Source: Candidatus Poribacteria bacterium (GTDB lineage Bacteria > Poribacteria > WGA-4E > WGA-3G). Taken from it: a stretch of 64,000 nucleotides of DNA. Made by a program: the position numbers and the translations under genes. The stretch lies in the NCBI GenBank assembly GCA_028821605.1, contig JAPPFM010000055.1, positions 186,001-250,000 of the forward strand, given 5' to 3'. The first letter of the stretch is position 1. The number at the start of each line of letters is the position of its first letter. The notes beneath the pieces are model-generated. The model worked only from the letters and a program-made list of their open reading frames with translations. It was not told the DNA's origin and ran no database searches. Below, one piece after another: positions 1-64,000 of this stretch.

Positions 1-992
1 CAGCGGTGATGTCAGTGACTGATGCTGTTAACTTGCTACGTGGTGAGCCGGGGACCCCAGTTTCCATCACAATTACGCGCGAGGGTGAGAGTGCTTCGAT
101 TGAGGTGACCATCACACGTGAAGTCATCCGAATTCCAAGCGTCGAGCCAAATATTATCGGGAATAAGATCGGCTATATCAAAATCAATCAGTTCCTTCAG
201 ACAACGGCGAACGACGTGGATAATGCCTTGCTTGAATTCAAGACGCAAAATGTGCGTGGTGTTATTCTCGACCTCCGTTCAAATCCGGGTGGGCTACTCT
301 CGTCAGCTGTTGATATTGCGAGTGACTTCCTTGAGCCAGATCAGCTTGTTGTTTACAGTCAGGGGCTTGAAAAGCGCGATGACTTCCGGGCGAAGGGGGA
401 GAAGCGCAATGACTTACCGCTGATCGTGCTTGTCGATGGTGGTAGCGCGAGTGCTTCCGAGATCGTTGCGGGTGCCGTAAAGGACCACGGACGCGGATTG
501 GTCATGGGTAGCAGAACCTTCGGTAAAGCATCGGTGCAACGCTTGTTCCCACTGAATAATTCAAAAGCTGCTGTGAAGTTAACCGTCGCTAGCTACTACA
601 CGCCGAGCGGGGTTGACATCGATAAAGTCGGTATCATGCCCGATGTTGAATCGCCTTGGTTTAGTCGTTCTGAGCAGCGGATGCATTTGAAACTTCGGGA
701 TCACGAGAAACTCAAAACCTTCATAGAGGAAAACGGCAACGATGTGTTAGAAAAACTTGCAACTGCGGAGGATGCCCCTCGCGATGACCGGCACGCCGCA
801 AAACTTCTGCGGAGTTACCAACGTTTGGCGGATGCACTGACAGAGGAACAGATTGTTCTCAGCGATATTGGTATTAAATACGCGCTTGCTGAGATTACAG
901 AAGACCCACGTGACGAGCTTGAACATGATCCACAAATCGTCGCCGCTATGGAACAGTTGAAAGTGCTTGAACTCTTCGCAAAGAAGGATTGA
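1..992 (+). CDS. ctpA: S41 family C-terminal processing peptidase, 5' end cut off by the window
   Basis: This is the C-terminal part of a carboxyl-terminal processing (tail-specific) serine protease, a periplasmic or exported enzyme that trims or degrades proteins from their C-termini. The frame is open from the first base, so the true start lies upstream. The visible part begins inside the PDZ domain ([12 protein letters not shown]) and continues into the S41 protease domain. The nucleophile region [10 protein letters not shown] and the general-base lysine region RTFGKASVQ are both present, followed by the usual YYTPSG and GIMPDVE segments and a charged C-terminal tail of about 110 residues. 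It ends 13 bases before mmsA, so the two genes are probably co-transcribed. Family assignment is firm; the substrate is unknown. Confidence 0.93.
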
Positions 993-1005
993 AGGAGGGA
1001 ATCTG

Positions 1006-2466
1006 ATGCCTGACGTACAAACGTCACTGCCGAATTATATTGATCGTACATGGCAACAATCAGCAGCAGATGAACTGCTTGACGTTACGAATCCAGCAAC
1101 TGGTGAGGTGCTCGCCCAAGTGCCACTTTCGCCTGCTGAGGAGGTCGATCAGGCCGCGACAGCTGCCGCTGCTGCGCTCCAAGAATGGCGACGGACACCA
1201 CCCGTCCAACGCATTCAATACCTGTTTGCCTTGAAGAACTTGTTAGAAGAGAATTTGGACGATATAGCGAGAACGATTACATTGGAGTGTGGCAAGACGC
1301 TTGACGAGGCAAAAGGTGAGATGCGGCGTGCCATCGAGAATGTTGAGGTCGCCTGTGGTATTCCTACGCTCATGCAAGGCACAAACTTAGAGGATATCGC
1401 AAGCGGCATTGATGAGTTTATGATTCGTCAACCTGTTGGTGTCTGTGCTGCGATTGCCCCTTTCAACTTTCCTGGAATGATTACCTTCTGGTTTCTACCT
1501 TATGCGATTGCTTGTGGCAACACCTACATCGTCAAACCCTCCGAAAAAGTACCGCTCACGATGCAGAAGGTATTTCAACTGCTGGAACAGACGGGACTCC
1601 CCAAAGGTGTTGTGAACCTCGTTAATGGTGGCAGGGAGACTGTAGATGCGATCCTAACGCATCCGGAGATCCGAGCCATCAGTTTTGTCGGCGCGACTGC
1701 AACTGCAAAAGCCATCTATGCGAAAGCTGCTGCAAACGGTAAACGCGTCCAGTGTCAAGGTGGCGCGAAAAATCCGTTGATTGTCCTTCCAGATGCTGAC
1801 CCGCAGTTTACTGTCAATGCTACGGCTGAAAGTGCGTTCGGGTGTGCTGGACAGCGGTGCCTTGCGGCATCTCTTACGCTTACTGTTGGTGAGGCGCGTG
1901 GCTGGTTCACAGAAGCCATCGCTGATACTGCCACCGATCGGGTCGTCGGAAACGGATTGGAGGAAGGGGTCGAAATGGGTCCCGTCATCACTGCTGAGAG
2001 CAAGAGCCGAATTGAAGGGCTGATTCAGGCAGGTGTAGATGAAGGGGCGCAACTCCTTGTTGATGGTAGGTATCCGAGCATCTCCGGTGGTGAAAACGGT
2101 AATTTCATTCGTCCCACGGTGCTCAACGACCTCAATCCGGAAGGCGAGATTGCCAGAACCGAAATTTTCGGACCCGTCTTAGGGCTCATCCATGTTGAGA
2201 CGATTGATGATGCAATCGCGCTTATCAATGGCGGAAGTTACGGCAATATGGCGTGTCTTTTTACGAGTAGTGGTGCGTCTGCTCGAAAGTTCCGTTATGA
2301 GGCAGAGATCGGCAATATCGGCATTAACATCGGGGTCGCTGCACCGATGGCATTTTTCCCTTTCAGTGGTTGGAAGGATAGTTTCTTCGGTGATCTCCAC
2401 GGTCAGAGTTGGGATGCTGTGGATTTCTTTACCCAGAAGAAGGTTGTCGTTGAACGTTGGGCGTAA
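1006..2466 (+). CDS. mmsA: methylmalonate-semialdehyde dehydrogenase (CoA-acylating)
   Basis: This is a 486-residue aldehyde dehydrogenase of the MMSDH type, which oxidises methylmalonate or malonate semialdehyde to propionyl-CoA or acetyl-CoA in valine, myo-inositol or beta-alanine breakdown. The Rossmann segment [20 protein letters not shown] and the lysine in [10 protein letters not shown] are typical. The catalytic cysteine lies in GCAGQRC (about residue 285), and the GQRC form is diagnostic for MMSDH over other aldehyde dehydrogenases. The C-terminus ([15 protein letters not shown]) also fits. The start is the ATG at 1006 because AAGGAGG lies 8 bases upstream; the frame is open further back but only into the end of the protease gene. 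No inositol or valine genes are adjacent, so the pathway is undetermined. Confidence 0.93.
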
Positions 2467-2492
2467 ATTGACACCTATCTATTACTGCTTTT

Positions 2493-4388
2493 TTACCACG
2501 GCTGTTTATATGATGGTGAATTGACAAAACGCTCCATCCTCAATTCCAAATCGATTTGCGTGTTAGGTGGAAGGTGAACGTGAAGGTAGGTTCCGTTGAC
2601 CGAGATAGTGTGCTTGTTCTGACCGTCGCTAACGTTTACTGAAGTGAAATTGTGTTCACCCATCGCACCTGCTTGCACAACGACATCCCGCGATTCTGTG
2701 GTGTTAAGGTTGACAAGCTGCATCCCAGTGGTATCTGCTGTCATGTTGGTAACCAAAGCACCGACATCGGGTGGAAGTCCGGGTCGTTTCTGCTGTGCAT
2801 CAAAATGCCGGACCCGTGTTACGAGCAAGCCGCCGTTGTAGTGAGGCAATGGACCACCACACGTGAGTTGGACGAGTCCTTCACATGTAACAGGGTTGCG
2901 TCTCTGGAAATAAGCGTCTCCGTATCCTGCTGGATCTTCCTCATCATTTTCCATATAGTTGAGTCGTTGTTCAACTTGCGATAGGTTATGATTGAGGATT
3001 GTTTCTGGATATTCAGGATAATCGCCTTGCATATACGCGAGCCACCCGCCATCGCGTCCACCACTATCCTTCGTGTGATGCCACGCGTTGATGTCAAATT
3101 TTGACCCAGTCTTTTTTGCGATCTGCTTCGCGCGCTGTTGATCAGCATCATCCATAGACATTGCCCACAGATGTGCCACATCAGACGGATGCATCGGCAT
3201 GAATTCAAACCAACCATCAATCTGTAGAACCGTGCCATCCTCGATTGTTATTGGATACTGCATCCACGGACCCGGCGTATAGTTTGCAATTCCAGGATCG
3301 CCATATTTCTGCGGCACATAGAGTTGGTCGTTGTGTTCTATACCGTGCTGTATGAGCACATCAATCTGGGAACGTGGGAAGTCCATATAAGTTAAATCGC
3401 TGTGAAGGAGTGCCGCATTCTGTGCGGCAACACTAACCGCCTGACCAACGCTATGCCACCCATGGGGCCAACTCCAGCCATAGCGTGAACCATACCACTT
3501 GCCATCTATATGTTCACCGATTATGCCCGAAAGCCCGACGTTATCCGGCACAATTCCACCATTTTCCTTTGTGCGCTCTATCCATGCATCAACATATTCC
3601 TGAACCCATGCCTGATATTTCTCTTCACCTGTGAACATATATGCATTGGTAGCCAGCGTCGTTGCAGCGAGATTGCCGACTGCGTCCCCTTTTCCTTGTC
3701 GTTCATAGATAATTCGTCCCATCAGATCGCGCAATTCTTCGCTTTCCAACATCACGTCACGACTTGTGCAGCCCGGAACATCGATAAACGGCAAATTGTA
3801 ACCCATTGATGGATAAAAAGATTCTCTTTCAAGGATCCAAAATGCCGGTCCTTTACTGCCGTTCATCACACACTTGATGATTTTGTGTTCCGAATCGTAA
3901 TTCTGTGCATCTGGATCCTCGTTCAAAAAGAATCCTGCGAACCGTATCGCGCGTTCAACATTCTTTGTATGTGACGGATCCGCCATGCACAGCATATAAA
4001 ACAGATAGTTCCCTTCGCTTTGGTGAAACCAGTCATATCCCGGTTGATACTCTTTAAAGACCATCGGATAGTCGTGTCCTGAACCGAATCGTGTCATGTC
4101 TTTCGTGATAACATCAAATTCGGTTTGCGCATCTACCAAAAACTGTGCATCACCCCCGAGCATGTAGAAAAGGGGCCAGTTATGGAAACTCTCATAAGCA
4201 TCATCTAATCCATCAAAACTTTGAAAATCTGGATGTGTTGGCCAATATAACGTTCCATCTGGACGTGTGTATTTCTCCAGGACTTGCGGTGCCGCGTCAT
4301 TGATTTTGTCAATCAGTTCACGTTCAAGGACTGCCCACGTTGGTGGTGTCTGGAGTCGTGTTTGTGCTTCAATCGTTGGGAAGGTCAT
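2493..4388 (-). CDS. uncharacterised 631-residue protein, probably an (alpha/alpha)6-toroid carbohydrate-active enzyme
   Basis: I do not recognise a named family. The first 450 or so residues are rich in aromatic residues and short helices (YESFHNWPLFYMLGG, YDWFHQSEGNYLFYMLCM, WSWPHGWHSVGQ), a pattern like alpha/alpha-barrel polysaccharide lyases and glycoside hydrolases. The last 100 residues alternate hydrophobic positions like a beta-sandwich (TGMQLVNLNTTESRDVVVQA). There is no obvious signal peptide at the chosen start, so it may act in the cytoplasm. The ATG at 4388 is preceded by TAGGAG with 8-base spacing. It converges with mmsA and is transcribed alone. A role in sugar or glycoside metabolism is inferred only from the fold-like pattern. 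Confidence 0.6.
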   Translation of the reverse strand: MTFPTIEAQTRLQTPPTWAVLERELIDKINDAAPQVLEKYTRPDGTLYWPTHPDFQSFDGLDDAYESFHNWPLFYMLGGDAQFLVDAQTEFDVITKDMTRFGSGHDYPMVFKEYQPGYDWFHQSEGNYLFYMLCMADPSHTKNVERAIRFAGFFLNEDPDAQNYDSEHKIIKCVMNGSKGPAFWILERESFYPSMGYNLPFIDVPGCTSRDVMLESEELRDLMGRIIYERQGKGDAVGNLAATTLATNAYMFTGEEKYQAWVQEYVDAWIERTKENGGIVPDNVGLSGIIGEHIDGKWYGSRYGWSWPHGWHSVGQAVSVAAQNAALLHSDLTYMDFPRSQIDVLIQHGIEHNDQLYVPQKYGDPGIANYTPGPWMQYPITIEDGTVLQIDGWFEFMPMHPSDVAHLWAMSMDDADQQRAKQIAKKTGSKFDINAWHHTKDSGGRDGGWLAYMQGDYPEYPETILNHNLSQVEQRLNYMENDEEDPAGYGDAYFQRRNPVTCEGLVQLTCGGPLPHYNGGLLVTRVRHFDAQQKRPGLPPDVGALVTNMTADTTGMQLVNLNTTESRDVVVQAGAMGEHNFTSVNVSDGQNKHTISVNGTYLHVHLPPNTQIDLELRMERFVNSPSYKQPW

Positions 4389-4580
4389 TTCTTCGCTCCT
4401 ATGAAGGGGTGGAATCTTTGGGTTACGGTTGGTTGTAGTATATCACATTTTTATGTATTCGTGAAATTTATATGTTTACCTAACGGAAACAATTTGCGGT
4501 CTGAGTTGCATTATAATATAATTACCTTGATTCTGCTGTTTGAGGGAGCGAATCGCAGATACCAAATCGAGGAACAGTAA

Positions 4581-4853
4581 ATGAATATTCGCTTTAACAC
4601 TGATCGAGAAACTGGTTTGCCCCATATTTACAAGCATGGTGTTGACGAGGATGAGGTTGAAGATGTTTTACTGAATCCTGGCGAAGATAGAACAGAAAAT
4701 AATAACTCAAGAGTTGCTATTGGTCAAACACGAGCGGGACGCTATTTACGAGTCATTTATCTTCGCGATCCCCAACCTAATAGTGTACAGTGCTTTCCCT
4801 TGATTTTCCTTCTTAGAATCTGGTATCCTGTTATAGGAACTTATACAATATAA
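4581..4853 (+). CDS. BrnT/DUF4258-like small toxin with an abnormal C-terminus
   Basis: The first 65 residues (MNIRFNTDRETGLPHIYKHG, then DEDEVEDVL and GRYLRVIYLRDP) match the pattern of small BrnT/DUF4258-type proteins with a RelE-like fold, normally ribonuclease toxins. In this family the next strand usually reads like SVFVITAYEL followed by a basic tail. Here the sequence after NSV becomes hydrophobic and unrelated (QCFPLIFLLRIWYP), so the last strand and basic tail have been replaced, probably by a deletion or insertion junction near 4790. The start ATG has GAGGAA upstream. No antitoxin gene follows; the only BrnA-like antitoxin in the window is an orphan at 11.5 kb. Most likely an inactivated toxin. 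Confidence 0.55.
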   Translation: MNIRFNTDRETGLPHIYKHGVDEDEVEDVLLNPGEDRTENNNSRVAIGQTRAGRYLRVIYLRDPQPNSVQCFPLIFLLRIWYPVIGTYTI

Positions 4854-4861
4854 TCTTTTGG

Positions 4862-4952
4862 TGGCACGCCTTGAAAAAGGCGATGTTAAAAATCCTGTCA
4901 CCGAAAAAATGGAATTCATAAACACTCGTCGGCGTGTACGATAGGCGTGCCA
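4862..4952. repeat. 91-bp segment bounded by a perfect 9-bp inverted repeat
   Basis: The ends read TGGCACGCC (4862-4870) and GGCGTGCCA (4944-4952), exact reverse complements. The segment lies just after the broken BrnT-like gene and just before the alcohol dehydrogenase start. Inside is an open frame (4861-4944, ending RRRVR then stop) with no recognised homology. It may be a scar of a small inserted element or of a larger deletion. Confidence 0.4.
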
Positions 4953-4973
4953 TATTATATTCGGATTTCATCT

Positions 4974-6095
4974 ATGGAAACTTTTGACTGCGAACTGAAA
5001 CAGCAGGTTATCTTCGGTGATAACACAATTGAGAGACTCGGTGAATTGACGCGCTCACTCGGAGGGAGCCGCGTTCTCGTCACAACAGATCGGGGTATCG
5101 AAAAGGCGGAAATTCTCGCGAGAGCTGTCTCAGCGTTGCAAAGCGAAAGGATCGCCGCTTACGTTTTTGCCGATGTCACGCCCAACCCAACGACAGAAGA
5201 TGTTGACGCTGCGGTCACAGTAGCGAAGACCAACGCGCCGATAGATTTTATCATCGGACTCGGCGGGGGCAGCTCAATGGACTGTGCGAAAGGGGCAAAC
5301 TTCCTACTCACAAACGGCGGTAAAATGGAGGACTACTGGGGCACCAACAAAGCAACCCAACCGATGCTCCCCTCCATCGGTATTCCGACGACCATCGGCA
5401 CGGGCAGCGAAGCGCAGTCCTTCGCGCTCATCGCACAGGCGGACACCCATATCAAAATGGCATGTGGTGATAAAAAGGCACTATTCGGCACTGTCATCTT
5501 GGATGCAACGCTTACGAAAACCTTGCCGAGCCCAATCGCAGCAATCACAGGGATAGATGCGATCGCACACGCTGTAGAGAGTTTTGTCTCAACCCGACAC
5601 AACCCCATGTCACAGATGTTCTCACGACATGCGTGGGAGTTGCTAAACGCTCACTTTGAGGCTTGCCTTGAACCCAACAATTCCACAGCCCGAAGCAAGA
5701 TGTTATTCGGTGCTTACCTCGCGGGACTTGCGATTGAAAACTCGATGCTTGGTGCCGCGCACGCCTGTGCCAATCCCTTGACGGCAAGATACGATGTCAT
5801 TCACGGTGTTGCTGTCGCGTTGATGCTACCATACGTCATCCGGCTCAACAGCACTGTCGCAGGAAAGGCATATCAGCAACTGTACCCGGATGGAAATTTA
5901 GCGGACAGAATTACAGCACTCAAACAGATTGGTAATTTACCGAACAGACTTCGGGATTACCCTGTCCAATACACGATAGGAACAGCAGACATACCGACAT
6001 TGGCAAAGGAAGCGGCGACACAGTGGACAGCACAGTTCAACCCGCGCCCTTTGAATATCAGAGATTTTATGGCACTTTATGAACAGGTTTATTGA
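4974..6095 (+). CDS. iron-containing (group III) alcohol dehydrogenase family protein
   Basis: This is a 373-residue member of the Fe-ADH/glycerol dehydrogenase superfamily, NAD(P)-dependent enzymes interconverting alcohols and aldehydes or ketones. The nucleotide-binding loop GLGGGSSMDCAKG and the conserved IPTTIGTGSEAQ segment are clear. Metal ligands are expected at the Asp after FGTVIL, the His in DAIAHAVES and the two His in GAAHACANPL and VIHGVAVALML; all are present. Upstream codons are in frame, but the ATG at 4974 best matches the family N-terminus (TFDCELKQQVIFG). No strong ribosome site is visible. The last 17 bases overlap the PQQ-repeat gene, which suggests translational coupling. 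The substrate cannot be told from sequence. Confidence 0.9.
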   Translation: METFDCELKQQVIFGDNTIERLGELTRSLGGSRVLVTTDRGIEKAEILARAVSALQSERIAAYVFADVTPNPTTEDVDAAVTVAKTNAPIDFIIGLGGGSSMDCAKGANFLLTNGGKMEDYWGTNKATQPMLPSIGIPTTIGTGSEAQSFALIAQADTHIKMACGDKKALFGTVILDATLTKTLPSPIAAITGIDAIAHAVESFVSTRHNPMSQMFSRHAWELLNAHFEACLEPNNSTARSKMLFGAYLAGLAIENSMLGAAHACANPLTARYDVIHGVAVALMLPYVIRLNSTVAGKAYQQLYPDGNLADRITALKQIGNLPNRLRDYPVQYTIGTADIPTLAKEAATQWTAQFNPRPLNIRDFMALYEQVY

Positions 6096-7284
6096 CAGAC
6101 AAGAACAAGTAGGTAAGCGGAATCGTACATATCTTAAAAAGTCAAAGGCTACGGCACAACGGAGGGTGCCTGTTACCTTCCTCATTCTTGCGCTACTGAT
6201 CTTCGCTTCACAGGTAACCCTTGGCAACTGGACCAGTTTCCGTGGTAATCCACAACTCACCGGTGTCGCCGATTCCCAACTCCCTGAAAATCCGCAATTG
6301 CTCTGGACTTTTCAGGCAGGAGATATGATTGAATCCACCGCTGCAGTCGTCAATGGTACCGTCTACATCGGCGCGTTAGATGGCATTTTCTACGCGCTCG
6401 ACGCGCAAACAGGCGAGAAACAGTGGACCTATCAGACCAACAGTTCAATAAAAGCGTCCGCGGCTATCCACAATGGAGTCGCCTATTTCGGTGACGGTGA
6501 AGGGGTCTTTCATGCGGTGGACATCAACACTCACGAAATGAAATGGCAGTTTCGCACGGAGGGTGAAATTATATCATCGGCGAATTTTGCTGGTGATCGC
6601 GTGCTATTCGGTTCGTATGACGGCTTCCTCTACTGCCTCAACCGAGAAAACGGAGAATTGATCTGGAAATTTGAGACGGAAGGTTACGTCCATGGCACCC
6701 CCGGTGTCTGGACGAAAATTGACAGCGATTCTGGAAATGCTGAGAATTTCGTGATTGTCACCGGATGTGATAGTTATCTGCGCGTCATTAACATTGACGA
6801 CGGCATGCAAACACAACAGGTAGAACTCGGTGCGTACGTCGGCGCGAGTGCTGCGATTTTACAAGATCGCGTCTACTGCGGCACGTATGGCACTGAAATA
6901 TTGAGCGTCGCATTAGACACCGGGGAAATTAAATGGCGGTATCGGCATCCGAAACGTAGATTTCCATTCTTCGCCTCAGCCGCCCTTACTGAAGATAGCG
7001 TTATTATTGGCGGACGCGATAAGATGGTGCATGCACTCTCACCAGAGACCGGCGAGTCGCTATGGACGTACACCGCCAAATCCCGCATTGAGTCTTCCGC
7101 TGTCATCGTCGACACGCGCGTTTTCCTCGGAACAACTCGCGGGTTAATTATTGGTTTAGATATTAAGACTGGGGAATTGGTGTGGGAATTCGCAACAGGC
7201 TCCTCTATCGTCGCATCCCCCAGCGTCTCCAATGGTAAAATTTACATCGGAACCGAGGACGGGATCCTGTATTGTTTTGGATAG
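6079..7284 (+). CDS. secreted PQQ-repeat beta-propeller protein
   Basis: The protein has a basic N-terminus followed by a hydrophobic signal (VPVTFLILALLIFASQV, about residues 30-46), then WTSFRGNPQLTGVA and about seven repeats of the form VYIGALDGIFYALDAQTG, typical of PQQ-like or BamB-like eight-bladed propellers. Each repeat carries the W-x-Y/F-x-T strand typical of the fold. Such proteins may bind PQQ in dehydrogenases or act as non-enzymatic scaffolds; the simple repeats without a dehydrogenase domain favour the second. It overlaps the end of the alcohol dehydrogenase by 17 bases in another frame, so the two are likely translated together; a functional link between them is an inference. 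Confidence 0.88.
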   Translation: MNRFIDRQEQVGKRNRTYLKKSKATAQRRVPVTFLILALLIFASQVTLGNWTSFRGNPQLTGVADSQLPENPQLLWTFQAGDMIESTAAVVNGTVYIGALDGIFYALDAQTGEKQWTYQTNSSIKASAAIHNGVAYFGDGEGVFHAVDINTHEMKWQFRTEGEIISSANFAGDRVLFGSYDGFLYCLNRENGELIWKFETEGYVHGTPGVWTKIDSDSGNAENFVIVTGCDSYLRVINIDDGMQTQQVELGAYVGASAAILQDRVYCGTYGTEILSVALDTGEIKWRYRHPKRRFPFFASAALTEDSVIIGGRDKMVHALSPETGESLWTYTAKSRIESSAVIVDTRVFLGTTRGLIIGLDIKTGELVWEFATGSSIVASPSVSNGKIYIGTEDGILYCFG

Positions 7285-7285
7285 A

Positions 7286-7909
7286 TTAGTCTTCAAGGGA
7301 GGATTCGTCAAGAGGAAACTTTTCAGTAATGAACATCAGTGGGTCTTTCTTCGCGACCACCCTATAAGTGCGGCTGAGAAACAACTTTGATTCGAGATGC
7401 CCGATCGCATCCGGCAAACCTACGGCTCGCTCAACACCCCACCACAGCAAGTCGCGGCGCGTTTCCCATATAGTTCTTTGCAAAAGTGCGCCCAATCCTC
7501 CTGCCCTTGATTTCAATCCCTCTACAACGCTGTTTGGTAAACGTTCATAGATAAGATGAGAAATTGCGTAGGCGTGGATCTTCGGTGCTCGCGTATCAGT
7601 GGCAGGTGTTTGCAGCACGACTTCCCGCGTAACAACCGGATCGCCTATCGGAAGTTCCAACCAAGCGTACTCAATACCCAAGGCTTGCTCTGTTTCTCGC
7701 AGAGGAACGACTTCCACCGGAGAAAACATATATGCCTCAATAAGATGTGTGACAGTTCCATCGGTGACGAGCAGTGCGCGCTGGAATGGCGTTAATCGTG
7801 AGGGTTTGATGTCGTCTAATGTGGGTGGTCTGGCAGCTTGAGCAACAAACAGCTTATTCAGCCGCTCGCTGATAATAGCATCTGAATTACCAATCGTGCT
7901 TGTGCCCAT
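7286..7909 (-). CDS. chorismate pyruvate-lyase family protein (DUF98/UbiC-like)
   Basis: The 207-residue protein carries the family pattern LTPFQRALLVTDGTVTHLIEA, a central two-strand region (EYAWLELPIGDPVVTREVVL) and an AYAISHLIYERLP segment, matching the chorismate pyruvate-lyase superfamily (UbiC, Rv2949c-like). Known members remove pyruvate from chorismate to give 4-hydroxybenzoate for quinones, phenolic glycolipids or pigments. The arginine in VTREVVL and the C-terminal glutamate (ITEKFP) fit the active-site pattern. It stands alone, converging with the PQQ gene, whose stop is one base away. No ubiquinone or polyketide genes are in the window, so its product's use is unknown. Confidence 0.75.
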   Translation of the reverse strand: MGTSTIGNSDAIISERLNKLFVAQAARPPTLDDIKPSRLTPFQRALLVTDGTVTHLIEAYMFSPVEVVPLRETEQALGIEYAWLELPIGDPVVTREVVLQTPATDTRAPKIHAYAISHLIYERLPNSVVEGLKSRAGGLGALLQRTIWETRRDLLWWGVERAVGLPDAIGHLESKLFLSRTYRVVAKKDPLMFITEKFPLDESSLED

Positions 7910-7979
7910 TGTGCATGTCTCCCACGTAATCTATTTGTACTAATTATAACGTCCGCTAACACGACCTGTCAACATAGAA

Positions 7980-8009
7980 TTGGCACGATTCATCGTTTCA
8001 TGTTATAAT
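7980..8009 (+). promoter_or_regulatory. sigma70-type promoter with extended -10
   Basis: TTGGCA (7980-7985), an 18-base spacer and TATAAT (8004-8009) preceded by TG at 8001-8002. It points toward the radical SAM gene at 8102, giving a leader of about 85 bases. Confidence 0.6.
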
Positions 8010-8101
8010 TAATGTGAGCTTATACGAATGTTCCACACCACATCTCGTGCCGCAGGATCGCGAAGATGTCAATGTATGTGCAAGGTAAAGGAGCACAAAT
8101 A

Positions 8102-9442
8102 ATGCCTGAAACAAAACCAGAACCTGCAACAGCAGGCATAGATTCAAAGGACACAACCGTAGGGAGTGTATTCGTCTCCAACTACCCGCCGTATTCCGCA
8201 TGGGGCGAGTCCAATGTGCCAGCGGTGCACCAAGCACTCGTTGAACCGCCGCGCCCAGATGCGACGTTGGGACTTTACCTCCATATCCCTTTCTGCCGTA
8301 AGCGGTGCAAGTTCTGCTATTTTCGCGTCTATACTGACAAGAACAGTTCCGAAATCGATACATACCTGAATGCCCTCGCGAAGGAAGTCGAAATTTATAG
8401 TGCACAACCCGCAATTTCGGGTAGACCTCTGAGATTCGTCTATTTCGGTGGCGGCACACCGTCCTATATCAGTGTGAAACACCTGACAGCTCTCGTCGAT
8501 AGAGTGAAACAGGTGATGCCGTGGGATACTGCTGAGGAGGTCGCTTTCGAGTGTGAACCCGGCACTTTGACCGAAAAGAAGGTAGAGGCTATCAAAGGAA
8601 TCGGTGTAACCCGATTGAGCCTCGGTGTTGAAAACCTGAATGACGAAATCCTCGCTGAAAACGGTAGAGCACACCTTTCCAAAGAGGTCTATCGCATCGT
8701 GCCGTGGATAAAGACGCTGGCGTTTGACCAAGTCAATATTGACTTGATCTCAGGCATGATAGGTGAAACGTGGGAGAGTTGGCGGGACACCGTCAAAAAG
8801 ACCATAGAACTCGATCCGGATAGTGTCACTGTCTATCAGTTGGAGCTGCCGTTCAATACCGTCTACTCTAAGGACATTCTCGGCGGCGATACGCTTCCAG
8901 TGGCAGATTGGAAACTGAAACGCGAATGGCACCAATACGCTTTTGAGCAGTTTACACAAGCCGGTTACACACAATCCAGCGCGTATACGGTGCTCAAGAA
9001 AGATAAGAATTGTCAGTTTGTCTACCGCGACGCGGTGTGGCAGGGCAGTGACATGATAGGCACAGGCGTTGCCTCCTTTTCGCACCTCAGCGGAATCCAC
9101 TTTCAGAACGCGCCCTCATGGGGAGACTACCTCGGTCACCTTGAGGAAGACAAACTCCCGATTTACCGTGCGTTGAAACCGACAGAAGCAGAACGGTTGA
9201 CGCGAGAGATGATACTGCAACTCAAACTTGGAAAAATCAGCCCTTCCTATTTCCAAACGAAGTTCAACGCAGATATCCTTGAGATTTTCGCCGAACCTTA
9301 CGAAAAGCTGCAAAACGATGGCATGTTGCGTGTCAACGCCGCATCAGATGAAATCCAGTTGACCCAGCGCGGATTGCTCCAAGTCGATAGCCTGCTCCCG
9401 GCGTTCTATGCCCCCGAATACCAAAACACACGATATACCTAA
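8102..9442 (+). CDS. HemN/HemW-like radical SAM protein (coproporphyrinogen III oxidase family)
   Basis: This 446-residue protein has the radical SAM cluster motif CRKRCKFC (CxxxCxxC), preceded by LGLYLHIPF and followed by the SAM-contact segment FVYFGGGTPSYIS, as in HemN and HemW. Members include oxygen-independent coproporphyrinogen oxidase, the haem chaperone HemW and haem-degrading or methyltransferase relatives; sequence alone does not tell which. The N-terminus has an extra 60 or so residues (SNYPPYSAWGE) before the core, unlike HemW, favouring a specialised subfamily. The ATG at 8102 is chosen over 8066 because AAAGGAG sits 8 bases before it. No other haem-biosynthesis gene is nearby. 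Confidence 0.85.
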   Translation: MPETKPEPATAGIDSKDTTVGSVFVSNYPPYSAWGESNVPAVHQALVEPPRPDATLGLYLHIPFCRKRCKFCYFRVYTDKNSSEIDTYLNALAKEVEIYSAQPAISGRPLRFVYFGGGTPSYISVKHLTALVDRVKQVMPWDTAEEVAFECEPGTLTEKKVEAIKGIGVTRLSLGVENLNDEILAENGRAHLSKEVYRIVPWIKTLAFDQVNIDLISGMIGETWESWRDTVKKTIELDPDSVTVYQLELPFNTVYSKDILGGDTLPVADWKLKREWHQYAFEQFTQAGYTQSSAYTVLKKDKNCQFVYRDAVWQGSDMIGTGVASFSHLSGIHFQNAPSWGDYLGHLEEDKLPIYRALKPTEAERLTREMILQLKLGKISPSYFQTKFNADILEIFAEPYEKLQNDGMLRVNAASDEIQLTQRGLLQVDSLLPAFYAPEYQNTRYT

Positions 9443-9490
9443 GCAACCTGACTCAATGAATATATTTTCTATCATGGAAGGTGAAAAAAC

Positions 9491-9727
9491 ATGGATACTA
9501 AACTTATCGTATCTAACCCATCAATTATGATGGGCAAACCTGTTATTGCAGGTACTCGCATCCCTGTCGAATTAATCTTAGAAAAAATCGCGGCGGGAGA
9601 GACGATTGAACAATTACTTGAGGAGTATCCGCGCTTGACCGAGGAAGGTGTACGTGCAGCACTTTATTTTGCTTCTCAGGTCCTTCGCGCTGATATTGTC
9701 TATCCAATTCATGAAGAAACGCCATGA
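9491..9727 (+). CDS. DUF433 antitoxin (VapB45-like)
   Basis: This 78-residue protein contains the DUF433 signature IMMGKPVIAGTRIPVELI, followed by ETIEQLLEEYPRLTEEGVRAAL, a helix-turn-helix region. DUF433 proteins are antitoxins that neutralise a PIN-like partner and usually repress their own operon. The start has GGAAGG 9 bases upstream. Its stop overlaps the start of the next gene (ATGA at 9724-9727), the standard coupling in this toxin-antitoxin type. Confidence 0.9.
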   Translation: MDTKLIVSNPSIMMGKPVIAGTRIPVELILEKIAAGETIEQLLEEYPRLTEEGVRAALYFASQVLRADIVYPIHEETP

Positions 9728-10077
9728 ACTTACTTGCGGACGAGAGCATTGGCAAGTCGATTGTACGTGAACTTCGGCAAAATGGCCATAACGTATTATA
9801 CATCGCCGAATTTGCTCCAAGTATTGATGACGAGGCGGTACTACATCAAGCCAACCTAAACCGTGCACTATTACTTACTGAAGATAAAGATTTTGGTGAA
9901 CTCGTATTCCGTCAAAGATTAGTGCACATGGGTGTAGTGCTTGTTCGTCTTTCGGGTTTATCTTTGCCCGCAAAAGCAACAAGTATCTCAACAGTCTTGG
10001 CAAATCACGAGGATGAATTGCTGGAAGCTTTCAGTGTTATTTCACCCGGAAGAGTTAGAATTCGCCAGGACCCATAA
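9724..10077 (+). CDS. DUF5615 PIN-like toxin (VapC45-like)
   Basis: The 117-residue protein begins MNLLADESIG and continues with GHNVLYIAE, then LLLTEDKDFGELVF, the acidic pattern of DUF5615 PIN-like ribonucleases. The acidic residues (D6, E7 and the D-x-D in the TEDKDFG loop) are where PIN nucleases bind metal. It overlaps the DUF433 gene by 4 bases and forms a complete toxin-antitoxin operon with it. The downstream ligase starts 43 bases later and may be read from the same message. Confidence 0.88.
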   Translation: MNLLADESIGKSIVRELRQNGHNVLYIAEFAPSIDDEAVLHQANLNRALLLTEDKDFGELVFRQRLVHMGVVLVRLSGLSLPAKATSISTVLANHEDELLEAFSVISPGRVRIRQDP

Positions 10078-10120
10078 TCAACTATACTACACCAGTTATA
10101 CTCCAATTACACAGAAAAAC

Positions 10121-11371
10121 ATGGAGATACAAACGCAATTACACCGCCTTCGTGAGATGCTTGCTCCGGTGTTGGAGACAAACGCTTTCTATCGACGAAA
10201 ACTCACCGACGCAGGAATTATACATCCAAACGACCTACAAACGCTGGCGGATTACCGACAGCTGCCCTTTACCACAAAGGAAGAACTTAGCGCGGATCAA
10301 GTGTCGCATCCACCTTACGGCACGAACTTGACCTTTCCACTGGAGCGATATACCTGCCTCCATCGCACCTCAGGTACGACAGGGGCGCCGTTGCGATGGC
10401 TGGACACAGCAGAATCGTGGGACTGGTGGGGAAAATGTTGGGGCGAAATTTACAATGCTGCGGGCGTGACTTCGGCAGATCGGCTTATGATTGCCTTCTC
10501 ATTCGGTCCCTTTATCGGTTTCTGGAGTGCTTATCACGGTGCACAGCAACTCGGTGCGCTCATAATCCCCAACGGCGGTATGACTTCTGATCAGCGGATC
10601 CGTGCTATTCTCAGCAATGATGCGACGGTGCTCATCGCGACACCGACATACGCGTTGCGACTTGCCGAAGTCGCCGAACAGGACGGCATCAACCTGTGTG
10701 AAGAAGCCTCAATTCGGGTAACAATCCACGCCGGTGAGCCGGGGGCAAGCCTACCAGCAACGAAACAACGTATTGAAACGCGTTGGGGCGCGCGTGCCTA
10801 CGATCATGCTGGTGCAACGGAGGTCGGTGCATGGGGTGTGATGTGCGAACCGCAGGCAGGAGTCCACCTCAACGAAAACGAGTTTATCTGTGAAGTGCTT
10901 GATCCCGAAACCGATAATCCGGCAGACGAAGGCGAGTTAGTGATTACCAATTTAGGGCGTATCGGCATGCCGGTTATCCGCTATCGGACAGGAGATCACG
11001 TCAAGCTCAAATCAGCACCGTGTGGATGTGGTATGGAGAGTCGTGTCCTTGAGGGTGGCGTTATCGGACGATTAGATAACGCGCTCATCATCCGCGGTCT
11101 GAACGTATATCCTGCGACGCTTGAAAACATTATCCTTAAGTTCCCGGATGTCCAAGAGTTTGCTGGAGGTGTTTACGGAACAGAGACATTCGATGAACTC
11201 GAAATTCAGATTGAATCTACAAATCCACAACCTGCTGATACCGCCACCGCTGTCGCCGCTTCGATTCGAGACGAGTTAGGCTTGCGTGCTACCGTGAAAG
11301 CGGTGCCACTCGGAACATTACCGAGATATGAACTCAAGTCAAACAGATTCACCGATGAGCGGTACTCGTGA
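10121..11371 (+). CDS. phenylacetate-CoA ligase (PaaK) family adenylate-forming enzyme
   Basis: This 416-residue protein belongs to the ANL superfamily. The ATP-binding loop HRTSGTTGAPLRW, the aromatic-ring region YDHAGATEVGAWG, the hinge YRTGDHVKL and the C-terminal catalytic lysine in LPRYELKSNRF are present. PaaK-type enzymes activate aromatic or other carboxylic acids as acyl-adenylates and then CoA esters. CGCG-type cysteines (APCGCGMES) in the C-terminal half are common in this branch. The frame is open back to 9941 but the upstream part only shadows the toxin gene; the ATG at 10121 gives the normal family start. No phenylacetate genes are near, so the acid activated is unknown. Confidence 0.85.
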   Translation: MEIQTQLHRLREMLAPVLETNAFYRRKLTDAGIIHPNDLQTLADYRQLPFTTKEELSADQVSHPPYGTNLTFPLERYTCLHRTSGTTGAPLRWLDTAESWDWWGKCWGEIYNAAGVTSADRLMIAFSFGPFIGFWSAYHGAQQLGALIIPNGGMTSDQRIRAILSNDATVLIATPTYALRLAEVAEQDGINLCEEASIRVTIHAGEPGASLPATKQRIETRWGARAYDHAGATEVGAWGVMCEPQAGVHLNENEFICEVLDPETDNPADEGELVITNLGRIGMPVIRYRTGDHVKLKSAPCGCGMESRVLEGGVIGRLDNALIIRGLNVYPATLENIILKFPDVQEFAGGVYGTETFDELEIQIESTNPQPADTATAVAASIRDELGLRATVKAVPLGTLPRYELKSNRFTDERYS

Positions 11372-11393
11372 GTAATACACCTGGGTTCGTAGT

Positions 11394-11431
11394 CGCGCAA
11401 TTCATTGCGCGTTGGGATGTAATGAATTGCG
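11394..11431. repeat. palindromic repeat CGCGCAAT-TC-ATTGCGCG plus a third arm
   Basis: A perfect 8-bp inverted repeat with a 2-base centre (11394-11411) is followed by AATGAATTGCG (11421-11431), which is the reverse complement of bases 11396-11406. The layout resembles a small REP-like element between the ligase and the BrnA-like gene. Confidence 0.5.
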
Positions 11432-11487
11432 GTTACGCACCACTCTTTGTTAATCAATTGGGGCTTACACAATCCTTTGGGTTGTGT

Positions 11488-11493
11488 TATAAT
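11488..11493 (+). promoter_or_regulatory. -10 element of a possible leaderless promoter
   Basis: A perfect TATAAT ends 9 bases before the ATG at 11503, with a weak -35 (TTACAC at 11465-11470, 17-base spacer). Transcription would begin within a few bases of the start codon, so the BrnA-like message would be nearly leaderless. Confidence 0.45.
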
Positions 11494-11502
11494 AAAAAAG
11501 AT

Positions 11503-11739
11503 ATGATGAAACTTTCAAAAACACGGCTTTCTGAAATTGAGAACCTCCCTGAAGACGCAATTGATACATCAGAGATCCCCGAACTTGATGACGAGTTTTG
11601 GGAAAATGCCCGTCGGGTTGGTACTGAAAATTACCTTCAGATTGATCATGAAATCTTGGAATGGTTCAAGGGCCAGGGACAGAATTACCACAAGCGGATA
11701 AATACGGTGCTTCGAGCGTATATAGAAGCACATAAGTAA
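11503..11739 (+). CDS. orphan BrnA-like antitoxin
   Basis: A 78-residue protein with the BrnA-type ending: DDEFWENARRVG in the middle and EILEWFKGQGQNYHKRINTV then LRAYIEAHK, a ribbon-helix-helix-like DNA-binding segment. BrnA normally follows BrnT in an operon and represses it. Here no BrnT gene precedes it; the nearest BrnT-like gene is 6.9 kb upstream and broken. Two ATG codons (11503, 11506) are possible starts. It may be a solitary regulator or a leftover of a lost toxin-antitoxin pair. Confidence 0.75.
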   Translation: MMKLSKTRLSEIENLPEDAIDTSEIPELDDEFWENARRVGTENYLQIDHEILEWFKGQGQNYHKRINTVLRAYIEAHK

Positions 11740-11747
11740 ACCAACGA

Positions 11748-13010
11748 ATGAATACACACCCCAACTACGACACCATCGTTATCGGAGGCGGACCTGCGGG
11801 GAGTACCGTTGCGACACTTGTTGCCGAACAAGGATACCGCGTGCTGCTGCTTGAACGGGAAGCCGAACCGAAATTCAAAATTGGAGAGTCTCTGATTCCC
11901 GCTACATACTGGACCTTCAAACGGCTTGGTATGCTCGAAAAACTACGGGCGAGTCATTTCCCACAGAAATACAGCGTGCAGTTTTATTCACGGAGTGGCA
12001 AAGCCTCCAGTCCATTCTACTTTTTTCAAACCAACCCGCATGAAAGTGCTGTTACGTGGCAGGTCTTGCGGAGTGAGTTTGACGAAATGCTCTTGGACAA
12101 CGCAACAGAGAAAGGCGTAGAGGTTCGCCGAGGAACCAGCGTGCGAGAAGTCCTTTTTGACGGTGATACGGCAACCGGCGTTGTAATGCAGAACGCAAAC
12201 GGCACGCGTGAAACACTCAATGCGACCATCATCGTCGATTCTACTGGACAGCGGTCTCTTATTGGAAGACAGCTGAACCTGAATACAACGGAAGCAAACC
12301 TCAAAATGGCATCGCTCTTTACACATTATGAAGGCGGGCATAGAGACGCAGGCCTCGACGAGGGAGCGACACTGATCCTTCACACCAAAGAGAAAGACTC
12401 TTGGTTCTGGTCGATCCCACTCCCGTATAACCGCACGAGCATCGGGGTCGTCGGTGCGTTAGACTATCTCCTCCAAAACCGAAGAGACACCGATGGCAAA
12501 CTCAATGCTCAGAAAATCTTCACCGAAGAACTTGAAAAGTGTACTCCATTGAAACAACGCCTCGAAGGTGCGAAGCAGCTTTTCCCGATCCAGACCACGA
12601 AAGATTTTTCCTACCGTGCCAGTCGCATCGCAGGCGATAATTGGGTATTAGTCGGCGATGCATTCGGATTCTTAGATCCCGTCTACTCGACCGGGCTGTT
12701 CTTGGCATTCAAATCCGGTGAGATGGCAGCAGATGTCATCATTGAAGCCTTTGAAAAAAATGACTTTTCCGAAGCACAACTCGGGAGTTTCGGACCGGCG
12801 TTTGTGGAGGGAATGGAGGCATTTCGGAAACTTGTTTACGCTTTCTACACAAAGGAATTCAGTTTTGCGCGATTTCTGTCAGAATACCCAGAGCATCAGG
12901 GAGGTATCGTCGATATTTTGAGCGGGGATGTGTTTAGGAAAGACGTAACGCACATCTTCCCAGCAATGGCAGAAATGTGTCCATTTCCACCTGAGATGCC
13001 ACTCAATTGA
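11748..13010 (+). CDS. FAD-dependent oxidoreductase of the flavin-dependent halogenase type
   Basis: This 420-residue flavoprotein begins with a Rossmann loop VIGGGPAGSTVA and has IGESLIPATYWTF and the FAD-binding GDAFGFLDPVYSTGLFLA segment, the pattern of the tryptophan-halogenase-like branch of the geranylgeranyl-reductase superfamily. At residues 219-224 it contains WFWSIP, which fits WxWxIP, a signature of flavin-dependent halogenases that is thought to suppress monooxygenase activity. A halogenase catalytic lysine cannot be placed with confidence. Related proteins include oxidases and reductases, so halogenation is only a hypothesis. It starts 8 bases after the BrnA-like gene. No polyketide or peptide synthetase gene is nearby. 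Confidence 0.8.
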   Translation: MNTHPNYDTIVIGGGPAGSTVATLVAEQGYRVLLLEREAEPKFKIGESLIPATYWTFKRLGMLEKLRASHFPQKYSVQFYSRSGKASSPFYFFQTNPHESAVTWQVLRSEFDEMLLDNATEKGVEVRRGTSVREVLFDGDTATGVVMQNANGTRETLNATIIVDSTGQRSLIGRQLNLNTTEANLKMASLFTHYEGGHRDAGLDEGATLILHTKEKDSWFWSIPLPYNRTSIGVVGALDYLLQNRRDTDGKLNAQKIFTEELEKCTPLKQRLEGAKQLFPIQTTKDFSYRASRIAGDNWVLVGDAFGFLDPVYSTGLFLAFKSGEMAADVIIEAFEKNDFSEAQLGSFGPAFVEGMEAFRKLVYAFYTKEFSFARFLSEYPEHQGGIVDILSGDVFRKDVTHIFPAMAEMCPFPPEMPLN

Positions 13011-13049
13011 TACGGACACGTATCATATCCTAAGAGATAGGAGAACCTC

Positions 13050-14075
13050 ATGAAATCAATCCTGTTCTATTTATCAATCATCTGTGTGATATTTGCCGTA
13101 GGGTGCGATAACGCCTCAAAACGCGACACCGCCCAAGGCGAAAAAAGTGATACAACTGCCAAGTTGGTGAACGATAGTGCCTCAAAACGCCGCTTCGTCA
13201 GCGTCGGCACGGCCCCTGCTGGAGGCGCATTTTTCGTCGTCGGTTCCGCAATCGCTGAGGTCGTCGCTGGTAACGCACCGGAAGCAGGTTGGGAAGTCAC
13301 TGCCGAAGCCACCAAAGGCACACAAGAGAACATCCGCCGCATTGTAAGCGGTGAACTGGAATTCGCACTCGCCAACGCTGCAATCTCTTATTTCGCTGTG
13401 CGCGGTGAGGGTGCGTGGGAAACCGAATACACCATCCGTACCGTCATGACGCTTGCTCCAAATGTTGGTTTGTTTATTACATCACAGTCTTCAGGCATCC
13501 GTACGATTCAAGACTTTGCTGGAAAACGGATTGTCGTCGGACCGGCAGGCGCAGGCTTTGAGTATTTCCTGAAACCGATACTGGCAGCACATGGTATCAC
13601 CTACGAAGACTTCACACCGATCAACAGCCACTACATCGGTGCTGTGGATCTATTAGCGGACGGTTCCGCTGCTGCAGCATTTATGGGAGGCGCGATCCCA
13701 ACACCGGCCGTTACACAAGCCAGTACATCCCAAAACATCTTTTTCATCCCGCTCGACGAAGCAGCGAAACAGTCTCTCTTTGAAGATTATCCTTTCTTTA
13801 ATGCGATAACTATCCCTGCGAACACCTACAAAGGACAGACGGAGCCGTTCGCCAGTATGAACGTAGGGGCAATGCATCTCATCACCGCCGAGAACGTAGA
13901 TGAAAATATGGTTTACGAATTTACGAAAACCTTATATACACACCGAGCAGAGGTCGTCAAACGGCACGGTGCTGGCAAAGCGATTAATCCGAAAAACGTT
14001 GTCAAAGATACAGGCACGCCGTTCCACCCGGGTGCTATCCGTTTCTATCGCGAAATCAGTATTTGGAACGAATAA
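13050..14075 (+). CDS. TAXI-family TRAP transporter solute-binding lipoprotein
   Basis: The 341-residue protein has a lipoprotein signal (FYLSIICVIFAVGC; Cys at about residue 20), then a region matching TAXI TRAP binding proteins: VSVGTAPAGGAFFVVGSAIA and ELEFALANAA, with AGKRIVVGPAGAGFEY in the second lobe. These proteins capture organic anions such as glutamate or other carboxylates for a DctQM-type permease. The start has TAGGAG 9 bases upstream. No permease gene is adjacent, so the partner must be elsewhere or the protein acts alone. Confidence 0.88.
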   Translation: MKSILFYLSIICVIFAVGCDNASKRDTAQGEKSDTTAKLVNDSASKRRFVSVGTAPAGGAFFVVGSAIAEVVAGNAPEAGWEVTAEATKGTQENIRRIVSGELEFALANAAISYFAVRGEGAWETEYTIRTVMTLAPNVGLFITSQSSGIRTIQDFAGKRIVVGPAGAGFEYFLKPILAAHGITYEDFTPINSHYIGAVDLLADGSAAAAFMGGAIPTPAVTQASTSQNIFFIPLDEAAKQSLFEDYPFFNAITIPANTYKGQTEPFASMNVGAMHLITAENVDENMVYEFTKTLYTHRAEVVKRHGAGKAINPKNVVKDTGTPFHPGAIRFYREISIWNE

Positions 14076-14092
14076 AAAAGTGCAACTTTTTT
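14074..14092 (+). terminator. possible terminator of the TAXI gene
   Basis: An exact 8-bp inverted repeat (AAAAAAGT, loop GCA, ACTTTTTT) overlaps the stop codon and ends in six T. The stem is A/T-rich and weak. Confidence 0.35.
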
Positions 14093-14128
14093 ACGGCTCG
14101 TTTGTAGTTAAGAATACGCGCATAGAGG

Positions 14129-14231
14129 GACCGGAAATAGGGTCTTCTGGGCCAAGCAATATATTGACTGAGATGTCCCTTTTTCCGGTCAGCTTCGGTC
14201 TGTGGGAGACTGTTCTCCCTTCAGACCGAAG
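14129..14231. other. two strong nested hairpins in the dnaN upstream region
   Basis: GACCGGAAA (14129-14137) pairs with TTTCCGGTC (14182-14190). Just after it, CTTCGGTCTG (14193-14202) pairs with CAGACCGAAG (14222-14231), and the loop contains a second stem GGGAGA/TCTCCC (14204-14219). No run of T follows, so it is not a simple terminator. It may be a structured RNA or a mobile palindrome. The rest of 14076-14474 holds no gene and no DnaA boxes that I can see. Confidence 0.5.
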
Positions 14232-14415
14232 TCTCTTCGCATTTCAAACATGAAGCCCTCAATAGTGAGGTAACACCTACAAAGCATCCTCACAAAACAG
14301 AACAGATTTTCAATACCCGCCGCTTAACCTTTAGTCGCAGCAACGTCCTATCTCAATTCGCACAGCAAACCCAAATCATCACCCAAAATTTACTTAACAT
14401 ACGCTAAAAAAATAC

Positions 14416-14445
14416 TTGACTTTAAAATGCTTTCTTTGTTATAAT
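14416..14445 (+). promoter_or_regulatory. dnaN promoter
   Basis: TTGACT (14416-14421), 18-base spacer, TATAAT (14440-14445), with AAGGAG and the dnaN ATG just downstream. Confidence 0.7.
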
Positions 14446-14474
14446 TGTAAAAATACTTATTAAGGAGACTGGAA

Positions 14475-15578
14475 ATGGAATTAACTTTTGAAAAAGATGA
14501 CCTCCTATATTCCCTACAAGTCTTACAAGGTGTAGCGAGCGGGCGTACGACTTTACCCATTCTTTCAAATGTCCTCATCCAAGCCGCAGATGGGAAAATT
14601 GAGTGTGTCGCCACGGATTTAGAAGTCGGGATTAAGATGAAGGTGGAAGGTGTCATTCAAGAAGACGGCGCAATCACTGTCTCCGCTAAGAAACTGGCAG
14701 ACATCGTCAAGGAATTGCCCGTAGATAAAACAATACACCTCGCGACGACAGCAAACGACCGCGTCGAAATTACGTGCGGCGACGGCGTTTACAAGATTAT
14801 CGGACTCCCGGACGAAGAATTTCCCCAATTGCCTTCTGTTGATGGACATTCACTAACAATCGAGGGAGAAACTTTGCGCGCTGTTCTCCGCAGAACCGAA
14901 TTCGCCGCTGCGACAGAGGATGTACGCTACTTCCTAAATGGTTTGTGTTTTAATTTCCTTCCTGACCGAACAGAAGTCGTCGCCACCGACGCGATACGAC
15001 TCGCACTCGCTTGTTGTGAACCGTTTCAGACCCCGGAGAATGTAGAGTGCTTCATCGTCCCACTCAAAGCCGTTAAAGAGATTGAGCGCACTTTTGCTGA
15101 ATCCGATCAAGTGCAGGTCTCAATTTTTGAAAATCAGATTCTCTTCGCTGATGAGAACGCCACCTTAACGACACGCCTTGTAGAAGGGGATTATCCGCCA
15201 TATCAGAAACTCATCCCTGATTCGACAGTAGAAAAAGCGGTCGTCTCTAAAGAACAGATTCTGCACGCGGCACGCCGGGTCGCATTGCTATCAAATCCAA
15301 AGACCTTTGCGGTCTGTTTGGAGATTGATACTGAACAGATTCAGATTTCAGCGAGAACTCCAGAATTAGGAGAGGCACACGAGACGCTTCCTGTGGAGTC
15401 GAGCACTGGACGTGTACGGTTGGGGATTGATGCCCGTTTACTGATAGAGACACTGGCGCACATCGAAACGGAATCGATCGCGATAGAGTTTACAGGCGCA
15501 GTGGCTCCTGTAGCCTTTAAACCGACCGATGAAGAAAGGCATATCTGTCTGATAAATCCAATGCGCTTGGAATCTTAA
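14475..15578 (+). CDS. dnaN: DNA polymerase III beta subunit (sliding clamp)
   Basis: This 367-residue protein is the ring-shaped processivity clamp of the replicative polymerase. The start (MELTFEKDDLLYSLQVLQGV) and the segments TLPILSNVLIQA, DLEVGIKM, GLPDEEFPQLP, RTEFAAATEDVRYFLNGL and the carboxy-terminal ICLINPMRLES (normally ...MPMRL) match DnaN across its three clamp domains. It is of usual length. AAGGAG sits 8 bases before the start. Unlike many bacteria it is not next to dnaA, recF or gyrB, and the upstream region has no DnaA-box cluster, so this is probably not the replication origin. Confidence 0.96.
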   Translation: MELTFEKDDLLYSLQVLQGVASGRTTLPILSNVLIQAADGKIECVATDLEVGIKMKVEGVIQEDGAITVSAKKLADIVKELPVDKTIHLATTANDRVEITCGDGVYKIIGLPDEEFPQLPSVDGHSLTIEGETLRAVLRRTEFAAATEDVRYFLNGLCFNFLPDRTEVVATDAIRLALACCEPFQTPENVECFIVPLKAVKEIERTFAESDQVQVSIFENQILFADENATLTTRLVEGDYPPYQKLIPDSTVEKAVVSKEQILHAARRVALLSNPKTFAVCLEIDTEQIQISARTPELGEAHETLPVESSTGRVRLGIDARLLIETLAHIETESIAIEFTGAVAPVAFKPTDEERHICLINPMRLES

Positions 15579-15649
15579 AAGCACTTTAGTCGCCAAGCCT
15601 GAAAAATTGCGCTTCCACTATAAGAACAGAGACATTCTCTTACAGTACA

Positions 15650-15686
15650 GTAAAGGGCACGCGAGATGGCGTGCCCTTTACTTTTT
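15650..15686 (+). terminator. rho-independent terminator
   Basis: A perfect 13-bp stem (GTAAAGGGCACGC / GCGTGCCCTTTAC) with a 6-base loop is followed immediately by TTTTT. It ends dnaN transcription and separates it from the tRNA promoter. Confidence 0.88.
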
Positions 15687-15710
15687 CACAGATATTTTTT
15701 TCAGAAAAAC

Positions 15711-15739
15711 TTGACAACGTTTCTGTTTTATGATATTAT
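15711..15739 (+). promoter_or_regulatory. strong promoter for tRNA-Phe
   Basis: TTGACA (15711-15716), 17-base spacer, TATTAT (15734-15739), 12 bases before the tRNA. Confidence 0.8.
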
Positions 15740-15751
15740 TATATACCTGAT

Positions 15752-15824
<73 letters not shown>

Positions 15825-15985
15825 TAGCCTACCTGACAGTTCAATTCTGTCTCACCACATTTCTGACCGTGAAATGCAGTGAACGAGGAAGGGGTTGGAC
15901 AACCCCAGCAGTTAGTCTGTTGAAATTACGGTCAATTCGCAAGTGGATAATCGGATTGTATCCGATTATAAAGGAGGGTATTTTT

Positions 15986-16120
15986 ATGCTCTATCCAATT
16001 CCACTTTTACCTTCAGTTCTCACGATTGCTGAAGTTTTGTATAAAAATCGTGAAAATATTATCATGTTTATGAAGAAGATGACTAACTGCCGTGGGTTGT
16101 TCTGTGGGCTTCCAATGTGA
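15986..16120 (+). CDS. 44-residue hydrophobic small protein between two tRNAs
   Basis: The ATG at 15986 has a perfect AAGGAGG with 8-base spacing. The product contains LPSVLTIAEVLYKNRENIIM, which resembles LPLALEVAKLLYKHRQEIRD in the larger protein encoded at 16313. The shared pattern LPxxLxxAxxLYKxRxxI suggests both belong to one small helical family. Function unknown; probably membrane-associated. The rest of 15825-16157 shows nothing else clear. Confidence 0.5.
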   Translation: MLYPIPLLPSVLTIAEVLYKNRENIIMFMKKMTNCRGLFCGLPM

Positions 16121-16157
16121 GAATTGCTAAAATTACCAGAGCAGTAAAGTTTGCCAA

Positions 16158-16229
16158 GCCGGTGTAGCTCAGTGGAAGAGCAACTGATTCGTAATCAGTA
16201 GGTCGGAGGTTCAAATCCTCTCATCGGCT
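16158..16229 (+). tRNA. tRNA-Thr (anticodon CGT)
   Basis: A 72-base cloverleaf: GCCGGTG pairs with CATCGGC (one G-U), anticodon stem ACTGA/TCAGT with loop TTCGTAA (CGT), T-arm GGAGG TTCAAAT CCTCT. Discriminator base T; no encoded CCA. Confidence 0.93.
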
Positions 16230-16312
16230 CTTCTATCCGCCCGATATTAACAAATTGACAACCCTGGATCCGTTTCTTACGCTTATCCCATTCGTCTGAA
16301 AATTGTGGGATC

Positions 16313-16822
16313 ATGCCGATGAATTATACCGCACTACTAAACGCATTAAAGGATATACTCCCTCTTTTACCGCAGAGTGTTCAAAGATTGATGCCTCCAC
16401 TACTAAACGCATTAAAGTTTATATTTCCTCGTTTACCGCAGAGTGTTCAAAGATTGATGCCTGGATTCTTAGCATTTCTGCCTCTGGCACTTGAAGTTGC
16501 TAAACTCCTGTACAAACATCGCCAAGAAATCAGAGATACTATTGAGAATCTAACCGAGCGCACCTCAACGCAAGCTAAACAGGTGAGTGATAGCATCGCA
16601 ATGACTGTTCCGCGTTTGCCAAAGAGGGTAGGTCGAAAGTTGCATCGTTGGTTGGAATATTTGCCCTTCACACTTGAACTTGCTAAAGCATCTTATGAAA
16701 AGAACAGCCAAAAAGTCCGTAGTTTAACAACGCCGCTCCCAAGCAAGGTTAAAAGAAAAATCAACAGATTATTGAAACGCCATCATCGTCCACAGCGTTT
16801 GAATTTATTCCATAGATTTTAG
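16313..16822 (+). CDS. 169-residue repetitive helical protein of unknown function
   Basis: I do not recognise a family. The N-terminus carries two tandem 22-residue units (LLNALKDILPLLPQSVQRLM and LLNALKFIFPRLPQSVQRLM). Two later segments, LAFLPLALEVAKLLYKHRQE and LEYLPFTLELAKASYEKNSQ, repeat a second motif that also appears in the small protein at 15986. The C-terminus is strongly basic (KVKRKINRLLKRHHRPQR). Alternating proline-rich turns and amphipathic helices suggest membrane surface or nucleic-acid contact. No good ribosome site precedes the ATG at 16313, so the start is uncertain. Confidence 0.5.
   Translation: MPMNYTALLNALKDILPLLPQSVQRLMPPLLNALKFIFPRLPQSVQRLMPGFLAFLPLALEVAKLLYKHRQEIRDTIENLTERTSTQAKQVSDSIAMTVPRLPKRVGRKLHRWLEYLPFTLELAKASYEKNSQKVRSLTTPLPSKVKRKINRLLKRHHRPQRLNLFHRF
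16332..16463 (+). repeat. 66-bp in-frame tandem duplication
   Basis: Copies 16332-16397 and 16398-16463 are nearly identical; both start CACTACTAAACGCATTAAAG. The unit is 22 codons, so the reading frame is kept. The low divergence suggests a recent duplication. Confidence 0.85.
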
Positions 16823-16876
16823 AACTTTCTTCGTAGATTCCAACATTAGGAACATTGGATTCCATTTCTTTTTTTA

Positions 16877-17986
16877 TCACTCCCCCAATTCTGACTCAGC
16901 AGCGATATCTTCTTCAAGCGACTTGATATTTGCTAAGACCGTTGGGTGCGGTTCAATTTCATAGACTTTCCGATACACTTCCAACGCAGCCTCTTTATCA
17001 CCGAGGAAACTCGCATAAATTTCCCCCATCCGTTCCCACGCGCGAACCTCTTGAGGATCAAGTTCCACGATGCGTTCGTAGACTTGCAGGGCATCCGCAT
17101 ATTGACGCGTTTCGATATCCTCTCGCTCAAGTGCAGACGCGCGTGCAAAAAGCAGTCCGACGAGATCGGTAATGACTTCATCCATCCCAGGACGCTTTTC
17201 AAGTGCTTGTTCCAATACGAGAATTGCCTCCGATTCAAGTCGGGTAACCTCAGTAAAATCTTCAATCGTGTATTCTCGGTCTAAAAACCGATATTTCTGA
17301 AGCATTTTGGAGTATGTTCTGGATAGCTGCAGACGTGCAAGGATACCGATAGGTGCTTTTTCGGAGAGCACGACTCGCAACTCAGGATCGTTTTCAATCG
17401 CTTTTTTGTAGTGTTCCTCTGCCTGCTCAAACTGCTTACTTCCCTGATAGAGGACACCAAGGAGATAGTGTGCTTCGGCATTGCTCGGATCTTTTTTAAC
17501 GACTGCGAGGAACTCCTCTGCGGCTTCGCTGAGTAAATAGTCATCGCGAAGCAGCTTTCCACGTAAAAGACGGACATCAGGATGGTCAGGTTGAACGCGT
17601 GATGCGTGTTCCAAACGCGCCTTTGCATCTTTCAGCCAACCACTTTGTGAATAAATTGCAGCGATGCGAAGATTGGCATGCAAACGGATTTCTGCCCCTG
17701 TTTTCGAGGCTCCATTTATCAAGTGCTTTTGTGCTTCCGCATCATCTTCTAATGCTTGCAATGCCTGCCAATAAAAAAGCGCGGCATCAACGAGATCCTG
17801 TTGGGCAAAGAGTGTGTCTGCTTTCTCAACAAAGCCACCTACCTGCGACACCGGTGGTGATCCGGATTCCGCACTGCCCCGCTGGATATAGAAAAACGCA
17901 AGCACAATAAAACCGATGACTACAAGTACTTCCGCATAAAAAAGCCAACTGCGTAAGGAAAATAGGGATTTCGTGTTAAATGACAT
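16877..17986 (-). CDS. membrane-anchored TPR protein
   Basis: The 369-residue protein has an N-terminal membrane anchor (FYAEVLVVIGFIVLAFFYIQ, about residues 16-35), then tetratricopeptide repeats with the usual W/L-G-Y-A-F-A-P spacing, for example AEAHYLLGVLYQGSKQFEQA and AWERMGEIYASFLGDKEAAL. TPR proteins act as scaffolds for protein complexes. The start is the ATG at 17986, preceded by AAGGGAG; an earlier in-frame start has no ribosome site. It lies 73 bases after dsbD on the same strand, so both may belong to one operon. Confidence 0.85.
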   Translation of the reverse strand: MSFNTKSLFSLRSWLFYAEVLVVIGFIVLAFFYIQRGSAESGSPPVSQVGGFVEKADTLFAQQDLVDAALFYWQALQALEDDAEAQKHLINGASKTGAEIRLHANLRIAAIYSQSGWLKDAKARLEHASRVQPDHPDVRLLRGKLLRDDYLLSEAAEEFLAVVKKDPSNAEAHYLLGVLYQGSKQFEQAEEHYKKAIENDPELRVVLSEKAPIGILARLQLSRTYSKMLQKYRFLDREYTIEDFTEVTRLESEAILVLEQALEKRPGMDEVITDLVGLLFARASALEREDIETRQYADALQVYERIVELDPQEVRAWERMGEIYASFLGDKEAALEVYRKVYEIEPHPTVLANIKSLEEDIAAESELGE

Positions 17987-18059
17987 GTTCACTCCCTTGT
18001 CTTGATATAGTGCACAAGACGATGGAACATAAGTTTTAATCCACAATCAAAACGACGCG

Positions 18060-19910
18060 CTACTGTGCGCGACTCTCAATTTCGTCAAGAATACCGAGCA
18101 TCTTCTCCGCATCAACGAAACCGGTGAACCGCTTAAGAGTAACACCATCGGCATTCAAGAAAATGACAACTGGCAATCCCGGTATCTGGTACTTCTCGGT
18201 GAGTGCTTTCGTCGTTTCGGAGGTGCGCGTGAAATCGAGTTTGACATTGACATAATCAGCGAGTCTCGCGGCAACAGCAGGATCTGCATACGTCAGATGG
18301 TCCAGCTCCTTACAAGCAGCACACCAAGAGGCATAAAAATCGAGCATTACGAGTTTGTCCTCCCGCTTGGCGATTTCAAATCCCTCGGCTTCGTCGTACA
18401 CCCAATCAAGATGGGGTCCAGCAGGCTGCTGGATACCACCGACAAACATATAAGCACCGAGCACCGCTAACAAAAGACCGCATGCCTTTCGGAATTTCAT
18501 CTGTGGAGAGATACCACTGAAACGTTCCGTCAACTTGCCAAGCCACACGCCAATCAGCACTAAACCACCCGCAATAGCGAAGAACGGTAGCGAATTTTGC
18601 AGGAAACTCTGCAACAGTGGGAACACGTCTTTAAGAAAGTAGAGTGCCATCGTAATAATCGCAATGCCGAAGATGTTCTCCAAAACATACATCCATCCGC
18701 CTGAACGCGGCAGCGCAGAGAGTAACCCGGAGAACGTGCCAATACCGATAAAAAGTAACCCCATTCCGAGAGCATAAGTGAACATGAGCCAGAATCCGAG
18801 GAAGAGGCTGCCCGTCGTTGCAATATAAGTTAGGACGACCGCTAATGCTGGTCCTGTGCAAGGTGCCGCAATCACACCTGCGACTGTTCCCATAGCGAAT
18901 GCCCCGGCAAATCCGGTCCCTCCAACGGTATTGAGACGATTTTGCACCGAGTATGGCAATCGAATCTCAAAAACACCGAACATAGACAATCCCAAACTCA
19001 CAAGAATTAGACTGATGAAGCCAACAACCCACGGGTTCGCCATTATTTGACCGAAAACTGCGCCTGTCGATGCAACCGCCACACCTAAAATCGAATAGGT
19101 AACGACGATGCCAAGGACATACACAATAGAGAGCAGGAAAGATTTGAGAAAACCAGCAGATTCATTCGCACCGAAAACGGAAACAGTAATTGGTATGAGC
19201 GGATAAACACAGGGGGTTAAACTGGTCAAGATACCGCCAGCAAACACGAGCAAGAATGCGAGCCAGACCTGTCCACCAGAAAGCGCACGCGCAAGGGTCC
19301 CTTCGTCGCTATCGGCATCCGGTAGTGCTCCAAATTGAATATTGGCAAAAACCGCTTCATTAACACGCTGAACGGTGTCCTCTATACCAACAACTTCAAT
19401 AGGAACCTCAAAGGCGAGAACTTCAGGTAACAGACACTGCTCCTCGTTACACGCTTGATATCTCAGTTCCAAATCCATCGTGATGGGACCAATTGGCGCG
19501 TCCTGACTTAAATCCGCTTGGATACCGATGGTGATGGTATCGTGATAGACTGGTGCCGCTCCAATGGAGCCAAGTTCCAATACTTCGCCGACGGGATATA
19601 TCATCTCACCGACAGTGAGATGTGGCGTATCGGGAAAGATTACCTCGGTCGCGATAAGCCCTTCGCCAGCAGGATTCGCGTTGACATGCCACCCTTCGTC
19701 AATCTCAACGACGACAGCCATTTGAAATTGACTTCCGGGTTGCACTTTGTCGATTGAGAGGTATCCTTTTGCAGTAAGTTTCTCAGTAGGCAGTTTTTCA
19801 TCAAGCCCAAAATCTGCGAACTGCGCTTGGACATGAACTGGGAAAATTATTGTAACAAGTGTCAACATGGACCAGAACAGATATTTATGAAATTTGCTGG
19901 TTTTCAACAT
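18060..19910 (-). CDS. dsbD: thiol:disulfide interchange protein DsbD
   Basis: The 616-residue protein follows DsbD architecture. A signal peptide (LFWSMLTLVTIIFPVHVQAQ) leads into the periplasmic alpha domain (WHVNANPAGEG; two cysteines in ACNEEQC), then the eight-helix transmembrane core with cysteines in LTPCVYPLIPI and APCTGPALAVV, and a C-terminal thioredoxin domain with active site WCAACKELDH. It carries electrons from cytoplasmic thioredoxin across the membrane to reduce periplasmic disulfides. All redox cysteines are present, so it should be active. The neighbouring TPR and PorX-like genes share its strand. Confidence 0.94.
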   Translation of the reverse strand: MLKTSKFHKYLFWSMLTLVTIIFPVHVQAQFADFGLDEKLPTEKLTAKGYLSIDKVQPGSQFQMAVVVEIDEGWHVNANPAGEGLIATEVIFPDTPHLTVGEMIYPVGEVLELGSIGAAPVYHDTITIGIQADLSQDAPIGPITMDLELRYQACNEEQCLLPEVLAFEVPIEVVGIEDTVQRVNEAVFANIQFGALPDADSDEGTLARALSGGQVWLAFLLVFAGGILTSLTPCVYPLIPITVSVFGANESAGFLKSFLLSIVYVLGIVVTYSILGVAVASTGAVFGQIMANPWVVGFISLILVSLGLSMFGVFEIRLPYSVQNRLNTVGGTGFAGAFAMGTVAGVIAAPCTGPALAVVLTYIATTGSLFLGFWLMFTYALGMGLLFIGIGTFSGLLSALPRSGGWMYVLENIFGIAIITMALYFLKDVFPLLQSFLQNSLPFFAIAGGLVLIGVWLGKLTERFSGISPQMKFRKACGLLLAVLGAYMFVGGIQQPAGPHLDWVYDEAEGFEIAKREDKLVMLDFYASWCAACKELDHLTYADPAVAARLADYVNVKLDFTRTSETTKALTEKYQIPGLPVVIFLNADGVTLKRFTGFVDAEKMLGILDEIESRAQ

Positions 19911-19927
19911 ACGTTAGTTCTCCTCAG

Positions 19928-21583
19928 CTACCTCGGTTCAAGCACCACGCAGGGCAGGATCATCTCTTCAAGTGAAATGCCGCCGTGTTGGAAACTGCCT
20001 TGAAATATTTCCTTATACATATTGAACTGCCTGTCATAAACGAAATAGTAATCCTCTTTGGCGAGAATATAACTTTTGTCAGCTTCTTCACCGGGTAAAC
20101 GGTATGTGACAGGATCCTTTATGAGCCATCCGGCTTCAGGTGCACATGAAATGCCTTTCCCCTCTTTAAACCGAAGCCCCGTCGTGAGTTCAGCTTGGCT
20201 CGAAACTTTCGCTGCATTTTGACAGAGCAGCGAACCGTGGTCAGACGTTAAGATGACGGTCATACCACGGTCAGCAGCGATTCTGAAGACCTTATACAGA
20301 TGCGAATGCTGAAACCACGCCTGTACGAGTGCCCGGAATGCGGTTTCATCGGGAACAAGCTGTTGAAGTAAATCCACCTCATGCCGTGTGTGTGTCAACA
20401 TATCCAGAAAATCAACAACGAGTGCTGTCAAACTAATTCGATCTGTCACACTTAACCAATGTAGGTATTGCATCTCCCCTCGAGTATCAAAAATTTTGAA
20501 GTAATGCAGGGGTGGCTTCAGAGGTATCCCATGCCTCTCAAATTGTAAGCGCATGAGTGCTTTTTCATAACGATTAATACTTGTGTGTGCTTGATCGGGT
20601 TCCGCGTACAGATCAGGGTGCCTTTCTGCGAATTCAAGCGGAAACAACCCACTAAAAATAGCGTTCCGGGCATAACGGGTTGCTGTGGGCAAGATAGAAT
20701 AGTAGTAATCAGTCGTTATGTTGAAAAGCGGGTAGAGCAACGGCTCAATTTTCAGCCAATGATCCAACCGCATACAATCCATAACAACAAACAGTACCTG
20801 TTTTCCTGCCTGAATTTCAGGGATAACATATTTGTAAACGACATCTACAGATAAAGTGGGGGACGCTTCGCCCACAAGCCAGTTGTGATAGTTGTCTTGG
20901 ATATAGTTAGCGAACGCGGCATTTGCTTCTCGTTTCTCTATTTCATGGATAGCCTTAAGTTCGTCAACATTATCAAGTGTATCGAGCCGCAGGTCCCATT
21001 CCACAAGACGCAAGTAGGTATCAATCCACGATTCCCAATCATCGGCAGCGTCCCAGTCCTGCGTCGTCTCACCTAAAACTTGTGTTCTACTAAAACTCCG
21101 ACTGTACGCTTGCGGCGTATATGCTTCACGGATTGCTCGCTTCTCAAGCAGGAAGGTGAGTGATGTTGATAACTGCTTGTGCGAAGTTTCCTCCTGATCA
21201 CTTGTTGAGATTACAAAAATATCGTCAACATCATAAAGGCTTCCTTGCTCCATTACCTCCCGCCCACTCTCGTGCGTTAGGAGAATAATAGGGATATGCG
21301 CGTTCACACTCCGAACACGCGAAAGCAGATTCTCCTTTTGCGTCGGGGCATCATAATTTAATAAAACTGCGTGATATGTCTCTTCTTGGAGTAAAGAAAC
21401 GCCTTCAGCACCAGTGTCCACTAAGGAAACATTGTATCCTTCAAACTCCAAGAAGCGAATGTAGGGTTTGGGTGTTATATACGTCTGTTGCTCGTTATAT
21501 ACGTTTTCAAGCTGAGCGTCAGATTGCTCTACGTCAGCTGTCTGATTGTTAATCCACAGAATCCTCCATTTTTTCTCTTGCAT
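19928..21583 (-). CDS. PorX-like protein: degenerate receiver domain plus PglZ domain
   Basis: The 551-residue protein aligns by eye with PorX, the receiver-PglZ protein that controls type IX secretion in Bacteroidetes. The C-terminal half keeps the PglZ landmarks: FVVMDCMRLDHW, SILPTATRYARNAIFSGL (with the nucleophile Thr) and ILTSDHGS. The receiver has lost its phosphorylation residues: the acidic pair is Asn12-Asn13 (ILWINNQ), the phospho-acceptor position is Asn76 (VLLNYDAP) and the lysine before KP is replaced (FVISTSD); an insert of roughly 20 residues follows the first strand. The start at 21583 has an AAGGGGG site. It probably acts without phosphorylation. No PorY or T9SS gene is in the window. 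Confidence 0.82.
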   Translation of the reverse strand: MQEKKWRILWINNQTADVEQSDAQLENVYNEQQTYITPKPYIRFLEFEGYNVSLVDTGAEGVSLLQEETYHAVLLNYDAPTQKENLLSRVRSVNAHIPIILLTHESGREVMEQGSLYDVDDIFVISTSDQEETSHKQLSTSLTFLLEKRAIREAYTPQAYSRSFSRTQVLGETTQDWDAADDWESWIDTYLRLVEWDLRLDTLDNVDELKAIHEIEKREANAAFANYIQDNYHNWLVGEASPTLSVDVVYKYVIPEIQAGKQVLFVVMDCMRLDHWLKIEPLLYPLFNITTDYYYSILPTATRYARNAIFSGLFPLEFAERHPDLYAEPDQAHTSINRYEKALMRLQFERHGIPLKPPLHYFKIFDTRGEMQYLHWLSVTDRISLTALVVDFLDMLTHTRHEVDLLQQLVPDETAFRALVQAWFQHSHLYKVFRIAADRGMTVILTSDHGSLLCQNAAKVSSQAELTTGLRFKEGKGISCAPEAGWLIKDPVTYRLPGEEADKSYILAKEDYYFVYDRQFNMYKEIFQGSFQHGGISLEEMILPCVVLEPR

Positions 21584-21770
21584 GTTATACCCCCTTTTTG
21601 GCGCAGCTTGCAAGCCAAAACTTGCTTGACAACAGCACAACATAGGCTCACAAAGTGTATCCTACATCTTAATAAAACGGGCAATCCATCAGCTGCCCGA
21701 TGTTTCGGGGTGAGCATTTTTCAATAAAAAGCAGAAAACACGACGTGCTGCTCTGCTCAACAGAACAAAA

Positions 21771-23105
21771 CTAAATACTCGAAATAAAACGTCCTGGATT
21801 CAACAAACCATCCGGATCGAATTTGGCTTTAACCTGTTTCATTAAACTGAGGGTGCCTCCGACGGAACCCCAAACGTCAATATGTCGTTTGAGTTCAGGC
21901 GGTGCGGTTTCTATTATAAGGTTCCCCTGCGCCATCATTGCCGATTGACGCAGCTGTGTGAGTGCATCCGCAAGTTGTTGAAAATCTGTGTCGGACGTTA
22001 CAGGAACGGTGAGATATAACACACCACTCCCAAGCAACGCCATCATCTGGACATCACGCGCCCAATCCGCGTCCCCAACTTGCGCAACAAATTCAGCGAC
22101 ATCGGTACGTTTCAGATTCAATTTAGCAATTACGACCTCAATATCTCTGTTGTCAGCCGGGAATTCCTGAATAGCCTCCTGAAGCTGTTGTTGCGATTCA
22201 TCTTCTACAATAGTCACACCGATCGCGCCATTTTGTTCCATAACTTCTTGGCAGTGTGTCAATTGCCACGCTACGGTCTCGGTATCGCCACCGAACCCAA
22301 CTGTCAGCACCGGTTCATTTTTAGCTGCAGTGGCATCGCCAAGCCTTGGATCTGCGTTAGCAAATAGATTTACAAACAGCGGCAATGTCTGTGAACCTAC
22401 AATGCTTAAGCCTGTTTCAGCAGCGTCTTGAACACTTCGGAAGTCTGCTGTGAGGATTGCTTGTCGTGCCGGTATTGGGGACAATTTGAGAGCCACTTCA
22501 GTAATAATACCGAGCGTTCCAAAAGCACCGATATAAAGCTTGTTGAGATCATAACCTGCGACATTTTTCACCACTTTTCCACCACTTTTGACAACGGTGC
22601 CGTTTGCGTGAACAACCTTCAACCCCAAGATCTGATTTCGAGCAGTCCCATGTCGTAAGCGGAAAGAACCGCTCACATTTGTTGCAACAATTCCACCGAT
22701 GGTGCTTCGGGCTGCATAAGGTGGATTCAATGAGAGAAACTGCCGATATTTCGCTAATTCAGTTTGTAGAACGGCTAAAGGAATACCCGCCTCCACAGTT
22801 ACAGTTAAATCCGCCGGTTCATATTCGATGACGCTATTGAGTCGTGTTGTCGCGAGTACCACATCTACCTTTTGTGGTAGATTCCCGATGCCAAGTTTCG
22901 TGCCAGCACCTGCAGGCATAACCGATAAGTCCTGTTTTGCCGCAAATCGGAGAACATTTTGTATCTCTTGGATGGATCCCGGCAAGACGACTGCTTTCGG
23001 AACATACCCATCAAAAGTGTAAGCGGGAATCTGTGCCTCTGGCAGGATCCCAGACTCTCCTACTATATGTTTAAGCTCATCGTGCAAGGCACGCGAATTC
23101 TCCAT
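21771..23105 (-). CDS. glcE: glycolate oxidase subunit GlcE-like FAD-binding protein
   Basis: This FAD-linked oxidase of the PCMH type (about 444 residues) has PAGAGTKLGIGN in the first FAD-binding part, ARSTIGGIVATNVSG and GGKVVKNVAGYDLNKLY, which distinguish GlcE from GlcD. The C-terminus FDPDGLLNPGRF is the family ending. With GlcD it should oxidise glycolate to glyoxylate. The start at 23105 is preferred over a GTG 21 bases upstream, though the ribosome site (AAGAGAAG) is modest. It is last in a minus-strand cluster glcD, two small genes, glcE. GlcF, the iron-sulfur subunit, is missing here. Confidence 0.88.
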   Translation of the reverse strand: MENSRALHDELKHIVGESGILPEAQIPAYTFDGYVPKAVVLPGSIQEIQNVLRFAAKQDLSVMPAGAGTKLGIGNLPQKVDVVLATTRLNSVIEYEPADLTVTVEAGIPLAVLQTELAKYRQFLSLNPPYAARSTIGGIVATNVSGSFRLRHGTARNQILGLKVVHANGTVVKSGGKVVKNVAGYDLNKLYIGAFGTLGIITEVALKLSPIPARQAILTADFRSVQDAAETGLSIVGSQTLPLFVNLFANADPRLGDATAAKNEPVLTVGFGGDTETVAWQLTHCQEVMEQNGAIGVTIVEDESQQQLQEAIQEFPADNRDIEVVIAKLNLKRTDVAEFVAQVGDADWARDVQMMALLGSGVLYLTVPVTSDTDFQQLADALTQLRQSAMMAQGNLIIETAPPELKRHIDVWGSVGGTLSLMKQVKAKFDPDGLLNPGRFISSI

Positions 23106-23226
23106 ATACTTCTCTTTTTTCCTCACAATGATAAAAAGATTTTCTGTCTGCGGCTTTTGAAACGCTATCTAAAAACCTACTTGTACGTCAGTAAGATTGA
23201 CTTGCTGCTAAATATGCCTTAGAGGG

Positions 23227-23469
23227 TTATGTCTCAGATTGCTTAGGGCGAATTATTATTTTAAATTCCTCTATGTTTTCAAACTGTCCCGGTCGGAAAG
23301 GTGCCTTGTAAGTAGGTGAATCTTCCAAGCGTTTTACACTCTGTTCAAGTAGCGATAATCGAGAATTAACTTTTCCAAACTCCCGAACAATCCATATTAT
23401 GCCGCCTACTACAGCGAGTAATACAGGTACTCCTGCTGCAAGCAAGGTAACTATTACACCTGTCTCCAT
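23227..23469 (-). CDS. small membrane protein inside the glc cluster
   Basis: An 80-residue protein with one transmembrane helix (VTLLAAGVPVLLAVVGGIIW) followed by a short coiled coil (EFGKVNSRLSLLEQSVKRLE) and a polar tail. The pattern is common in small phage- or defence-linked membrane proteins, but nothing identifies its role. It starts 2 bases after the preceding gene's stop, so the two are probably translated together. Confidence 0.6.
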   Translation of the reverse strand: METGVIVTLLAAGVPVLLAVVGGIIWIVREFGKVNSRLSLLEQSVKRLEDSPTYKAPFRPGQFENIEEFKIIIRPKQSET

Positions 23470-23471
23470 TG

Positions 23472-23798
23472 CTATCCCCCCACATTAATCTGGTCAAGAC
23501 TGACGTTAATCTGTCTTGTCCAGTACTCCCCTGATTTGCTATCAAGATATTCCATTCTATCATCGGTGCTTGAGATACTACCTTCAGAATCAAATTTGTG
23601 CCCTAAAGAAGAACCAAAAGAGTCAAGAAACTGCTTGTAACTATAGGCAGGGATAACAGGTATCTTGTCAGTCTTACTGATAATAATGCGGATGGAAAAC
23701 TCGTTCCCTCCCACATGTTCAATAGATTCAACTTCAACGATATCACGGAGAAAATCTCGGATAGCATTGATAACATCATCTTTAGAATAGGTTTTCAT
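23472..23798 (-). CDS. hypothetical 108-residue protein inside the glc cluster
   Basis: Not recognised. It has a helical N-terminus (YSKDDVINAIRDFLRDIVEV) and a strand-rich middle (FSIRIIISKTDKIPVIPAY). Its ATG follows the glcD stop codon with no gap, suggesting re-initiation after glcD. With the 80-residue gene it forms a two-gene insert between glcD and glcE. Confidence 0.6.
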   Translation of the reverse strand: MKTYSKDDVINAIRDFLRDIVEVESIEHVGGNEFSIRIIISKTDKIPVIPAYSYKQFLDSFGSSLGHKFDSEGSISSTDDRMEYLDSKSGEYWTRQINVSLDQINVGG

Positions 23799-25232
23799 TT
23801 AGAAGTTCCTCATTGACTCGGGTTGTAAACCCAGTTTCGCGTAAGATTCGGCAGTTGGGAAAATCTTCCCTGGATTACAGAGTCCTGTTGGATTAAAAAT
23901 TTCCTTAACAGTCGCCATCACCTGTAAATCTGCCGGACTGAAAATGAGAGGCATATAATCCATCTTTTCAACACCGATACCGTGCTCTCCTGTGATTGTA
24001 CCACCGACCTCAGCACATACAGACAGAATCTCCATATTCACATGCTCCACCCGTTCGCACTGATCCGCGTCGCGCTCGTTAAACAGAACAATGGGATGGA
24101 TATTGCCATCACCGGCGTGGAACACATTTGCGATCGGGATCTGATATTTCTCAGAGATTTCAGAGATGCGCCGTAAAACCTTCGGCAGTGTCGTCCTTGG
24201 AACAACACCATCTTGCGTGATATAGTTGGGTGCGAGCCGTCCAAATGAACCAAACGCGCTTTTCCGCGCTTTCCAGAGTTGCTGTCGCTCCGCCTCATCT
24301 TTGGCATAATCGACCTTCCGGGCGTTGTGCTGTTTGAAGATTTCCAGAATCTGATCTGTTTGGTTCTGCATTCCTACCTCAATACCATCAAGTTCGACAA
24401 TCAAAATAGCATCGGCATCAAGTGGAAAACCGAATTGAAAGGCTTCCTCCAAAGCACGGATAACAAGACTGTCCATCATTTCGAGTGCAGCGGGAATAAT
24501 ACCTTCACCGATAATCGTTGAGACAGCGTTTGAGGCATCATCCATCGTTTCAAAGACGGCAAGTGCTGTCTGGTATGCTTGCGGATTTCGGGTGAGACGG
24601 ACGATCGCCTTTGTCACGATTCCAAATGTGCCTTCGGAACCGATCAACACGCCACGCAAATCGTAGCCGGGCGTTTCCTCAACAGCTCCCCCGAATTCTA
24701 CGATTTCACCATCTGGCAAAACAACTTCTAAGCCAAGTACATGGTCAGACGTAACACCGTATTTTAGGGTGTGCGGTCCCCCCGAATTTTCGGCGATATT
24801 TCCGCCTATCGTACACGCCTTCTGGCTTGACGGGTCCGGTGCGTAGTGATAACCTCGGCTTTGCACTGCCTGCGTCAACAAGAGATTAACGACCCCAGGC
24901 TCAACCACTGCCCGTTCGTTTTCAAGATCTACTTCTAAAATGCGATCCATCCGATTGAGCGCAATGATAATTCCACCTTGGACAGAGAGCATACCCCCAC
25001 TTAAGCCGGTGCCACCGCCGCGTGCAATAAACGGTGTCTGGTATTTATTCGCTAACTTTACGATATCCGACACCTGCTGCGCCGTATCTGCGAAGACGAC
25101 AATATCTGGCATCGCCTTAAAAGAGGGGGCAGCATCACATTCGTATACCGAGAGTGCAGTTGCATCCGTTAGAACATTTCGAGCACCGAGGAGCGCAGTA
25201 AGATCAGCAATGAGTTGTTCTTTTTGGTCCAT
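23799..25232 (-). CDS. glcD: glycolate oxidase subunit GlcD
   Basis: The 477-residue FAD-linked oxidase contains the PCMH FAD-binding loop FIARGGGTGLSGGM, the IGGNIAENSGGPHTLKYGVT segment, the GSEGTFGIVTKA strand and the C-terminal cap with VFHAGDGNIHP and GTITGEHGIGVEK, all diagnostic for GlcD and D-lactate dehydrogenases. It oxidises glycolate or a similar 2-hydroxy acid. The ATG at 25232 gives the full-length family protein. It heads the four-gene minus-strand cluster. Confidence 0.93.
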   Translation of the reverse strand: MDQKEQLIADLTALLGARNVLTDATALSVYECDAAPSFKAMPDIVVFADTAQQVSDIVKLANKYQTPFIARGGGTGLSGGMLSVQGGIIIALNRMDRILEVDLENERAVVEPGVVNLLLTQAVQSRGYHYAPDPSSQKACTIGGNIAENSGGPHTLKYGVTSDHVLGLEVVLPDGEIVEFGGAVEETPGYDLRGVLIGSEGTFGIVTKAIVRLTRNPQAYQTALAVFETMDDASNAVSTIIGEGIIPAALEMMDSLVIRALEEAFQFGFPLDADAILIVELDGIEVGMQNQTDQILEIFKQHNARKVDYAKDEAERQQLWKARKSAFGSFGRLAPNYITQDGVVPRTTLPKVLRRISEISEKYQIPIANVFHAGDGNIHPIVLFNERDADQCERVEHVNMEILSVCAEVGGTITGEHGIGVEKMDYMPLIFSPADLQVMATVKEIFNPTGLCNPGKIFPTAESYAKLGLQPESMRNF

Positions 25233-25340
25233 AGTCTATTCCTTTTTCATGGCGATTTTTGATTACCCTTGTACTTAGTGTATCACAATTCTGGTTGAAT
25301 GTCCAATTAGAAATTGAGCGAATGTTTCCCATTTTTTTCT

Positions 25341-25370
25341 TTGTTATAGCCGCGTGCAGTGTGTTATAAT
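25341..25370 (+). promoter_or_regulatory. promoter of the LamG gene
   Basis: TTGTTA (25341-25346), 18-base spacer, TATAAT (25365-25370), about 65 bases before the start codon. Confidence 0.55.
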
Positions 25371-25437
25371 AATACAACTTACCAAAGTCTGATCGTTGAG
25401 GAACTGTTCAAAAATATAATGCGTACAGGAGACAGAA

Positions 25438-26226
25438 ATGCGAAAATTGATATTGATTTTAGGAATGGCTTGTGTGATCACTTGGACACTACCACAGCTC
25501 TGTTCTGCCGAAATCGACCCCGAAACAGCCGTTGGTGTATGGCTCTTTGATGAAGGCGCGGGTAAAACAACCAAAGACGCTTCAGGAAAAGGGCACGACG
25601 GCACAATCAACGGTGCCAAGTGGAAAGACGGAAAAATTGGAAAAGCACTTGAGTTTGATGGGGCTCAGTGGGTGTCCATTGACTCGACCCCCGAACTACA
25701 ACTCGGTGAAGAACTCACGATGATGGCATGGTTTTTTGCCACAGATATTTCCACTTGGAGGCAACTCATTTCCAAAAGCGACGAATACCTCTTACGGATC
25801 GATCCGCCACAGGAAGGCAATCGGATGTCTGCGTTTGTTAAACCCGGTGGAAGTTGGGAACCGCGAGCCTCCGCGAATGTTCCTGATGAAAAAAAATGGA
25901 TCCACTTCGCAGCAACTTACGATATCAATGAGAAGGCTGAGCAACTCGTCGTGTACGTAAATGGTAAAAAAGCTGGGGTGAGCACACGTCCTGGAAAAAC
26001 CGCTGTAACCGGTAATCCTGTTGAGATTGGTAAATGGGGTGGTGGTTCATACTTCGTCGGTATTATCGACGAAGCTGCCATTTTCAACGCTGTTCTCACT
26101 GAAGACGATCTCACAATTATCGTGGAACATGGATTAGCAAAGGCACTTGGTGGGTTAGACGTTGAACCGACAAGCAAATTGGCAACAACATGGGCAACCC
26201 TTAAAGCAAGCACTAACTTACAATAA
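25438..26226 (+). CDS. secreted LamG/concanavalin-like protein with an EPxSKLATTW tail
   Basis: The 262-residue protein has a signal peptide (LILILGMACVITWTLPQLCS-A) then a laminin-G/concanavalin-like jelly roll, seen in VGVWLFDEGAGKTTKDASGK, GHDGTINGAKW, IHFAATYD and VYVNGKKAG; these proteins bind carbohydrate or protein outside the cell. The C-terminus ends in VEPTSKLATTWATLKAS, almost identical to that of the next gene. AGGAG sits 8 bases before the ATG. The tail may be a sorting or anchoring signal particular to this lineage. Confidence 0.85.
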   Translation: MRKLILILGMACVITWTLPQLCSAEIDPETAVGVWLFDEGAGKTTKDASGKGHDGTINGAKWKDGKIGKALEFDGAQWVSIDSTPELQLGEELTMMAWFFATDISTWRQLISKSDEYLLRIDPPQEGNRMSAFVKPGGSWEPRASANVPDEKKWIHFAATYDINEKAEQLVVYVNGKKAGVSTRPGKTAVTGNPVEIGKWGGGSYFVGIIDEAAIFNAVLTEDDLTIIVEHGLAKALGGLDVEPTSKLATTWATLKASTNLQ

Positions 26227-26277
26227 TACCGCTATTGAGTTCTTCTTATTTTTTGTTAACGATAACATTATGCTATA

Positions 26278-26286
26278 TGCTATAAT
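26278..26286 (+). promoter_or_regulatory. extended -10 promoter
   Basis: TG, one base, then TATAAT (26281-26286), 25 bases before the next gene; no good -35 at normal spacing. Confidence 0.5.
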
Positions 26287-26311
26287 GACTTAAACCAAAA
26301 GGAGGATTGCT

Positions 26312-27046
26312 ATGCGAATCACGATTCTTGTATGCGGATTCCTGATGTGTCTCATCGGGACAGGTTCTGCCGGTGTATGGACGGATCCGTTTGATGGCAA
26401 CGAACTCGTTGAGGAATGGGAATTCCGCGATTATCGCGACAAAGTTACAACGTTTGAAGTCAAAGATGGCTTCCTACAGATGACCAATCCGAAGGGCGGA
26501 TGGGGACATACCACGCCTGACAAACCGATGGTTGAACGGGAAATTCCGAAAAGTGCAGCGAAAAACATAACGGTGAGCGGGATATTTACCACTGAACCCG
26601 AGAAACCAGCGGATTCATGGATTGGTATTTTCCTTTACAGTGATGACGACTTGAACTACGCCTGTTTGCTATTTGGCGGTGAAGCCAACCAACCGCAAAA
26701 AACACTCATCGGTAGTATGGTTGAAGCCAATTGGCAAGACAAGGGACACTTCCAAACCGGCTTCGATGTTCCTATTCACCTCAAGATTGTCAAAGAAGGT
26801 GACCTGTTCTCTGGATACTACCGCGAAAGTGAAAAAGATGACTGGACGCTGTCCGGGAACAAAACGTGGAACCACAAGTTTGACGTAGAGCGCGTCGGTG
26901 TCGGTTTCATGAACAGTTGGGGCGGTCAAACAGTTACATTTATGGTCGATACACTCTCCATTGAAGGCGAAGGGATTGAACCTTTGTCAGTTGAGCCATA
27001 TAGTAAATTAGCGACAACATGGGGGACCCTCAAAGCGATTCAATAA
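26312..27046 (+). CDS. secreted jelly-roll protein with the same C-terminal tail
   Basis: The 244-residue protein begins with a signal peptide (ITILVCGFLMCLIGTGSAG). The body (TDPFDGNELVEEWEFRDYR; DDLNYACLLFGGE; VGVGFMNSWGGQTVTFMVD) resembles DUF1349/3-keto-disaccharide-hydrolase-like concanavalin folds. It ends SVEPYSKLATTWGTLKAIQ, matching the tail of the LamG protein just upstream although the domains differ. AAGGAGG lies 7 bases before the ATG. Probably exported; whether it is an enzyme or a binding protein is open. Confidence 0.8.
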   Translation: MRITILVCGFLMCLIGTGSAGVWTDPFDGNELVEEWEFRDYRDKVTTFEVKDGFLQMTNPKGGWGHTTPDKPMVEREIPKSAAKNITVSGIFTTEPEKPADSWIGIFLYSDDDLNYACLLFGGEANQPQKTLIGSMVEANWQDKGHFQTGFDVPIHLKIVKEGDLFSGYYRESEKDDWTLSGNKTWNHKFDVERVGVGFMNSWGGQTVTFMVDTLSIEGEGIEPLSVEPYSKLATTWGTLKAIQ

Positions 27047-27061
27047 CCTTTATCGGAACGT

Positions 27062-27114
27062 GTTTCTCTGCTAAGAGAAACAGATTTAAAACGGGGTGGT
27101 GCAAGCACCGCCCC
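27062..27114. other. two adjacent hairpins before the first RND gene
   Basis: GTTTCTCT (27062-27069) pairs with AGAGAAAC (27074-27081); then GGGGTGGTGC pairs with GCACCGCCCC (about 27093-27114, one G-T pair). No T-run follows directly. They may end the previous transcript or be dispersed palindromes. Confidence 0.4.
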
Positions 27115-27213
27115 TATAATACGTCTTAAACAGAACCCAAGAGCACTAAGAGACCAAGGCTTAAAGTCACCCAGGCGAGAGAAAATTAGAAAACAAGGAG
27201 AAATGTTAGCATC

Positions 27214-30200
27214 ATGTCCATCCCCAAAATATCCGTAAATAACCCGGTCTTAGCAAACATGTTAATGATCATAATCATCGCATTCGGGGTGTATGCATGG
27301 ATAAACCTACCACGGGAACTCACACCAGAAATCGCCTTACAGAGTGCAACGGTGACAACACTCTATCCGGGAGCCTCTCCAGAAGAAGTTGAAAAACTTG
27401 TCACCGCCCCCATTGAAGACGCTATTGAGGAAAACGTTAGCAAAATCAATTTGTTGTTTTCTACTTCTTCTGAAGGCAGATCCGTCATCTCCGTCGACTT
27501 TGAAGAAATGAGCGATCGGGATTACGACAAGGAAATTGAAAACCTCCGCACTGCTGTAGAGCAGGTGAATGAGCTCCCAGAAGAGATTTTAGAGGAGCCG
27601 CAAGTTGAAGAACTTGATGTTTCCTCCGGCTTCCCCATGCTAACGATTGCTGTAGGCGGGAAAATTTCGGAATCCCAGATGCGCGACATCGCCGAAAATC
27701 TCAAAGACGAAATCTTGGACATCAAAAACATCGCGTCCGTCCGGATAGCAGGTCTCCGCGAAAGAGAAATATGGATTGAGGTGAATCCGGATCGGTTGAA
27801 AGCCTATCAGATTCCGATTGCGATGGTTATTACTGCAGTCGGTGCAAGCAATTTGAACCTCCCAGCGGGTACCATGGAACTCGGCAATACAGAATTCATG
27901 GTCCGGACGATGGGTGAATTCGCCACTCCAGACACGATCGGCGAGACCATCATCTCCGTTCAACCGACAGGTACACCGCTCCGACTGAAAGATGTCGCCA
28001 CTGTTTCGGACACCTACGAAGAGGCGAGAACCCTATCCCGGATTAATGCGGAACCCTCTATTAGTTTGAGCGTACAAAAAAAGACCGACGGAAACACGAT
28101 CGCGTTAGTTGCCCAACTTCGAGAATTAGTTGAAAAACGGAGAGCCGATCTCCCTGAAGGTGCCGAATTGACAGCTGTCAACGATTACTCGGTTATTCTC
28201 AAGGAGCGGTTGGGGATTCTTGAAACAAATGCGTTTTTCGGTTTAGTCCTCGTCGTATTCATGCTCTTCCTCTTTATCGGTTGGCGGAATGCGGTGTTCG
28301 CAGCACTCGGCATACCGGTGGCGTTCATGGCAACCTTCTGGTTTATGTCCGTGGGGGGCTATACACTCAGCGGTGTCTCCCTGTTCGGACTGATTTTAGT
28401 CGTCGGGATTGTTGTCGACGATGCTATTGTTGTCATAGAGAACATTTATCGACACATTGAGAGAGGGGCACCCCCGAAAGTTGCTGCTATTCGTGGTGCG
28501 GAAGAAGTCGGCTGGCCCGTCTTAGCCGCCAGCTTAACGACTATTTGTGCATTCGGTCCATTGATGTTTATGTCCGGTGTTCCTGGACAGTTTATGCGAG
28601 TCGTTCCAATCATGGCGATCCTCGTGCTGATCGCCTCTCTCTTTGAAGTGTTCGTGATTTTACCGGCGCACGTTTCCGAGTGGGGAAAAGCGAGAACGCA
28701 GACAGGACGGAGTAGACTTGAAAATCTCCGCACCCGATCTCGGGATGCCTTTGCCCTAAGTGCTTACATCACCGGCTTTTTCGCATGGTTCGGCCTGTTT
28801 TTTGACTTTATCAGGAGCCGATATGTTAGAATCTTGAAGATAACGATTCGACATCGATATGCCTTTGTAGGAAGTGTTTTCTTTATCGGTTTGATTGCGT
28901 GCGTGGGCGCATTTTTAGTCCTCGATAGGGAGCTCTTCCCCGGTGAAGATTTCCCACAATTCTATGTCAAAGCCGAAATGCCGCCTTCCTATGGGATGCA
29001 AGAAACAACAGAAGTGGTAGCACAACTCGAAGCAGCTGCCAAAACACTTCCATCAAGTGAAGTCGCTGCTATCGTTAGTAACATTGGGTTACACACGCCG
29101 ACTGGGGGTTTGATGGAAGGCGTTACCTATGGATCCAATTTCGGTGAGGTTATTGTTGAACTCACACCAAAACAGGAACGTACTCGAGGTGTAGATGACA
29201 TCATCGCAGAACTGCGGACGAAAACCACAACCATTAGTGGAATTGAGGAACTGAACTTCATCACACAGGAAGGCGGACCGCCGCAAGGGGAAGATGTTGA
29301 AGTCAAGGTAAAAGGTGCCAGATTTGAACAACTGACGGCACTGTCTGATACCCTTAAAGCATCACTCTCGCAGATGGACGGTGTCTACGACATTCGAGAT
29401 GACTTTCGCACGGGTAAATCCGAACTTCGCATCTACCTGAAACCGGAAAAGGCACATCAGTACGGATTAACTACATTCCAGATTGCGCAAACAGTGCGCA
29501 CCGCTATTGAGGGTGCCAAAGCGACAACCTATCGCGAAGCAGACGAGGCGATTGATGTCATCGTCAAATACGAGGAAGATACGCTCGACAACCTCGCTGC
29601 ACTGAATAACTTGTTGATTGCAACACCCACAGGTGCTATCGTCCCGCTCAAGGATGTCGCCGACATTACAGGAGAGAAAGGATATTCCGATATCCGCCGA
29701 TTTGACGGCGAACGGGCAATTACAGTTTATGCTTCTGTAGATAGGGCAAAAACGACACCCTTCGATGCAACTCAAACACTCATCAGTAAATTTGCTGATG
29801 TCGAATCCCTGTATCCCGGATACCAACTCGATTTTAGAGGGCTTTTCGATGAGATTGTAGAATCCTTTTCTGAGTTGTGGAAGTTGTTCATCGTCGGGCT
29901 GTTGCTCATCTATGTCGTATTGGGTGCACAATTCAAATCCTTTATACAACCGATTATCATTATGCTCGCTGTTCCGTTCGGAATGATAGGGGCGATGGTT
30001 GGGTTACTCCTTGCCAATGCGACGCTTAGTATGGTTGCGATGTTTGGTATCGTTGCACTCTCCGGTATTGTGGTGAATGATTCAATTGTGCTTATCGACT
30101 TTATCAACAAATACCGCGAACGCGGTTACAATAAGTGGTATGCCATCCTGAAAGGCGGGTATGTCCGATTACGCCCGATTGTTCTCACTTCACTCACAAC

Positions 30201-30441
30201 AATTATTGGACTCATGCCGATGGCAATCGGTCTTGGCGGTAAATCGCCTATATGGATGCCAATGGCGTATACTATCATCTTCGGGCTTGCGCTCGCAACC
30301 ACGATGACGCTGTTTGTAATGCCTGCGCTTTATGCCATCACAACAGACATACGAGGTCTCGTCCTGAGAAATCCAGAGGAACGTTTCCAAACTGTTTCAG
30401 CCGAGGAACTGTTGGGTGTTGCGGTCCCCGCTGATGACTAA
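27214..30441 (+). CDS. RND-family efflux pump (first of two tandem copies)
   Basis: This 1075-residue inner-membrane proton-driven transporter has the RND layout: N-terminal helix (NPVLANMLMIIIIAFG), porter domain, helices 2-6 with GIVVDDAIVVIENIYRHIE (the essential Asp pair of the proton relay), a second porter domain, and helices 7-12. In helix 10 the relay lysine seen in AcrB is replaced (VVNDSIVLIDFIN), as in several related subfamilies. Such pumps normally work with a membrane-fusion protein and an outer-membrane channel; neither is adjacent. AAGGAG lies 11 bases before the ATG. Substrates unknown. Confidence 0.93.
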   Translation: MSIPKISVNNPVLANMLMIIIIAFGVYAWINLPRELTPEIALQSATVTTLYPGASPEEVEKLVTAPIEDAIEENVSKINLLFSTSSEGRSVISVDFEEMSDRDYDKEIENLRTAVEQVNELPEEILEEPQVEELDVSSGFPMLTIAVGGKISESQMRDIAENLKDEILDIKNIASVRIAGLREREIWIEVNPDRLKAYQIPIAMVITAVGASNLNLPAGTMELGNTEFMVRTMGEFATPDTIGETIISVQPTGTPLRLKDVATVSDTYEEARTLSRINAEPSISLSVQKKTDGNTIALVAQLRELVEKRRADLPEGAELTAVNDYSVILKERLGILETNAFFGLVLVVFMLFLFIGWRNAVFAALGIPVAFMATFWFMSVGGYTLSGVSLFGLILVVGIVVDDAIVVIENIYRHIERGAPPKVAAIRGAEEVGWPVLAASLTTICAFGPLMFMSGVPGQFMRVVPIMAILVLIASLFEVFVILPAHVSEWGKARTQTGRSRLENLRTRSRDAFALSAYITGFFAWFGLFFDFIRSRYVRILKITIRHRYAFVGSVFFIGLIACVGAFLVLDRELFPGEDFPQFYVKAEMPPSYGMQETTEVVAQLEAAAKTLPSSEVAAIVSNIGLHTPTGGLMEGVTYGSNFGEVIVELTPKQERTRGVDDIIAELRTKTTTISGIEELNFITQEGGPPQGEDVEVKVKGARFEQLTALSDTLKASLSQMDGVYDIRDDFRTGKSELRIYLKPEKAHQYGLTTFQIAQTVRTAIEGAKATTYREADEAIDVIVKYEEDTLDNLAALNNLLIATPTGAIVPLKDVADITGEKGYSDIRRFDGERAITVYASVDRAKTTPFDATQTLISKFADVESLYPGYQLDFRGLFDEIVESFSELWKLFIVGLLLIYVVLGAQFKSFIQPIIIMLAVPFGMIGAMVGLLLANATLSMVAMFGIVALSGIVVNDSIVLIDFINKYRERGYNKWYAILKGGYVRLRPIVLTSLTTIIGLMPMAIGLGGKSPIWMPMAYTIIFGLALATTMTLFVMPALYAITTDIRGLVLRNPEERFQTVSAEELLGVAVPADD

Positions 30442-30450
30442 ATAGAATGG

Positions 30451-30489
30451 TAAGGCGAGGTTTCCCGCCCCTCGCCTTATATAATTTTT
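30451..30489 (+). terminator. hairpin terminator between the RND genes
   Basis: TAAGGCGAGG (30451-30460) pairs with CCTCGCCTTA (30470-30479), followed by TATAATTTTT. The stem uses the GGCGAGG core that recurs elsewhere in this window. Confidence 0.6.
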
Positions 30490-30560
30490 GTCCTTGTGAG
30501 ACGGAAACACCCGCAGGTAAAGACTCGTATCCAAATCCCACACAGTAAAATTCAATCACC

Positions 30561-33500
30561 ATGTCCATCCCCAAGATATCCGTAAACAACCCTGTTTTAG
30601 CGAACATGTTAATGATTATAATCATCGTTTTTGGGTTGTACGCATGGATAAACCTACCGCGGGAACTCACCCCAGAAGTCTCAGTCCAGAGCGCAGTTGT
30701 GACAACACTCTATCCGGGAGCCTCTCCAGAAGAAGTTGAAAAACTTGTCACTGCTCCTATTGAAGACGCAATTGAGGAGAACGTCAACAAAGTTGACCTA
30801 TTGTTTTCTACCTCTTCAGAGGGGCGTTCTGTTATCTTTGTCGATTTTGAGGAGATAAGCGACCGGGATTTTGACAAGGAACTTGAAAGCCTACGCACCA
30901 CTGTTGAGCAGGTAAATGAGCTGCCAGAGGAGATTTTAGATGATCCGAGGGTCCAAGAATTTGATATATCATTTGGTTTTCCTATTTTGACGATTGTTGT
31001 AGGTGGAAATATTGCGGAAACGCAGATGCGGGATATTGCTGAAAATCTCAAAGATGAAATTTCGGACATCAAAAACATCGCTTCTGTCCGAATGGCAGGT
31101 CTCCGTGAGAGGGAAATATGGATTGAGGTGAACCCGGATCGATTGAAGGCATATCGACTCCCAATTTCAGCGGTCATTACCGCGCTGGGAACAAACAACT
31201 TGAATCTCCCCGCCGGCACAATGGAACTCGGAGGCACAGAATTCATGATCCGAACGATGGGAGAATTCACCGATTTGGACACTATTGGCGAAACTCCCAT
31301 CACTGTTCAGCCGATAGGTACGCTTCTCCGTCTGAAAGATGTTGCGACGATTTCTGACACCTACGAGGAGGTGCGAACGCTATCGCGAATTAATGGACAA
31401 CCTTCGATTAGCCTGAGTGTGCAAAAGAAGACTGAGGGAAACACAATTGCATTAGTTACTAAACTTCGAGAATTAGTCGACAATCGGAGAACGGATCTCC
31501 CTGAAGGTGCTGAGTTGACGGTTGTTAATGACTATTCCGTTGTTCTCAAAGAACGATTGGGAATTCTTGAAACAAATGCCTTTTTCGGTTTGGTGCTTGT
31601 TGTGCTAATGCTCCTTCTCTTTATTGGATGGCGGAATGCCCTATTTGCGGCACTCGGCATACCGGTGGCGTTCATGGCAACTTTTTGGTTTATGTCCATT
31701 GCTGGTTATACACTCAGCGGTGTCTCACTGTTTGGGCTCATTTTAGTCGTCGGGATTGTTGTTGATGATGCTATTGTCGTCATAGAGAACATCTACCGGC
31801 ATATTGAAACAGGCGCATCCCCGAAAGTTGCCGCCATTCGTGGTGCGGAAGAAGTCGGTTGGCCCGTTGTAGCAGCAAGCTTGACGACCATCTGTGCTTT
31901 TGGACCGTTGATGTTTATGTCTGGTGTTACTGGACAGTTTATGCGGATCGTGCCGGTTATGGCGATTCTGGTGTTGATAGCATCTCTTTTTGAGGTCTTC
32001 GTAATTTTACCAGCACACGTCGCTGAATGGGGAAAAACCAAAATTCGCACAGGACGCAGCAGGCTTGAAAATCTCCGAACCGGGTCCCCGAGGGGTTTCA
32101 CCTTCGGTGTCCGCATTGTCAGCTTTTTCGTGTGGTTTGCTATGTTTTTTGAATTAATTCGGAACCGATATGTTAGAATCCTGAAAATAACCATTCGACA
32201 CCGATATGCGTTTGTAGGGAGTGTCCTCTTCTTCGGATTGGTTGCATGCATCGGGGCATTTTTTGTTCTTGACAGGGAACTCTTCCCTGGTGAAGAGTTC
32301 CCACAATTTTATGTCAAAGCTGAGATGCCACCTTCCTACGGAATACAGGAAACAACAGAAGTAATTGTCCAAATTGAAGAGATGGCTAAAGGACTTCCCT
32401 CAACTGAAGTTGACGCGGTCGTCAGCAATGTCGGTTTACATACATTTATGTCAGGTTTGATAAGAAGAAGTGTTACCTACGGCTCAAATTTAGGAGAGGT
32501 AATCGTCGAGCTCACACCAAAGCAAAAACGCACCCGTGGTGTGGATGAGATCATCGCAGAACTACGGACAAAAACCACCACAATTAGTGGAATTGAGCGG
32601 CTGAGTTTCGTCACACAGGACGGGGGGGCACCACAAGTAGCAGATGTGAGCACGAAAATAAAAGGACCGAGATTTGAGAATCTGACTGAACTCGCTGGCG
32701 TTCTTAAGACAGCCCTATCTCAGATAGATGGCGTTTACGACATCCAAGATGATTTCAGCATTGGAAAATCTGAACTGCGCATCTACTTAAATCAGGAGAA
32801 AGCGCGTCAATATGGATTAACCACGTTTCAGGTCGCACAAACCGTTCAAACGGGTATTGAGGGTGCCAAGGCAACCACCTATCGAGAAGCAGACGAGGCG
32901 ATTGATGTTATCGTCAAATATGAGGAAGACACGCTTAGGAATCTCGCAGCACTTAGCAATCTCTTGGTTGCGACACCCACTGGTGCCGCTGTTCCCCTTA
33001 AGGACGTTGCAGATATAAGGGAAGAAAAGGGGTACGCAGATATCCATCGCTTCGATGGGGAACGAGCAATCACAGTTTATGCATCCGTAGATAGAGAAAA
33101 GACGACTGCCTTTAAAGTGAATCAATCGCTCATCAGCGCATTTGCTGATATAGAATCTTTGTATCCGGGATACCAACTCGATTTTCGAGGGGTTTTTGAT
33201 GAAATTACAGAATCCTTTTCTGAGTTGTGGAAGTTGTTCATTGTTGGGCTGTTGCTCATCTATGTCGTATTGGGTGCACAATTCAAATCCTTTATACAAC
33301 CGATTATCATTTTGTTTGCTGTTCCATTTGGTATGATCGGTGCGATGGTAGGACTCCTACTTTCCCATGCGACCCTTAGCATCGTCGCTATGTTTGGTAT
33401 CGTTGCACTCGCTGGGATTGTGGTGAACGATTCGATCGTTCTTATCGACTTCATTAACAAGTACCGAGAAAAGGGGTATAACAAGTGGTACGCTATTCTG

Positions 33501-33791
33501 AAAGGCAGTAGTCTCCGATTGCGTCCAATCGTTCTCACCACGGTGACGACGATTTTCGGACTCATTCCGATGGCAATCGGGTTAGGTGGCAAGTCGCCTA
33601 TATGGATGCCGATGGCGTATACGATCATTTTCGGACTCGCCGTTGCAACATTGATGACGCTGTTCGTGATGCCGGGATTATATGCCATCACAACGGACCT
33701 TCGTAGACTCATCTTGAAAGACCCGGAAGGACGTTTCCGTTCCGTTTCAGAAGAAGAATTATTAGGTGCCTCAGTTACAGCAGACGATTAG
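30561..33791 (+). CDS. RND-family efflux pump (second tandem copy)
   Basis: A 1076-residue paralogue of the preceding gene, nearly the same from the first residue (MSIPKISVNNPVLANM) to the end (EELLGASVTADD versus EELLGVAVPADD). Helix 4 keeps VVDDAIVVIENIYRH and helix 10 has VVNDSIVLIDFIN. Differences concentrate in the porter domains, for instance the loop LHTFMSGLIRRSVTYGSN against LHTPTGGLMEGVTYGSN, so the two may differ in substrate or form a heteromeric pump as MdtB/MdtC do. It has no strong ribosome site and lies after a hairpin, so it may be expressed separately. No fusion protein is adjacent. Confidence 0.93.
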   Translation: MSIPKISVNNPVLANMLMIIIIVFGLYAWINLPRELTPEVSVQSAVVTTLYPGASPEEVEKLVTAPIEDAIEENVNKVDLLFSTSSEGRSVIFVDFEEISDRDFDKELESLRTTVEQVNELPEEILDDPRVQEFDISFGFPILTIVVGGNIAETQMRDIAENLKDEISDIKNIASVRMAGLREREIWIEVNPDRLKAYRLPISAVITALGTNNLNLPAGTMELGGTEFMIRTMGEFTDLDTIGETPITVQPIGTLLRLKDVATISDTYEEVRTLSRINGQPSISLSVQKKTEGNTIALVTKLRELVDNRRTDLPEGAELTVVNDYSVVLKERLGILETNAFFGLVLVVLMLLLFIGWRNALFAALGIPVAFMATFWFMSIAGYTLSGVSLFGLILVVGIVVDDAIVVIENIYRHIETGASPKVAAIRGAEEVGWPVVAASLTTICAFGPLMFMSGVTGQFMRIVPVMAILVLIASLFEVFVILPAHVAEWGKTKIRTGRSRLENLRTGSPRGFTFGVRIVSFFVWFAMFFELIRNRYVRILKITIRHRYAFVGSVLFFGLVACIGAFFVLDRELFPGEEFPQFYVKAEMPPSYGIQETTEVIVQIEEMAKGLPSTEVDAVVSNVGLHTFMSGLIRRSVTYGSNLGEVIVELTPKQKRTRGVDEIIAELRTKTTTISGIERLSFVTQDGGAPQVADVSTKIKGPRFENLTELAGVLKTALSQIDGVYDIQDDFSIGKSELRIYLNQEKARQYGLTTFQVAQTVQTGIEGAKATTYREADEAIDVIVKYEEDTLRNLAALSNLLVATPTGAAVPLKDVADIREEKGYADIHRFDGERAITVYASVDREKTTAFKVNQSLISAFADIESLYPGYQLDFRGVFDEITESFSELWKLFIVGLLLIYVVLGAQFKSFIQPIIILFAVPFGMIGAMVGLLLSHATLSIVAMFGIVALAGIVVNDSIVLIDFINKYREKGYNKWYAILKGSSLRLRPIVLTTVTTIFGLIPMAIGLGGKSPIWMPMAYTIIFGLAVATLMTLFVMPGLYAITTDLRRLILKDPEGRFRSVSEEELLGASVTADD

Positions 33792-33821
33792 CACTCACAT
33801 CACAACCGAAAAAATTTCGAC

Positions 33822-33850
33822 TTCTCAAATAGCACAAGAGTTGCTATAAT
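33822..33850 (+). promoter_or_regulatory. extended -10 promoter for the ATPase-DUF4276 pair
   Basis: TGC-TATAAT (33842-33850) with a weak TTCTCA at 33822-33827 and a 17-base spacer, 50 bases before the ATPase start. Confidence 0.5.
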
Positions 33851-33900
33851 GAAGGGTGAGTTGTTTTGATATCCGCAGAAATGAAAATGGAGATTGCAAA

Positions 33901-35178
33901 ATGGCAACATTAGAAGGCTTCAGAGTAAGAAATTTTGGAGTTCTTAAAGATGTAACACTGGGTCGCCTATGGGATAGAAGAAAAGAAGAAGCCCTCACGC
34001 CAATGACAGCGGTAATCGGAAAAAATGGGGTCGGTAAGAGCGCGTTATTCGATGCATTTGGTTTCCTTGCGGATGCCCTCAATCTCAACAATATCGAAGA
34101 GGCTTGCGACGCACGCGGGCGCGGTGGCTTTGACAAAATGCGAACCCAAGGCGCAACAGCTCCCGTTGAATTTGATGTGTACTATAGGGAACACGGAAAT
34201 GCTAGACCCATTACATATCAGATTGCCATTACAGCAGATGGGTTCGGACGACCTTATGTTCTTCGGGAACGTCTTCGACAAAGACGAAAGGGGCAAACGC
34301 GGGGTCAGCCATTTTCCTTTTTAATGCTTAATAATGGAAATGGTATAGCATGGAAAGGGGAACAAGCCGGACATCAGATCGAAGAAACTGAGGATTTAGA
34401 TCTTTTCATGGAATTACTAAAAGCGCAAGAAGAATCTGGCGAAACAGAGTCTATTGAATTAGATGATCCGCGTAAACTTGGTATTGCTACACTTGGTGCT
34501 TTGAAGCAGCATCCGAGAATTTCAGTCTTTCGTCGGTTCATTGAGGGATGGTATCTCAGCTACTTTACACCAGACGCTGCGCGCATCTTGCCTCTTGCCG
34601 GTCCACAGGAACATCTCAATCTTCACGGTGACAATCTTGGGAATGTCGTGCAATTCATGGAACGTGAACATCCACAGCGTTTCCACGCGATCTTGAAAAA
34701 AATCGCTGATAAAATCCCGGGCATAGATCAAATCGATACAGAAAAAACGAGTGATGGCAGATTACTACTCAGATTTAACGATAAAGGATTTCAAGATCCC
34801 TTTTATGCACAACAAATGTCCGATGGAACACTCAAAGTATTCGCTTACCTATTGCTGCTTGAGGATCCAACCCCACCTCCTTTCCTTTGTATTGAAGAAC
34901 CGGAAAATGGGTTATATCACAAACTTTTGGAGACCCTTGCCATTGAATTCCGTGAACATGCCACAGGACACAAAGGAGGCTCACAGGTCTTCATTACGAC
35001 ACACCAACCGTATTTTGTTAATGCCTTAGAACCGAAAGAGGTTTGGATCCTGGAAAAGGGTAAGGACGGGTTTTCCAAAATCCGTCGGGCAAGCGAAGAT
35101 CCACTTGTGAACGACCTTGTTGAAGAAGGGCTTCCTTTGGGTGGACTTTGGTATAGCGACTATCTTGACCCAAGGTAA
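33901..35178 (+). CDS. AAA (OLD/ABC-type) ATPase of a two-gene defence-like system
   Basis: The 425-residue ATPase has an SMC/OLD-like start (LEGFRVRNFGVLKDV), Walker A VIGKNGVGKS (residues 38-47), the ABC-like QQMSDGTLKVFAYLLLLEDP signature, Walker B FLCIEEPENGLY and the ITTHQPYFVNAL switch region. Such ATPases pair with a separate nuclease or TOPRIM effector in anti-phage systems. The next gene, 4 bases downstream, is a DUF4276 TOPRIM-like protein. The start is the ATG at 33901, with GGAG 8 bases upstream. The pair resembles a split OLD nuclease or PARIS-like arrangement; activity has to be inferred. Confidence 0.88.
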   Translation: MATLEGFRVRNFGVLKDVTLGRLWDRRKEEALTPMTAVIGKNGVGKSALFDAFGFLADALNLNNIEEACDARGRGGFDKMRTQGATAPVEFDVYYREHGNARPITYQIAITADGFGRPYVLRERLRQRRKGQTRGQPFSFLMLNNGNGIAWKGEQAGHQIEETEDLDLFMELLKAQEESGETESIELDDPRKLGIATLGALKQHPRISVFRRFIEGWYLSYFTPDAARILPLAGPQEHLNLHGDNLGNVVQFMEREHPQRFHAILKKIADKIPGIDQIDTEKTSDGRLLLRFNDKGFQDPFYAQQMSDGTLKVFAYLLLLEDPTPPPFLCIEEPENGLYHKLLETLAIEFREHATGHKGGSQVFITTHQPYFVNALEPKEVWILEKGKDGFSKIRRASEDPLVNDLVEEGLPLGGLWYSDYLDPR

Positions 35179-35182
35179 AAGA

Positions 35183-35824
35183 ATGCATTTTGAGATACTT
35201 GTTGAAGACCAATCTGGAAAGAAAGCACTTGATATTCTGATACCAAAGATTATCAGTAATCAACACAAGTTCAAGGTCCGTCCCTATCAAGGAATCGGGC
35301 ACATTCCCAAAAACCTCACCAATCCTACTAATGCGAATACAAACCTTTTGCTCAATCAACTCCCGATGCAGCTCAGGGCGTACGGAAAAAGTTATGCCAA
35401 TGACCCTACCAAAGTCGTAATTGTGGTGTGCGACTTGGATAATAACTGCTTGAGAACGTTTCGCCGACAACTCTTCACTGTTCTAAATGCTTGTAACCCC
35501 AGACCAAAGACTCGGTTTTGTATTGCTATAGAAGAGGGTGAAGCTTGGCTGCTGGGCGATATTCCAGCAATCAAGGCAGCTTATCCGAGAGCCAAGGACA
35601 ATATCCTGAATGGTTATCAAAATGACTCCATTTGTGGAACATGGGAACTTCTGGCTGATGCAGTATTTAGAGGTGGTTCAAGTAGGTTAAAAAAGAGAGG
35701 ATGGCAGACAGTTGGTAGGGAGAAATCAACATGGGCACAGAAAATCACCCCATATATGAACGTAGACCAAAACGCATCACCCAGTTTTTGTTACTTTCGA
35801 GATAAGATTCGAGAACTCATCTGA
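35183..35824 (+). CDS. DUF4276 TOPRIM-like effector of the ATPase pair
   Basis: The 213-residue protein starts MHFEILVEDQSGKKALDILI, the DUF4276 signature, with Glu8 as the TOPRIM acidic residue, and has VVIVVCDLDNN (Asp84, Asp86) as the DxD motif. The middle CIAIEEGEAWLLGD also fits DUF4276. TOPRIM nucleases or primases act on DNA or RNA with metal ions. Its start overlaps the region just after the ATPase stop (4-base gap, AAGG upstream), so the two are co-translated. Probably the nuclease of a two-component defence system; a housekeeping role is possible. Confidence 0.82.
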   Translation: MHFEILVEDQSGKKALDILIPKIISNQHKFKVRPYQGIGHIPKNLTNPTNANTNLLLNQLPMQLRAYGKSYANDPTKVVIVVCDLDNNCLRTFRRQLFTVLNACNPRPKTRFCIAIEEGEAWLLGDIPAIKAAYPRAKDNILNGYQNDSICGTWELLADAVFRGGSSRLKKRGWQTVGREKSTWAQKITPYMNVDQNASPSFCYFRDKIRELI

Positions 35825-35874
35825 GTATCTACCGTTGACGTATCAACTCATTGGAAATCAAGGAGAAAAATCAA

Positions 35875-36849
35875 GTGAATCAACAGAATTTGAAAATTGC
35901 TTTCATTGGCGTTGGGGGCATCGCTGGCAATTACCGCCGAAGTCTCAATCAACTTGAACGTCCCATCGTAGCCGTCTGTGATATAAACGCTGAACGCGTG
36001 GAGACAATCGCCACGGAAGAGAACGCGACTGCATACACCGACCATCGCGAAATGCTACAGAAAGAGAAACCGGATGTCGTGTTTACCTGTATCCCGCCGG
36101 GGGCACACACGACGCAGGTTGCCGATGCAGCAGCGTCCGGTGCGGCGGTTTTCGTTGCTAAACCCGTTGCGCAAGACTTAGAAACAGCGCAACATGCTCG
36201 TGATGCGATTGCTGCCGCAGGTGTCATCAACCAAGTCGGTTACATGGCACGATATAGCGACATTACAGCGAAAGCGAAGGAATTAGTCGGAGATCAGAAA
36301 CTCACTATGGGGATTGGACGGTTTCTCACGAGGATGGGTGCAAACCACCCCTGGTGGGGAAAATACGATGTCTCACGCGGACAGATGGTAGAGCAGACGA
36401 CCCACGTCTTCGACCTCATCCGCTACTTCCTCGGTGATGTGGTGAATGTTCACGCCTACGGTATCAAAGGCGTTTCTGAAGGGATTGCCGATTTTGAGGA
36501 GTGCACCGTCTGTAACATGCAGTTTGAAAGTGGTGCGGTCGGCAGTATTACCAGTACGTGCGTCGCTCGCGCACACGACAATTTCGCAACTGAATTAGTC
36601 GGCGATGACCTCTATCTCAAACTCACGCATGACCTCGGATTACGTGGACAGATTGGCGGTGAAGGGATTGACTATACCGGTACAGAAGCCGGTTATTTCC
36701 GACAGGTTGAGCAGTTCATCAATGCGGTTGACGCAAACGATCAGGGATTGGTACTCTCGCCCTACGCCGATGCTGCGAAGAGCCTTGCTGTGACACTCGC
36801 TGCGAATCGTTCGTTGGAAACGGGACAGGTTGAACAGGTTGCTAAGTGA
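35875..36849 (+). CDS. Gfo/Idh/MocA family oxidoreductase
   Basis: A 324-residue NAD(P)-dependent sugar or polyol dehydrogenase. The Rossmann start KIAFIGVGGIAGNYRRSL, the FTCIPPGAHTTQVADAA strand and the catalytic-lysine segment FVAKPVAQDLE are typical; the C-terminal domain carries RGQMVEQTTHVFDLIRYF with the conserved His. The GTG at 35875 is chosen because AAGGAG lies 9 bases before it; a TTG 24 bases upstream is the only other option. It sits between two ATPase-effector pairs with no clear link to either. Confidence 0.9.
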   Translation: MNQQNLKIAFIGVGGIAGNYRRSLNQLERPIVAVCDINAERVETIATEENATAYTDHREMLQKEKPDVVFTCIPPGAHTTQVADAAASGAAVFVAKPVAQDLETAQHARDAIAAAGVINQVGYMARYSDITAKAKELVGDQKLTMGIGRFLTRMGANHPWWGKYDVSRGQMVEQTTHVFDLIRYFLGDVVNVHAYGIKGVSEGIADFEECTVCNMQFESGAVGSITSTCVARAHDNFATELVGDDLYLKLTHDLGLRGQIGGEGIDYTGTEAGYFRQVEQFINAVDANDQGLVLSPYADAAKSLAVTLAANRSLETGQVEQVAK

Positions 36850-36862
36850 TTGAAGGAAGAAG

Positions 36863-37366
36863 TCAACGCTTACTTGACTTTGCCACAGCTTGTGCTAAGT
36901 TTCCTTGGTGACCGCATCGCGCGGTATTAATCGGAAATTCTGTGCCTCGGAACCTGATTCTGGAAGTTCTAAGTCGGTTTCGCTGAGTTCTGTGTATACT
37001 ACCACCATGAACCAGGATAAGAACAAGGTTCACATCAACATCATTTAGAGTGCAATTGTCCACGATGCGCGCTCCCTCTTGCAACTGCGCGACTGCCTCT
37101 GATGCATCAACATCGCCTCTTTTAAGTTCCATTGGGACTCCAATGAGGCTGCTCTGGGTAGTGTCAATGTAGAAGAGAACAAAATCGCACTGATGTGTTT
37201 CCGCCTTGTCCGTTGGAAAAGCAAGGTCTACATCCAATACAACTCGGTTGGTTGGTATGTTCGCCATAGAGACGCGACACCCTTCTTTGGTATAAGGGGA
37301 TGTCGCTTTCCTGTCTCCTATCCACTGACGAATCTCCTCAAGAGTTTCATGAAGATTCACGTTCAT
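36863..37366 (-). CDS. small PD-(D/E)XK-like protein paired with an AAA ATPase
   Basis: The 167-residue protein shows a nuclease-like pattern: Asp61 in HQCDFVLFYID, then Glu80-x-Lys82 in GVPMELKRGDVDA, and a following helix with Gln (AVAQLQEGARI). Spacing and flanking strands fit a PD-(D/E)XK core. The ATG at 37366 lies inside the last 20 bases of the ATPase gene and has AAAGGTGAAG upstream, so the two are translationally coupled. Most likely the nuclease effector of an ATPase-nuclease system. The family is not one I can name, and the fold assignment rests on motif reading only. Confidence 0.6.
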   Translation of the reverse strand: MNVNLHETLEEIRQWIGDRKATSPYTKEGCRVSMANIPTNRVVLDVDLAFPTDKAETHQCDFVLFYIDTTQSSLIGVPMELKRGDVDASEAVAQLQEGARIVDNCTLNDVDVNLVLILVHGGSIHRTQRNRLRTSRIRFRGTEFPINTARCGHQGNLAQAVAKSSKR

Positions 37367-38876
37367 CTTCACCTTTCTGTTTCTCAAATCTTTGTTGGAG
37401 ATTCACTGAGCGATTGTAAAGTCCTTCTGCAACATCCTCGTAGTCTTCTGGAGAGAGGCCTTCTCTGGGTTTAAATGGGATTTCCTTGACGGGTTCGTCC
37501 TTTTGGAAATGCCATACGCCGACCTCTTCTGGTAAAAGCCAACTTGCAGGTTGATCAGTTTCGTCTTCAAGCAATCCTTCAAGAACCAGATTCCCGATTT
37601 CCTGAAGCAGCCAATCGCTATGTGTTGTTACGATGACTCTCACCCCAGCACGAACCAAACGCGCGAGAATAACTGCCATGTCCGCTTGTGCACCGGGGTG
37701 TAGATGTGCTTCTGGTTCTTCAATGATGAGCATGTCTCCAGGTTTAACGCCACTCCGCAGAAATAGAACCAACGGAGCAAGCTCGGATACCATTGAGGAT
37801 GATTGGCTCAAGGGGAGTTTGGTCTCTGCACCATCTGGCGCGTAGCGGAAGTCTGGATAACCGCTTAGTGCAGGTTTTAAATGTACTTGCCCTCCAAGCA
37901 TATTGTTCTCTAAACTGTCTGCGATCTTTTCCATTTCCGGGTTCCCATTTCCCTTTTCAGTGTACTGGATGATTTTTTGCATGAAATCCACGACAGCACC
38001 AGATAGTGTTGGCATTTCAGGAAGCCGTTCCAATCCGACCCGGGTGGCGCGCGTGACAAGTGAACTTGCTATGATACGGTGGCTCTGCATGATACCACTC
38101 CGAGAGGCAGGTAGGTAATACCTATCTCGGTTCATATAGCTGATACTTTTCATTGTGATGTCATTATCACTGAATTCACCAGATACTGACCACCCTGGGG
38201 ATAGAAGCACTAAAGAATCAGGCATGGGATCGTCCAAAAAATGTGAAACATCTATGTCAATTCCTGCCGATTCGGAGTGTGCCATCTGGATGTTCCAATA
38301 TTTCTGCGTCTTGCTGCCCATTGTGAGTCTGATGTTAAATTGATTCGATTGTTCGTCAATCAATCGGTTTAACTCTGCAATAGAACCAAGATCGAAGCAA
38401 TTTTTGAGTTCATCTTGAAGTTTCTGCAGCACACCTCTAAAAAGACTTGTATCCTCCTTGAGAAGGATAGACAGGTGTTCGCGTATTTCTACTGGTACAT
38501 CCGACAGTTTAAAAGGCTGTTCATGCTTTTTCAACTTGTTGAGTATCTCTTGCTTTTCGCCTTTTGCTGCTGCCGTGTTGTTCATCAGTTGTTTCAGTAG
38601 ATCCATAACTTTTCCTGACCCCAGCGGAGAAAGGAGGCTTGGATGTGTCAAACTGCTAAAAGCACCATGCAAAGCATATACCAAAGTTGCAAGATAAGTT
38701 TTCCCGGTATTGCTGGGACCGACAAACACTGTTAGTGAACGTAAATCCACACAGCCCGCTTTGATAGGTCCGAAATTTTCAACGTTGATTCCGGCACTGA
38801 ACGGTTGTTTGGCGATAGTGTCCCTATGTGGATTCCCGCGAATCCTAAGTTCAAATGGAACTTCCATTCTGCTCAT
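37347..38876 (-). CDS. AAA (ABC/OLD-type) ATPase paired with the small nuclease-like protein
   Basis: The 509-residue ATPase has the N-terminal NVENFGPIKAGCVDLRSLTV strand set, Walker A VGPSNTGKT (residues 52-60), a long helical insert, Walker B MLIIEEPEAHLHP (near residue 380) and a VTTHSDWLLQEIGN switch, as in AAA_15/AAA_21 defence ATPases. It shares only the general fold with the ATPase at 33.9 kb. It overlaps the start of the PD-(D/E)XK-like gene. The ATG at 38876 has only a weak ribosome site; a second ATG is three codons later. Probably the sensor and motor of the pair. Confidence 0.85.
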   Translation of the reverse strand: MSRMEVPFELRIRGNPHRDTIAKQPFSAGINVENFGPIKAGCVDLRSLTVFVGPSNTGKTYLATLVYALHGAFSSLTHPSLLSPLGSGKVMDLLKQLMNNTAAAKGEKQEILNKLKKHEQPFKLSDVPVEIREHLSILLKEDTSLFRGVLQKLQDELKNCFDLGSIAELNRLIDEQSNQFNIRLTMGSKTQKYWNIQMAHSESAGIDIDVSHFLDDPMPDSLVLLSPGWSVSGEFSDNDITMKSISYMNRDRYYLPASRSGIMQSHRIIASSLVTRATRVGLERLPEMPTLSGAVVDFMQKIIQYTEKGNGNPEMEKIADSLENNMLGGQVHLKPALSGYPDFRYAPDGAETKLPLSQSSSMVSELAPLVLFLRSGVKPGDMLIIEEPEAHLHPGAQADMAVILARLVRAGVRVIVTTHSDWLLQEIGNLVLEGLLEDETDQPASWLLPEEVGVWHFQKDEPVKEIPFKPREGLSPEDYEDVAEGLYNRSVNLQQRFEKQKGEDERESS

Positions 38877-38898
38877 CGTATTTTCATCCGTATATAGA

Positions 38899-40269
38899 TT
38901 AGAAAAACGTCAAATACGGTTTTTCGTTTATCTCCCGCCATAACAGGACTGCGAGTTCGCGGGCGTGGTAATCGCCCCACATCGAAGCCTCACCACACGG
39001 GATCTTCCTGCTCTCCGGCACATAATCCCATCCATTCGGACGGTGATATACCGAATGCAACAACAACCCTTGATGCGTGTCGGATTCCGAGAGATACGGT
39101 TCGGCAAAGAGCGTTTTGGCTACGGTTAAACCGGCTTGGTAATAGGAATTTCCTGCCTCCGCCTCGCCATGTTTTCTGAGATAGTTACCAAGTCGAATCA
39201 AACCTTGTGCTGCAATTGCTGCGGCGGAACTATCTACAGGTTCGAGATCGTTGAATGGGTCGGCAGGTGCGGCCAAATAATCGCCGAGTTCAACCAGACC
39301 CGGCGCGCCTGTATCCCAATACGGGATCCCATCTTGCGCCGTGTTTTCAATATAGAAATCCGCGGTGGCTTCCGCTGCCTTGCGTACATGCGCTGTTGCC
39401 AAATCATATCCGCCGTAAGGTTCAAGTTCCTCTGCAGACAATGTATCAAAAAACTCCAGCTGCTCCGCGTAACCTGTAACAATCCATGCAAGCCCGCGCG
39501 TCCACGTTGTAAACGGCGAATAGCCCTGCTGTGTGCTTGGACAACGGTAGTTCCCATCGTTCGTATTGAAGATAGATTCATGCACTACCCGTCCCCGTAT
39601 GTCGTAAGCATCACGTCCTTCGCCGTAGTAGACGTTATAATTCGCTGTCGTCTGCGAGTGTTGGAGTAGCCGTTCCAATAGCGGAATAGCAACATCGCCT
39701 TCACCCATCAGTACTGCACCGAGTGTATGTCCAAGTCCTAAAACCCGTAGCGAACGAATGGTGTCTGAAAAAAGCGAATGCGGTCCGTTGAAAGAGGCAA
39801 TATATCCCGTGCCGTCCTTAATTCGGGTCCAGCGACTCGCTTGCACGGCAGCAGAGGCTTTCAGTGCGAGTTCATAGAAATGCATCTCGCTATCGTTCCA
39901 CGGAATCACACCCTCCCGCATCAAACGGCGGAGGTTGCCATAAGTCGAAACATTATTGAAACCGTGGTCATGCACACCGATGTGTGTTACGTGCGGTGCC
40001 ATCTTTTCAATCGTGTTCCGCCTGCCGATTTCGAGGAATTGCTCATCACCAGTGGCATCAAATTGGAGGATCGCAGAGCCGAATTGGAACCCTTGCGTCC
40101 ACTCCGTCCAGCCGCGTGTTGTGTAGGTCCCAGCGACGGTAAAAACGGGGGTGCCTTTTTCAGGGAGCCATGTGTCCTCAATGGCTAAAATTTTTTGACC
40201 TGAGTATTCAAAAAGTCTTTCAATTTGAGGCTTCAGATCGGTGGGACGTAATGAATGGTTTATTTGCAT
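38899..40269 (-). CDS. GH88-like unsaturated glucuronyl/galacturonyl hydrolase
   Basis: The 456-residue protein matches the alpha/alpha-barrel GH88/GH105 group: WTEWTQGFQFGSAILQFDA, the NNVSTYGNLRRLMREG segment, TTANYNVYYGEG, CPSTQQGYSPFTTWTRGLAW and PVDSSAAAIAAQGLIRL. These enzymes hydrate unsaturated uronic acids at the ends of polysaccharide-lyase products. There is no signal peptide, so it acts inside the cell on imported oligosaccharides. The ATG at 40269 is preceded by AAGGA; the frame runs further back without a ribosome site. It lies 22 bases upstream of the ATPase on the same strand, so transcription may continue into the pair. Confidence 0.82.
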   Translation of the reverse strand: MQINHSLRPTDLKPQIERLFEYSGQKILAIEDTWLPEKGTPVFTVAGTYTTRGWTEWTQGFQFGSAILQFDATGDEQFLEIGRRNTIEKMAPHVTHIGVHDHGFNNVSTYGNLRRLMREGVIPWNDSEMHFYELALKASAAVQASRWTRIKDGTGYIASFNGPHSLFSDTIRSLRVLGLGHTLGAVLMGEGDVAIPLLERLLQHSQTTANYNVYYGEGRDAYDIRGRVVHESIFNTNDGNYRCPSTQQGYSPFTTWTRGLAWIVTGYAEQLEFFDTLSAEELEPYGGYDLATAHVRKAAEATADFYIENTAQDGIPYWDTGAPGLVELGDYLAAPADPFNDLEPVDSSAAAIAAQGLIRLGNYLRKHGEAEAGNSYYQAGLTVAKTLFAEPYLSESDTHQGLLLHSVYHRPNGWDYVPESRKIPCGEASMWGDYHARELAVLLWREINEKPYLTFF

Positions 40270-40423
40270 TTTTTTAATTTTCCTTGCGGTTCGGTGAGGG
40301 GCATTGAATAAACAATGATCCGCTCCGTAGATCCGCCTGCGCCGTTGTTGCAGGCTACAGTCTTGGTTTAACATTCCATTCTTAACCAGAAAGAAGCAAT
40401 AAGGTTAAAAATCTAAAACTGCG

Positions 40424-40924
40424 TTACGGTGTGTTTGCAGCATCTATATATCGCTCACAAATCACTTGGATGAGATTGGTCGTGGATTTACCGGGGACGT
40501 TTAAACCAACGACAACCTTACCGCCGTTTGCTTCAACGACATCCTTTTCAATGAGTTGCTCCAGTTTATAGTCGCCACCTTTAACGTGAATGCTGGGCTT
40601 AAGCTCGGAGAGTAAATCAATGGGTGTTAATTCTGGGAAGATAACAACGTAATCGACGCATCCCAACCCTGCCAGCATCTCCGCGCGCTCCGCTTCGGGA
40701 ACAAGCGGACGATTTTCGCCCTTGAGCTGCCGCACCGAACTATCACTGTTAACCGCCACGACGAGCATATCTCCAAGCTGGCGCGCCGCTTGAAGATACC
40801 GGAGATGTCCCAAGTGCAGTACGTCAAAACAACCGTTGGTCGTTACAACAACGGCACCGTCGGTCTTTGCTTGCTTAAGGATGGATGCAAGCTCGCTGCG
40901 ATGATAAATCTTTTGGTTTAACAT
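40424..40924 (-). CDS. rfaE2: D-glycero-beta-D-manno-heptose 1-phosphate adenylyltransferase
   Basis: The 166-residue nucleotidyltransferase has VVTTNGCFDVLHLGHLRYLQ with the HxGH motif, VAVNSDSSVRQLKGENRP and HVKGGDYKLEQL, diagnostic for the RfaE/HldE C-terminal domain. It makes ADP-heptose precursor for LPS core, which indicates an outer membrane with heptose-containing LPS. It is a free-standing domain rather than the fused HldE. A second heptose gene is not adjacent. The 155 bases between it and the hydrolase hold only a short GCCTGC/GCAGGC hairpin. Confidence 0.93.
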   Translation of the reverse strand: MLNQKIYHRSELASILKQAKTDGAVVVTTNGCFDVLHLGHLRYLQAARQLGDMLVVAVNSDSSVRQLKGENRPLVPEAERAEMLAGLGCVDYVVIFPELTPIDLLSELKPSIHVKGGDYKLEQLIEKDVVEANGGKVVVGLNVPGKSTTNLIQVICERYIDAANTP

Positions 40925-41025
40925 TTTTTCACTTTTGATTAAGAGTCGTCTTGTGCTTTCTCACCGTAGATTTTAAAACGTTAATAGTCTATCACGCATT
41001 GGACTGTTTGGCAAGTTTTTCCACA

Positions 41026-41054
41026 TTGCGCAATTCCGAACTTTGTGCTACAAT
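41026..41054 (+). promoter_or_regulatory. promoter of the EF-Tu-like gene
   Basis: TTGCGC (41026-41031), 17-base spacer, TACAAT (41049-41054), 48 bases before the start. Confidence 0.55.
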
Positions 41055-41101
41055 GAAGAGGAAACTGTAGTAAAAAAATTATGCCCATCAGGAGAAAAAA
41101 T

Positions 41102-42262
41102 ATGACGGAGAAAAAAGAAATTAGACACCGCGGGCTGCCGATCTGTACTCTCGGCGCAGACGGACACGGCAAAACAACGTTGACAGCAGCAATCGCGAAA
41201 GTCGTTGCAAGAATTGGGGCGATTCACACAAACGGAGACAGTGATTTTGAAGCACAACCCCCAATCAGTCACCCAATCCGAGAAGGGGTTGGCATCGCCT
41301 ACCGCACAATCGTTTATGAAACCAGCGGCAAACTTTACACACAAATTGATTGCGAAACACACCTTGATGTCGTCAAAATGCTGGTCAGCGGTTCGCCCCC
41401 AATTCAGGGCGCGATTTGGGTCGTGAATGCAGTCGAAGGAGTCACATCCTATTCTGAGGCACATCTTCGCCTCGCGCGCCAGATGCATTTCCCAACAGTG
41501 CTCTCTTTCCTCAACACAGACGATATTTCAAAAGACGATGAACTCTTAGACATCTGCCAAGAGGAAATGAACGAACTGCTGAGCGAATGTGGATGGAATG
41601 AAGAGACCGCGCCGATAATCGTTGGTGATGCCCGCAAGGCATTAGAATACAAGGGCAACAAAATCACCTCCGCACAATGGCAACCGATTGTTGATCTTAT
41701 CTTCGCGATGAACCGTGCAATGCCCACACCCGCGGATACCGCACGTTTACCGCTCATCATGCCTATTTACGAAATCACTGAAGAAACGGACGAAAGTGTA
41801 TCCGTGCGTGGTGATATTGTACAGGGACAACTTGCTGTTGGGCAAGCAGTAGATATTGTGGGTAAGGGCGACAGGATTAAGACGCGGGTTCTCAGCACAA
41901 GGGAGGATGAAGTATGTGTCGAATCTGAACCGGACTGGTTGTCCGTTGGGCAGGTGCTTTGTACACCGAAGACGATTAAATCGCATTCCGAATTCACTGC
42001 GCTTATTTATCTACTTACACACGAAGAAAGTGGCACACATATCCCACTCATTGAAAATGATAGACCTGACATCTACCTATGGGGTGTTGATATGCCGGCG
42101 CACCTAAAACTTCCGCCAGAACTTTCCCTTATTACACCCGGTGCTTATGCCCATGTAGCACTCACACTCGATTTACCTTTGGTGATGGAGGTCGGTACCC
42201 GATTTGAGGTGAAGAAGATGGGCGTACGAATCGGATTCGGTGTTGTGACTGGCACGGTGTGA
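41102..42262 (+). CDS. divergent elongation factor Tu-like protein with altered GTPase motifs
   Basis: The 386-residue protein follows EF-Tu along its whole length, including domain 2 (LIMPIYEITEE) and domain 3 (HSEFTALIYLLTHEESGTHI). Several nucleotide-binding motifs differ from ordinary EF-Tu. G1 is GADGHGKT (usually GHVDHGKT). G2 has lost the Mg-binding Thr (GVGIAYRT for GITINT). G3 is DCETH for DCPGH, keeping the catalytic His. G4 is FLNTDDIS for NKxD. The protein is therefore likely slow or unable to hydrolyse GTP or binds nucleotide differently. AGGAG sits 7 bases before the ATG; an earlier in-frame ATG has none. It stands alone, away from ribosomal-protein genes. Function unknown; a variant or resistance-type EF-Tu is possible. 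Confidence 0.85.
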   Translation: MTEKKEIRHRGLPICTLGADGHGKTTLTAAIAKVVARIGAIHTNGDSDFEAQPPISHPIREGVGIAYRTIVYETSGKLYTQIDCETHLDVVKMLVSGSPPIQGAIWVVNAVEGVTSYSEAHLRLARQMHFPTVLSFLNTDDISKDDELLDICQEEMNELLSECGWNEETAPIIVGDARKALEYKGNKITSAQWQPIVDLIFAMNRAMPTPADTARLPLIMPIYEITEETDESVSVRGDIVQGQLAVGQAVDIVGKGDRIKTRVLSTREDEVCVESEPDWLSVGQVLCTPKTIKSHSEFTALIYLLTHEESGTHIPLIENDRPDIYLWGVDMPAHLKLPPELSLITPGAYAHVALTLDLPLVMEVGTRFEVKKMGVRIGFGVVTGTV

Positions 42263-42271
42263 GCATTTTTA

Positions 42272-42754
42272 TCAAATTTTATCCTCAGGATCAAGCACAA
42301 TTCCCAATTGTACAGCGAGTGCTTCCCGAATTTGAGTGAGCTGCTTCTGCGTTGTTATCGACAACTCGGTTATATGCTCTATAAGTTCTTTTCGATTTTG
42401 CACCACTTGCTCTTCGAGTCCATCAACTCTATTCTCAAGTCCATCAACCTTATTTCCAAGTCCACTGACTTGATCTTTCAATATCCCGACATCATGCTTC
42501 AAGGCAACGAGTTGGGTTTTAATTTGCATGATTAAAGCAACAATCGGAATAAAGAAAGCAGCAAACAAACCGAAGATTGTTAGTTGAATGGTCCCTAACT
42601 GTCCGTTTAGGTTGCGGACGGCTTCGTTCAGATGACTTAAGGTCACTTCAATCTTTGCGAACCGGACTTCTGGGTCCACGGGATTATCTTGTGTCAGTGC
42701 TGTCTGAGAAAAAAGCAGGAGAAGAAGGACACACAATATCAATCGGATTTTCAT
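42272..42754 (-). CDS. membrane-anchored coiled-coil protein
   Basis: About 160 residues: signal peptide (LILCVLLLLLFSQTALTQ), a short periplasmic part, one transmembrane helix (IQLTIFGLFAAFFIPIVALI) and a coiled coil with a heptad-like repeat (KVDGLENRVDGLEEQVVQNR). The protein probably forms oligomers at the inner membrane. The start at 42754 has GGAG 10 bases upstream. No function can be assigned. It converges with the EF-Tu-like gene. Confidence 0.7.
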   Translation of the reverse strand: MKIRLILCVLLLLLFSQTALTQDNPVDPEVRFAKIEVTLSHLNEAVRNLNGQLGTIQLTIFGLFAAFFIPIVALIMQIKTQLVALKHDVGILKDQVSGLGNKVDGLENRVDGLEEQVVQNRKELIEHITELSITTQKQLTQIREALAVQLGIVLDPEDKI

Positions 42755-42794
42755 AACGCGAATTCTCCGCAATTAGACCTAATATCAGTCGCTG

Positions 42795-42820
42795 TTGGCG
42801 AGGTTACAAACTTCGTCAGC
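42795..42820. repeat. degenerate copy of the GGCGAGGTT palindrome
   Basis: TTGGCGAGGTT is followed by ACAA and a mismatched reverse complement (ACTTCGTCAGC). It resembles the perfect copy at 48288-48316. Confidence 0.45.
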
Positions 42821-42882
42821 AAACAGAACTGTAGAACTTTCTATCAGTATACCATACTGCAGTATGTTTAAGCAATTCTTTT

Positions 42883-43590
42883 TTATTCTGCGGTAGCGAT
42901 TGCATCTGACAGGGCGAGGTCACCGGTGTACAAAGCACGCCCAATAATCGCACCGCTTGCACCGATGTCTTTCAAAGCGGTTACATCAGTAAGTGACGTA
43001 ACCCCGCCCGAAGCAATCACATTGGCAGATACAGCGTTGATAATATCAGTAGTCGCGTCAACATTCGGTCCCTTGAGCATTCCATCGCTCTTGATGTCGG
43101 TGTAAATAAGCGTTTGCACTTCTGCCATCTCCACAGCAAATTCAACAACAGACTTTTGAGAGACCTCCAACCACCCTTCTGTCGCGACCATTCCGTCTTT
43201 GGCATCAATACCCACTGCGATACGCGCACCGTATTCGGCACACGCTTGTTTCACCAGATCCGGCTGTTTAAGCGCAACCGTGCCTAAAATCGCGCGGTCC
43301 ACACCTAATCCCAAAACCGCTTCCAACCGCTCCATACTGCGGATACCACCACCGAGCTGGACAGGAATATCAAGCGCAGAGACAATCTCGCTGACAATAT
43401 GGAGGTTCGCCGATTCACTCTGAAATGCGCCATCCAGATCCACGAGATGCAAGTATTCCGCACCTTCGGCTTGCCACTGTAATGCCATTTCTATAGGTGC
43501 GTCCGAGAAGACCGTCTCTTGTGAGGCGATACCTTGTACCAAATTTACACATTTTCCACCCCGAAGATCTATTGCGGGTAGTATATACAA
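42883..43590 (-). CDS. hisA: phosphoribosylformimino-5-aminoimidazole carboxamide ribotide isomerase
   Basis: The 235-residue TIM barrel of histidine synthesis: ILPAIDLRGGKCVNL, GAEYLHLVDLDGAF (catalytic Asp), VQLGGGIRSMERLEAVLGLG, ARIAVGIDAKDGMV and IYTDIKSDGMLKGPN are diagnostic for HisA over HisF. The start is a TTG at 43590, preceded by AAGGGAAAG. Upstream codons read through the tandem repeat and are not family sequence. Other his genes are not adjacent. Confidence 0.92.
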   Translation of the reverse strand: MYILPAIDLRGGKCVNLVQGIASQETVFSDAPIEMALQWQAEGAEYLHLVDLDGAFQSESANLHIVSEIVSALDIPVQLGGGIRSMERLEAVLGLGVDRAILGTVALKQPDLVKQACAEYGARIAVGIDAKDGMVATEGWLEVSQKSVVEFAVEMAEVQTLIYTDIKSDGMLKGPNVDATTDIINAVSANVIASGGVTSLTDVTALKDIGASGAIIGRALYTGDLALSDAIATAE

Positions 43591-43605
43591 AGTCTTTCCC
43601 TTCCG

Positions 43606-43671
43606 TGGTTGACGGCACAACGGCGTGTGCCTACTACTTGGTTGACGGCACAACGGCGTGTGCCTACTACT
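43606..43671 (+). repeat. two exact tandem copies of a 33-bp repeat
   Basis: Copies 43606-43638 and 43639-43671 are identical. Each contains the core CGGCACAACGGCGTGTGCC, whose GGCACA/TGTGCC arms form a hairpin, then TACTACT. The second copy supplies the stop codon of the ABC permease gene. The same core occurs twice at 46.65 kb. Confidence 0.9.
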
Positions 43672-44593
43672 ATTCGTCTCGGAAAATGCCGAGCAATTTC
43701 AATTGGACGATTGAGATAACTGCAATAATGAAAAAGAGCACCCAACCGATTGTCGCTGCATAGCCGAGGCGCATAAACTGAAACCCGTTTTTGTAAAGAT
43801 ACATGACGATTGTTGAACCTGCATCCGCCGGTTCACCACCGTTTGTCAAAATGAAAGGTAGATCAAAAAGCTGGAGCGAACCGATCATAGAAACGACGAA
43901 AACGAAGGCAATCACCGGTCGCAATGAAGGAAGCGTGACGTGGATAAACGCCTGCCACCAGTTGGCTCCGTCAACCGCTGCTGCTTCATATAACTCCTGC
44001 CGGATGCCCTGCAAACCGGCTAAGAAATAGATCATATTGAATCCCGCCCACTGCCAAACGCCTGTCAGGATGACCGCTGGCATCACGTAGTTCTCCTCGT
44101 TCAGCCAACCGATCTCCTTGCCAAAGAGGACAAATTCTTGGTTCACCAAGCCTGCTCGCTGATCGTAGACGAGGTTGAAGATAATCGCAACGAAGACACC
44201 GGCGACCAGAACCGGTGCGAAAAAGGCGAGACGTAGGAAATTTTTCCCTCTGACGAACTTGGAGTTGAGCAAAATCGCTAATAGTAAGGCGATCGGCAAT
44301 TGGAGGGTGAGCGTGCCTACTGCAAAATAGGCGGTGTTCCGAAGTGATTTCCAAAAAATTGGGTCGCGAAACAGGTCCGTGAAATTACCAATGCCGACAA
44401 ATATTCGGCTCTGGAAACCGCGCATCTCATACAGGCTCATAACGAGCGACGAAACGAGCGGATACCCCATAAAGATAACGAAAAGCAGGTAAAACGGGGC
44501 AATAAAAAGATAGGGTGCTATTTTCTGTTGTTGATTCCAAAACGAATTTTTAATTATTCCTTGCGGTTCGTTATGGTGAGTTGGTATTTTCAC
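43670..44593 (-). CDS. sugar ABC transporter permease (MalF/UgpA type)
   Basis: This permease of about 307 residues has six predicted helices (FIAPFYLLFVIFMGYPLV, LQLPIALLLAILLN, LAFFAPVLVAGVFVAIIF, and others) and the EAA loop ELYEAAAVDGANWWQAFIHV that docks with the ATPase. The GTG at 44593 has GGAG 6 bases upstream and is preferred over the longer frame. The binding protein gene precedes it. No second permease (MalG type) or ATPase gene is nearby, so the importer must be completed from elsewhere. Confidence 0.88.
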   Translation of the reverse strand: MKIPTHHNEPQGIIKNSFWNQQQKIAPYLFIAPFYLLFVIFMGYPLVSSLVMSLYEMRGFQSRIFVGIGNFTDLFRDPIFWKSLRNTAYFAVGTLTLQLPIALLLAILLNSKFVRGKNFLRLAFFAPVLVAGVFVAIIFNLVYDQRAGLVNQEFVLFGKEIGWLNEENYVMPAVILTGVWQWAGFNMIYFLAGLQGIRQELYEAAAVDGANWWQAFIHVTLPSLRPVIAFVFVVSMIGSLQLFDLPFILTNGGEPADAGSTIVMYLYKNGFQFMRLGYAATIGWVLFFIIAVISIVQLKLLGIFRDE

Positions 44594-44743
44594 GTGCTTC
44601 TCCGTATATCTGAAGAAATACCCAATCAAAAACCCTTCCACTTCGTTTCAGGCTACGACCTCTGGACGATCTTCTAATTATTCCATTGTTACAACGCAGA
44701 TGACTTTGGTGAAGGTTTTATCAGGTGATACCGTTCGAGAAAG

Positions 44744-46102
44744 TTACATCTCTCCCCATCTACCTGTATCCTTCGCAATAAGCGCGCGCACCTTCTCTGC
44801 AAGGTCGGTCAAGGCTTCTCTGGGTGTCTGTTTCTCCGTCACAGCAGCGAAAATGGCATCGTTGAGTAGGTCCGCACCTTCCGACCAATACGGATTCTGA
44901 TAGCGCGGCGGTAAATCGGGTGCCAATTGGATGAACAACTCTCCAAGCGGTTGTCCACCCAAGTAGACATCGGGTTCTTTGAAGATAGGCGCATCCCACG
45001 CCGATTTGAGAGGCGGGATAATCCGTGTCGTCTCATATCGGTTGACGAGACCGGGCCTGTCAAAGTAGGTAAACTTGAGAACTTCCCACGCGAGATCTGG
45101 GTTTTCGCACTGCTTCGTCATCCCGATCATCGTGCCACCACGCGTTGTGGTTCGTCTACCGCCGGGATGCCATGCTGGCATACCGATCGCCTTCCATTTA
45201 CCGGACATCTGTGGCACCTGACTCTTGAGAATGCCGACGTACCAGTCTGGTGCCAGAATAGAGAGAATCTTGCCATCCTGCATGGCGGCGAAATTACTCG
45301 GATCACCGTGCCACGTTCCATATACAGGGGTGGCAATCTTATGTTCGTTGAACAACGCCGTAAAAAACTCCAACGTCTCAATTGCGAGTTCACTGTCGAT
45401 AATGACGTTGCCCTCTTCGTCGAAGAATCCGCCGCCTTGTTGAAGGAGTAGACTGAAGTAGTCGCTCTCCGTGCGCCGATCTAACACGATTGCGTACTGG
45501 TCAACTTCACCATCGCCATCAAGATCACGTGTCGCTTTTTTTCCGGCGGCGATGAAATCATCCCACGTTTCAACCTCCGTCATCTCAACGCCTGCAGCTT
45601 TAAAGAGGTCATCTCGATAAAGCAGTACAACGGGGTGTAAGTCGTGTGGGATACCAAAAATCTTGCCTCGGTAGGACCAAGGGGTAAATCGGCTGACGAC
45701 TAATTTCTCCATCCAGCCTTCGCTTTCCAAACGCGGACGGAGATCGACAAAACCAACTTCGTCAATTGCCCCTTTGAGAAATCGACCGATGGATGTAATC
45801 TCCACCTCAACGAGATCGGGTGCGCCGAAATTGGACAGCATAGCGGCGAGGAGTTTATCGTGCATTGTGCCACCGAAATTGATGAGTTGGACGTTAACCC
45901 CAGGATTCTGTGCCTCAAAAATAGGGACGCGCGCTTGGTATTCCTCATAGTGGGTGTTCGCGAAAATCCAAAATTCGAGATTCTCACCTTCCTGTTCGGA
46001 ACGCCCAAAAATGAAAAGCGTAGAGATGAGGAACAGAATTAGCATGACCATCGGTCCTTTACCGAGTGGAAAGCTTTCAGAATCAATAGGCAGACGAAAC
46101 AT
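44744..46102 (-). CDS. sugar ABC transporter extracellular solute-binding protein
   Basis: The 452-residue protein has a signal or membrane anchor (MVMLILFLISTLFIFG) then the family 1 binding-protein pattern: LEFWIFANTHYEEYQARVPI, APDLVEVEITSIGRFL, GIPHDLHPVVLLYRDDLFKA and TWDDFIAAGKKATRD. It captures a sugar or oligosaccharide for the downstream permease. The ATG at 46102 has GGAG 6 bases upstream. Its gene is separated from the permease by 150 bases without another gene. Confidence 0.88.
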   Translation of the reverse strand: MFRLPIDSESFPLGKGPMVMLILFLISTLFIFGRSEQEGENLEFWIFANTHYEEYQARVPIFEAQNPGVNVQLINFGGTMHDKLLAAMLSNFGAPDLVEVEITSIGRFLKGAIDEVGFVDLRPRLESEGWMEKLVVSRFTPWSYRGKIFGIPHDLHPVVLLYRDDLFKAAGVEMTEVETWDDFIAAGKKATRDLDGDGEVDQYAIVLDRRTESDYFSLLLQQGGGFFDEEGNVIIDSELAIETLEFFTALFNEHKIATPVYGTWHGDPSNFAAMQDGKILSILAPDWYVGILKSQVPQMSGKWKAIGMPAWHPGGRRTTTRGGTMIGMTKQCENPDLAWEVLKFTYFDRPGLVNRYETTRIIPPLKSAWDAPIFKEPDVYLGGQPLGELFIQLAPDLPPRYQNPYWSEGADLLNDAIFAAVTEKQTPREALTDLAEKVRALIAKDTGRWGEM

Positions 46103-46125
46103 AAAAACTCCAATTACAAAATTAC

Positions 46126-46154
46126 TTGACTTTTGCACACGTAACGATTAAAAT
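46126..46154 (+). promoter_or_regulatory. promoter of the FmdB-like gene
   Basis: TTGACT (46126-46131), 17-base spacer, TAAAAT (46149-46154). It points away from the binding-protein gene. Confidence 0.65.
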
Positions 46155-46278
46155 TTATCAGAACACGTTCTTTTTATCAACAAACTTTTTATTGCAACAG
46201 CGTATCACGGTTTGGAGAGATAGCACTTCTATAGCGATGCCTGTTCGCAAAATACATCGAAATGGAGGATAATTTTAT

Positions 46279-46590
46279 ATGCCCACTTATGAGTATAAAT
46301 GTCTCGCATGCGACAACCGATTTGAGCAGTTTCAGGGCATCACCGCCCCCGCACTTGAGGAGTGTCCGGAGTGTAACGGCAAAGTGAAACGGCTCATCGG
46401 CACAGGCGCAGGCTTGATCTTCAAAGGCTCTGGGTTCTACACGACAGACTATCGAAGTGAAAGTTACAAAGAATCGGCGAAGAAGGATAAAAACGAATCA
46501 TCAGACAAAAGTACTTCATCCGATAAAGGTGAAAAAAAAGAAAAGAAGACGGATACGAGTAGCGAATCGAAGAGCAAATCTACCGATTAG
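46279..46590 (+). CDS. FmdB family zinc-ribbon protein
   Basis: The 103-residue protein starts MPTYEYKCLACDNRFE and has two CxxC pairs (CLAC, CPEC) with the FmdB-type GxxxRLIG region after them, then GLIFKGSGFYTTDYR. The last third is a low-complexity lysine/serine/aspartate tail (KSTSSDKGEKKEKKTDTSSE). Members are small zinc-binding putative regulators. The ATG has AAATGGAGG upstream. It ends next to a hairpin terminator. Confidence 0.9.
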   Translation: MPTYEYKCLACDNRFEQFQGITAPALEECPECNGKVKRLIGTGAGLIFKGSGFYTTDYRSESYKESAKKDKNESSDKSTSSDKGEKKEKKTDTSSESKSKSTD

Positions 46591-46648
46591 AACCGAACGA
46601 ATCAGCATTATAGGGCGAGGTTCCACGCCTCAGTTCGGTTGCGTTTTT
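46591..46648 (+). terminator. terminator after fmdB
   Basis: AACCGAAC (46591-46598) pairs with GTTCGGTT (46633-46640), followed by GCGTTTTT. The loop contains another GGCGAGG-type palindrome. Confidence 0.55.
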
Positions 46649-46719
46649 AGTTTCGGCACAACGGCGTGTGCCTACTACTTTTACAGTTTCGGCACAACGG
46701 CGTGTGCCTACTACTTTTA
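46649..46719 (+). repeat. two tandem copies of the GGCACA-TGTGCC repeat with a different flank
   Basis: Copies start at 46649 and 46685 (period 36), each AGTTT followed by the core CGGCACAACGGCGTGTGCC and TACTACTTTT. The core is identical to the repeats at 43.6 kb but the flank differs (AGTTT instead of GGTTGA). They lie just upstream of the CDF gene. Confidence 0.9.
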
Positions 46720-46731
46720 AAGGGAGACGCT

Positions 46732-47679
46732 GTGCACAATCACAGTCACGACCATCAGCACTATAACGACGATGGGCACGGGCATAGCCATCAAACACAT
46801 CTTCAGAAGAAATTTAAGTTTGCTGTACTTGTCACGTTCTGTGTCTTCCTCGGTGAACTCATCGGCGGTATCTGGTCGGGCAGTCTCGCACTGCTAAGCG
46901 ATGCGGCACATGTCATGTCGGATGTATTCTCGCTGTTGATTAGTTGGTTCGCAATTTATCTCTCAACACGTCCCGCTACCTCGTCACGGACTTATGGGTA
47001 TCACCGCGCAGAGGTCTTCGCTGCGTTCGTCAATGGCTTAACGCTTATCGGCATCTCCGGTTGGATTTTCTACGCAGCATATCAACGTTATACATCACCG
47101 ACAGAGATAAAAGTGACAGGGATGTTTGTTGTGGCGTGTCTCGGTTTCTTAGGAAACCTTCTCATCTTATGGAAACTGCACGGTGAGAGTCACGGAAACC
47201 TCAATGTTCGGAGCGCGATGCTTCATGTCATAGGCGATACGCTCTCCTCCGTTGCTGTTGTCATCGGCGGTGCGATTATCTTCTGGACAGGATGGTACCC
47301 GATTGATGCGTTGCTTAGTTTCCTGATTGGCGGGATTATTCTTTTCGGGGCGGTGAATGTGACGAGAGAAGCCGTGCATATTCTGCTGGAAAACTCGCCA
47401 CGGAACGCAGACGCACACACCGTCGCGACCCATCTTTGCAGTTTAGATGCAGTCAAAGATGTCCACGACATGCACATCTGGTCGTTGTGTTCCAACTACT
47501 CTGCGCTGAGTGCACATGTCGTCGTCGATGAAAATACAACCTTAGCTCCTGACCGGATCCTTGAACAGATCAACACCGAATTGCAAACACACTTCGGCAT
47601 CAGCCACACGACTGTACAGTTAGAGCAGGTCGCGTGCGCACAAGCAGGAAATCTCCTGTGCAACGCCCAACACTCATAG
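46732..47679 (+). CDS. cation diffusion facilitator, probable zinc/cobalt exporter
   Basis: The 315-residue CDF protein has a His-rich start (HNHSHDHQHYNDDGHGHSHQ), then six helices; GSLALLSDAAHVMSDVFSLL carries the helix 2 HxxxD metal site, and helix 5 has AMLHVIGDTLSSVA, the second site. The C-terminal domain includes VHDMHIWSL. It exports Zn2+ or related ions for proton exchange. The GTG at 46732 is preferred because AGGGAG lies just before; a longer frame would read through the tandem repeat. Confidence 0.93.
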   Translation: MHNHSHDHQHYNDDGHGHSHQTHLQKKFKFAVLVTFCVFLGELIGGIWSGSLALLSDAAHVMSDVFSLLISWFAIYLSTRPATSSRTYGYHRAEVFAAFVNGLTLIGISGWIFYAAYQRYTSPTEIKVTGMFVVACLGFLGNLLILWKLHGESHGNLNVRSAMLHVIGDTLSSVAVVIGGAIIFWTGWYPIDALLSFLIGGIILFGAVNVTREAVHILLENSPRNADAHTVATHLCSLDAVKDVHDMHIWSLCSNYSALSAHVVVDENTTLAPDRILEQINTELQTHFGISHTTVQLEQVACAQAGNLLCNAQHS

Positions 47680-47684
47680 TTTTG

Positions 47685-48227
47685 CTAACTGTGCTCCGCC
47701 TTTAAACGATGTGCCTTCCGAATCAGGTCAGCATCCTTCGCAAACTTTTGTGTCGCCTTAACCAACCCATCTACATGCGATACCATATCCTTCTCCACTT
47801 GCACAATCCGATCCATCAGATACGGTTGATCGCTCTGCTCAATCGCCTTTCTCATGATAGAAAGCAGGTGCATATAGATAGTATCCGCCTCGCTACCCTC
47901 AATTGCGATCGCAATATGGAACGCTTCATCAAGTGAAATGTCCCCACTGTCGACTTTCTGTTCGTGGGCATCCAGCGCGTCCGTAATTTGTTGAACTGGG
48001 AGATCCGATAACTCTGTCACAGGTGAATCAATTCCGAAGGCATCAACACACAAAGAGCGCCCGAAATCCACGAGGATGTGGTGCTGCCACTCCTCTGTAC
48101 TCATCTGTTCCCAAAACCGCGCGATCCGTTCATCAACACTCCCCAAACGCAGCGAAAGGGAAGCATAGAGTTTCGCTTGCCGCAGTTCAATGTCTTGACA
48201 AAGATTAAAAAGCTCTCCGAGTGTCAA
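47685..48227 (-). CDS. ferritin-like (diiron four-helix) protein
   Basis: The 180-residue protein shows the four-helix ferritin-like pattern: an early Glu in QDIELRQAKLYASLS, an E-x-x-H in STEEWQHHILVD and a later AIEGSEADTIYMHLL segment. These are the usual iron-binding positions. It could be a rubrerythrin-like domain lacking the rubredoxin part, acting in peroxide removal or iron handling. It converges with the CDF gene. Assignment is by motif only. Confidence 0.7.
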   Translation of the reverse strand: MTLGELFNLCQDIELRQAKLYASLSLRLGSVDERIARFWEQMSTEEWQHHILVDFGRSLCVDAFGIDSPVTELSDLPVQQITDALDAHEQKVDSGDISLDEAFHIAIAIEGSEADTIYMHLLSIMRKAIEQSDQPYLMDRIVQVEKDMVSHVDGLVKATQKFAKDADLIRKAHRLKAEHS

Positions 48228-48287
48228 GTGTTTCTCCTTTTAAAGGGATAGGTACACGCCGCTGTAATGAACAAAGTTCCATACCGC

Positions 48288-48316
48288 CGCTGGCGAGGTT
48301 TGAAACCTCGCCAGCG
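48288..48316. repeat. perfect GGCGAGGTTT palindrome
   Basis: CGCTGGCGAGGTTT, one base, then its exact reverse complement. A 14-bp stem with no T-run follows on either side. Related copies are at 42.8, 30.45 and 46.6 kb. Confidence 0.7.
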
Positions 48317-48333
48317 AGGAGGCTGCATAAGTT

Positions 48334-49374
48334 CTACGAAATATGAAGCGGCAAAGTAATCGCTGTTCCCGATTGCATACTCCGCGTGACCGCCTCTGTA
48401 AACTCCATGTATTTCACACCCGTCTCAAAGTCGGTGTGCGTGATAACCTCTCCACCACGGATCGCGTTCACAAACTCTTCCTCGACTCGCCACGCACCAG
48501 CCTCTGACGTAGGAATGTCGATCTCCGTCAATTCAGTGTCGTCTTTCTGACCACCGTAGAGTTTATTCCCGGAAAAACGTAAAGTCCCGTTGCTACCGAA
48601 GATATAAACCTCCGGCGCACCTGCTAATCCGGCAACGTTAGAAACCTGTATATGGAGTTGTGCGCCGCACGCGAGGTCCCCAACGACATCAATATGTTCA
48701 GGAATCCGCACAGAACGCATCACACCATCAGCATCCGGACGCATTTTGACGAAAGTCTTGCCCATCGCCATAATCCGTGTTGCCTCTCCGACCCAACGTA
48801 TCAACGCCTCATACCAGATTCCCATGCTCATGATATTAAGTCCACTGAGATCAAAATCTTGTCGCCACTGGAGCGGTGCTTCGCTGTCCAAAAATGCACC
48901 ACCTGCGCGTGCTTCCACGGCGAGTACGTCCCCGATATAGCCCTCAGCGATGAGGCGTTTTATGGTGTTATCCACCCGCAGCGTCATCGGCGACGGGACA
49001 ATCTGCGCGATGAGATGTGTTTTCTGACGCGATACTTCTCGCATCCTATGTGCTTCTCCGGCATTCATCGCCATCCGCGCCTCACACATCACGTGCTTAT
49101 CCGCCTCAAGTGCTGCGACGGTCGCGCGGCAGTGCATATAGGGCCATGTCCCGATGACGATCGCATTGGTATCAGGATCAGCGATTGCGTCCTGCCAATT
49201 ACTATAGGTTTTCGGGATGCCGAACTGGTCTGCCACCCGTTGTGAGGATTCCTGACTCCGATTGCAGACTCCGACAATCTCAACGCCTTCGATTGCTTGC
49301 AGTCCTGGAATATGTCGTGATGTTGTGTTGCCACCTGCGCCGATAATACCGACTCGAATTGTGTTTTGTGCCAC
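48334..49374 (-). CDS. Gfo/Idh/MocA family oxidoreductase
   Basis: A 346-residue NAD(P)-dependent dehydrogenase: GIIGAGGNTTSRHIPGLQAI, IVIGTWPYMHCRATVAALEA, and a catalytic-lysine region (EADKHVMCEARMAMN) in which the usual E-K-P is replaced by E-A-R. Losing that lysine would impair ordinary chemistry, so it may be a variant enzyme. The C-terminal domain is conserved. It starts at an ATG with AAGGAGCAAA upstream. Its preferred sugar is unknown. Confidence 0.87.
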   Translation of the reverse strand: MAQNTIRVGIIGAGGNTTSRHIPGLQAIEGVEIVGVCNRSQESSQRVADQFGIPKTYSNWQDAIADPDTNAIVIGTWPYMHCRATVAALEADKHVMCEARMAMNAGEAHRMREVSRQKTHLIAQIVPSPMTLRVDNTIKRLIAEGYIGDVLAVEARAGGAFLDSEAPLQWRQDFDLSGLNIMSMGIWYEALIRWVGEATRIMAMGKTFVKMRPDADGVMRSVRIPEHIDVVGDLACGAQLHIQVSNVAGLAGAPEVYIFGSNGTLRFSGNKLYGGQKDDTELTEIDIPTSEAGAWRVEEEFVNAIRGGEVITHTDFETGVKYMEFTEAVTRSMQSGTAITLPLHIS

Positions 49375-49464
49375 TTATTTTGCTCCTTCCATTTTTTGTG
49401 TCGCACTCTCCATCTTAGCAGAAATCGGGGAAAATGTCAAGAAATTTTCAGTTTTCCTCTTCGT

Positions 49465-49493
49465 TTGACATTCATAGAGAAGTGTAGTATAAT
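49465..49493 (+). promoter_or_regulatory. consensus promoter in front of a broken antitoxin gene
   Basis: TTGACA (49465-49470), 17-base spacer, TATAAT (49488-49493): a perfect consensus promoter, yet the gene behind it is a fragment. Confidence 0.75.
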
Positions 49494-49526
49494 GGAAATG
49501 TCTATTGATACGGTAGAAGCGGTGTA

Positions 49527-49667
49527 GAGGCAGAGATTCTTGAGAATTATCCTCACATCGTGCAAGAGGATATTCGCGCCTGTCTTGCGTATGCAAGCGC
49601 AGTGTTACGGACGCAAAAAGACTATCAACACCCTATAAAAATGGTTGAAACGCGCTACAAGAAATGA
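49527..49667 (+). pseudogene. C-terminal remnant of a DUF433 antitoxin
   Basis: This frame encodes EAEILENYPHIVQEDIRACL then AYASAVLRTQKDYQHPI and a stop, the normal C-terminal half of DUF433. There is no start codon and the N-terminal signature (GxPxIxGTR) is absent; a stop codon precedes in frame at 49506. A nine-codon ORF (MSIDTVEAV) starts at 49498 in another frame. So a deletion removed the front of the gene. No toxin follows. It is a fossil toxin-antitoxin locus that still has a strong promoter. Confidence 0.75.
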
Positions 49668-49686
49668 AATCTTGAGCGCGTTTCAA
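49645..49686. other. 17-bp hairpin at the end of the fossil antitoxin
   Basis: TTGAAACGCGCT, A, CAAGA, loop AATGAAA, TCTTG, AGCGCGTTTCAA: the stem is almost continuous with one bulge. No T-run follows, so it may stabilise or end the transcript in both directions. Confidence 0.65.
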
Positions 49687-49751
49687 TCAGACAAGCAATT
49701 TCAAATAATACCAAGGACAAGCGACTATCACACACCGCTATTTGTAAGAAA

Positions 49752-50015
49752 CTATTTTCTTTTTTTCGGTACCGTGATAGTTTCAACGATGGCTGTTGAC
49801 TTCCGGCGTTCGGCTTCCTCACGACTTATAAATCTGCCTGTTCGAGCATCACGCCCCACCCTAAAAGTAGTTCCCTGCTGCTTCCGCTTGTTTGAAGACG
49901 TTGCTTTCCCAGCACCTTCCTCACCGTAAATAACCTTTTCTACGGCTCGTTTAGCTTGGCTTCTTGTCAGTTTCCCCCGCTTAGGAGAAAATTTGATGGT
50001 CCGCCCCCTTGCCAC
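49752..50015 (-). CDS. small basic protein with a GRDxxTGRF C-terminal motif
   Basis: An 87-residue protein: a basic helical N-terminus (KFSPKRGKLTRSQAKRAVEK) and the ending FRVGRDARTGRFISREEAER then STAIVETITV, a motif found at the ends of many short uncharacterised proteins. The start is the GTG at 50015, since AGGAGG precedes it by 8 bases; the longer frame has no ribosome site. It follows the NDT/TIR-like gene by 31 bases in the same operon. DNA binding or antitoxin activity is conceivable but unproven. Confidence 0.65.
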   Translation of the reverse strand: MARGRTIKFSPKRGKLTRSQAKRAVEKVIYGEEGAGKATSSNKRKQQGTTFRVGRDARTGRFISREEAERRKSTAIVETITVPKKRK

Positions 50016-50046
50016 TTTAACCACCTCCTTGAACTGTTTTACTATG

Positions 50047-50667
50047 CTAATTCCCCTCACTCTCCAACCATTGTGCCACCAACAAAGTATAATCATTAAA
50101 AATCAAGTCTTCAACTGTTAGTTGACACTCTTGAGCTGTTTGAGGTAATTTCTCTATAAACTCGTGGTAACGCTTCCAAATGATACTTCCACTTGGAATC
50201 GTCTCACGTCTTGATGCAGTGCGGAGCCAATTCCGGACGTGCATTATAACTTCTTGAGACCTATCGTTATGTGCCTGAATATCTTGACCGGCAATATCAG
50301 AAATAAACTGTTGATACCTATACCGCTCGGTATCCAGTATTAGGCATTTTTTGGTTTTCTGTTCCTCTATCCCAAATTTCTTTGCGCCGAGGAAAACACC
50401 CAACTCCAAAGGCATATTAAACCGAGGAAGCCCTGAACCTTCATCTAATTCCGTTCTGGATATATCGTGAATTCCATAACGGCAGTCTGCAATAATGCTA
50501 TAAATTTTATCAATCCGAACTTGGCTCGCGTCTTCTTCTTCAAGTGCACAACGCGGGATAAAACCACAATCGTGGACTGCGAACACCATTGCGTCAAATA
50601 GAGGTTTGTACTTTGCATCAAATGGGCAGTTGATAAAAACATTGTCATTATAGTTTGGTGATCTCAT
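50047..50667 (-). CDS. NDT/TIR-like Rossmann protein (INCPFD family), candidate effector
   Basis: The 206-residue protein begins with NVFINCPFDAKYKPLFDAMV then DCGFIPRCALEEEDASQVRI, DKIYSIIADCRYGIHDISRT, and NMPLELGVFLGAKKFG. This order resembles nucleoside deoxyribosyltransferase/TIR folds: a glycine-rich or proline-rich strand, an acidic segment and the catalytic-like Glu in the LELG motif. Proteins of this type hydrolyse NAD or nucleotides in defence systems. It sits 144 bases behind a restriction-modification gene on the same strand, with a small basic gene after it. The enzymatic activity is inferred, not shown. Confidence 0.6.
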   Translation of the reverse strand: MRSPNYNDNVFINCPFDAKYKPLFDAMVFAVHDCGFIPRCALEEEDASQVRIDKIYSIIADCRYGIHDISRTELDEGSGLPRFNMPLELGVFLGAKKFGIEEQKTKKCLILDTERYRYQQFISDIAGQDIQAHNDRSQEVIMHVRNWLRTASRRETIPSGSIIWKRYHEFIEKLPQTAQECQLTVEDLIFNDYTLLVAQWLESEGN

Positions 50668-50811
50668 GAATTCCTATGTAGGTTAATTGCGTTACAATAC
50701 CGAGCGAATTTTCCGAGTTGATAGAACGCACAAAAGAATTGGCACCTCCGGTTAGGTTGACATCCCATAGTATAACATTAAACATAACGAGAAATCCAAT
50801 GTTTTATAGGG

Positions 50812-53718
50812 CTAAGAGGCATCCAACTTAACCTTAGACTTCTTCCCACCGTGAATACTCGGTTCCTTACACAACATTTTCCGAAGCAGTGCAAGCCCTT
50901 CATGCACATCAGGACGCTCCGCCGCCGTGATACCAAGCACTTCCGATAACAACCTCCGATCCAATTCATGACGCACCGGGTCCTCATCCATCTGGTTGAA
51001 CGGCAACATCTTTTGATCCTTCAGTTCATTGAAAACACGCTCAGCAGTGGTGAGTGCCTTATCGGAGAGTTGGCGGACATCCAGCGTAGGCATCGCATCA
51101 AAAGTGGCGCGACTCAGGACACCTCTACCTTCTTGTTGCTTGCCACTCTGATACCAGTGACACAGCAAGCCAAACGTCGAATTACACCATAACGTCCATG
51201 CATATTCATAAATCCTGTTATCAAAGACAATATTCGGAAGTTTATTCACACCGATAGCATCCTGCTTCGTGAACATCACCGCCAACGAATTCGCATTAAA
51301 CTGTAATTCCATGTTGTAATGGACTCGTCCATTCAATTCCATTATTCTTTGAATTTTTTCAGCGGAATTTTGACGAGGGTGAGCGTGGGCATTCGGCGCA
51401 ACAAGCATTGTACGTTGTGAATCCGAGTCCAAATGCCATAAGCACGGATATATCGCAGTTTCTGGACATCCTTCTTTCACATCAAACGCGCCTCTGCCAC
51501 CACCTCCTCTTATATCTTTGGTTCCAATTCCTAGCACCGCAATTTCTGAAACTGGACGCATAGCGAGTTGAATGTCTGAGGTTTGTCGGGGGATGCGTAT
51601 TAGCTCCTTCGCGAGATGGTGAGCAGATTGAACGACACTCATATCTTTAACACGGGAAAGGGGCCATCCCGCTTCACCTTGAACAATAGGCGCGGAGATT
51701 ACATGTCCAATAATTTCATCCCCTATTTGGAGCCGCTCACCACCGCTAAGCGTATCATCATCCAACTGGCGAATATTTTTGAATTTGTGGAGTCCTTTCG
51801 CGATTTCCAATGCCTCTAATTCTCCATGTGGACATCGTTTGAGACAAACAAACATCCCTTGTCCTGTATTTTTACGCTTACCTTTTTTAGCGACAACGAG
51901 GCACTCCGCCATGCCGGTATCTGCCGAGAAAGCGCATTCCTCAATATCTTCATGTGCGATAGTAATGACCAGCACATCGTGGTATTCCTCTGCCCACATC
52001 TTTCGCACTTTTTGCCAACTACTACCCGTAATTGCCGTAACAGGTAACACGAACGCCATTGCGCCGTTGCGTTTTAGCATCCTATCGGCGAGATCAACAA
52101 AGTCGGGACCCTCCCCAGGATTGTTCCCTGAAAGCCGACGACCTTGTGCTTTACGCGATGCTCGCATCGCCGCTGCTTCCTGCTTGTCGGCAAAAATACT
52201 CTTGGGGACATTTGAATTCCCATCCGCGCCACTTCGTGTGTAGGGTGGATTTTGGATAACGATGTCAAATTCGCCATGTTTGAACGCATCCCTAAGGTCA
52301 GTGGCTTCAGCTCCGTGTCCAGTGGCGGTTTCTGTTGTATCTAATGCCAACGGTAACGTCCCAGTTGGGTCACTGAGCAGGTTGAGGGCACCGATGGCGT
52401 AAAGTCCATCTGCACGCGGGGTGCCGTAAGGCATCGTGTGGATACGCGTGCCACCGATGCGGACATCAGGATAGGTGCTAGCAATGATAGAGGCGGTCAA
52501 GTGTGCTGCGTTCGGTAGGATGTCACACCCAACGAGATTATTCTCCATCATGTACTGATGGATGGTTTTCCCTTCACCGCCTGCCTGCTCGTAAAGCATC
52601 AGCAGGCGTTGATAGACACCATTGAGGAGTGAACCAGTACCGCAAGCGAAGTCCGCGATTTTTAGTTTTTTCGGATCTCCCTTGAGTTCCGGTAGCACGA
52701 GGGCACAGAGAAGTGCAGAAGATTCGGGACGGGTATAATTCGCCTTGAGGATTTTCCGGTTGTCAATGAGTTTCTGGAACACAATTCCAGCGAGTTCATG
52801 TTCTTGCGCAAGTCCCATCCGCTCTAATTCACGGGCGGTATCCCGCAGGACACTTAAAATCTCGCCGACGAGTTTGTCGTCGGCTGCGAGCGTCTGAACG
52901 AGATTGTAAGCAACGTTAAAAATCGGGGCATAGTTAACCTTTTGGATTTCTCGCCACGCGCGGAGGACCTCGTCTGAATTGAGTTGTCCGTAATCGGCGG
53001 TAAGTTCACTGAGCGACGGGACGGCTTCTAAATCTGGTGTGCGGGCAAGGGAACTCTGGAACACAAGAGCGTTGCTAATAATCAGCATCGCCATCTGTGT
53101 TGTCTGTTCGCCGGGTTCCTGTACAAGGAGTTCTCCTATCCTTTCACCGATATGCGGTCGGTCTTGAATCGCGCTATTGACAATGACAGCGGCACGGTGA
53201 ATGCCGTTTTCCAACACCTCGGCGGCTTGCTCAATCTTCGTGATGGGTGTCGCTCCGATGCGGATAGCAGTTGCGATGTCGGCAATGCTGCCGTGAAGCC
53301 ATCCTTTTTTGGGAAATCTGTGAGGTTCGTCAACGCTAAGGAGTGTATACGCGAAATCATTTGACGCTTCTAAATTCTCTCGGATTTCGTCGCGTGGCAT
53401 TGTACGGAATCTGTAGGGAAGACGGATCGCTATTGCACTGGTTAGCGTCTCCAGTGTCATTCCGAGGGTCTTGCCTAAGTATTGCTCACGTGCCTGTTTT
53501 TCGCCTGTTTCATTGGGACCGCGTTTGTAGTCAATTTTCACCTCGACCGCCATCGGATATCGTTCAACAGTTCGGATGATTGCATCGGGCTTGCCTTGAT
53601 TTTCGACGAGCGGTTTCGTTGTTTGCTCGTGGATACGCCATGTTGCGCTCATCGGCATCAGGATTTCGACGAATAGGGTGGTGATGGTGTCTTCACTGTT
53701 GGTAGGTTGTCGGTTCAT
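50812..53718 (-). CDS. bifunctional restriction-modification protein (type IIG-like, N6-adenine methylase)
   Basis: The 968-residue protein joins an N-terminal nuclease-like domain (PDAIIRTVERYPMAVEVKID; Asp45, Glu59-x-Lys61, a PD-(D/E)XK pattern) to a helical region and an adenine methyltransferase with motif I DFACGTGSLL (near residue 352) and NPPYTRS (near 488). The C-terminal part should carry target recognition. One polypeptide therefore cuts and methylates DNA, as in type IIG. The ATG at 53718 has AGAGGAG upstream. It is 14 bases after the SDR gene stop, so the SDR and R-M genes may be read together. Confidence 0.85.
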   Translation of the reverse strand: MNRQPTNSEDTITTLFVEILMPMSATWRIHEQTTKPLVENQGKPDAIIRTVERYPMAVEVKIDYKRGPNETGEKQAREQYLGKTLGMTLETLTSAIAIRLPYRFRTMPRDEIRENLEASNDFAYTLLSVDEPHRFPKKGWLHGSIADIATAIRIGATPITKIEQAAEVLENGIHRAAVIVNSAIQDRPHIGERIGELLVQEPGEQTTQMAMLIISNALVFQSSLARTPDLEAVPSLSELTADYGQLNSDEVLRAWREIQKVNYAPIFNVAYNLVQTLAADDKLVGEILSVLRDTARELERMGLAQEHELAGIVFQKLIDNRKILKANYTRPESSALLCALVLPELKGDPKKLKIADFACGTGSLLNGVYQRLLMLYEQAGGEGKTIHQYMMENNLVGCDILPNAAHLTASIIASTYPDVRIGGTRIHTMPYGTPRADGLYAIGALNLLSDPTGTLPLALDTTETATGHGAEATDLRDAFKHGEFDIVIQNPPYTRSGADGNSNVPKSIFADKQEAAAMRASRKAQGRRLSGNNPGEGPDFVDLADRMLKRNGAMAFVLPVTAITGSSWQKVRKMWAEEYHDVLVITIAHEDIEECAFSADTGMAECLVVAKKGKRKNTGQGMFVCLKRCPHGELEALEIAKGLHKFKNIRQLDDDTLSGGERLQIGDEIIGHVISAPIVQGEAGWPLSRVKDMSVVQSAHHLAKELIRIPRQTSDIQLAMRPVSEIAVLGIGTKDIRGGGGRGAFDVKEGCPETAIYPCLWHLDSDSQRTMLVAPNAHAHPRQNSAEKIQRIMELNGRVHYNMELQFNANSLAVMFTKQDAIGVNKLPNIVFDNRIYEYAWTLWCNSTFGLLCHWYQSGKQQEGRGVLSRATFDAMPTLDVRQLSDKALTTAERVFNELKDQKMLPFNQMDEDPVRHELDRRLLSEVLGITAAERPDVHEGLALLRKMLCKEPSIHGGKKSKVKLDAS

Positions 53719-53732
53719 AGGTTCTCCTCTAA

Positions 53733-54563
53733 CTACCACATCACAGTGCCACCGGTGTTGATGTCTTGTCCAGTCATATTAGCGGAATCATCTGAGGCAA
53801 GGAAAACCGCTAACGCTGCGGCATCTTCAGACCCTGAACCTTTATCGCTATAGCCTTCATCCGAACACCATCTACCAGCGATGACGCTCTTCGGGTTCGT
53901 CTGTTTATACCGCTCGCGTAATGCGTCTTCATCGAAGGGTTTATCCATGTATTCAGCCCGTCCTCGCGCGAGTTCCAGGCTTCTCTCCAAGTGCCAACCC
54001 GGACAGATGGCGTTGACGGTGATATTGTAACGCCCGACATCGGCAGCGAGTGTCCGCGTGAAACCGATAACACCCATCTTTGAAGTCGCGTAAGGTGCTC
54101 TGTGCGAAAGCGGTTGTTTGCCCGTCCCAGAGCTGAAGTTTATGATTTTTCCGTATTTCTTGCGGATCATCTCCGGTAGGACGGCTTTAGAACAGATAAA
54201 CAGCGAATCGAGATTAACCTCAAGTGTGCGCCGCCATTCCTCCAAACGCATGTCCCAGATATCTTTTGTCGGTCCAGCAATGCCGACAACGTTGGCGAGG
54301 ATATCGACGGTGCCGAATTTCTCGATGGTGGCAGCGACCATCTCATCGACGGGTGCTTCTTGCGAAACATCGGTCTCAAAACAGATGACATCTCCACCAG
54401 CGGCTCTAATCTCTGAACCGACCTTTGCCTCTAACGCTTGCACAGGAATAACATCACAGATGGAAACCGCTGCGCCTTCCTTTGCGAATCTCCGCGCGAC
54501 TGCTTCCGCGTGCCCTCTGGCAGCACCCGTTACGATTGCGACTTTGCCCTCTAATCTGCCCAT
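53733..54563 (-). CDS. short-chain dehydrogenase/reductase
   Basis: A 276-residue classical SDR with TGAARGHAEAVARRFAKEGA (the usual GxGxxG variant ends GHA instead of GIG), ANVVGIAGP, NFSSGTGKQP (catalytic Ser) and the Tyr-x-x-x-Lys pair in APYATSKMG. It is likely an NAD(P)-dependent oxidoreductase of sugars or small alcohols. The ATG at 54563 is preceded by AAGGGG; the frame continues upstream but has no family sequence. Its position in front of the R-M gene is probably incidental. Confidence 0.9.
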   Translation of the reverse strand: MGRLEGKVAIVTGAARGHAEAVARRFAKEGAAVSICDVIPVQALEAKVGSEIRAAGGDVICFETDVSQEAPVDEMVAATIEKFGTVDILANVVGIAGPTKDIWDMRLEEWRRTLEVNLDSLFICSKAVLPEMIRKKYGKIINFSSGTGKQPLSHRAPYATSKMGVIGFTRTLAADVGRYNITVNAICPGWHLERSLELARGRAEYMDKPFDEDALRERYKQTNPKSVIAGRWCSDEGYSDKGSGSEDAAALAVFLASDDSANMTGQDINTGGTVMW

Positions 54564-54689
54564 GAAAAACTTTCCCCTTGTTTGCGAATGAAAATAGACA
54601 TAGTGTGTTAACAGCATAGCAGAGGAAGTCGCTGGTGTCAATTGTAATTGGAGAATTGGGATTCGGAGATCCCTCCTACAAAGGAGACT

Positions 54690-54716
54690 TTGACAAATTT
54701 CAGTATCTGATATACA
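54690..54716 (+). promoter_or_regulatory. possible coaE promoter
   Basis: TTGACA (54690-54695), 15-base spacer, TATACA (54711-54716). The spacer is short and the -10 lies 9 bases from the ATG. Confidence 0.35.
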
Positions 54717-54725
54717 CTCAAAAGC

Positions 54726-55382
54726 ATGAAAACAGAAACGACACACCATGCACGCGGCACCATCGTTGGGATTACAGGCGGGATTGCCTGCGGAAAAACG
54801 ACCGTCTCAGATTTGCTTGCTGAAAAGGGCGCGATTCCGATCAATGCAGACGAAATCGGACACCAACTCCTCAAGGCGGACAGTCCTGTCATCGATGAAC
54901 TTACCGAGACATTTGGACAGGGTATTCTGGACGCATCTGGGGATGTCAGCAGGAAAAAACTGGGGGCAATCGTTTTCAAGGATAAAGCCGCCCGAGAACG
55001 ATTGAACAGTATCCTGCATCCGTTGATTATCGAACGTTCACGCGGGCAGGCACGCCAACTCGTCACGGAAGACCCGATGTGCGTCGTGCTACTCGACGCG
55101 CCGCTCCTTATCGAAGCCGGTGCCTATGACACCGTTGATCTGATTGTCGTCGTGACGGCATCACCGGAGGCGCAGCTGCGACGCACATTAGAACGCAGTG
55201 TCGCGCAAGGGAGACCACTCACGGAAACCGAGGTTCAGGCACGGATTGATTCACAGATGCCGGTCACGGAGAAGGTCAAGTATGCGGATGTTATTATAGA
55301 GAATGAAGGAACGCTTAAAGAGCTTCATAGACAGGTGGACGAACTTTGGGAACGACTTCAGCAGCATGGCAAGGGCAACTGA
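54726..55382 (+). CDS. coaE: dephospho-CoA kinase
   Basis: The 218-residue kinase of the last CoA step has P-loop GITGGIACGKTTVSD, the substrate region INADEIGHQLL, LNSILHPLIIERS and LLDAPLLIEAGAYD, all diagnostic. Length and pattern are normal. It diverges from the SDR gene. Confidence 0.94.
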   Translation: MKTETTHHARGTIVGITGGIACGKTTVSDLLAEKGAIPINADEIGHQLLKADSPVIDELTETFGQGILDASGDVSRKKLGAIVFKDKAARERLNSILHPLIIERSRGQARQLVTEDPMCVVLLDAPLLIEAGAYDTVDLIVVVTASPEAQLRRTLERSVAQGRPLTETEVQARIDSQMPVTEKVKYADVIIENEGTLKELHRQVDELWERLQQHGKGN

Positions 55383-55604
55383 TTCTATACAAACGTGAGT
55401 TCGCTCTAAACACTTTCATAGAAACTAAAAAAGCGGTATTATTGTAGCATAAACTATTAGTTTGGGTCTTCCGTTTTTGCCAAAACTGATAGAGGAGGCT
55501 ACGGGTGAAAACTTTTTTCAAACTCACGTTTTATGAAAGTTAATCTTCCAATAAAGATAGGATGTTTGTCTAAGCCTCACATGCCCTGCTATCTACTTTA
55601 TTGA

Positions 55605-56183
55605 TTATTCTATCAATTCTGGCAGATGAATGATCTTTTTGCTGGTGGAGACAATAAATTCTGATTGAACTTCCCACGTCCGTCCGTAGTCAACATGTTT
55701 TTTGAATTCATATATCCGACACTTGAACCGATATGTCTCGTTAGGTTGAAGTGGAACTTCTTCGCCTTCTTCATCAAGCCGATAAAGTGGCGCGCCATGT
55801 GTCGTAATGTAAAACCTCAGATCAAGATCATTGGTGTATAATTCCACATTGTTATGATGGTGAATTTTCTTTAGAACAGCCTCAAATGTGAGGAGTCTAT
55901 CCATATACATTTCAGGGTTCGCGATGATCTCTGCGAAGGATGGAGCGAGGGTCGGATCGGTTAGATCCGCTTTCGAGAAATCTATGAGGCACTGCTTTTC
56001 TAATGTAAGCGTGATGGTCTTCTCATCAACCTGTGGATCAGAAGAAAGACACCCAGAAAGCGTGTCTATATCACTGCGCTCTCTCACGATGTCTACAAAA
56101 GTGGTCGGCTTAACATCTGTTCCACACCCCACAACTATAAGCATCAATAAACATAGCAAGCAAACATTTTTATACACAATCAT
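55605..56183 (-). CDS. lipoprotein of unknown function (copy 1)
   Basis: A 192-residue lipoprotein: LCLLMLIVVGCGTDVKP with the lipobox cysteine at about residue 20. The body (PSFAEIIANPEMYMDRLLTF; DLDLRFYITTHGAPLYRLDE; FKCRIYEFKKHVDYGRTWEV) is strand-rich and matches the paralogue next door. The AGGAG site fits the GTG at codon 3 better than the ATG at 56183. Function unknown; possibly membrane associated in the periplasm or outer membrane. Confidence 0.75.
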   Translation of the reverse strand: MIVYKNVCLLCLLMLIVVGCGTDVKPTTFVDIVRERSDIDTLSGCLSSDPQVDEKTITLTLEKQCLIDFSKADLTDPTLAPSFAEIIANPEMYMDRLLTFEAVLKKIHHHNNVELYTNDLDLRFYITTHGAPLYRLDEEGEEVPLQPNETYRFKCRIYEFKKHVDYGRTWEVQSEFIVSTSKKIIHLPELIE

Positions 56184-56322
56184 TTCTCCTTATTTATCCT
56201 TTCTATCAAACAATGGCAAATTCGTTTCGTGTTTTATCACTCATCTATGCCTTTCCTTGGTGAACGTAACAAAATTATGAAAATGTTATATTCGCCTTTA
56301 CCAGAAAAGTCCGCTTCAATGA

Positions 56323-56901
56323 TTATTCAACCAGTTCTGGCAGATGGATAATCTTCTTGCTCGTAGAGACAATGAATTCCGCATTAACTTGCCACGTACG
56401 CCCCCTATCCGCGTGCTTGTAAAGTTGATATATCCGACACTTGAATCGGTATTTCTCGTTAGGTTCGATGGGGACTTCCTCGCCTTCTTCATCTAATCTA
56501 TAGAGCGGTGCGCCGTGTGTATGGATGAAAAACCGGAGATCAAAATCGTTGGTATACAATTCTACGTTATGTGGAGTGCTAACCTTTTTTGCAACTGCCT
56601 CAAATGTGAGGAGTTTATCCATATACATTTCAGGGTTTGCGACGATCTCTGCGAAGGATGGAGCGAGAGTCGGATCGGTTAAATCCACTTTCGAGAAGTC
56701 TACGAGACACTGTTTGTCAAGTGTGATCTTGACGATCTTATCGTCAATCGCGGGCTCTTCGGAGAGACAGGCAGAAAGTTCGTCTACATCGTTGGGGTCT
56801 CTCAGTATATCTATGAAAGCAGTCGGCTTGACATCCGTTCCGCACCCAACAACTGCACTGAAAACAAATATAATGGGTAATACCCAAAACTGATTTTTCA
56901 T
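56323..56901 (-). CDS. lipoprotein of unknown function (copy 2)
   Basis: A 192-residue paralogue of copy 1: IIFVFSAVVGCGTDVKPTAF with lipobox, then nearly the same PSFAEIVANPEMYMDKLLTF and LYRLDEEGEEVPIEPNE segments. Most differences lie in the charged parts after the signal. The two genes lie 139 bases apart and are clearly a tandem duplication. AAGGAG with 8-base spacing supports the start. Confidence 0.8.
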   Translation of the reverse strand: MKNQFWVLPIIFVFSAVVGCGTDVKPTAFIDILRDPNDVDELSACLSEEPAIDDKIVKITLDKQCLVDFSKVDLTDPTLAPSFAEIVANPEMYMDKLLTFEAVAKKVSTPHNVELYTNDFDLRFFIHTHGAPLYRLDEEGEEVPIEPNEKYRFKCRIYQLYKHADRGRTWQVNAEFIVSTSKKIIHLPELVE

Positions 56902-56918
56902 TTGTAAACTCCTTTTTT

Positions 56919-57215
56919 AACGTGAGTTTGAAAATAAAAATTAAAGCGTCCCGTAGGTTGGGTTGAACGGAGACTACTAAAAATCGTACACAACACGGAA
57001 TTTTCAAGAGGACAGAGAAACCTGAAATCACCAAAAACCGAGTGAAACCCAACGCATTATGATACCGATACCGTTTGGGATGTTGGGTTTCGCTACTTAT
57101 CTACCCGAAGGGTTCATTGAAGAACGGAACGCTGTGTATAGTGAAAATGTGCTTATGGTTTTATCGCTCAACCCAACCTACGTCCATATTTGTATTTTAT
57201 TTTTCAACCCACGTT
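56919..57215. repeat. about 300-bp nested-palindrome element (MITE-like)
   Basis: The ends are imperfect inverted repeats (AACGTGAGTTTGAAAATAAA and TTTATTTTTCAACCCACGTT). Inside is a second pair (CGTAGGTTGGGTTGA near 56951, TCAACCCAACCTACG near 57168) and a third (GAAACCCAAC and GTTGGGTTTC). This nested layout without a gene is typical of a miniature inverted-repeat element. The remainder to 57384 holds no gene. Confidence 0.65.
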
Positions 57216-57384
57216 AATTATATCCTAATATAAGAAGGAAAAGCAAGCCGTAAGCAAAAAACTGCATTTGCGTTATACAAATGTCGCCCCTACGGGACTA
57301 AAGAGAGCTTTTGGCGGCCGCGCGTTTTAGGTCTAAGTCCGGTGCGGTTGGGAAACCTCACCTACCCTTTTATTTTTCAACGCA

Positions 57385-58458
57385 CTAATCCCACATCAGA
57401 TTGATAGCACTTGCCTTAATGACACAGTAAACCGCTAACCCCTCCGTCAATTGCAACTGTTCCCGCGCTTCGTGCGTGATTTTCACGGCAAGGTGATGCC
57501 GTTCAACGAGAATAGATACCCATGTTCTTTCGTTCTTGACATCAAGATTCCGAATCTTTCCCGGTAATACGTTACGGGCACTAATCGAGAGATTCGGCTC
57601 AAGCGAGATAATAATATCCTCAGCACGGATAGCAACCGGAACGACTTCGCCGACCTCAATATCAATATAAGGTATCATCAGAGATTGACTTCCGATTTCC
57701 AACGAAGTCAAACCGCGAGGCTTGTCTGAAGCCGTCACAGGAAGGAACAGAATATTTTCGACACCCGTCAATTGTGCGATGGGCATTGCGGAAGGCGCAG
57801 TTAACAATCGGTGCGGTTCGCCTCTCGCCATAATTTCACCATCAGCGAGCAGGAAGGCTTCGTCAGCGAGTGCCATTGCCTCGGAAAAGACATGGGTAAC
57901 ATAAAGGATAGGGATCGCAAAGGTTTCTTTAACGTGGTGCAGATACGGTATAATCCGATTTTTCAGTGCGCTATCAAGCGAAGCAAGGGGTTCATCCATC
58001 AGAAGCATCCGTGGCTCCATAGCGAGTGCTCGCGCGATCGCAACGCGTTGACGTTGACCGCCAGAGAGTTCATTCGGATACCGCTGGAGAAGTTCGGTAA
58101 TTTCAAGTACTTCTATCGCAGCCGATGATTCTCGCGAATTCGGTTGCCCATATCGGATGTTCTGCGCAACCGTGAGATGTGGAAAAAGGTACCCCTCCTG
58201 AAAAACATAGCCGAACCGCCGCTTTTCAGGTGGCAGATTAATTTTAGAGGCAGACGCGTAAAGGATCTCGTCTCCAAAAGCGATCTCACCCTCATCCGGT
58301 GTCAACGTGCCGCTAACGCAATTGAGAAGCGTGCTTTTACCACTTCCAGATACACCCAAAAACGCCGAAACCTTCGTTTCCAGCGTGCAATTGACATCTA
58401 ACGTGAAACTACCGAGGCTTTTGCGAAAATCGAGTCTGATTTCGGTGCTATCTGCCAC
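57385..58458 (-). CDS. modC: molybdate ABC transporter ATP-binding protein
   Basis: The 357-residue ATPase has Walker A GVSGSGKST, signature LSGGQRQRVAIARAL, Walker B LLMDEPLASLD and a switch His (LYVTHVF), then a TOBE-type C-terminal domain (SARNVLPGKIRNLDV) that binds oxyanion. It drives molybdate uptake with modB and modA on the same strand. Between modC and modB lies a small membrane gene and a repeat. Confidence 0.9.
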   Translation of the reverse strand: MADSTEIRLDFRKSLGSFTLDVNCTLETKVSAFLGVSGSGKSTLLNCVSGTLTPDEGEIAFGDEILYASASKINLPPEKRRFGYVFQEGYLFPHLTVAQNIRYGQPNSRESSAAIEVLEITELLQRYPNELSGGQRQRVAIARALAMEPRMLLMDEPLASLDSALKNRIIPYLHHVKETFAIPILYVTHVFSEAMALADEAFLLADGEIMARGEPHRLLTAPSAMPIAQLTGVENILFLPVTASDKPRGLTSLEIGSQSLMIPYIDIEVGEVVPVAIRAEDIIISLEPNLSISARNVLPGKIRNLDVKNERTWVSILVERHHLAVKITHEAREQLQLTEGLAVYCVIKASAINLMWD

Positions 58459-58469
58459 AGTGAACCCTC

Positions 58470-58763
58470 TTACTCAAATCCGCCATCAAATCCGCCACCG
58501 TCGAATCCACCACCGTCATCCACGCTGTCAAATCCATCAGAACCCGCATCTTTAGGTGGATCGTCATCATCATATACCTCACTGAGTATCAAGCCAGTCA
58601 AAAGCAGATCCTCATAGCCTCCATCAGCATGATCAACAGTATCCGTATTGTCAGTTTGATCTTTTTTGTTTTTATCTGCGTTTTTTTGTGAACGTCGGTA
58701 TAGATACCAGACGAGCACACCACAAGCGATTAAGCCTAAAAATATCCACATTTCCAAACCCAT
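58470..58763 (-). CDS. small membrane protein with glycine/aspartate-rich tail
   Basis: A 97-residue protein: one helix (MWIFLGLIACGVLVWYLYRR), a charged linker and a repetitive end (GGGFDGGGFDGGFE). Such tails resemble those of small TPM/YgcG-like proteins, but no domain is recognised. It lies between modC and modB and has no known molybdate role. Confidence 0.6.
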   Translation of the reverse strand: MGLEMWIFLGLIACGVLVWYLYRRSQKNADKNKKDQTDNTDTVDHADGGYEDLLLTGLILSEVYDDDDPPKDAGSDGFDSVDDGGGFDGGGFDGGFE

Positions 58764-58816
58764 TGTTTTTCTCCTTTTTTCCGAATCGAGGTCAATAAAA
58801 CGTTATATATTTAGGG

Positions 58817-58921
58817 CTTACGCAAAATCCCTTCCTTTCCTGCAGCATCGGAAGCTTGGAAGGGTGGAAGCGTGGATGGTGGGTTCCATCCTTCCATCCG
58901 AATATTCGCTCTCTGCGTAAG
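58817..58921. repeat. 105-bp segment with CTTACGCA/TGCGTAAG ends
   Basis: The terminal 8-bp inverted repeats enclose G-rich GGATGG/CCATCC hairpin sequence. It sits in the 169-bp gap before modB and looks like a small mobile palindrome. Confidence 0.5.
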
Positions 58922-58932
58922 TTCTATTATGT

Positions 58933-59598
58933 TTAACGGAGCGTGAAGCGTTCTGTTAACCAGAGTGCTATGAAGGCAACAACGGTTGAAATAAACACCA
59001 ATCGATAGACGGAAGCATCTTCTCCGAGATGTACAGCACTGAAAATCGCTAACGCCATCGTTTGGGTTTTGCCCGGAATGTTTCCTGCCACCATGATAGT
59101 GGCACCAAACTCACCAAGACTTTTGGAAAAACCGAGGATCGTTCCCCCAACAATTCCGCGATACGCAAGCGGGAACGTTATCGTCCAAAATACCTTCAGT
59201 GGTGATGCCCCAAGCGTCCGTGCTGCGTTTTCAAGCTCCAGCGGGACAGATTCCATCCCCGTCACGATACCACGCACTAACAACGGAAATGAGATAATTG
59301 AGACCGCAATGATAACAGCCACCTGCGAAAAAACGATCTCTATACCGAAAACTTGATAGATAAATCCACCGATGAATCCGTGCCTGCCGAATAGAATAAG
59401 CAGTACATATCCGCTGACGATCGGTGGGAGTACCAACGGACACATCACAAGTGTATTCAGGAACGCCTTACCCGGGAACGTCCGTTTCGCAAGTAGCCAA
59501 CCCACCAATAGCCCGGGTGGAAACATTATAACAAGACTGAACAGCGCAACTTTAATAGATAAAGAGAGGGCGGCAATTTCGGCGGGGGTTATCCTCAT
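58933..59598 (-). CDS. modB: molybdate ABC transporter permease
   Basis: The 221-residue permease has the helical pattern of ModB (SIKVALFSLVIMFPPGLLVG; LVMCPLVLPPIVSGYVLLIL) and the ENAARTLGASPLKVFWTITF coupling loop. It overlaps the modA stop by ATGA, so the two are co-translated. Forms the channel for molybdate import. Confidence 0.92.
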   Translation of the reverse strand: MRITPAEIAALSLSIKVALFSLVIMFPPGLLVGWLLAKRTFPGKAFLNTLVMCPLVLPPIVSGYVLLILFGRHGFIGGFIYQVFGIEIVFSQVAVIIAVSIISFPLLVRGIVTGMESVPLELENAARTLGASPLKVFWTITFPLAYRGIVGGTILGFSKSLGEFGATIMVAGNIPGKTQTMALAIFSAVHLGEDASVYRLVFISTVVAFIALWLTERFTLR

Positions 59599-60392
59599 TT
59601 TCGTACCAGAAAGGCAAAGCCGTGCTTTTCAAAAATTTCACCGCTCTTCATAGAATGTAGATACGTAATAAATTTACGCGCCAATTGCTTTCGGGGGCTA
59701 CTCTGCATAACAACAGCCGGGTAGACGATCGGTGTATACGCGTCAGGCGGTAACTGATAAAGCACCTTTATATTCTCAGTCAGTGTCGTATCCGTTTTAT
59801 ATACAATGGCAATATCCACATTTCCAGCAGTGACATAAGCGAGCGTTGCACGCACATCCATACCGAAAATCAACTTTGGGTGTAGGGTCTCCCACAATCC
59901 AAAGTGAGTCAAGGCTTCTTTCGCGTAAGTGCCAGCAGGTACTATATTTGGATGCCCGATAGCAATTCTCGAAATCTCAGGCACGGCAAGGTCATCAGGC
60001 GTTTCCACAGAAATTTCCGCGGTTTTATCAGCAACAAGCACTAACCGATTGGCTAATAAATCGTGGCGACTTTCGGCTTCAAGCAGCCCACTCGTTTCCA
60101 AGGCAACGACTTGGCGCGGACTCGCTGAGATGAAGACATCCGCTGATGCGCCCTTTTCGAGTTGGCGTTGCAACGTCGTAGAGGCTTCAAAATTGTAATA
60201 GACTTTAACCCCACTTTCCGCTGTAAACGCTGTCCCAATTTCACTAAGCGCATCCGTCAAACTGATGGCGGCGAATACGCTTAATTCAATCGGTTTCTGC
60301 TTATCTGTCATACACCCCGAAAGCACGGTGGACACAAACACGAAGCCAATTGCAGTGAGAAATTTAACACTTCGCTGCACTGTTTTCTTCAT
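59595..60392 (-). CDS. modA: molybdate-binding lipoprotein
   Basis: The periplasmic receptor (265 residues) has a lipobox (VFVSTVLSGC), then the ModA pattern SVFAAISLTDALSEIGTAF, YNFEASTTLQRQLEKGASAD, VFISASPRQV and NIVPAGTYAKEALTHFG. It binds molybdate or tungstate for ModBC. The ATG at 60392 is chosen; a GTG six codons earlier is possible. Upstream is a sigma70-like promoter. Confidence 0.92.
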   Translation of the reverse strand: MKKTVQRSVKFLTAIGFVFVSTVLSGCMTDKQKPIELSVFAAISLTDALSEIGTAFTAESGVKVYYNFEASTTLQRQLEKGASADVFISASPRQVVALETSGLLEAESRHDLLANRLVLVADKTAEISVETPDDLAVPEISRIAIGHPNIVPAGTYAKEALTHFGLWETLHPKLIFGMDVRATLAYVTAGNVDIAIVYKTDTTLTENIKVLYQLPPDAYTPIVYPAVVMQSSPRKQLARKFITYLHSMKSGEIFEKHGFAFLVRK

Positions 60393-60425
60393 ACACACCC
60401 GTTGATTCACAAAAAACTCTTGACA

Positions 60426-60454
60426 AGGATAACAGATTTGCTAAACTAAGTCAA
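60426..60454 (-). promoter_or_regulatory. modA promoter
   Basis: On the minus strand TTGACT (60454-60449), 17-base spacer, TATCCT (60431-60426), about 35 bases before the modA start. No ModE-box is recognised. Confidence 0.55.
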
Positions 60455-60524
60455 GTCTGTGCATGAAAATAGGATAGAAGTACTCGGCTTCAAAGTCGTA
60501 GGTCGGCGCAAATAGTAACTTTTC

Positions 60525-60566
60525 TTGCAATCCGTTATAAACCTATGATATTCTATTTATAGAATA
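60525..60566 (+). promoter_or_regulatory. promoter with operator-like palindrome
   Basis: TTGCAA (60525-60530), 18-base spacer, TATTCT (60549-60554); the -10 lies inside the perfect palindrome TATTCTA-TTTA-TAGAATA (60549-60566), where a repressor could bind. Confidence 0.4.
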
Positions 60567-60586
60567 ATAGATGATAGGGGAAAACA

Positions 60587-61393
60587 ATGAAATTAGGTTT
60601 ATGCACCATCGCCTTTCAGGAAAAACCTTTGGAAGAGGTTATTGATATAGCGGCGGATCACGGCTTTGATGGTATCGAACTGTGGGGAAAGCCACCGCAT
60701 CTACCAGAGGACTACGATGAAAGCTATGTCAGAAACGTTAAGGACATGGCACACCGGAAGGGATTAGCGATTTCAGCGTTCGGTTCCTATGTAGACCCGT
60801 TGATGCCTCTCCACCAGAAGCACTTTGAGGAAGCCTTTAAAATCGCACATGAATTAGGTACCGACCTCGTCCGGATCTGGTCAGGCGGCGGTCCCTCCAG
60901 ATCAATTGCGCCATCGGATAAACGCTTGATTCAGTTTCGATTGGTGAGCATCGCACAGTGGGCAAATTTTCGCAGTATCCGACTTGGCTTGGAAATGCAC
61001 AACAACCAATTCACCGACAGTGTAGACAGCATCTTGGAGACGATTGAAGGCGTTAGATTGCCCGCGCTGAAAACCTATTATCAACCCCTCGCGCGCTCGG
61101 ATGCCGATGAGCCACACACCGCCGCTGAAAAACTCGCCGAACATATCGCAAACGTCCATGCGCAAAATTTCGACGAGAGTGGTAAAGGATGTCCTATTGC
61201 GGACGGCGTGGTGGATTACGCCCGAATCGTTGAGATACTCACTGCCGCGGGATATGACGGATACTTAGAGGTAGAATTCGTTCATGGCGACAACAAATTG
61301 GAGGCACTCCAACGCGACCGAGACTACTTAGCGAGTCTGATTAACACAACAAACGGGGACGCTTTGAAAGATTTGGACATGGACCCGGTGTAA
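60587..61393 (+). CDS. sugar phosphate isomerase/epimerase family protein (TIM barrel)
   Basis: The 268-residue protein has the AP_endonuc_2 pattern: LGLCTIAFQEKPLEEVIDIA, HGFDGIELWGKPPH, RIWSGGGPSR, LGLEMHNNQF and GYDGYLEVEFVHGDN (metal-binding Glu and His positions). Such proteins isomerise or epimerise sugars or polyols. The ATG has an AGGGGAAAA site. It starts a plus-strand group ending in the DUF1015 gene. Confidence 0.87.
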   Translation: MKLGLCTIAFQEKPLEEVIDIAADHGFDGIELWGKPPHLPEDYDESYVRNVKDMAHRKGLAISAFGSYVDPLMPLHQKHFEEAFKIAHELGTDLVRIWSGGGPSRSIAPSDKRLIQFRLVSIAQWANFRSIRLGLEMHNNQFTDSVDSILETIEGVRLPALKTYYQPLARSDADEPHTAAEKLAEHIANVHAQNFDESGKGCPIADGVVDYARIVEILTAAGYDGYLEVEFVHGDNKLEALQRDRDYLASLINTTNGDALKDLDMDPV

Positions 61394-61451
61394 AATTAAG
61401 AATCGTCTTGCAAGCAAAAGGCACCAGATACTAAAGCCTCAAGGGGTCTCT

Positions 61452-62075
61452 ATGCGGTTAGAGGTAGGCATCATCGCACTGGTAGAAGAGGTCTTTGGAA
61501 TAGCAGCGGAACGCCGTGCTGAGTTTGATTGGCTCCGCAATAAACCACGACATGAAGACTTTGGTGAATATTACGACGCTGTGATGGCACTCTACATAGA
61601 ATTAGAAGGCGTATGGGAAAATACAACAGCAAAAACCGACGGTTATCTGACACCTGATGCCTATTTTCCAGAACCGTACCACTTTATCTTTGAATTTGAT
61701 GAACTTCAACACTTTACGCAATATCGGGAGCAGACCTTTCGATTTTATTCAGAGAACATTCGGCTGGGTTATGAACCACAGAAATATCGCCAGTTCTGCC
61801 AACAGCATCACACGGCAGCACTCGCAAAAGGTCCGGATCGGTTTCGACGGCGGACAGCAGATTTCCCGTACACAAATGGTCGCGCAGCGCAGCGCGCTTT
61901 CTTTGATACATTTCGGGACTGGTTGCCACCCCTGCACGGTCTTAACCCAACCGTGCGATTAGCCGAATTTGAAGTGAAACCCATTCTCAACGGACAATTA
62001 ACAGGCGATGCAGCGAAAACTTATATGGAACGCTTACTTTACGAACGTCTCACAAAAAACAGTATAAAAAGGTAG
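61452..62075 (+). CDS. hypothetical protein, possibly nuclease-like
   Basis: A 207-residue protein that I do not recognise. The motif PYHFIFEFDELQHFTQYREQ (acidic positions F-E-F-D-E followed by His) recalls metal-dependent nuclease active sites, but there is no clear PD-(D/E)XK match. The C-terminus is strongly basic (RLTKNSIKR). It lies 15 bases before the cysteine-synthase gene and may share its transcript. Confidence 0.5.
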   Translation: MRLEVGIIALVEEVFGIAAERRAEFDWLRNKPRHEDFGEYYDAVMALYIELEGVWENTTAKTDGYLTPDAYFPEPYHFIFEFDELQHFTQYREQTFRFYSENIRLGYEPQKYRQFCQQHHTAALAKGPDRFRRRTADFPYTNGRAAQRAFFDTFRDWLPPLHGLNPTVRLAEFEVKPILNGQLTGDAAKTYMERLLYERLTKNSIKR

Positions 62076-62090
62076 GACAAATAACGCTAC

Positions 62091-63020
62091 ATGAGCAAGC
62101 GAAAGCCTGAAAAGGTGAATCTTTCAGAATATCCACTGCTTCAAGTCATAGGACAGACCCCGCTCGCGAAAATAGATATCTTTGCTGATGAGTTGCCGAA
62201 CGTTGACATCTATGCCAAGTTGGAAACCTATAATCCTGGAGGTTCGATTAAGGACCGACCGGTCTTAAGAATACTCACCGAGGCGATCGCGTCCGGAGAA
62301 CTCACACACGAAAAGGTTATCCTCGACTCCAGTTCCGGCAATGCTGCAATCGCCTATGCCATGATAGGCGCAGCCCTTGGCTACAAAGTTGAACTCGTGA
62401 TTCCAGACAACGCCAGCGAAGAACGAATAAAACGTATCCAATCACACGGAGCAACCATCATCCACACCGACGCTCTCCTCGGTTACGATGAGGCACTACG
62501 GGAAGTTGATCGACGCTATGAAGCACAACCTGACCGCTATTTTTTCAACTCCCAATACGACAATGAAAACAATTGGTTGGCGCACTATGAAACCACCGGG
62601 GTCGAAATCTGGAACCAAACGGGTGGAAAGGTTACACACTTCGTCGCTGGCGTAGGGACTGGTGGCACCGTTACCGGTGTCGGTAGACGACTCAAAAACT
62701 ACAATCCAGACATCCAAGTCTGTTCAATTTCACCGGAGGTGTTTCCCGGTATTGAGGGACTCAAACCGCTCGGGGACCCAGACGCTATTGTGCCAGCAAT
62801 TCTGGACGAATCGGTGATTGATTGTCGCATCCCGACGACGATTGAAAATGCTTACGAAATGTGCAGTCGCCTCGCACAACAGGGTTGGTTCGTCGGACAA
62901 TCTTCCGGCGGTTATCTCTACGGCGCATATAAAGTCGCTCAACAAATTCAGGAAGGCGTTATCGTCACAGTCTTCAATGATTTGGGCGAACGTTACTTCA
63001 GCACAAGACTTTGGGATTAA
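62091..63020 (+). CDS. cysK: cysteine synthase-like PLP enzyme
   Basis: The 309-residue fold-type II PLP enzyme has the Lys segment YNPGGSIKDRP, a phosphate-binding loop DSSSGNAAIAYAM (usual TSGNTG altered), the GVGTGGTVTGVGRRLK loop and the QSSGGYLYGAYK segment. It likely makes cysteine or cystathionine from O-acetylserine or a similar acceptor. The altered loop suggests different substrate preference. Confidence 0.87.
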   Translation: MSKRKPEKVNLSEYPLLQVIGQTPLAKIDIFADELPNVDIYAKLETYNPGGSIKDRPVLRILTEAIASGELTHEKVILDSSSGNAAIAYAMIGAALGYKVELVIPDNASEERIKRIQSHGATIIHTDALLGYDEALREVDRRYEAQPDRYFFNSQYDNENNWLAHYETTGVEIWNQTGGKVTHFVAGVGTGGTVTGVGRRLKNYNPDIQVCSISPEVFPGIEGLKPLGDPDAIVPAILDESVIDCRIPTTIENAYEMCSRLAQQGWFVGQSSGGYLYGAYKVAQQIQEGVIVTVFNDLGERYFSTRLWD

Positions 63021-63033
63021 CCCACGGAGTTCT

Positions 63034-64000
63034 ATGGAAACGACAGTTATTCCGTTTCGCGGCTTACGCTATAACACAGCCAAGGTGGAAAAGATTGAGA
63101 ATGTCATAGCACCACCTTATGATGTTATTAAACCCGAAGAGCGGGTCGCTTTAGAGGCACACCATCCTGCCAATATCATCCGCTTAATTCTAAGTCAACC
63201 GCATAAAGACGACACCGACGGGGCGAATCAGTACACCCGTGCCGCTGTGCTTATGAATCAATGGATTTCAGACAGTACTCTCGTCCGTGACGCAACACCC
63301 CGTTATTATATCTATGATCAATCCTTTAATGCCCCAGACGGAAAAAACTATACGCGTCGTGCCTTAATAGGACTCGTGAAACTGGAACCTTTTGAAAACC
63401 GAGTGATCCTACCACACGAAAGAACACACGCAGGACCAAAAGCCGATCGACTCAACCTTATGCGGGAGTGCCACGCAAATTTGAGTCCTATTTTCCTCCT
63501 TTATGCCGATTCCAACGGGGACATCGAACAGATAATGGAAAGTTTCACCGATGAACAGCCACCCGAAATTGACTCTCCAGAAACCTTTGGCAGCACACAT
63601 CAATTATGGTGTTTAGATGATCCAGAACGGAACCGTGAGATCCAAACCCTTTTCGCTTCAAAACCGCTCCTGATTGCCGATGGACACCATCGTTATGAAA
63701 CCGCTCTCGCTTTCCAAGATGAAATGGCTCATACCGGGTCATCTGGCTACGGTTATATGATGATGAACCTCGTCAGAATGGAATCACCGGGTTTGGCTGT
63801 CTTGGCGATTCATCGACTGCTGGAAAATCTCAATGCTGATCGGATTGCACACGTTACCGTTAAACTGCCGGAAGTGTTCGAGGTCCATGAAATTGACACG
63901 CAAGCAACTCTCATGGCAAAATTAGAGGCACTGAAAGGGACATCAGCTGCGATTGGCATATACACACCAGACGATACCTACCGTCTGCTGATTCCACATC
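63034..64000 (+). CDS. DUF1015 family protein, 3' end beyond the window
   Basis: The frame begins with the ATG at 63034 (CGGAG upstream) and runs open to the end of the window. VIPFRGLRYNTAKVEKIENV, then IAPPYDVIKPEER, the HERTHAGPKADRLNLMRECH signature and IADGHHRYETAL are the DUF1015 landmarks. The biochemical function of the family is unsettled. Confidence 0.9.
   Translation, partial: METTVIPFRGLRYNTAKVEKIENVIAPPYDVIKPEERVALEAHHPANIIRLILSQPHKDDTDGANQYTRAAVLMNQWISDSTLVRDATPRYYIYDQSFNAPDGKNYTRRALIGLVKLEPFENRVILPHERTHAGPKADRLNLMRECHANLSPIFLLYADSNGDIEQIMESFTDEQPPEIDSPETFGSTHQLWCLDDPERNREIQTLFASKPLLIADGHHRYETALAFQDEMAHTGSSGYGYMMMNLVRMESPGLAVLAIHRLLENLNADRIAHVTVKLPEVFEVHEIDTQATLMAKLEALKGTSAAIGIYTPDDTYRLLIPH

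Follow-up and report, generated by a model that had tools for sequence, protein, structure and literature searches.

The gene studied here, porX-B, lies on the minus strand of a 64,000-nucleotide stretch (the window) of contig JAPPFM010000055.1, from a Candidatus Poribacteria assembly (GCA_028821605.1). Its open reading frame runs from position 21583 down to 19928, stop codon included, and encodes a PorX-family pseudo-receiver/PglZ protein of 551 residues, paralogue 'B'; an alternative upstream in-frame ATG at 21643 is possible. Comparison with profile models revealed that the protein matches the NCBIfam PorX equivalog model NF052313 with 441.8 bits (cut-off 300), bearing out the original prediction of a PorX-type protein outside the Bacteroidetes. 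Pfam PglZ was matched with 58.5 bits and Response_reg (PF00072-type) with 25.2 bits, below its gathering score of 30.2. A BREX PglZ identity was rejected, given 82.2 bits against a cut-off of 250 for BREX-3. Named relatives (52–96% identity) were Candidatus Poribacteria metagenome-assembled genomes (MAGs) throughout, and the matches in the PDB were PorX structures (E-values as low as 1e-88 by sequence).

The protein displays the receiver, helical bundle and PglZ architecture of PorX: a pseudo-receiver domain (residues 5–147; 21143–21571, minus), a helical linker region (residues 148–258; 20810–21142, minus) and a PglZ phosphodiesterase domain (residues 259–551; 19931–20809, minus). In an AlphaFold2 model (mean pLDDT 79.5) the receiver forms a (beta-alpha)5 fold; confidence is low in a lineage-specific insertion in the beta1-alpha1 loop (residues 17–36; 21476–21535, minus) and in the nucleophile loop (residues 299–308). 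Foldseek ranked PorX structures at the top for this model (E = 1e-47; TM-score 0.68, normalized by query length), and the superposition had an rmsd of about 9 Å over the whole chain, suggesting that the domains of the single-chain model are arranged differently from those in the PorX structures.

The gene sits in a conserved cluster in which a GlcD-like FAD-linked oxidase (23799–25232) and a GlcE-like FAD-linked oxidase (21771–23126) lie upstream of porX-B, followed 17 bases downstream by a DsbD-like thiol:disulfide interchange protein with a thioredoxin domain (18060–19910) and then by a TPR protein (16877–18046), all on the minus strand. No kinase was present beside porX-B among the neighboring genes examined, no BREX genes were found in the cluster, and no gene of the type IX secretion system (T9SS) adjoins porX-B. 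Elsewhere in the window, two adjacent and very similar long open reading frames (27214–30441 and 30561–33791, both plus) have the look of RND-type transporters when their translations are read by eye, and likely represent a tandem duplication.

To place the receiver residues, we aligned PorX-B with 39 canonical paralogues of the phylum and with PorX of Porphyromonas gingivalis (PG) and Flavobacterium johnsoniae (FJ). Four of the five catalytic receiver residues are lost in PorX-B. Asn12-Asn13 (21545–21550, minus) replaces the metal-binding Asp-Asp pair and Asn76 (21356–21358, minus) replaces the phospho-acceptor (Asp54 FJ), both as originally predicted, and Ile125-Ser126 (21206–21211, minus) replaces Lys-Pro (Lys104-Pro105 FJ). 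The original prediction had every conserved receiver residue changed and the Lys of the KP pair turned into Ser; the loss of the Lys holds, but it is Ile125 that aligns with the Lys and Ser126 with the Pro, and Thr103 (21275–21277, minus; Thr82 FJ) is retained as the sole receiver residue. In the model Asn12 and Asn13 directly follow beta-1, Asn76 terminates beta-3 and Ile125 directly follows beta-5, which is where the phosphorylation pocket normally is. Alignment and model thus agree in placing Asn76, and not an ordinary aspartate, at the phosphorylation site; the predicted loss stands, and a misalignment that hides a normal acceptor was rejected. The domain is a pseudo-receiver, i.e., a receiver fold in which one or more of the five catalytic residues are missing, and with Asn12-Asn13, Asn76 and Ile125 it does not qualify as a phosphorylatable receiver. 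The acceptor Asp and the Lys are both absent from all 41 B proteins of the window's family, and since these come from independent MAGs we rejected sequencing error or chance as the source of the losses.

The original prediction had missed a second PorX gene. We found that the same genome (G000) has two PorX genes: the window gene, and a canonical copy, PorX-A (C12:35188-36735; 583.8 bits), which has all five receiver residues, is about 44% identical to PorX-B over the aligned part, and is flanked by a membrane histidine kinase, which it follows, and by RNase G. A search of the phylum, with copies assigned to A or B by bit score, revealed PorX above the cut-off in 81 of 85 genomes; of the 59 genomes of the window's family, this classification assigned a B copy to 56 and an A copy to 56, and the missing copies belong to draft assemblies. 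A second PorX copy, B0, 51–54% identical to PorX-B, is present in ten genomes from two other families; at these loci a NUDIX hydrolase gene lies next to the porX start or overlaps it. A further family contributes one genome with an early-branching second PorX (L086:4559-6118, plus), which has a complete receiver and one in-frame TGA; the TGA may be a sequencing error or the mark of a broken gene. In a maximum-likelihood tree, built with a quick method and two Bacteroidota outgroups, L086, B0 and B grouped together to the exclusion of the A copies (SH-aLRT support 100%). B is hence not a one-to-one orthologue of the canonical PorX-A of the same genomes, and an old duplication within Poribacteria is the best explanation for its origin. 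A recent duplication in the window's own genome was rejected, as B is spread over three families with the early branch in a fourth, and a horizontal gain from another phylum is not favored, as A and B together separate from the two Bacteroidota outgroups.

By the residues kept in these sequences, the receiver of the B branch decayed by staged loss. L086 retains five of the five residues and all ten B0 proteins retain four, seven having lost the acceptor and three the second metal Asp. B proteins mostly retain two (32/41); three are kept in 3/41 and one in 6/41, the window's PorX-B included. The second metal Asp is lost in 38 of the 41 B proteins. Asn12 of PorX-B is recent, since a 96%-identical neighbor (L066) still has Asp12 in an Asp12-Asn13 pair.

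We also observed that residue 78 (21350–21352, minus), two positions past the lost acceptor, is Asp or Glu in 37 of the 41 B proteins and Asn in the other four, whereas PorX-A mostly has Val or Met there. Such an acidic residue could mean that PorX-B is still phosphorylated at a shifted site, e.g., Asp78. Its offset of two residues from the acceptor site, the four proteins with Asn, the loss of the Lys in every B protein and of the second metal Asp in nearly all of them speak against this, and we consider it very unlikely.

The PglZ domain presents the opposite picture. The zinc ligands described for F. johnsoniae PorX (Asp237, Thr271, Asp360, His364, Asp414, His415 and His499; PMC11320123) align with Asp269 (20777–20779), Thr302 (20678–20680), which is also the catalytic nucleophile (Thr272 PG), Asp394 and His398 (both within 20390–20404), Asp448-His449 (20237–20242) and His533 (19985–19987) of PorX-B, all on the minus strand. 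These seven ligands, nucleophile included, show no variation among the A, B0 and B sequences (41/41 B), so the PglZ landmarks are intact, as had been predicted. Clade-fixed changes of B occur in this domain too: at position 303, beside the nucleophile, B has Arg or His whereas A mostly has Leu or Met, and on this ground the substrate of PorX-B may differ from that of PorX. The residues S384 and S388 (FJ) of the APS dimer correspond to Ala418 and Ala422 in PorX-B, which counts against a simple transfer of properties from PorX; S384 varies among canonical A copies as well. Since the equivalog model, the architecture and the zinc site all agree with PorX while the phosphorylatable receiver and the one-to-one orthology do not, we name the window gene a PorX-family pseudo-receiver paralogue, not PorX proper.

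Next, we compared selective constraint between the domains using median pairwise dN/dS (Nei-Gojobori; pairs with dS of 0.1–1.2). In B the medians were 0.243 for the receiver, 0.151 for the helical part and 0.066 for PglZ; in A they were 0.054, 0.075 and 0.045, respectively. The B receiver is relaxed yet still constrained, and PglZ is maintained. A gene decaying toward loss would be in keeping with a receiver dN/dS about four times that of A and with the in-frame TGA of the distant early-branch copy L086. However, a dN/dS of 0.24 in the receiver against 0.07 in PglZ points to relaxation of one domain and not of the gene; all zinc ligands are kept, the frames are open in all 41 family members and the gene order of the cluster is kept across three families. 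We therefore rejected pseudogene decay, which we regard as improbable in the extreme.

Constraint within the B receiver is uneven. The loops surrounding the former phosphorylation pocket, where the insertions sit, are the least conserved parts (identity 0.23–0.44), while beta-1, beta-3, beta-4 and alpha-1 remain conserved, alpha-1 more so than in the A copies of the same family. A conserved core of strands, insertions around the pocket and the new acidic residue at position 78 are features that a ligand sensor switching the phosphodiesterase could have, and ligand-binding pseudo-receivers exist (PMC12632262). Poor conservation of the pocket loops themselves is unlike what one shared ligand site would leave, and we find a ligand-sensing role doubtful.

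With regard to function, mutants of F. johnsoniae PorX provide the closest comparison. The D54A substitution abolished acetyl-phosphate-induced dimerization while phosphodiesterase activity and zinc-induced dimerization were kept, and both properties were also kept by PorX without its receiver (PMC11320123). D54A also abolishes GldL binding (PMC10951265). An acceptor-less PorX can therefore be an active enzyme that has lost its phosphorylation-controlled contacts. Double mutation of S384 and S388 abolished zinc-induced dimerization; for the phosphodiesterase activity of this mutant the text and the summary table of that study disagree (PMC11320123).

We consider it rather probable that PorX-B is a zinc phosphodiesterase without kinase control, derived from an old poribacterial duplicate, whose pseudo-receiver serves as a structural or contact module. 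Having no acceptor, no Lys and a broken metal pair, PorX-B would be independent of phosphorylation; this is what had been predicted, it is supported at the level of sequence, and it would agree with the behavior of the D54A mutants (PMC11320123). In the proposed mechanism the receiver would have retained its fold and lost the chemistry of phosphotransfer, and PglZ would have retained a complete active site with two zinc ions and a Thr nucleophile. The protein is predicted to hydrolyze a nucleotide or an oligonucleotide in a zinc-dependent manner, and it would be activated by zinc and dimerization, not by a histidine kinase. The pseudo-receiver would act as a structural module or as one for protein or ligand contacts, and control would be exerted through expression or zinc. 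What we infer here about catalysis, substrate, control by zinc and dimerization, and the role of the pseudo-receiver is the most likely reading of the data. PorX-B is thus probably an enzyme released from the command of a kinase.

An alternative is that PorX-B is mainly a protein partner, either of PorX-A in an intertwined dimer or of a T9SS component, with enzyme activity secondary. The co-occurrence of A and B in almost every genome of the family, the intertwined nature of PorX dimers (PMC11320123), the ability of pseudo-receivers to act by protein contacts (PMC12632262) and the well-conserved alpha-1 are consistent with such a role. On the other hand, a pure partner would have no need of a PglZ active site kept in every family member under strong constraint, and the published binding to GldL required Asp54 (PMC10951265) and no GldL was detected in the own genome. 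We think a mainly partner role unlikely, and place it first among the alternatives, ahead of ligand sensing, then shifted phosphorylation and lastly gene decay.

The original prediction also noted that no T9SS gene lies nearby, which holds for the neighbors of porX-B; the absence that it implied for the genome as a whole does not. The genome search that it had proposed, covering T9SS genes and C-terminal tails, returned 79 type A sorting tails (TIGR04183) over the cut-off, six PorV-family matches over the cut-off, three PorU-like proteins (245–292 bits, below the cut-off of 420) and a SprA-like protein of 2245 residues (L150:9400-16137, minus; G000 contig C2). The latter matched TIGR04189 with 151.3 bits (E = 2e-44; cut-off 200) and PF14349 above its gathering score, and gave no PDB match in a single-sequence search. 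By homology, these components point to a T9SS in the organism, the SprA-like and PorU-like proteins scoring below the full-length cut-offs. A TnpB/IS605-OrfB-like gene (L150:16356-17675, plus) adjoins the SprA-like gene. The GldL/GldM motor, the published contact of PorX, was not recovered: neither TIGR03513 nor PF12081 had a match in the own genome, where divergent forms are possible. Across poribacterial genomes SprA-like proteins were found in 82 of 83 and PorV-family proteins in all 83. In one genome of the phylum (L139; G006 contig C30) SprA exceeds the cut-off, with 508 bits together with its neighbors, a far stronger match than in all others, which may reflect divergence or MAG contamination.

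Kamke et al. (2014; PMC3909097) reported T9SS sorting tails in Poribacteria with the structural genes missing. Contrary to that single-cell genome report, our matches suggest that Poribacteria have a divergent T9SS, and the SprA-like and PorV-family proteins bear on the gap of tails without structural genes. The identification is by homology, and a paper later than Kamke et al. (2014) may have reported such a system.

In addition, two secreted-looking proteins encoded in the window (25438–26226 and 26312–27046, both plus) end in a VxPxxKLATTWGxLK tail. A back-translated pattern gave 36 exact matches in the own genome and none for the reversed control. In 20 sampled stretches, 16 of 16 KLATTWG matches lay 5–10 residues before the stop in frames of 232–312 residues, most of which start in a signal-peptide-like manner. 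No NCBIfam model matched the tail; it could act as a tag for sorting or processing, distinct from the TIGR04183 tails.

When compared with PorX of P. gingivalis and F. johnsoniae (PDB 7pv7, 7pva, 7pvk, 8ted, 8tef, 8p6f), PorX-B shares the domain order, the seven zinc ligands and the fold, but it lacks a phosphorylatable receiver and has Ala in place of the APS-dimer serines and Arg beside the nucleophile; moreover, it is not the sole PorX of its genome and has no adjacent kinase. PorX-A has the architecture and zinc ligands in common with PorX-B, and differs in its five receiver residues and in its location between the membrane histidine kinase and RNase G, as opposed to that of PorX-B between the GlcD/GlcE-like oxidases and the DsbD-TPR pair. 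BREX PglZ proteins share the PglZ domain, and PorX-B matched BREX models and a BREX PglZ structure more weakly, scoring far below the BREX cut-offs. Among bacterial pseudo-receivers and atypical response regulators (PMC12632262), PorX-B differs in its output, a PglZ phosphodiesterase. The text of that review makes no mention of PglZ, and a search of largely open-access literature for pseudo-receivers together with PglZ found no paper.

On the strength of sequence comparison, PorX-B is a PorX-type, receiver-dead PorX paralogue kept in nearly all genomes of one sponge-associated Poribacteria family. We tentatively propose that a PorX duplicate became, by staged loss of its switch, a kinase-independent phosphodiesterase with a changed substrate, beside a kinase-linked PorX, in a phylum with its own divergent T9SS without recognizable GldLM; this full scenario is possible, somewhat short of an even chance. 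The review of pseudo-receivers leaves open how they are switched (PMC12632262). In the PorX-B branch the loss of a receiver, with five residues kept at the start and one or two at the end, can be traced within one gene family, with PorX-A kept in the same genomes as a control and with a predicted output that is a measurable enzyme. PorX-B would thereby test whether the PorX phosphodiesterase has a role apart from phosphorylation-controlled regulation of the T9SS.
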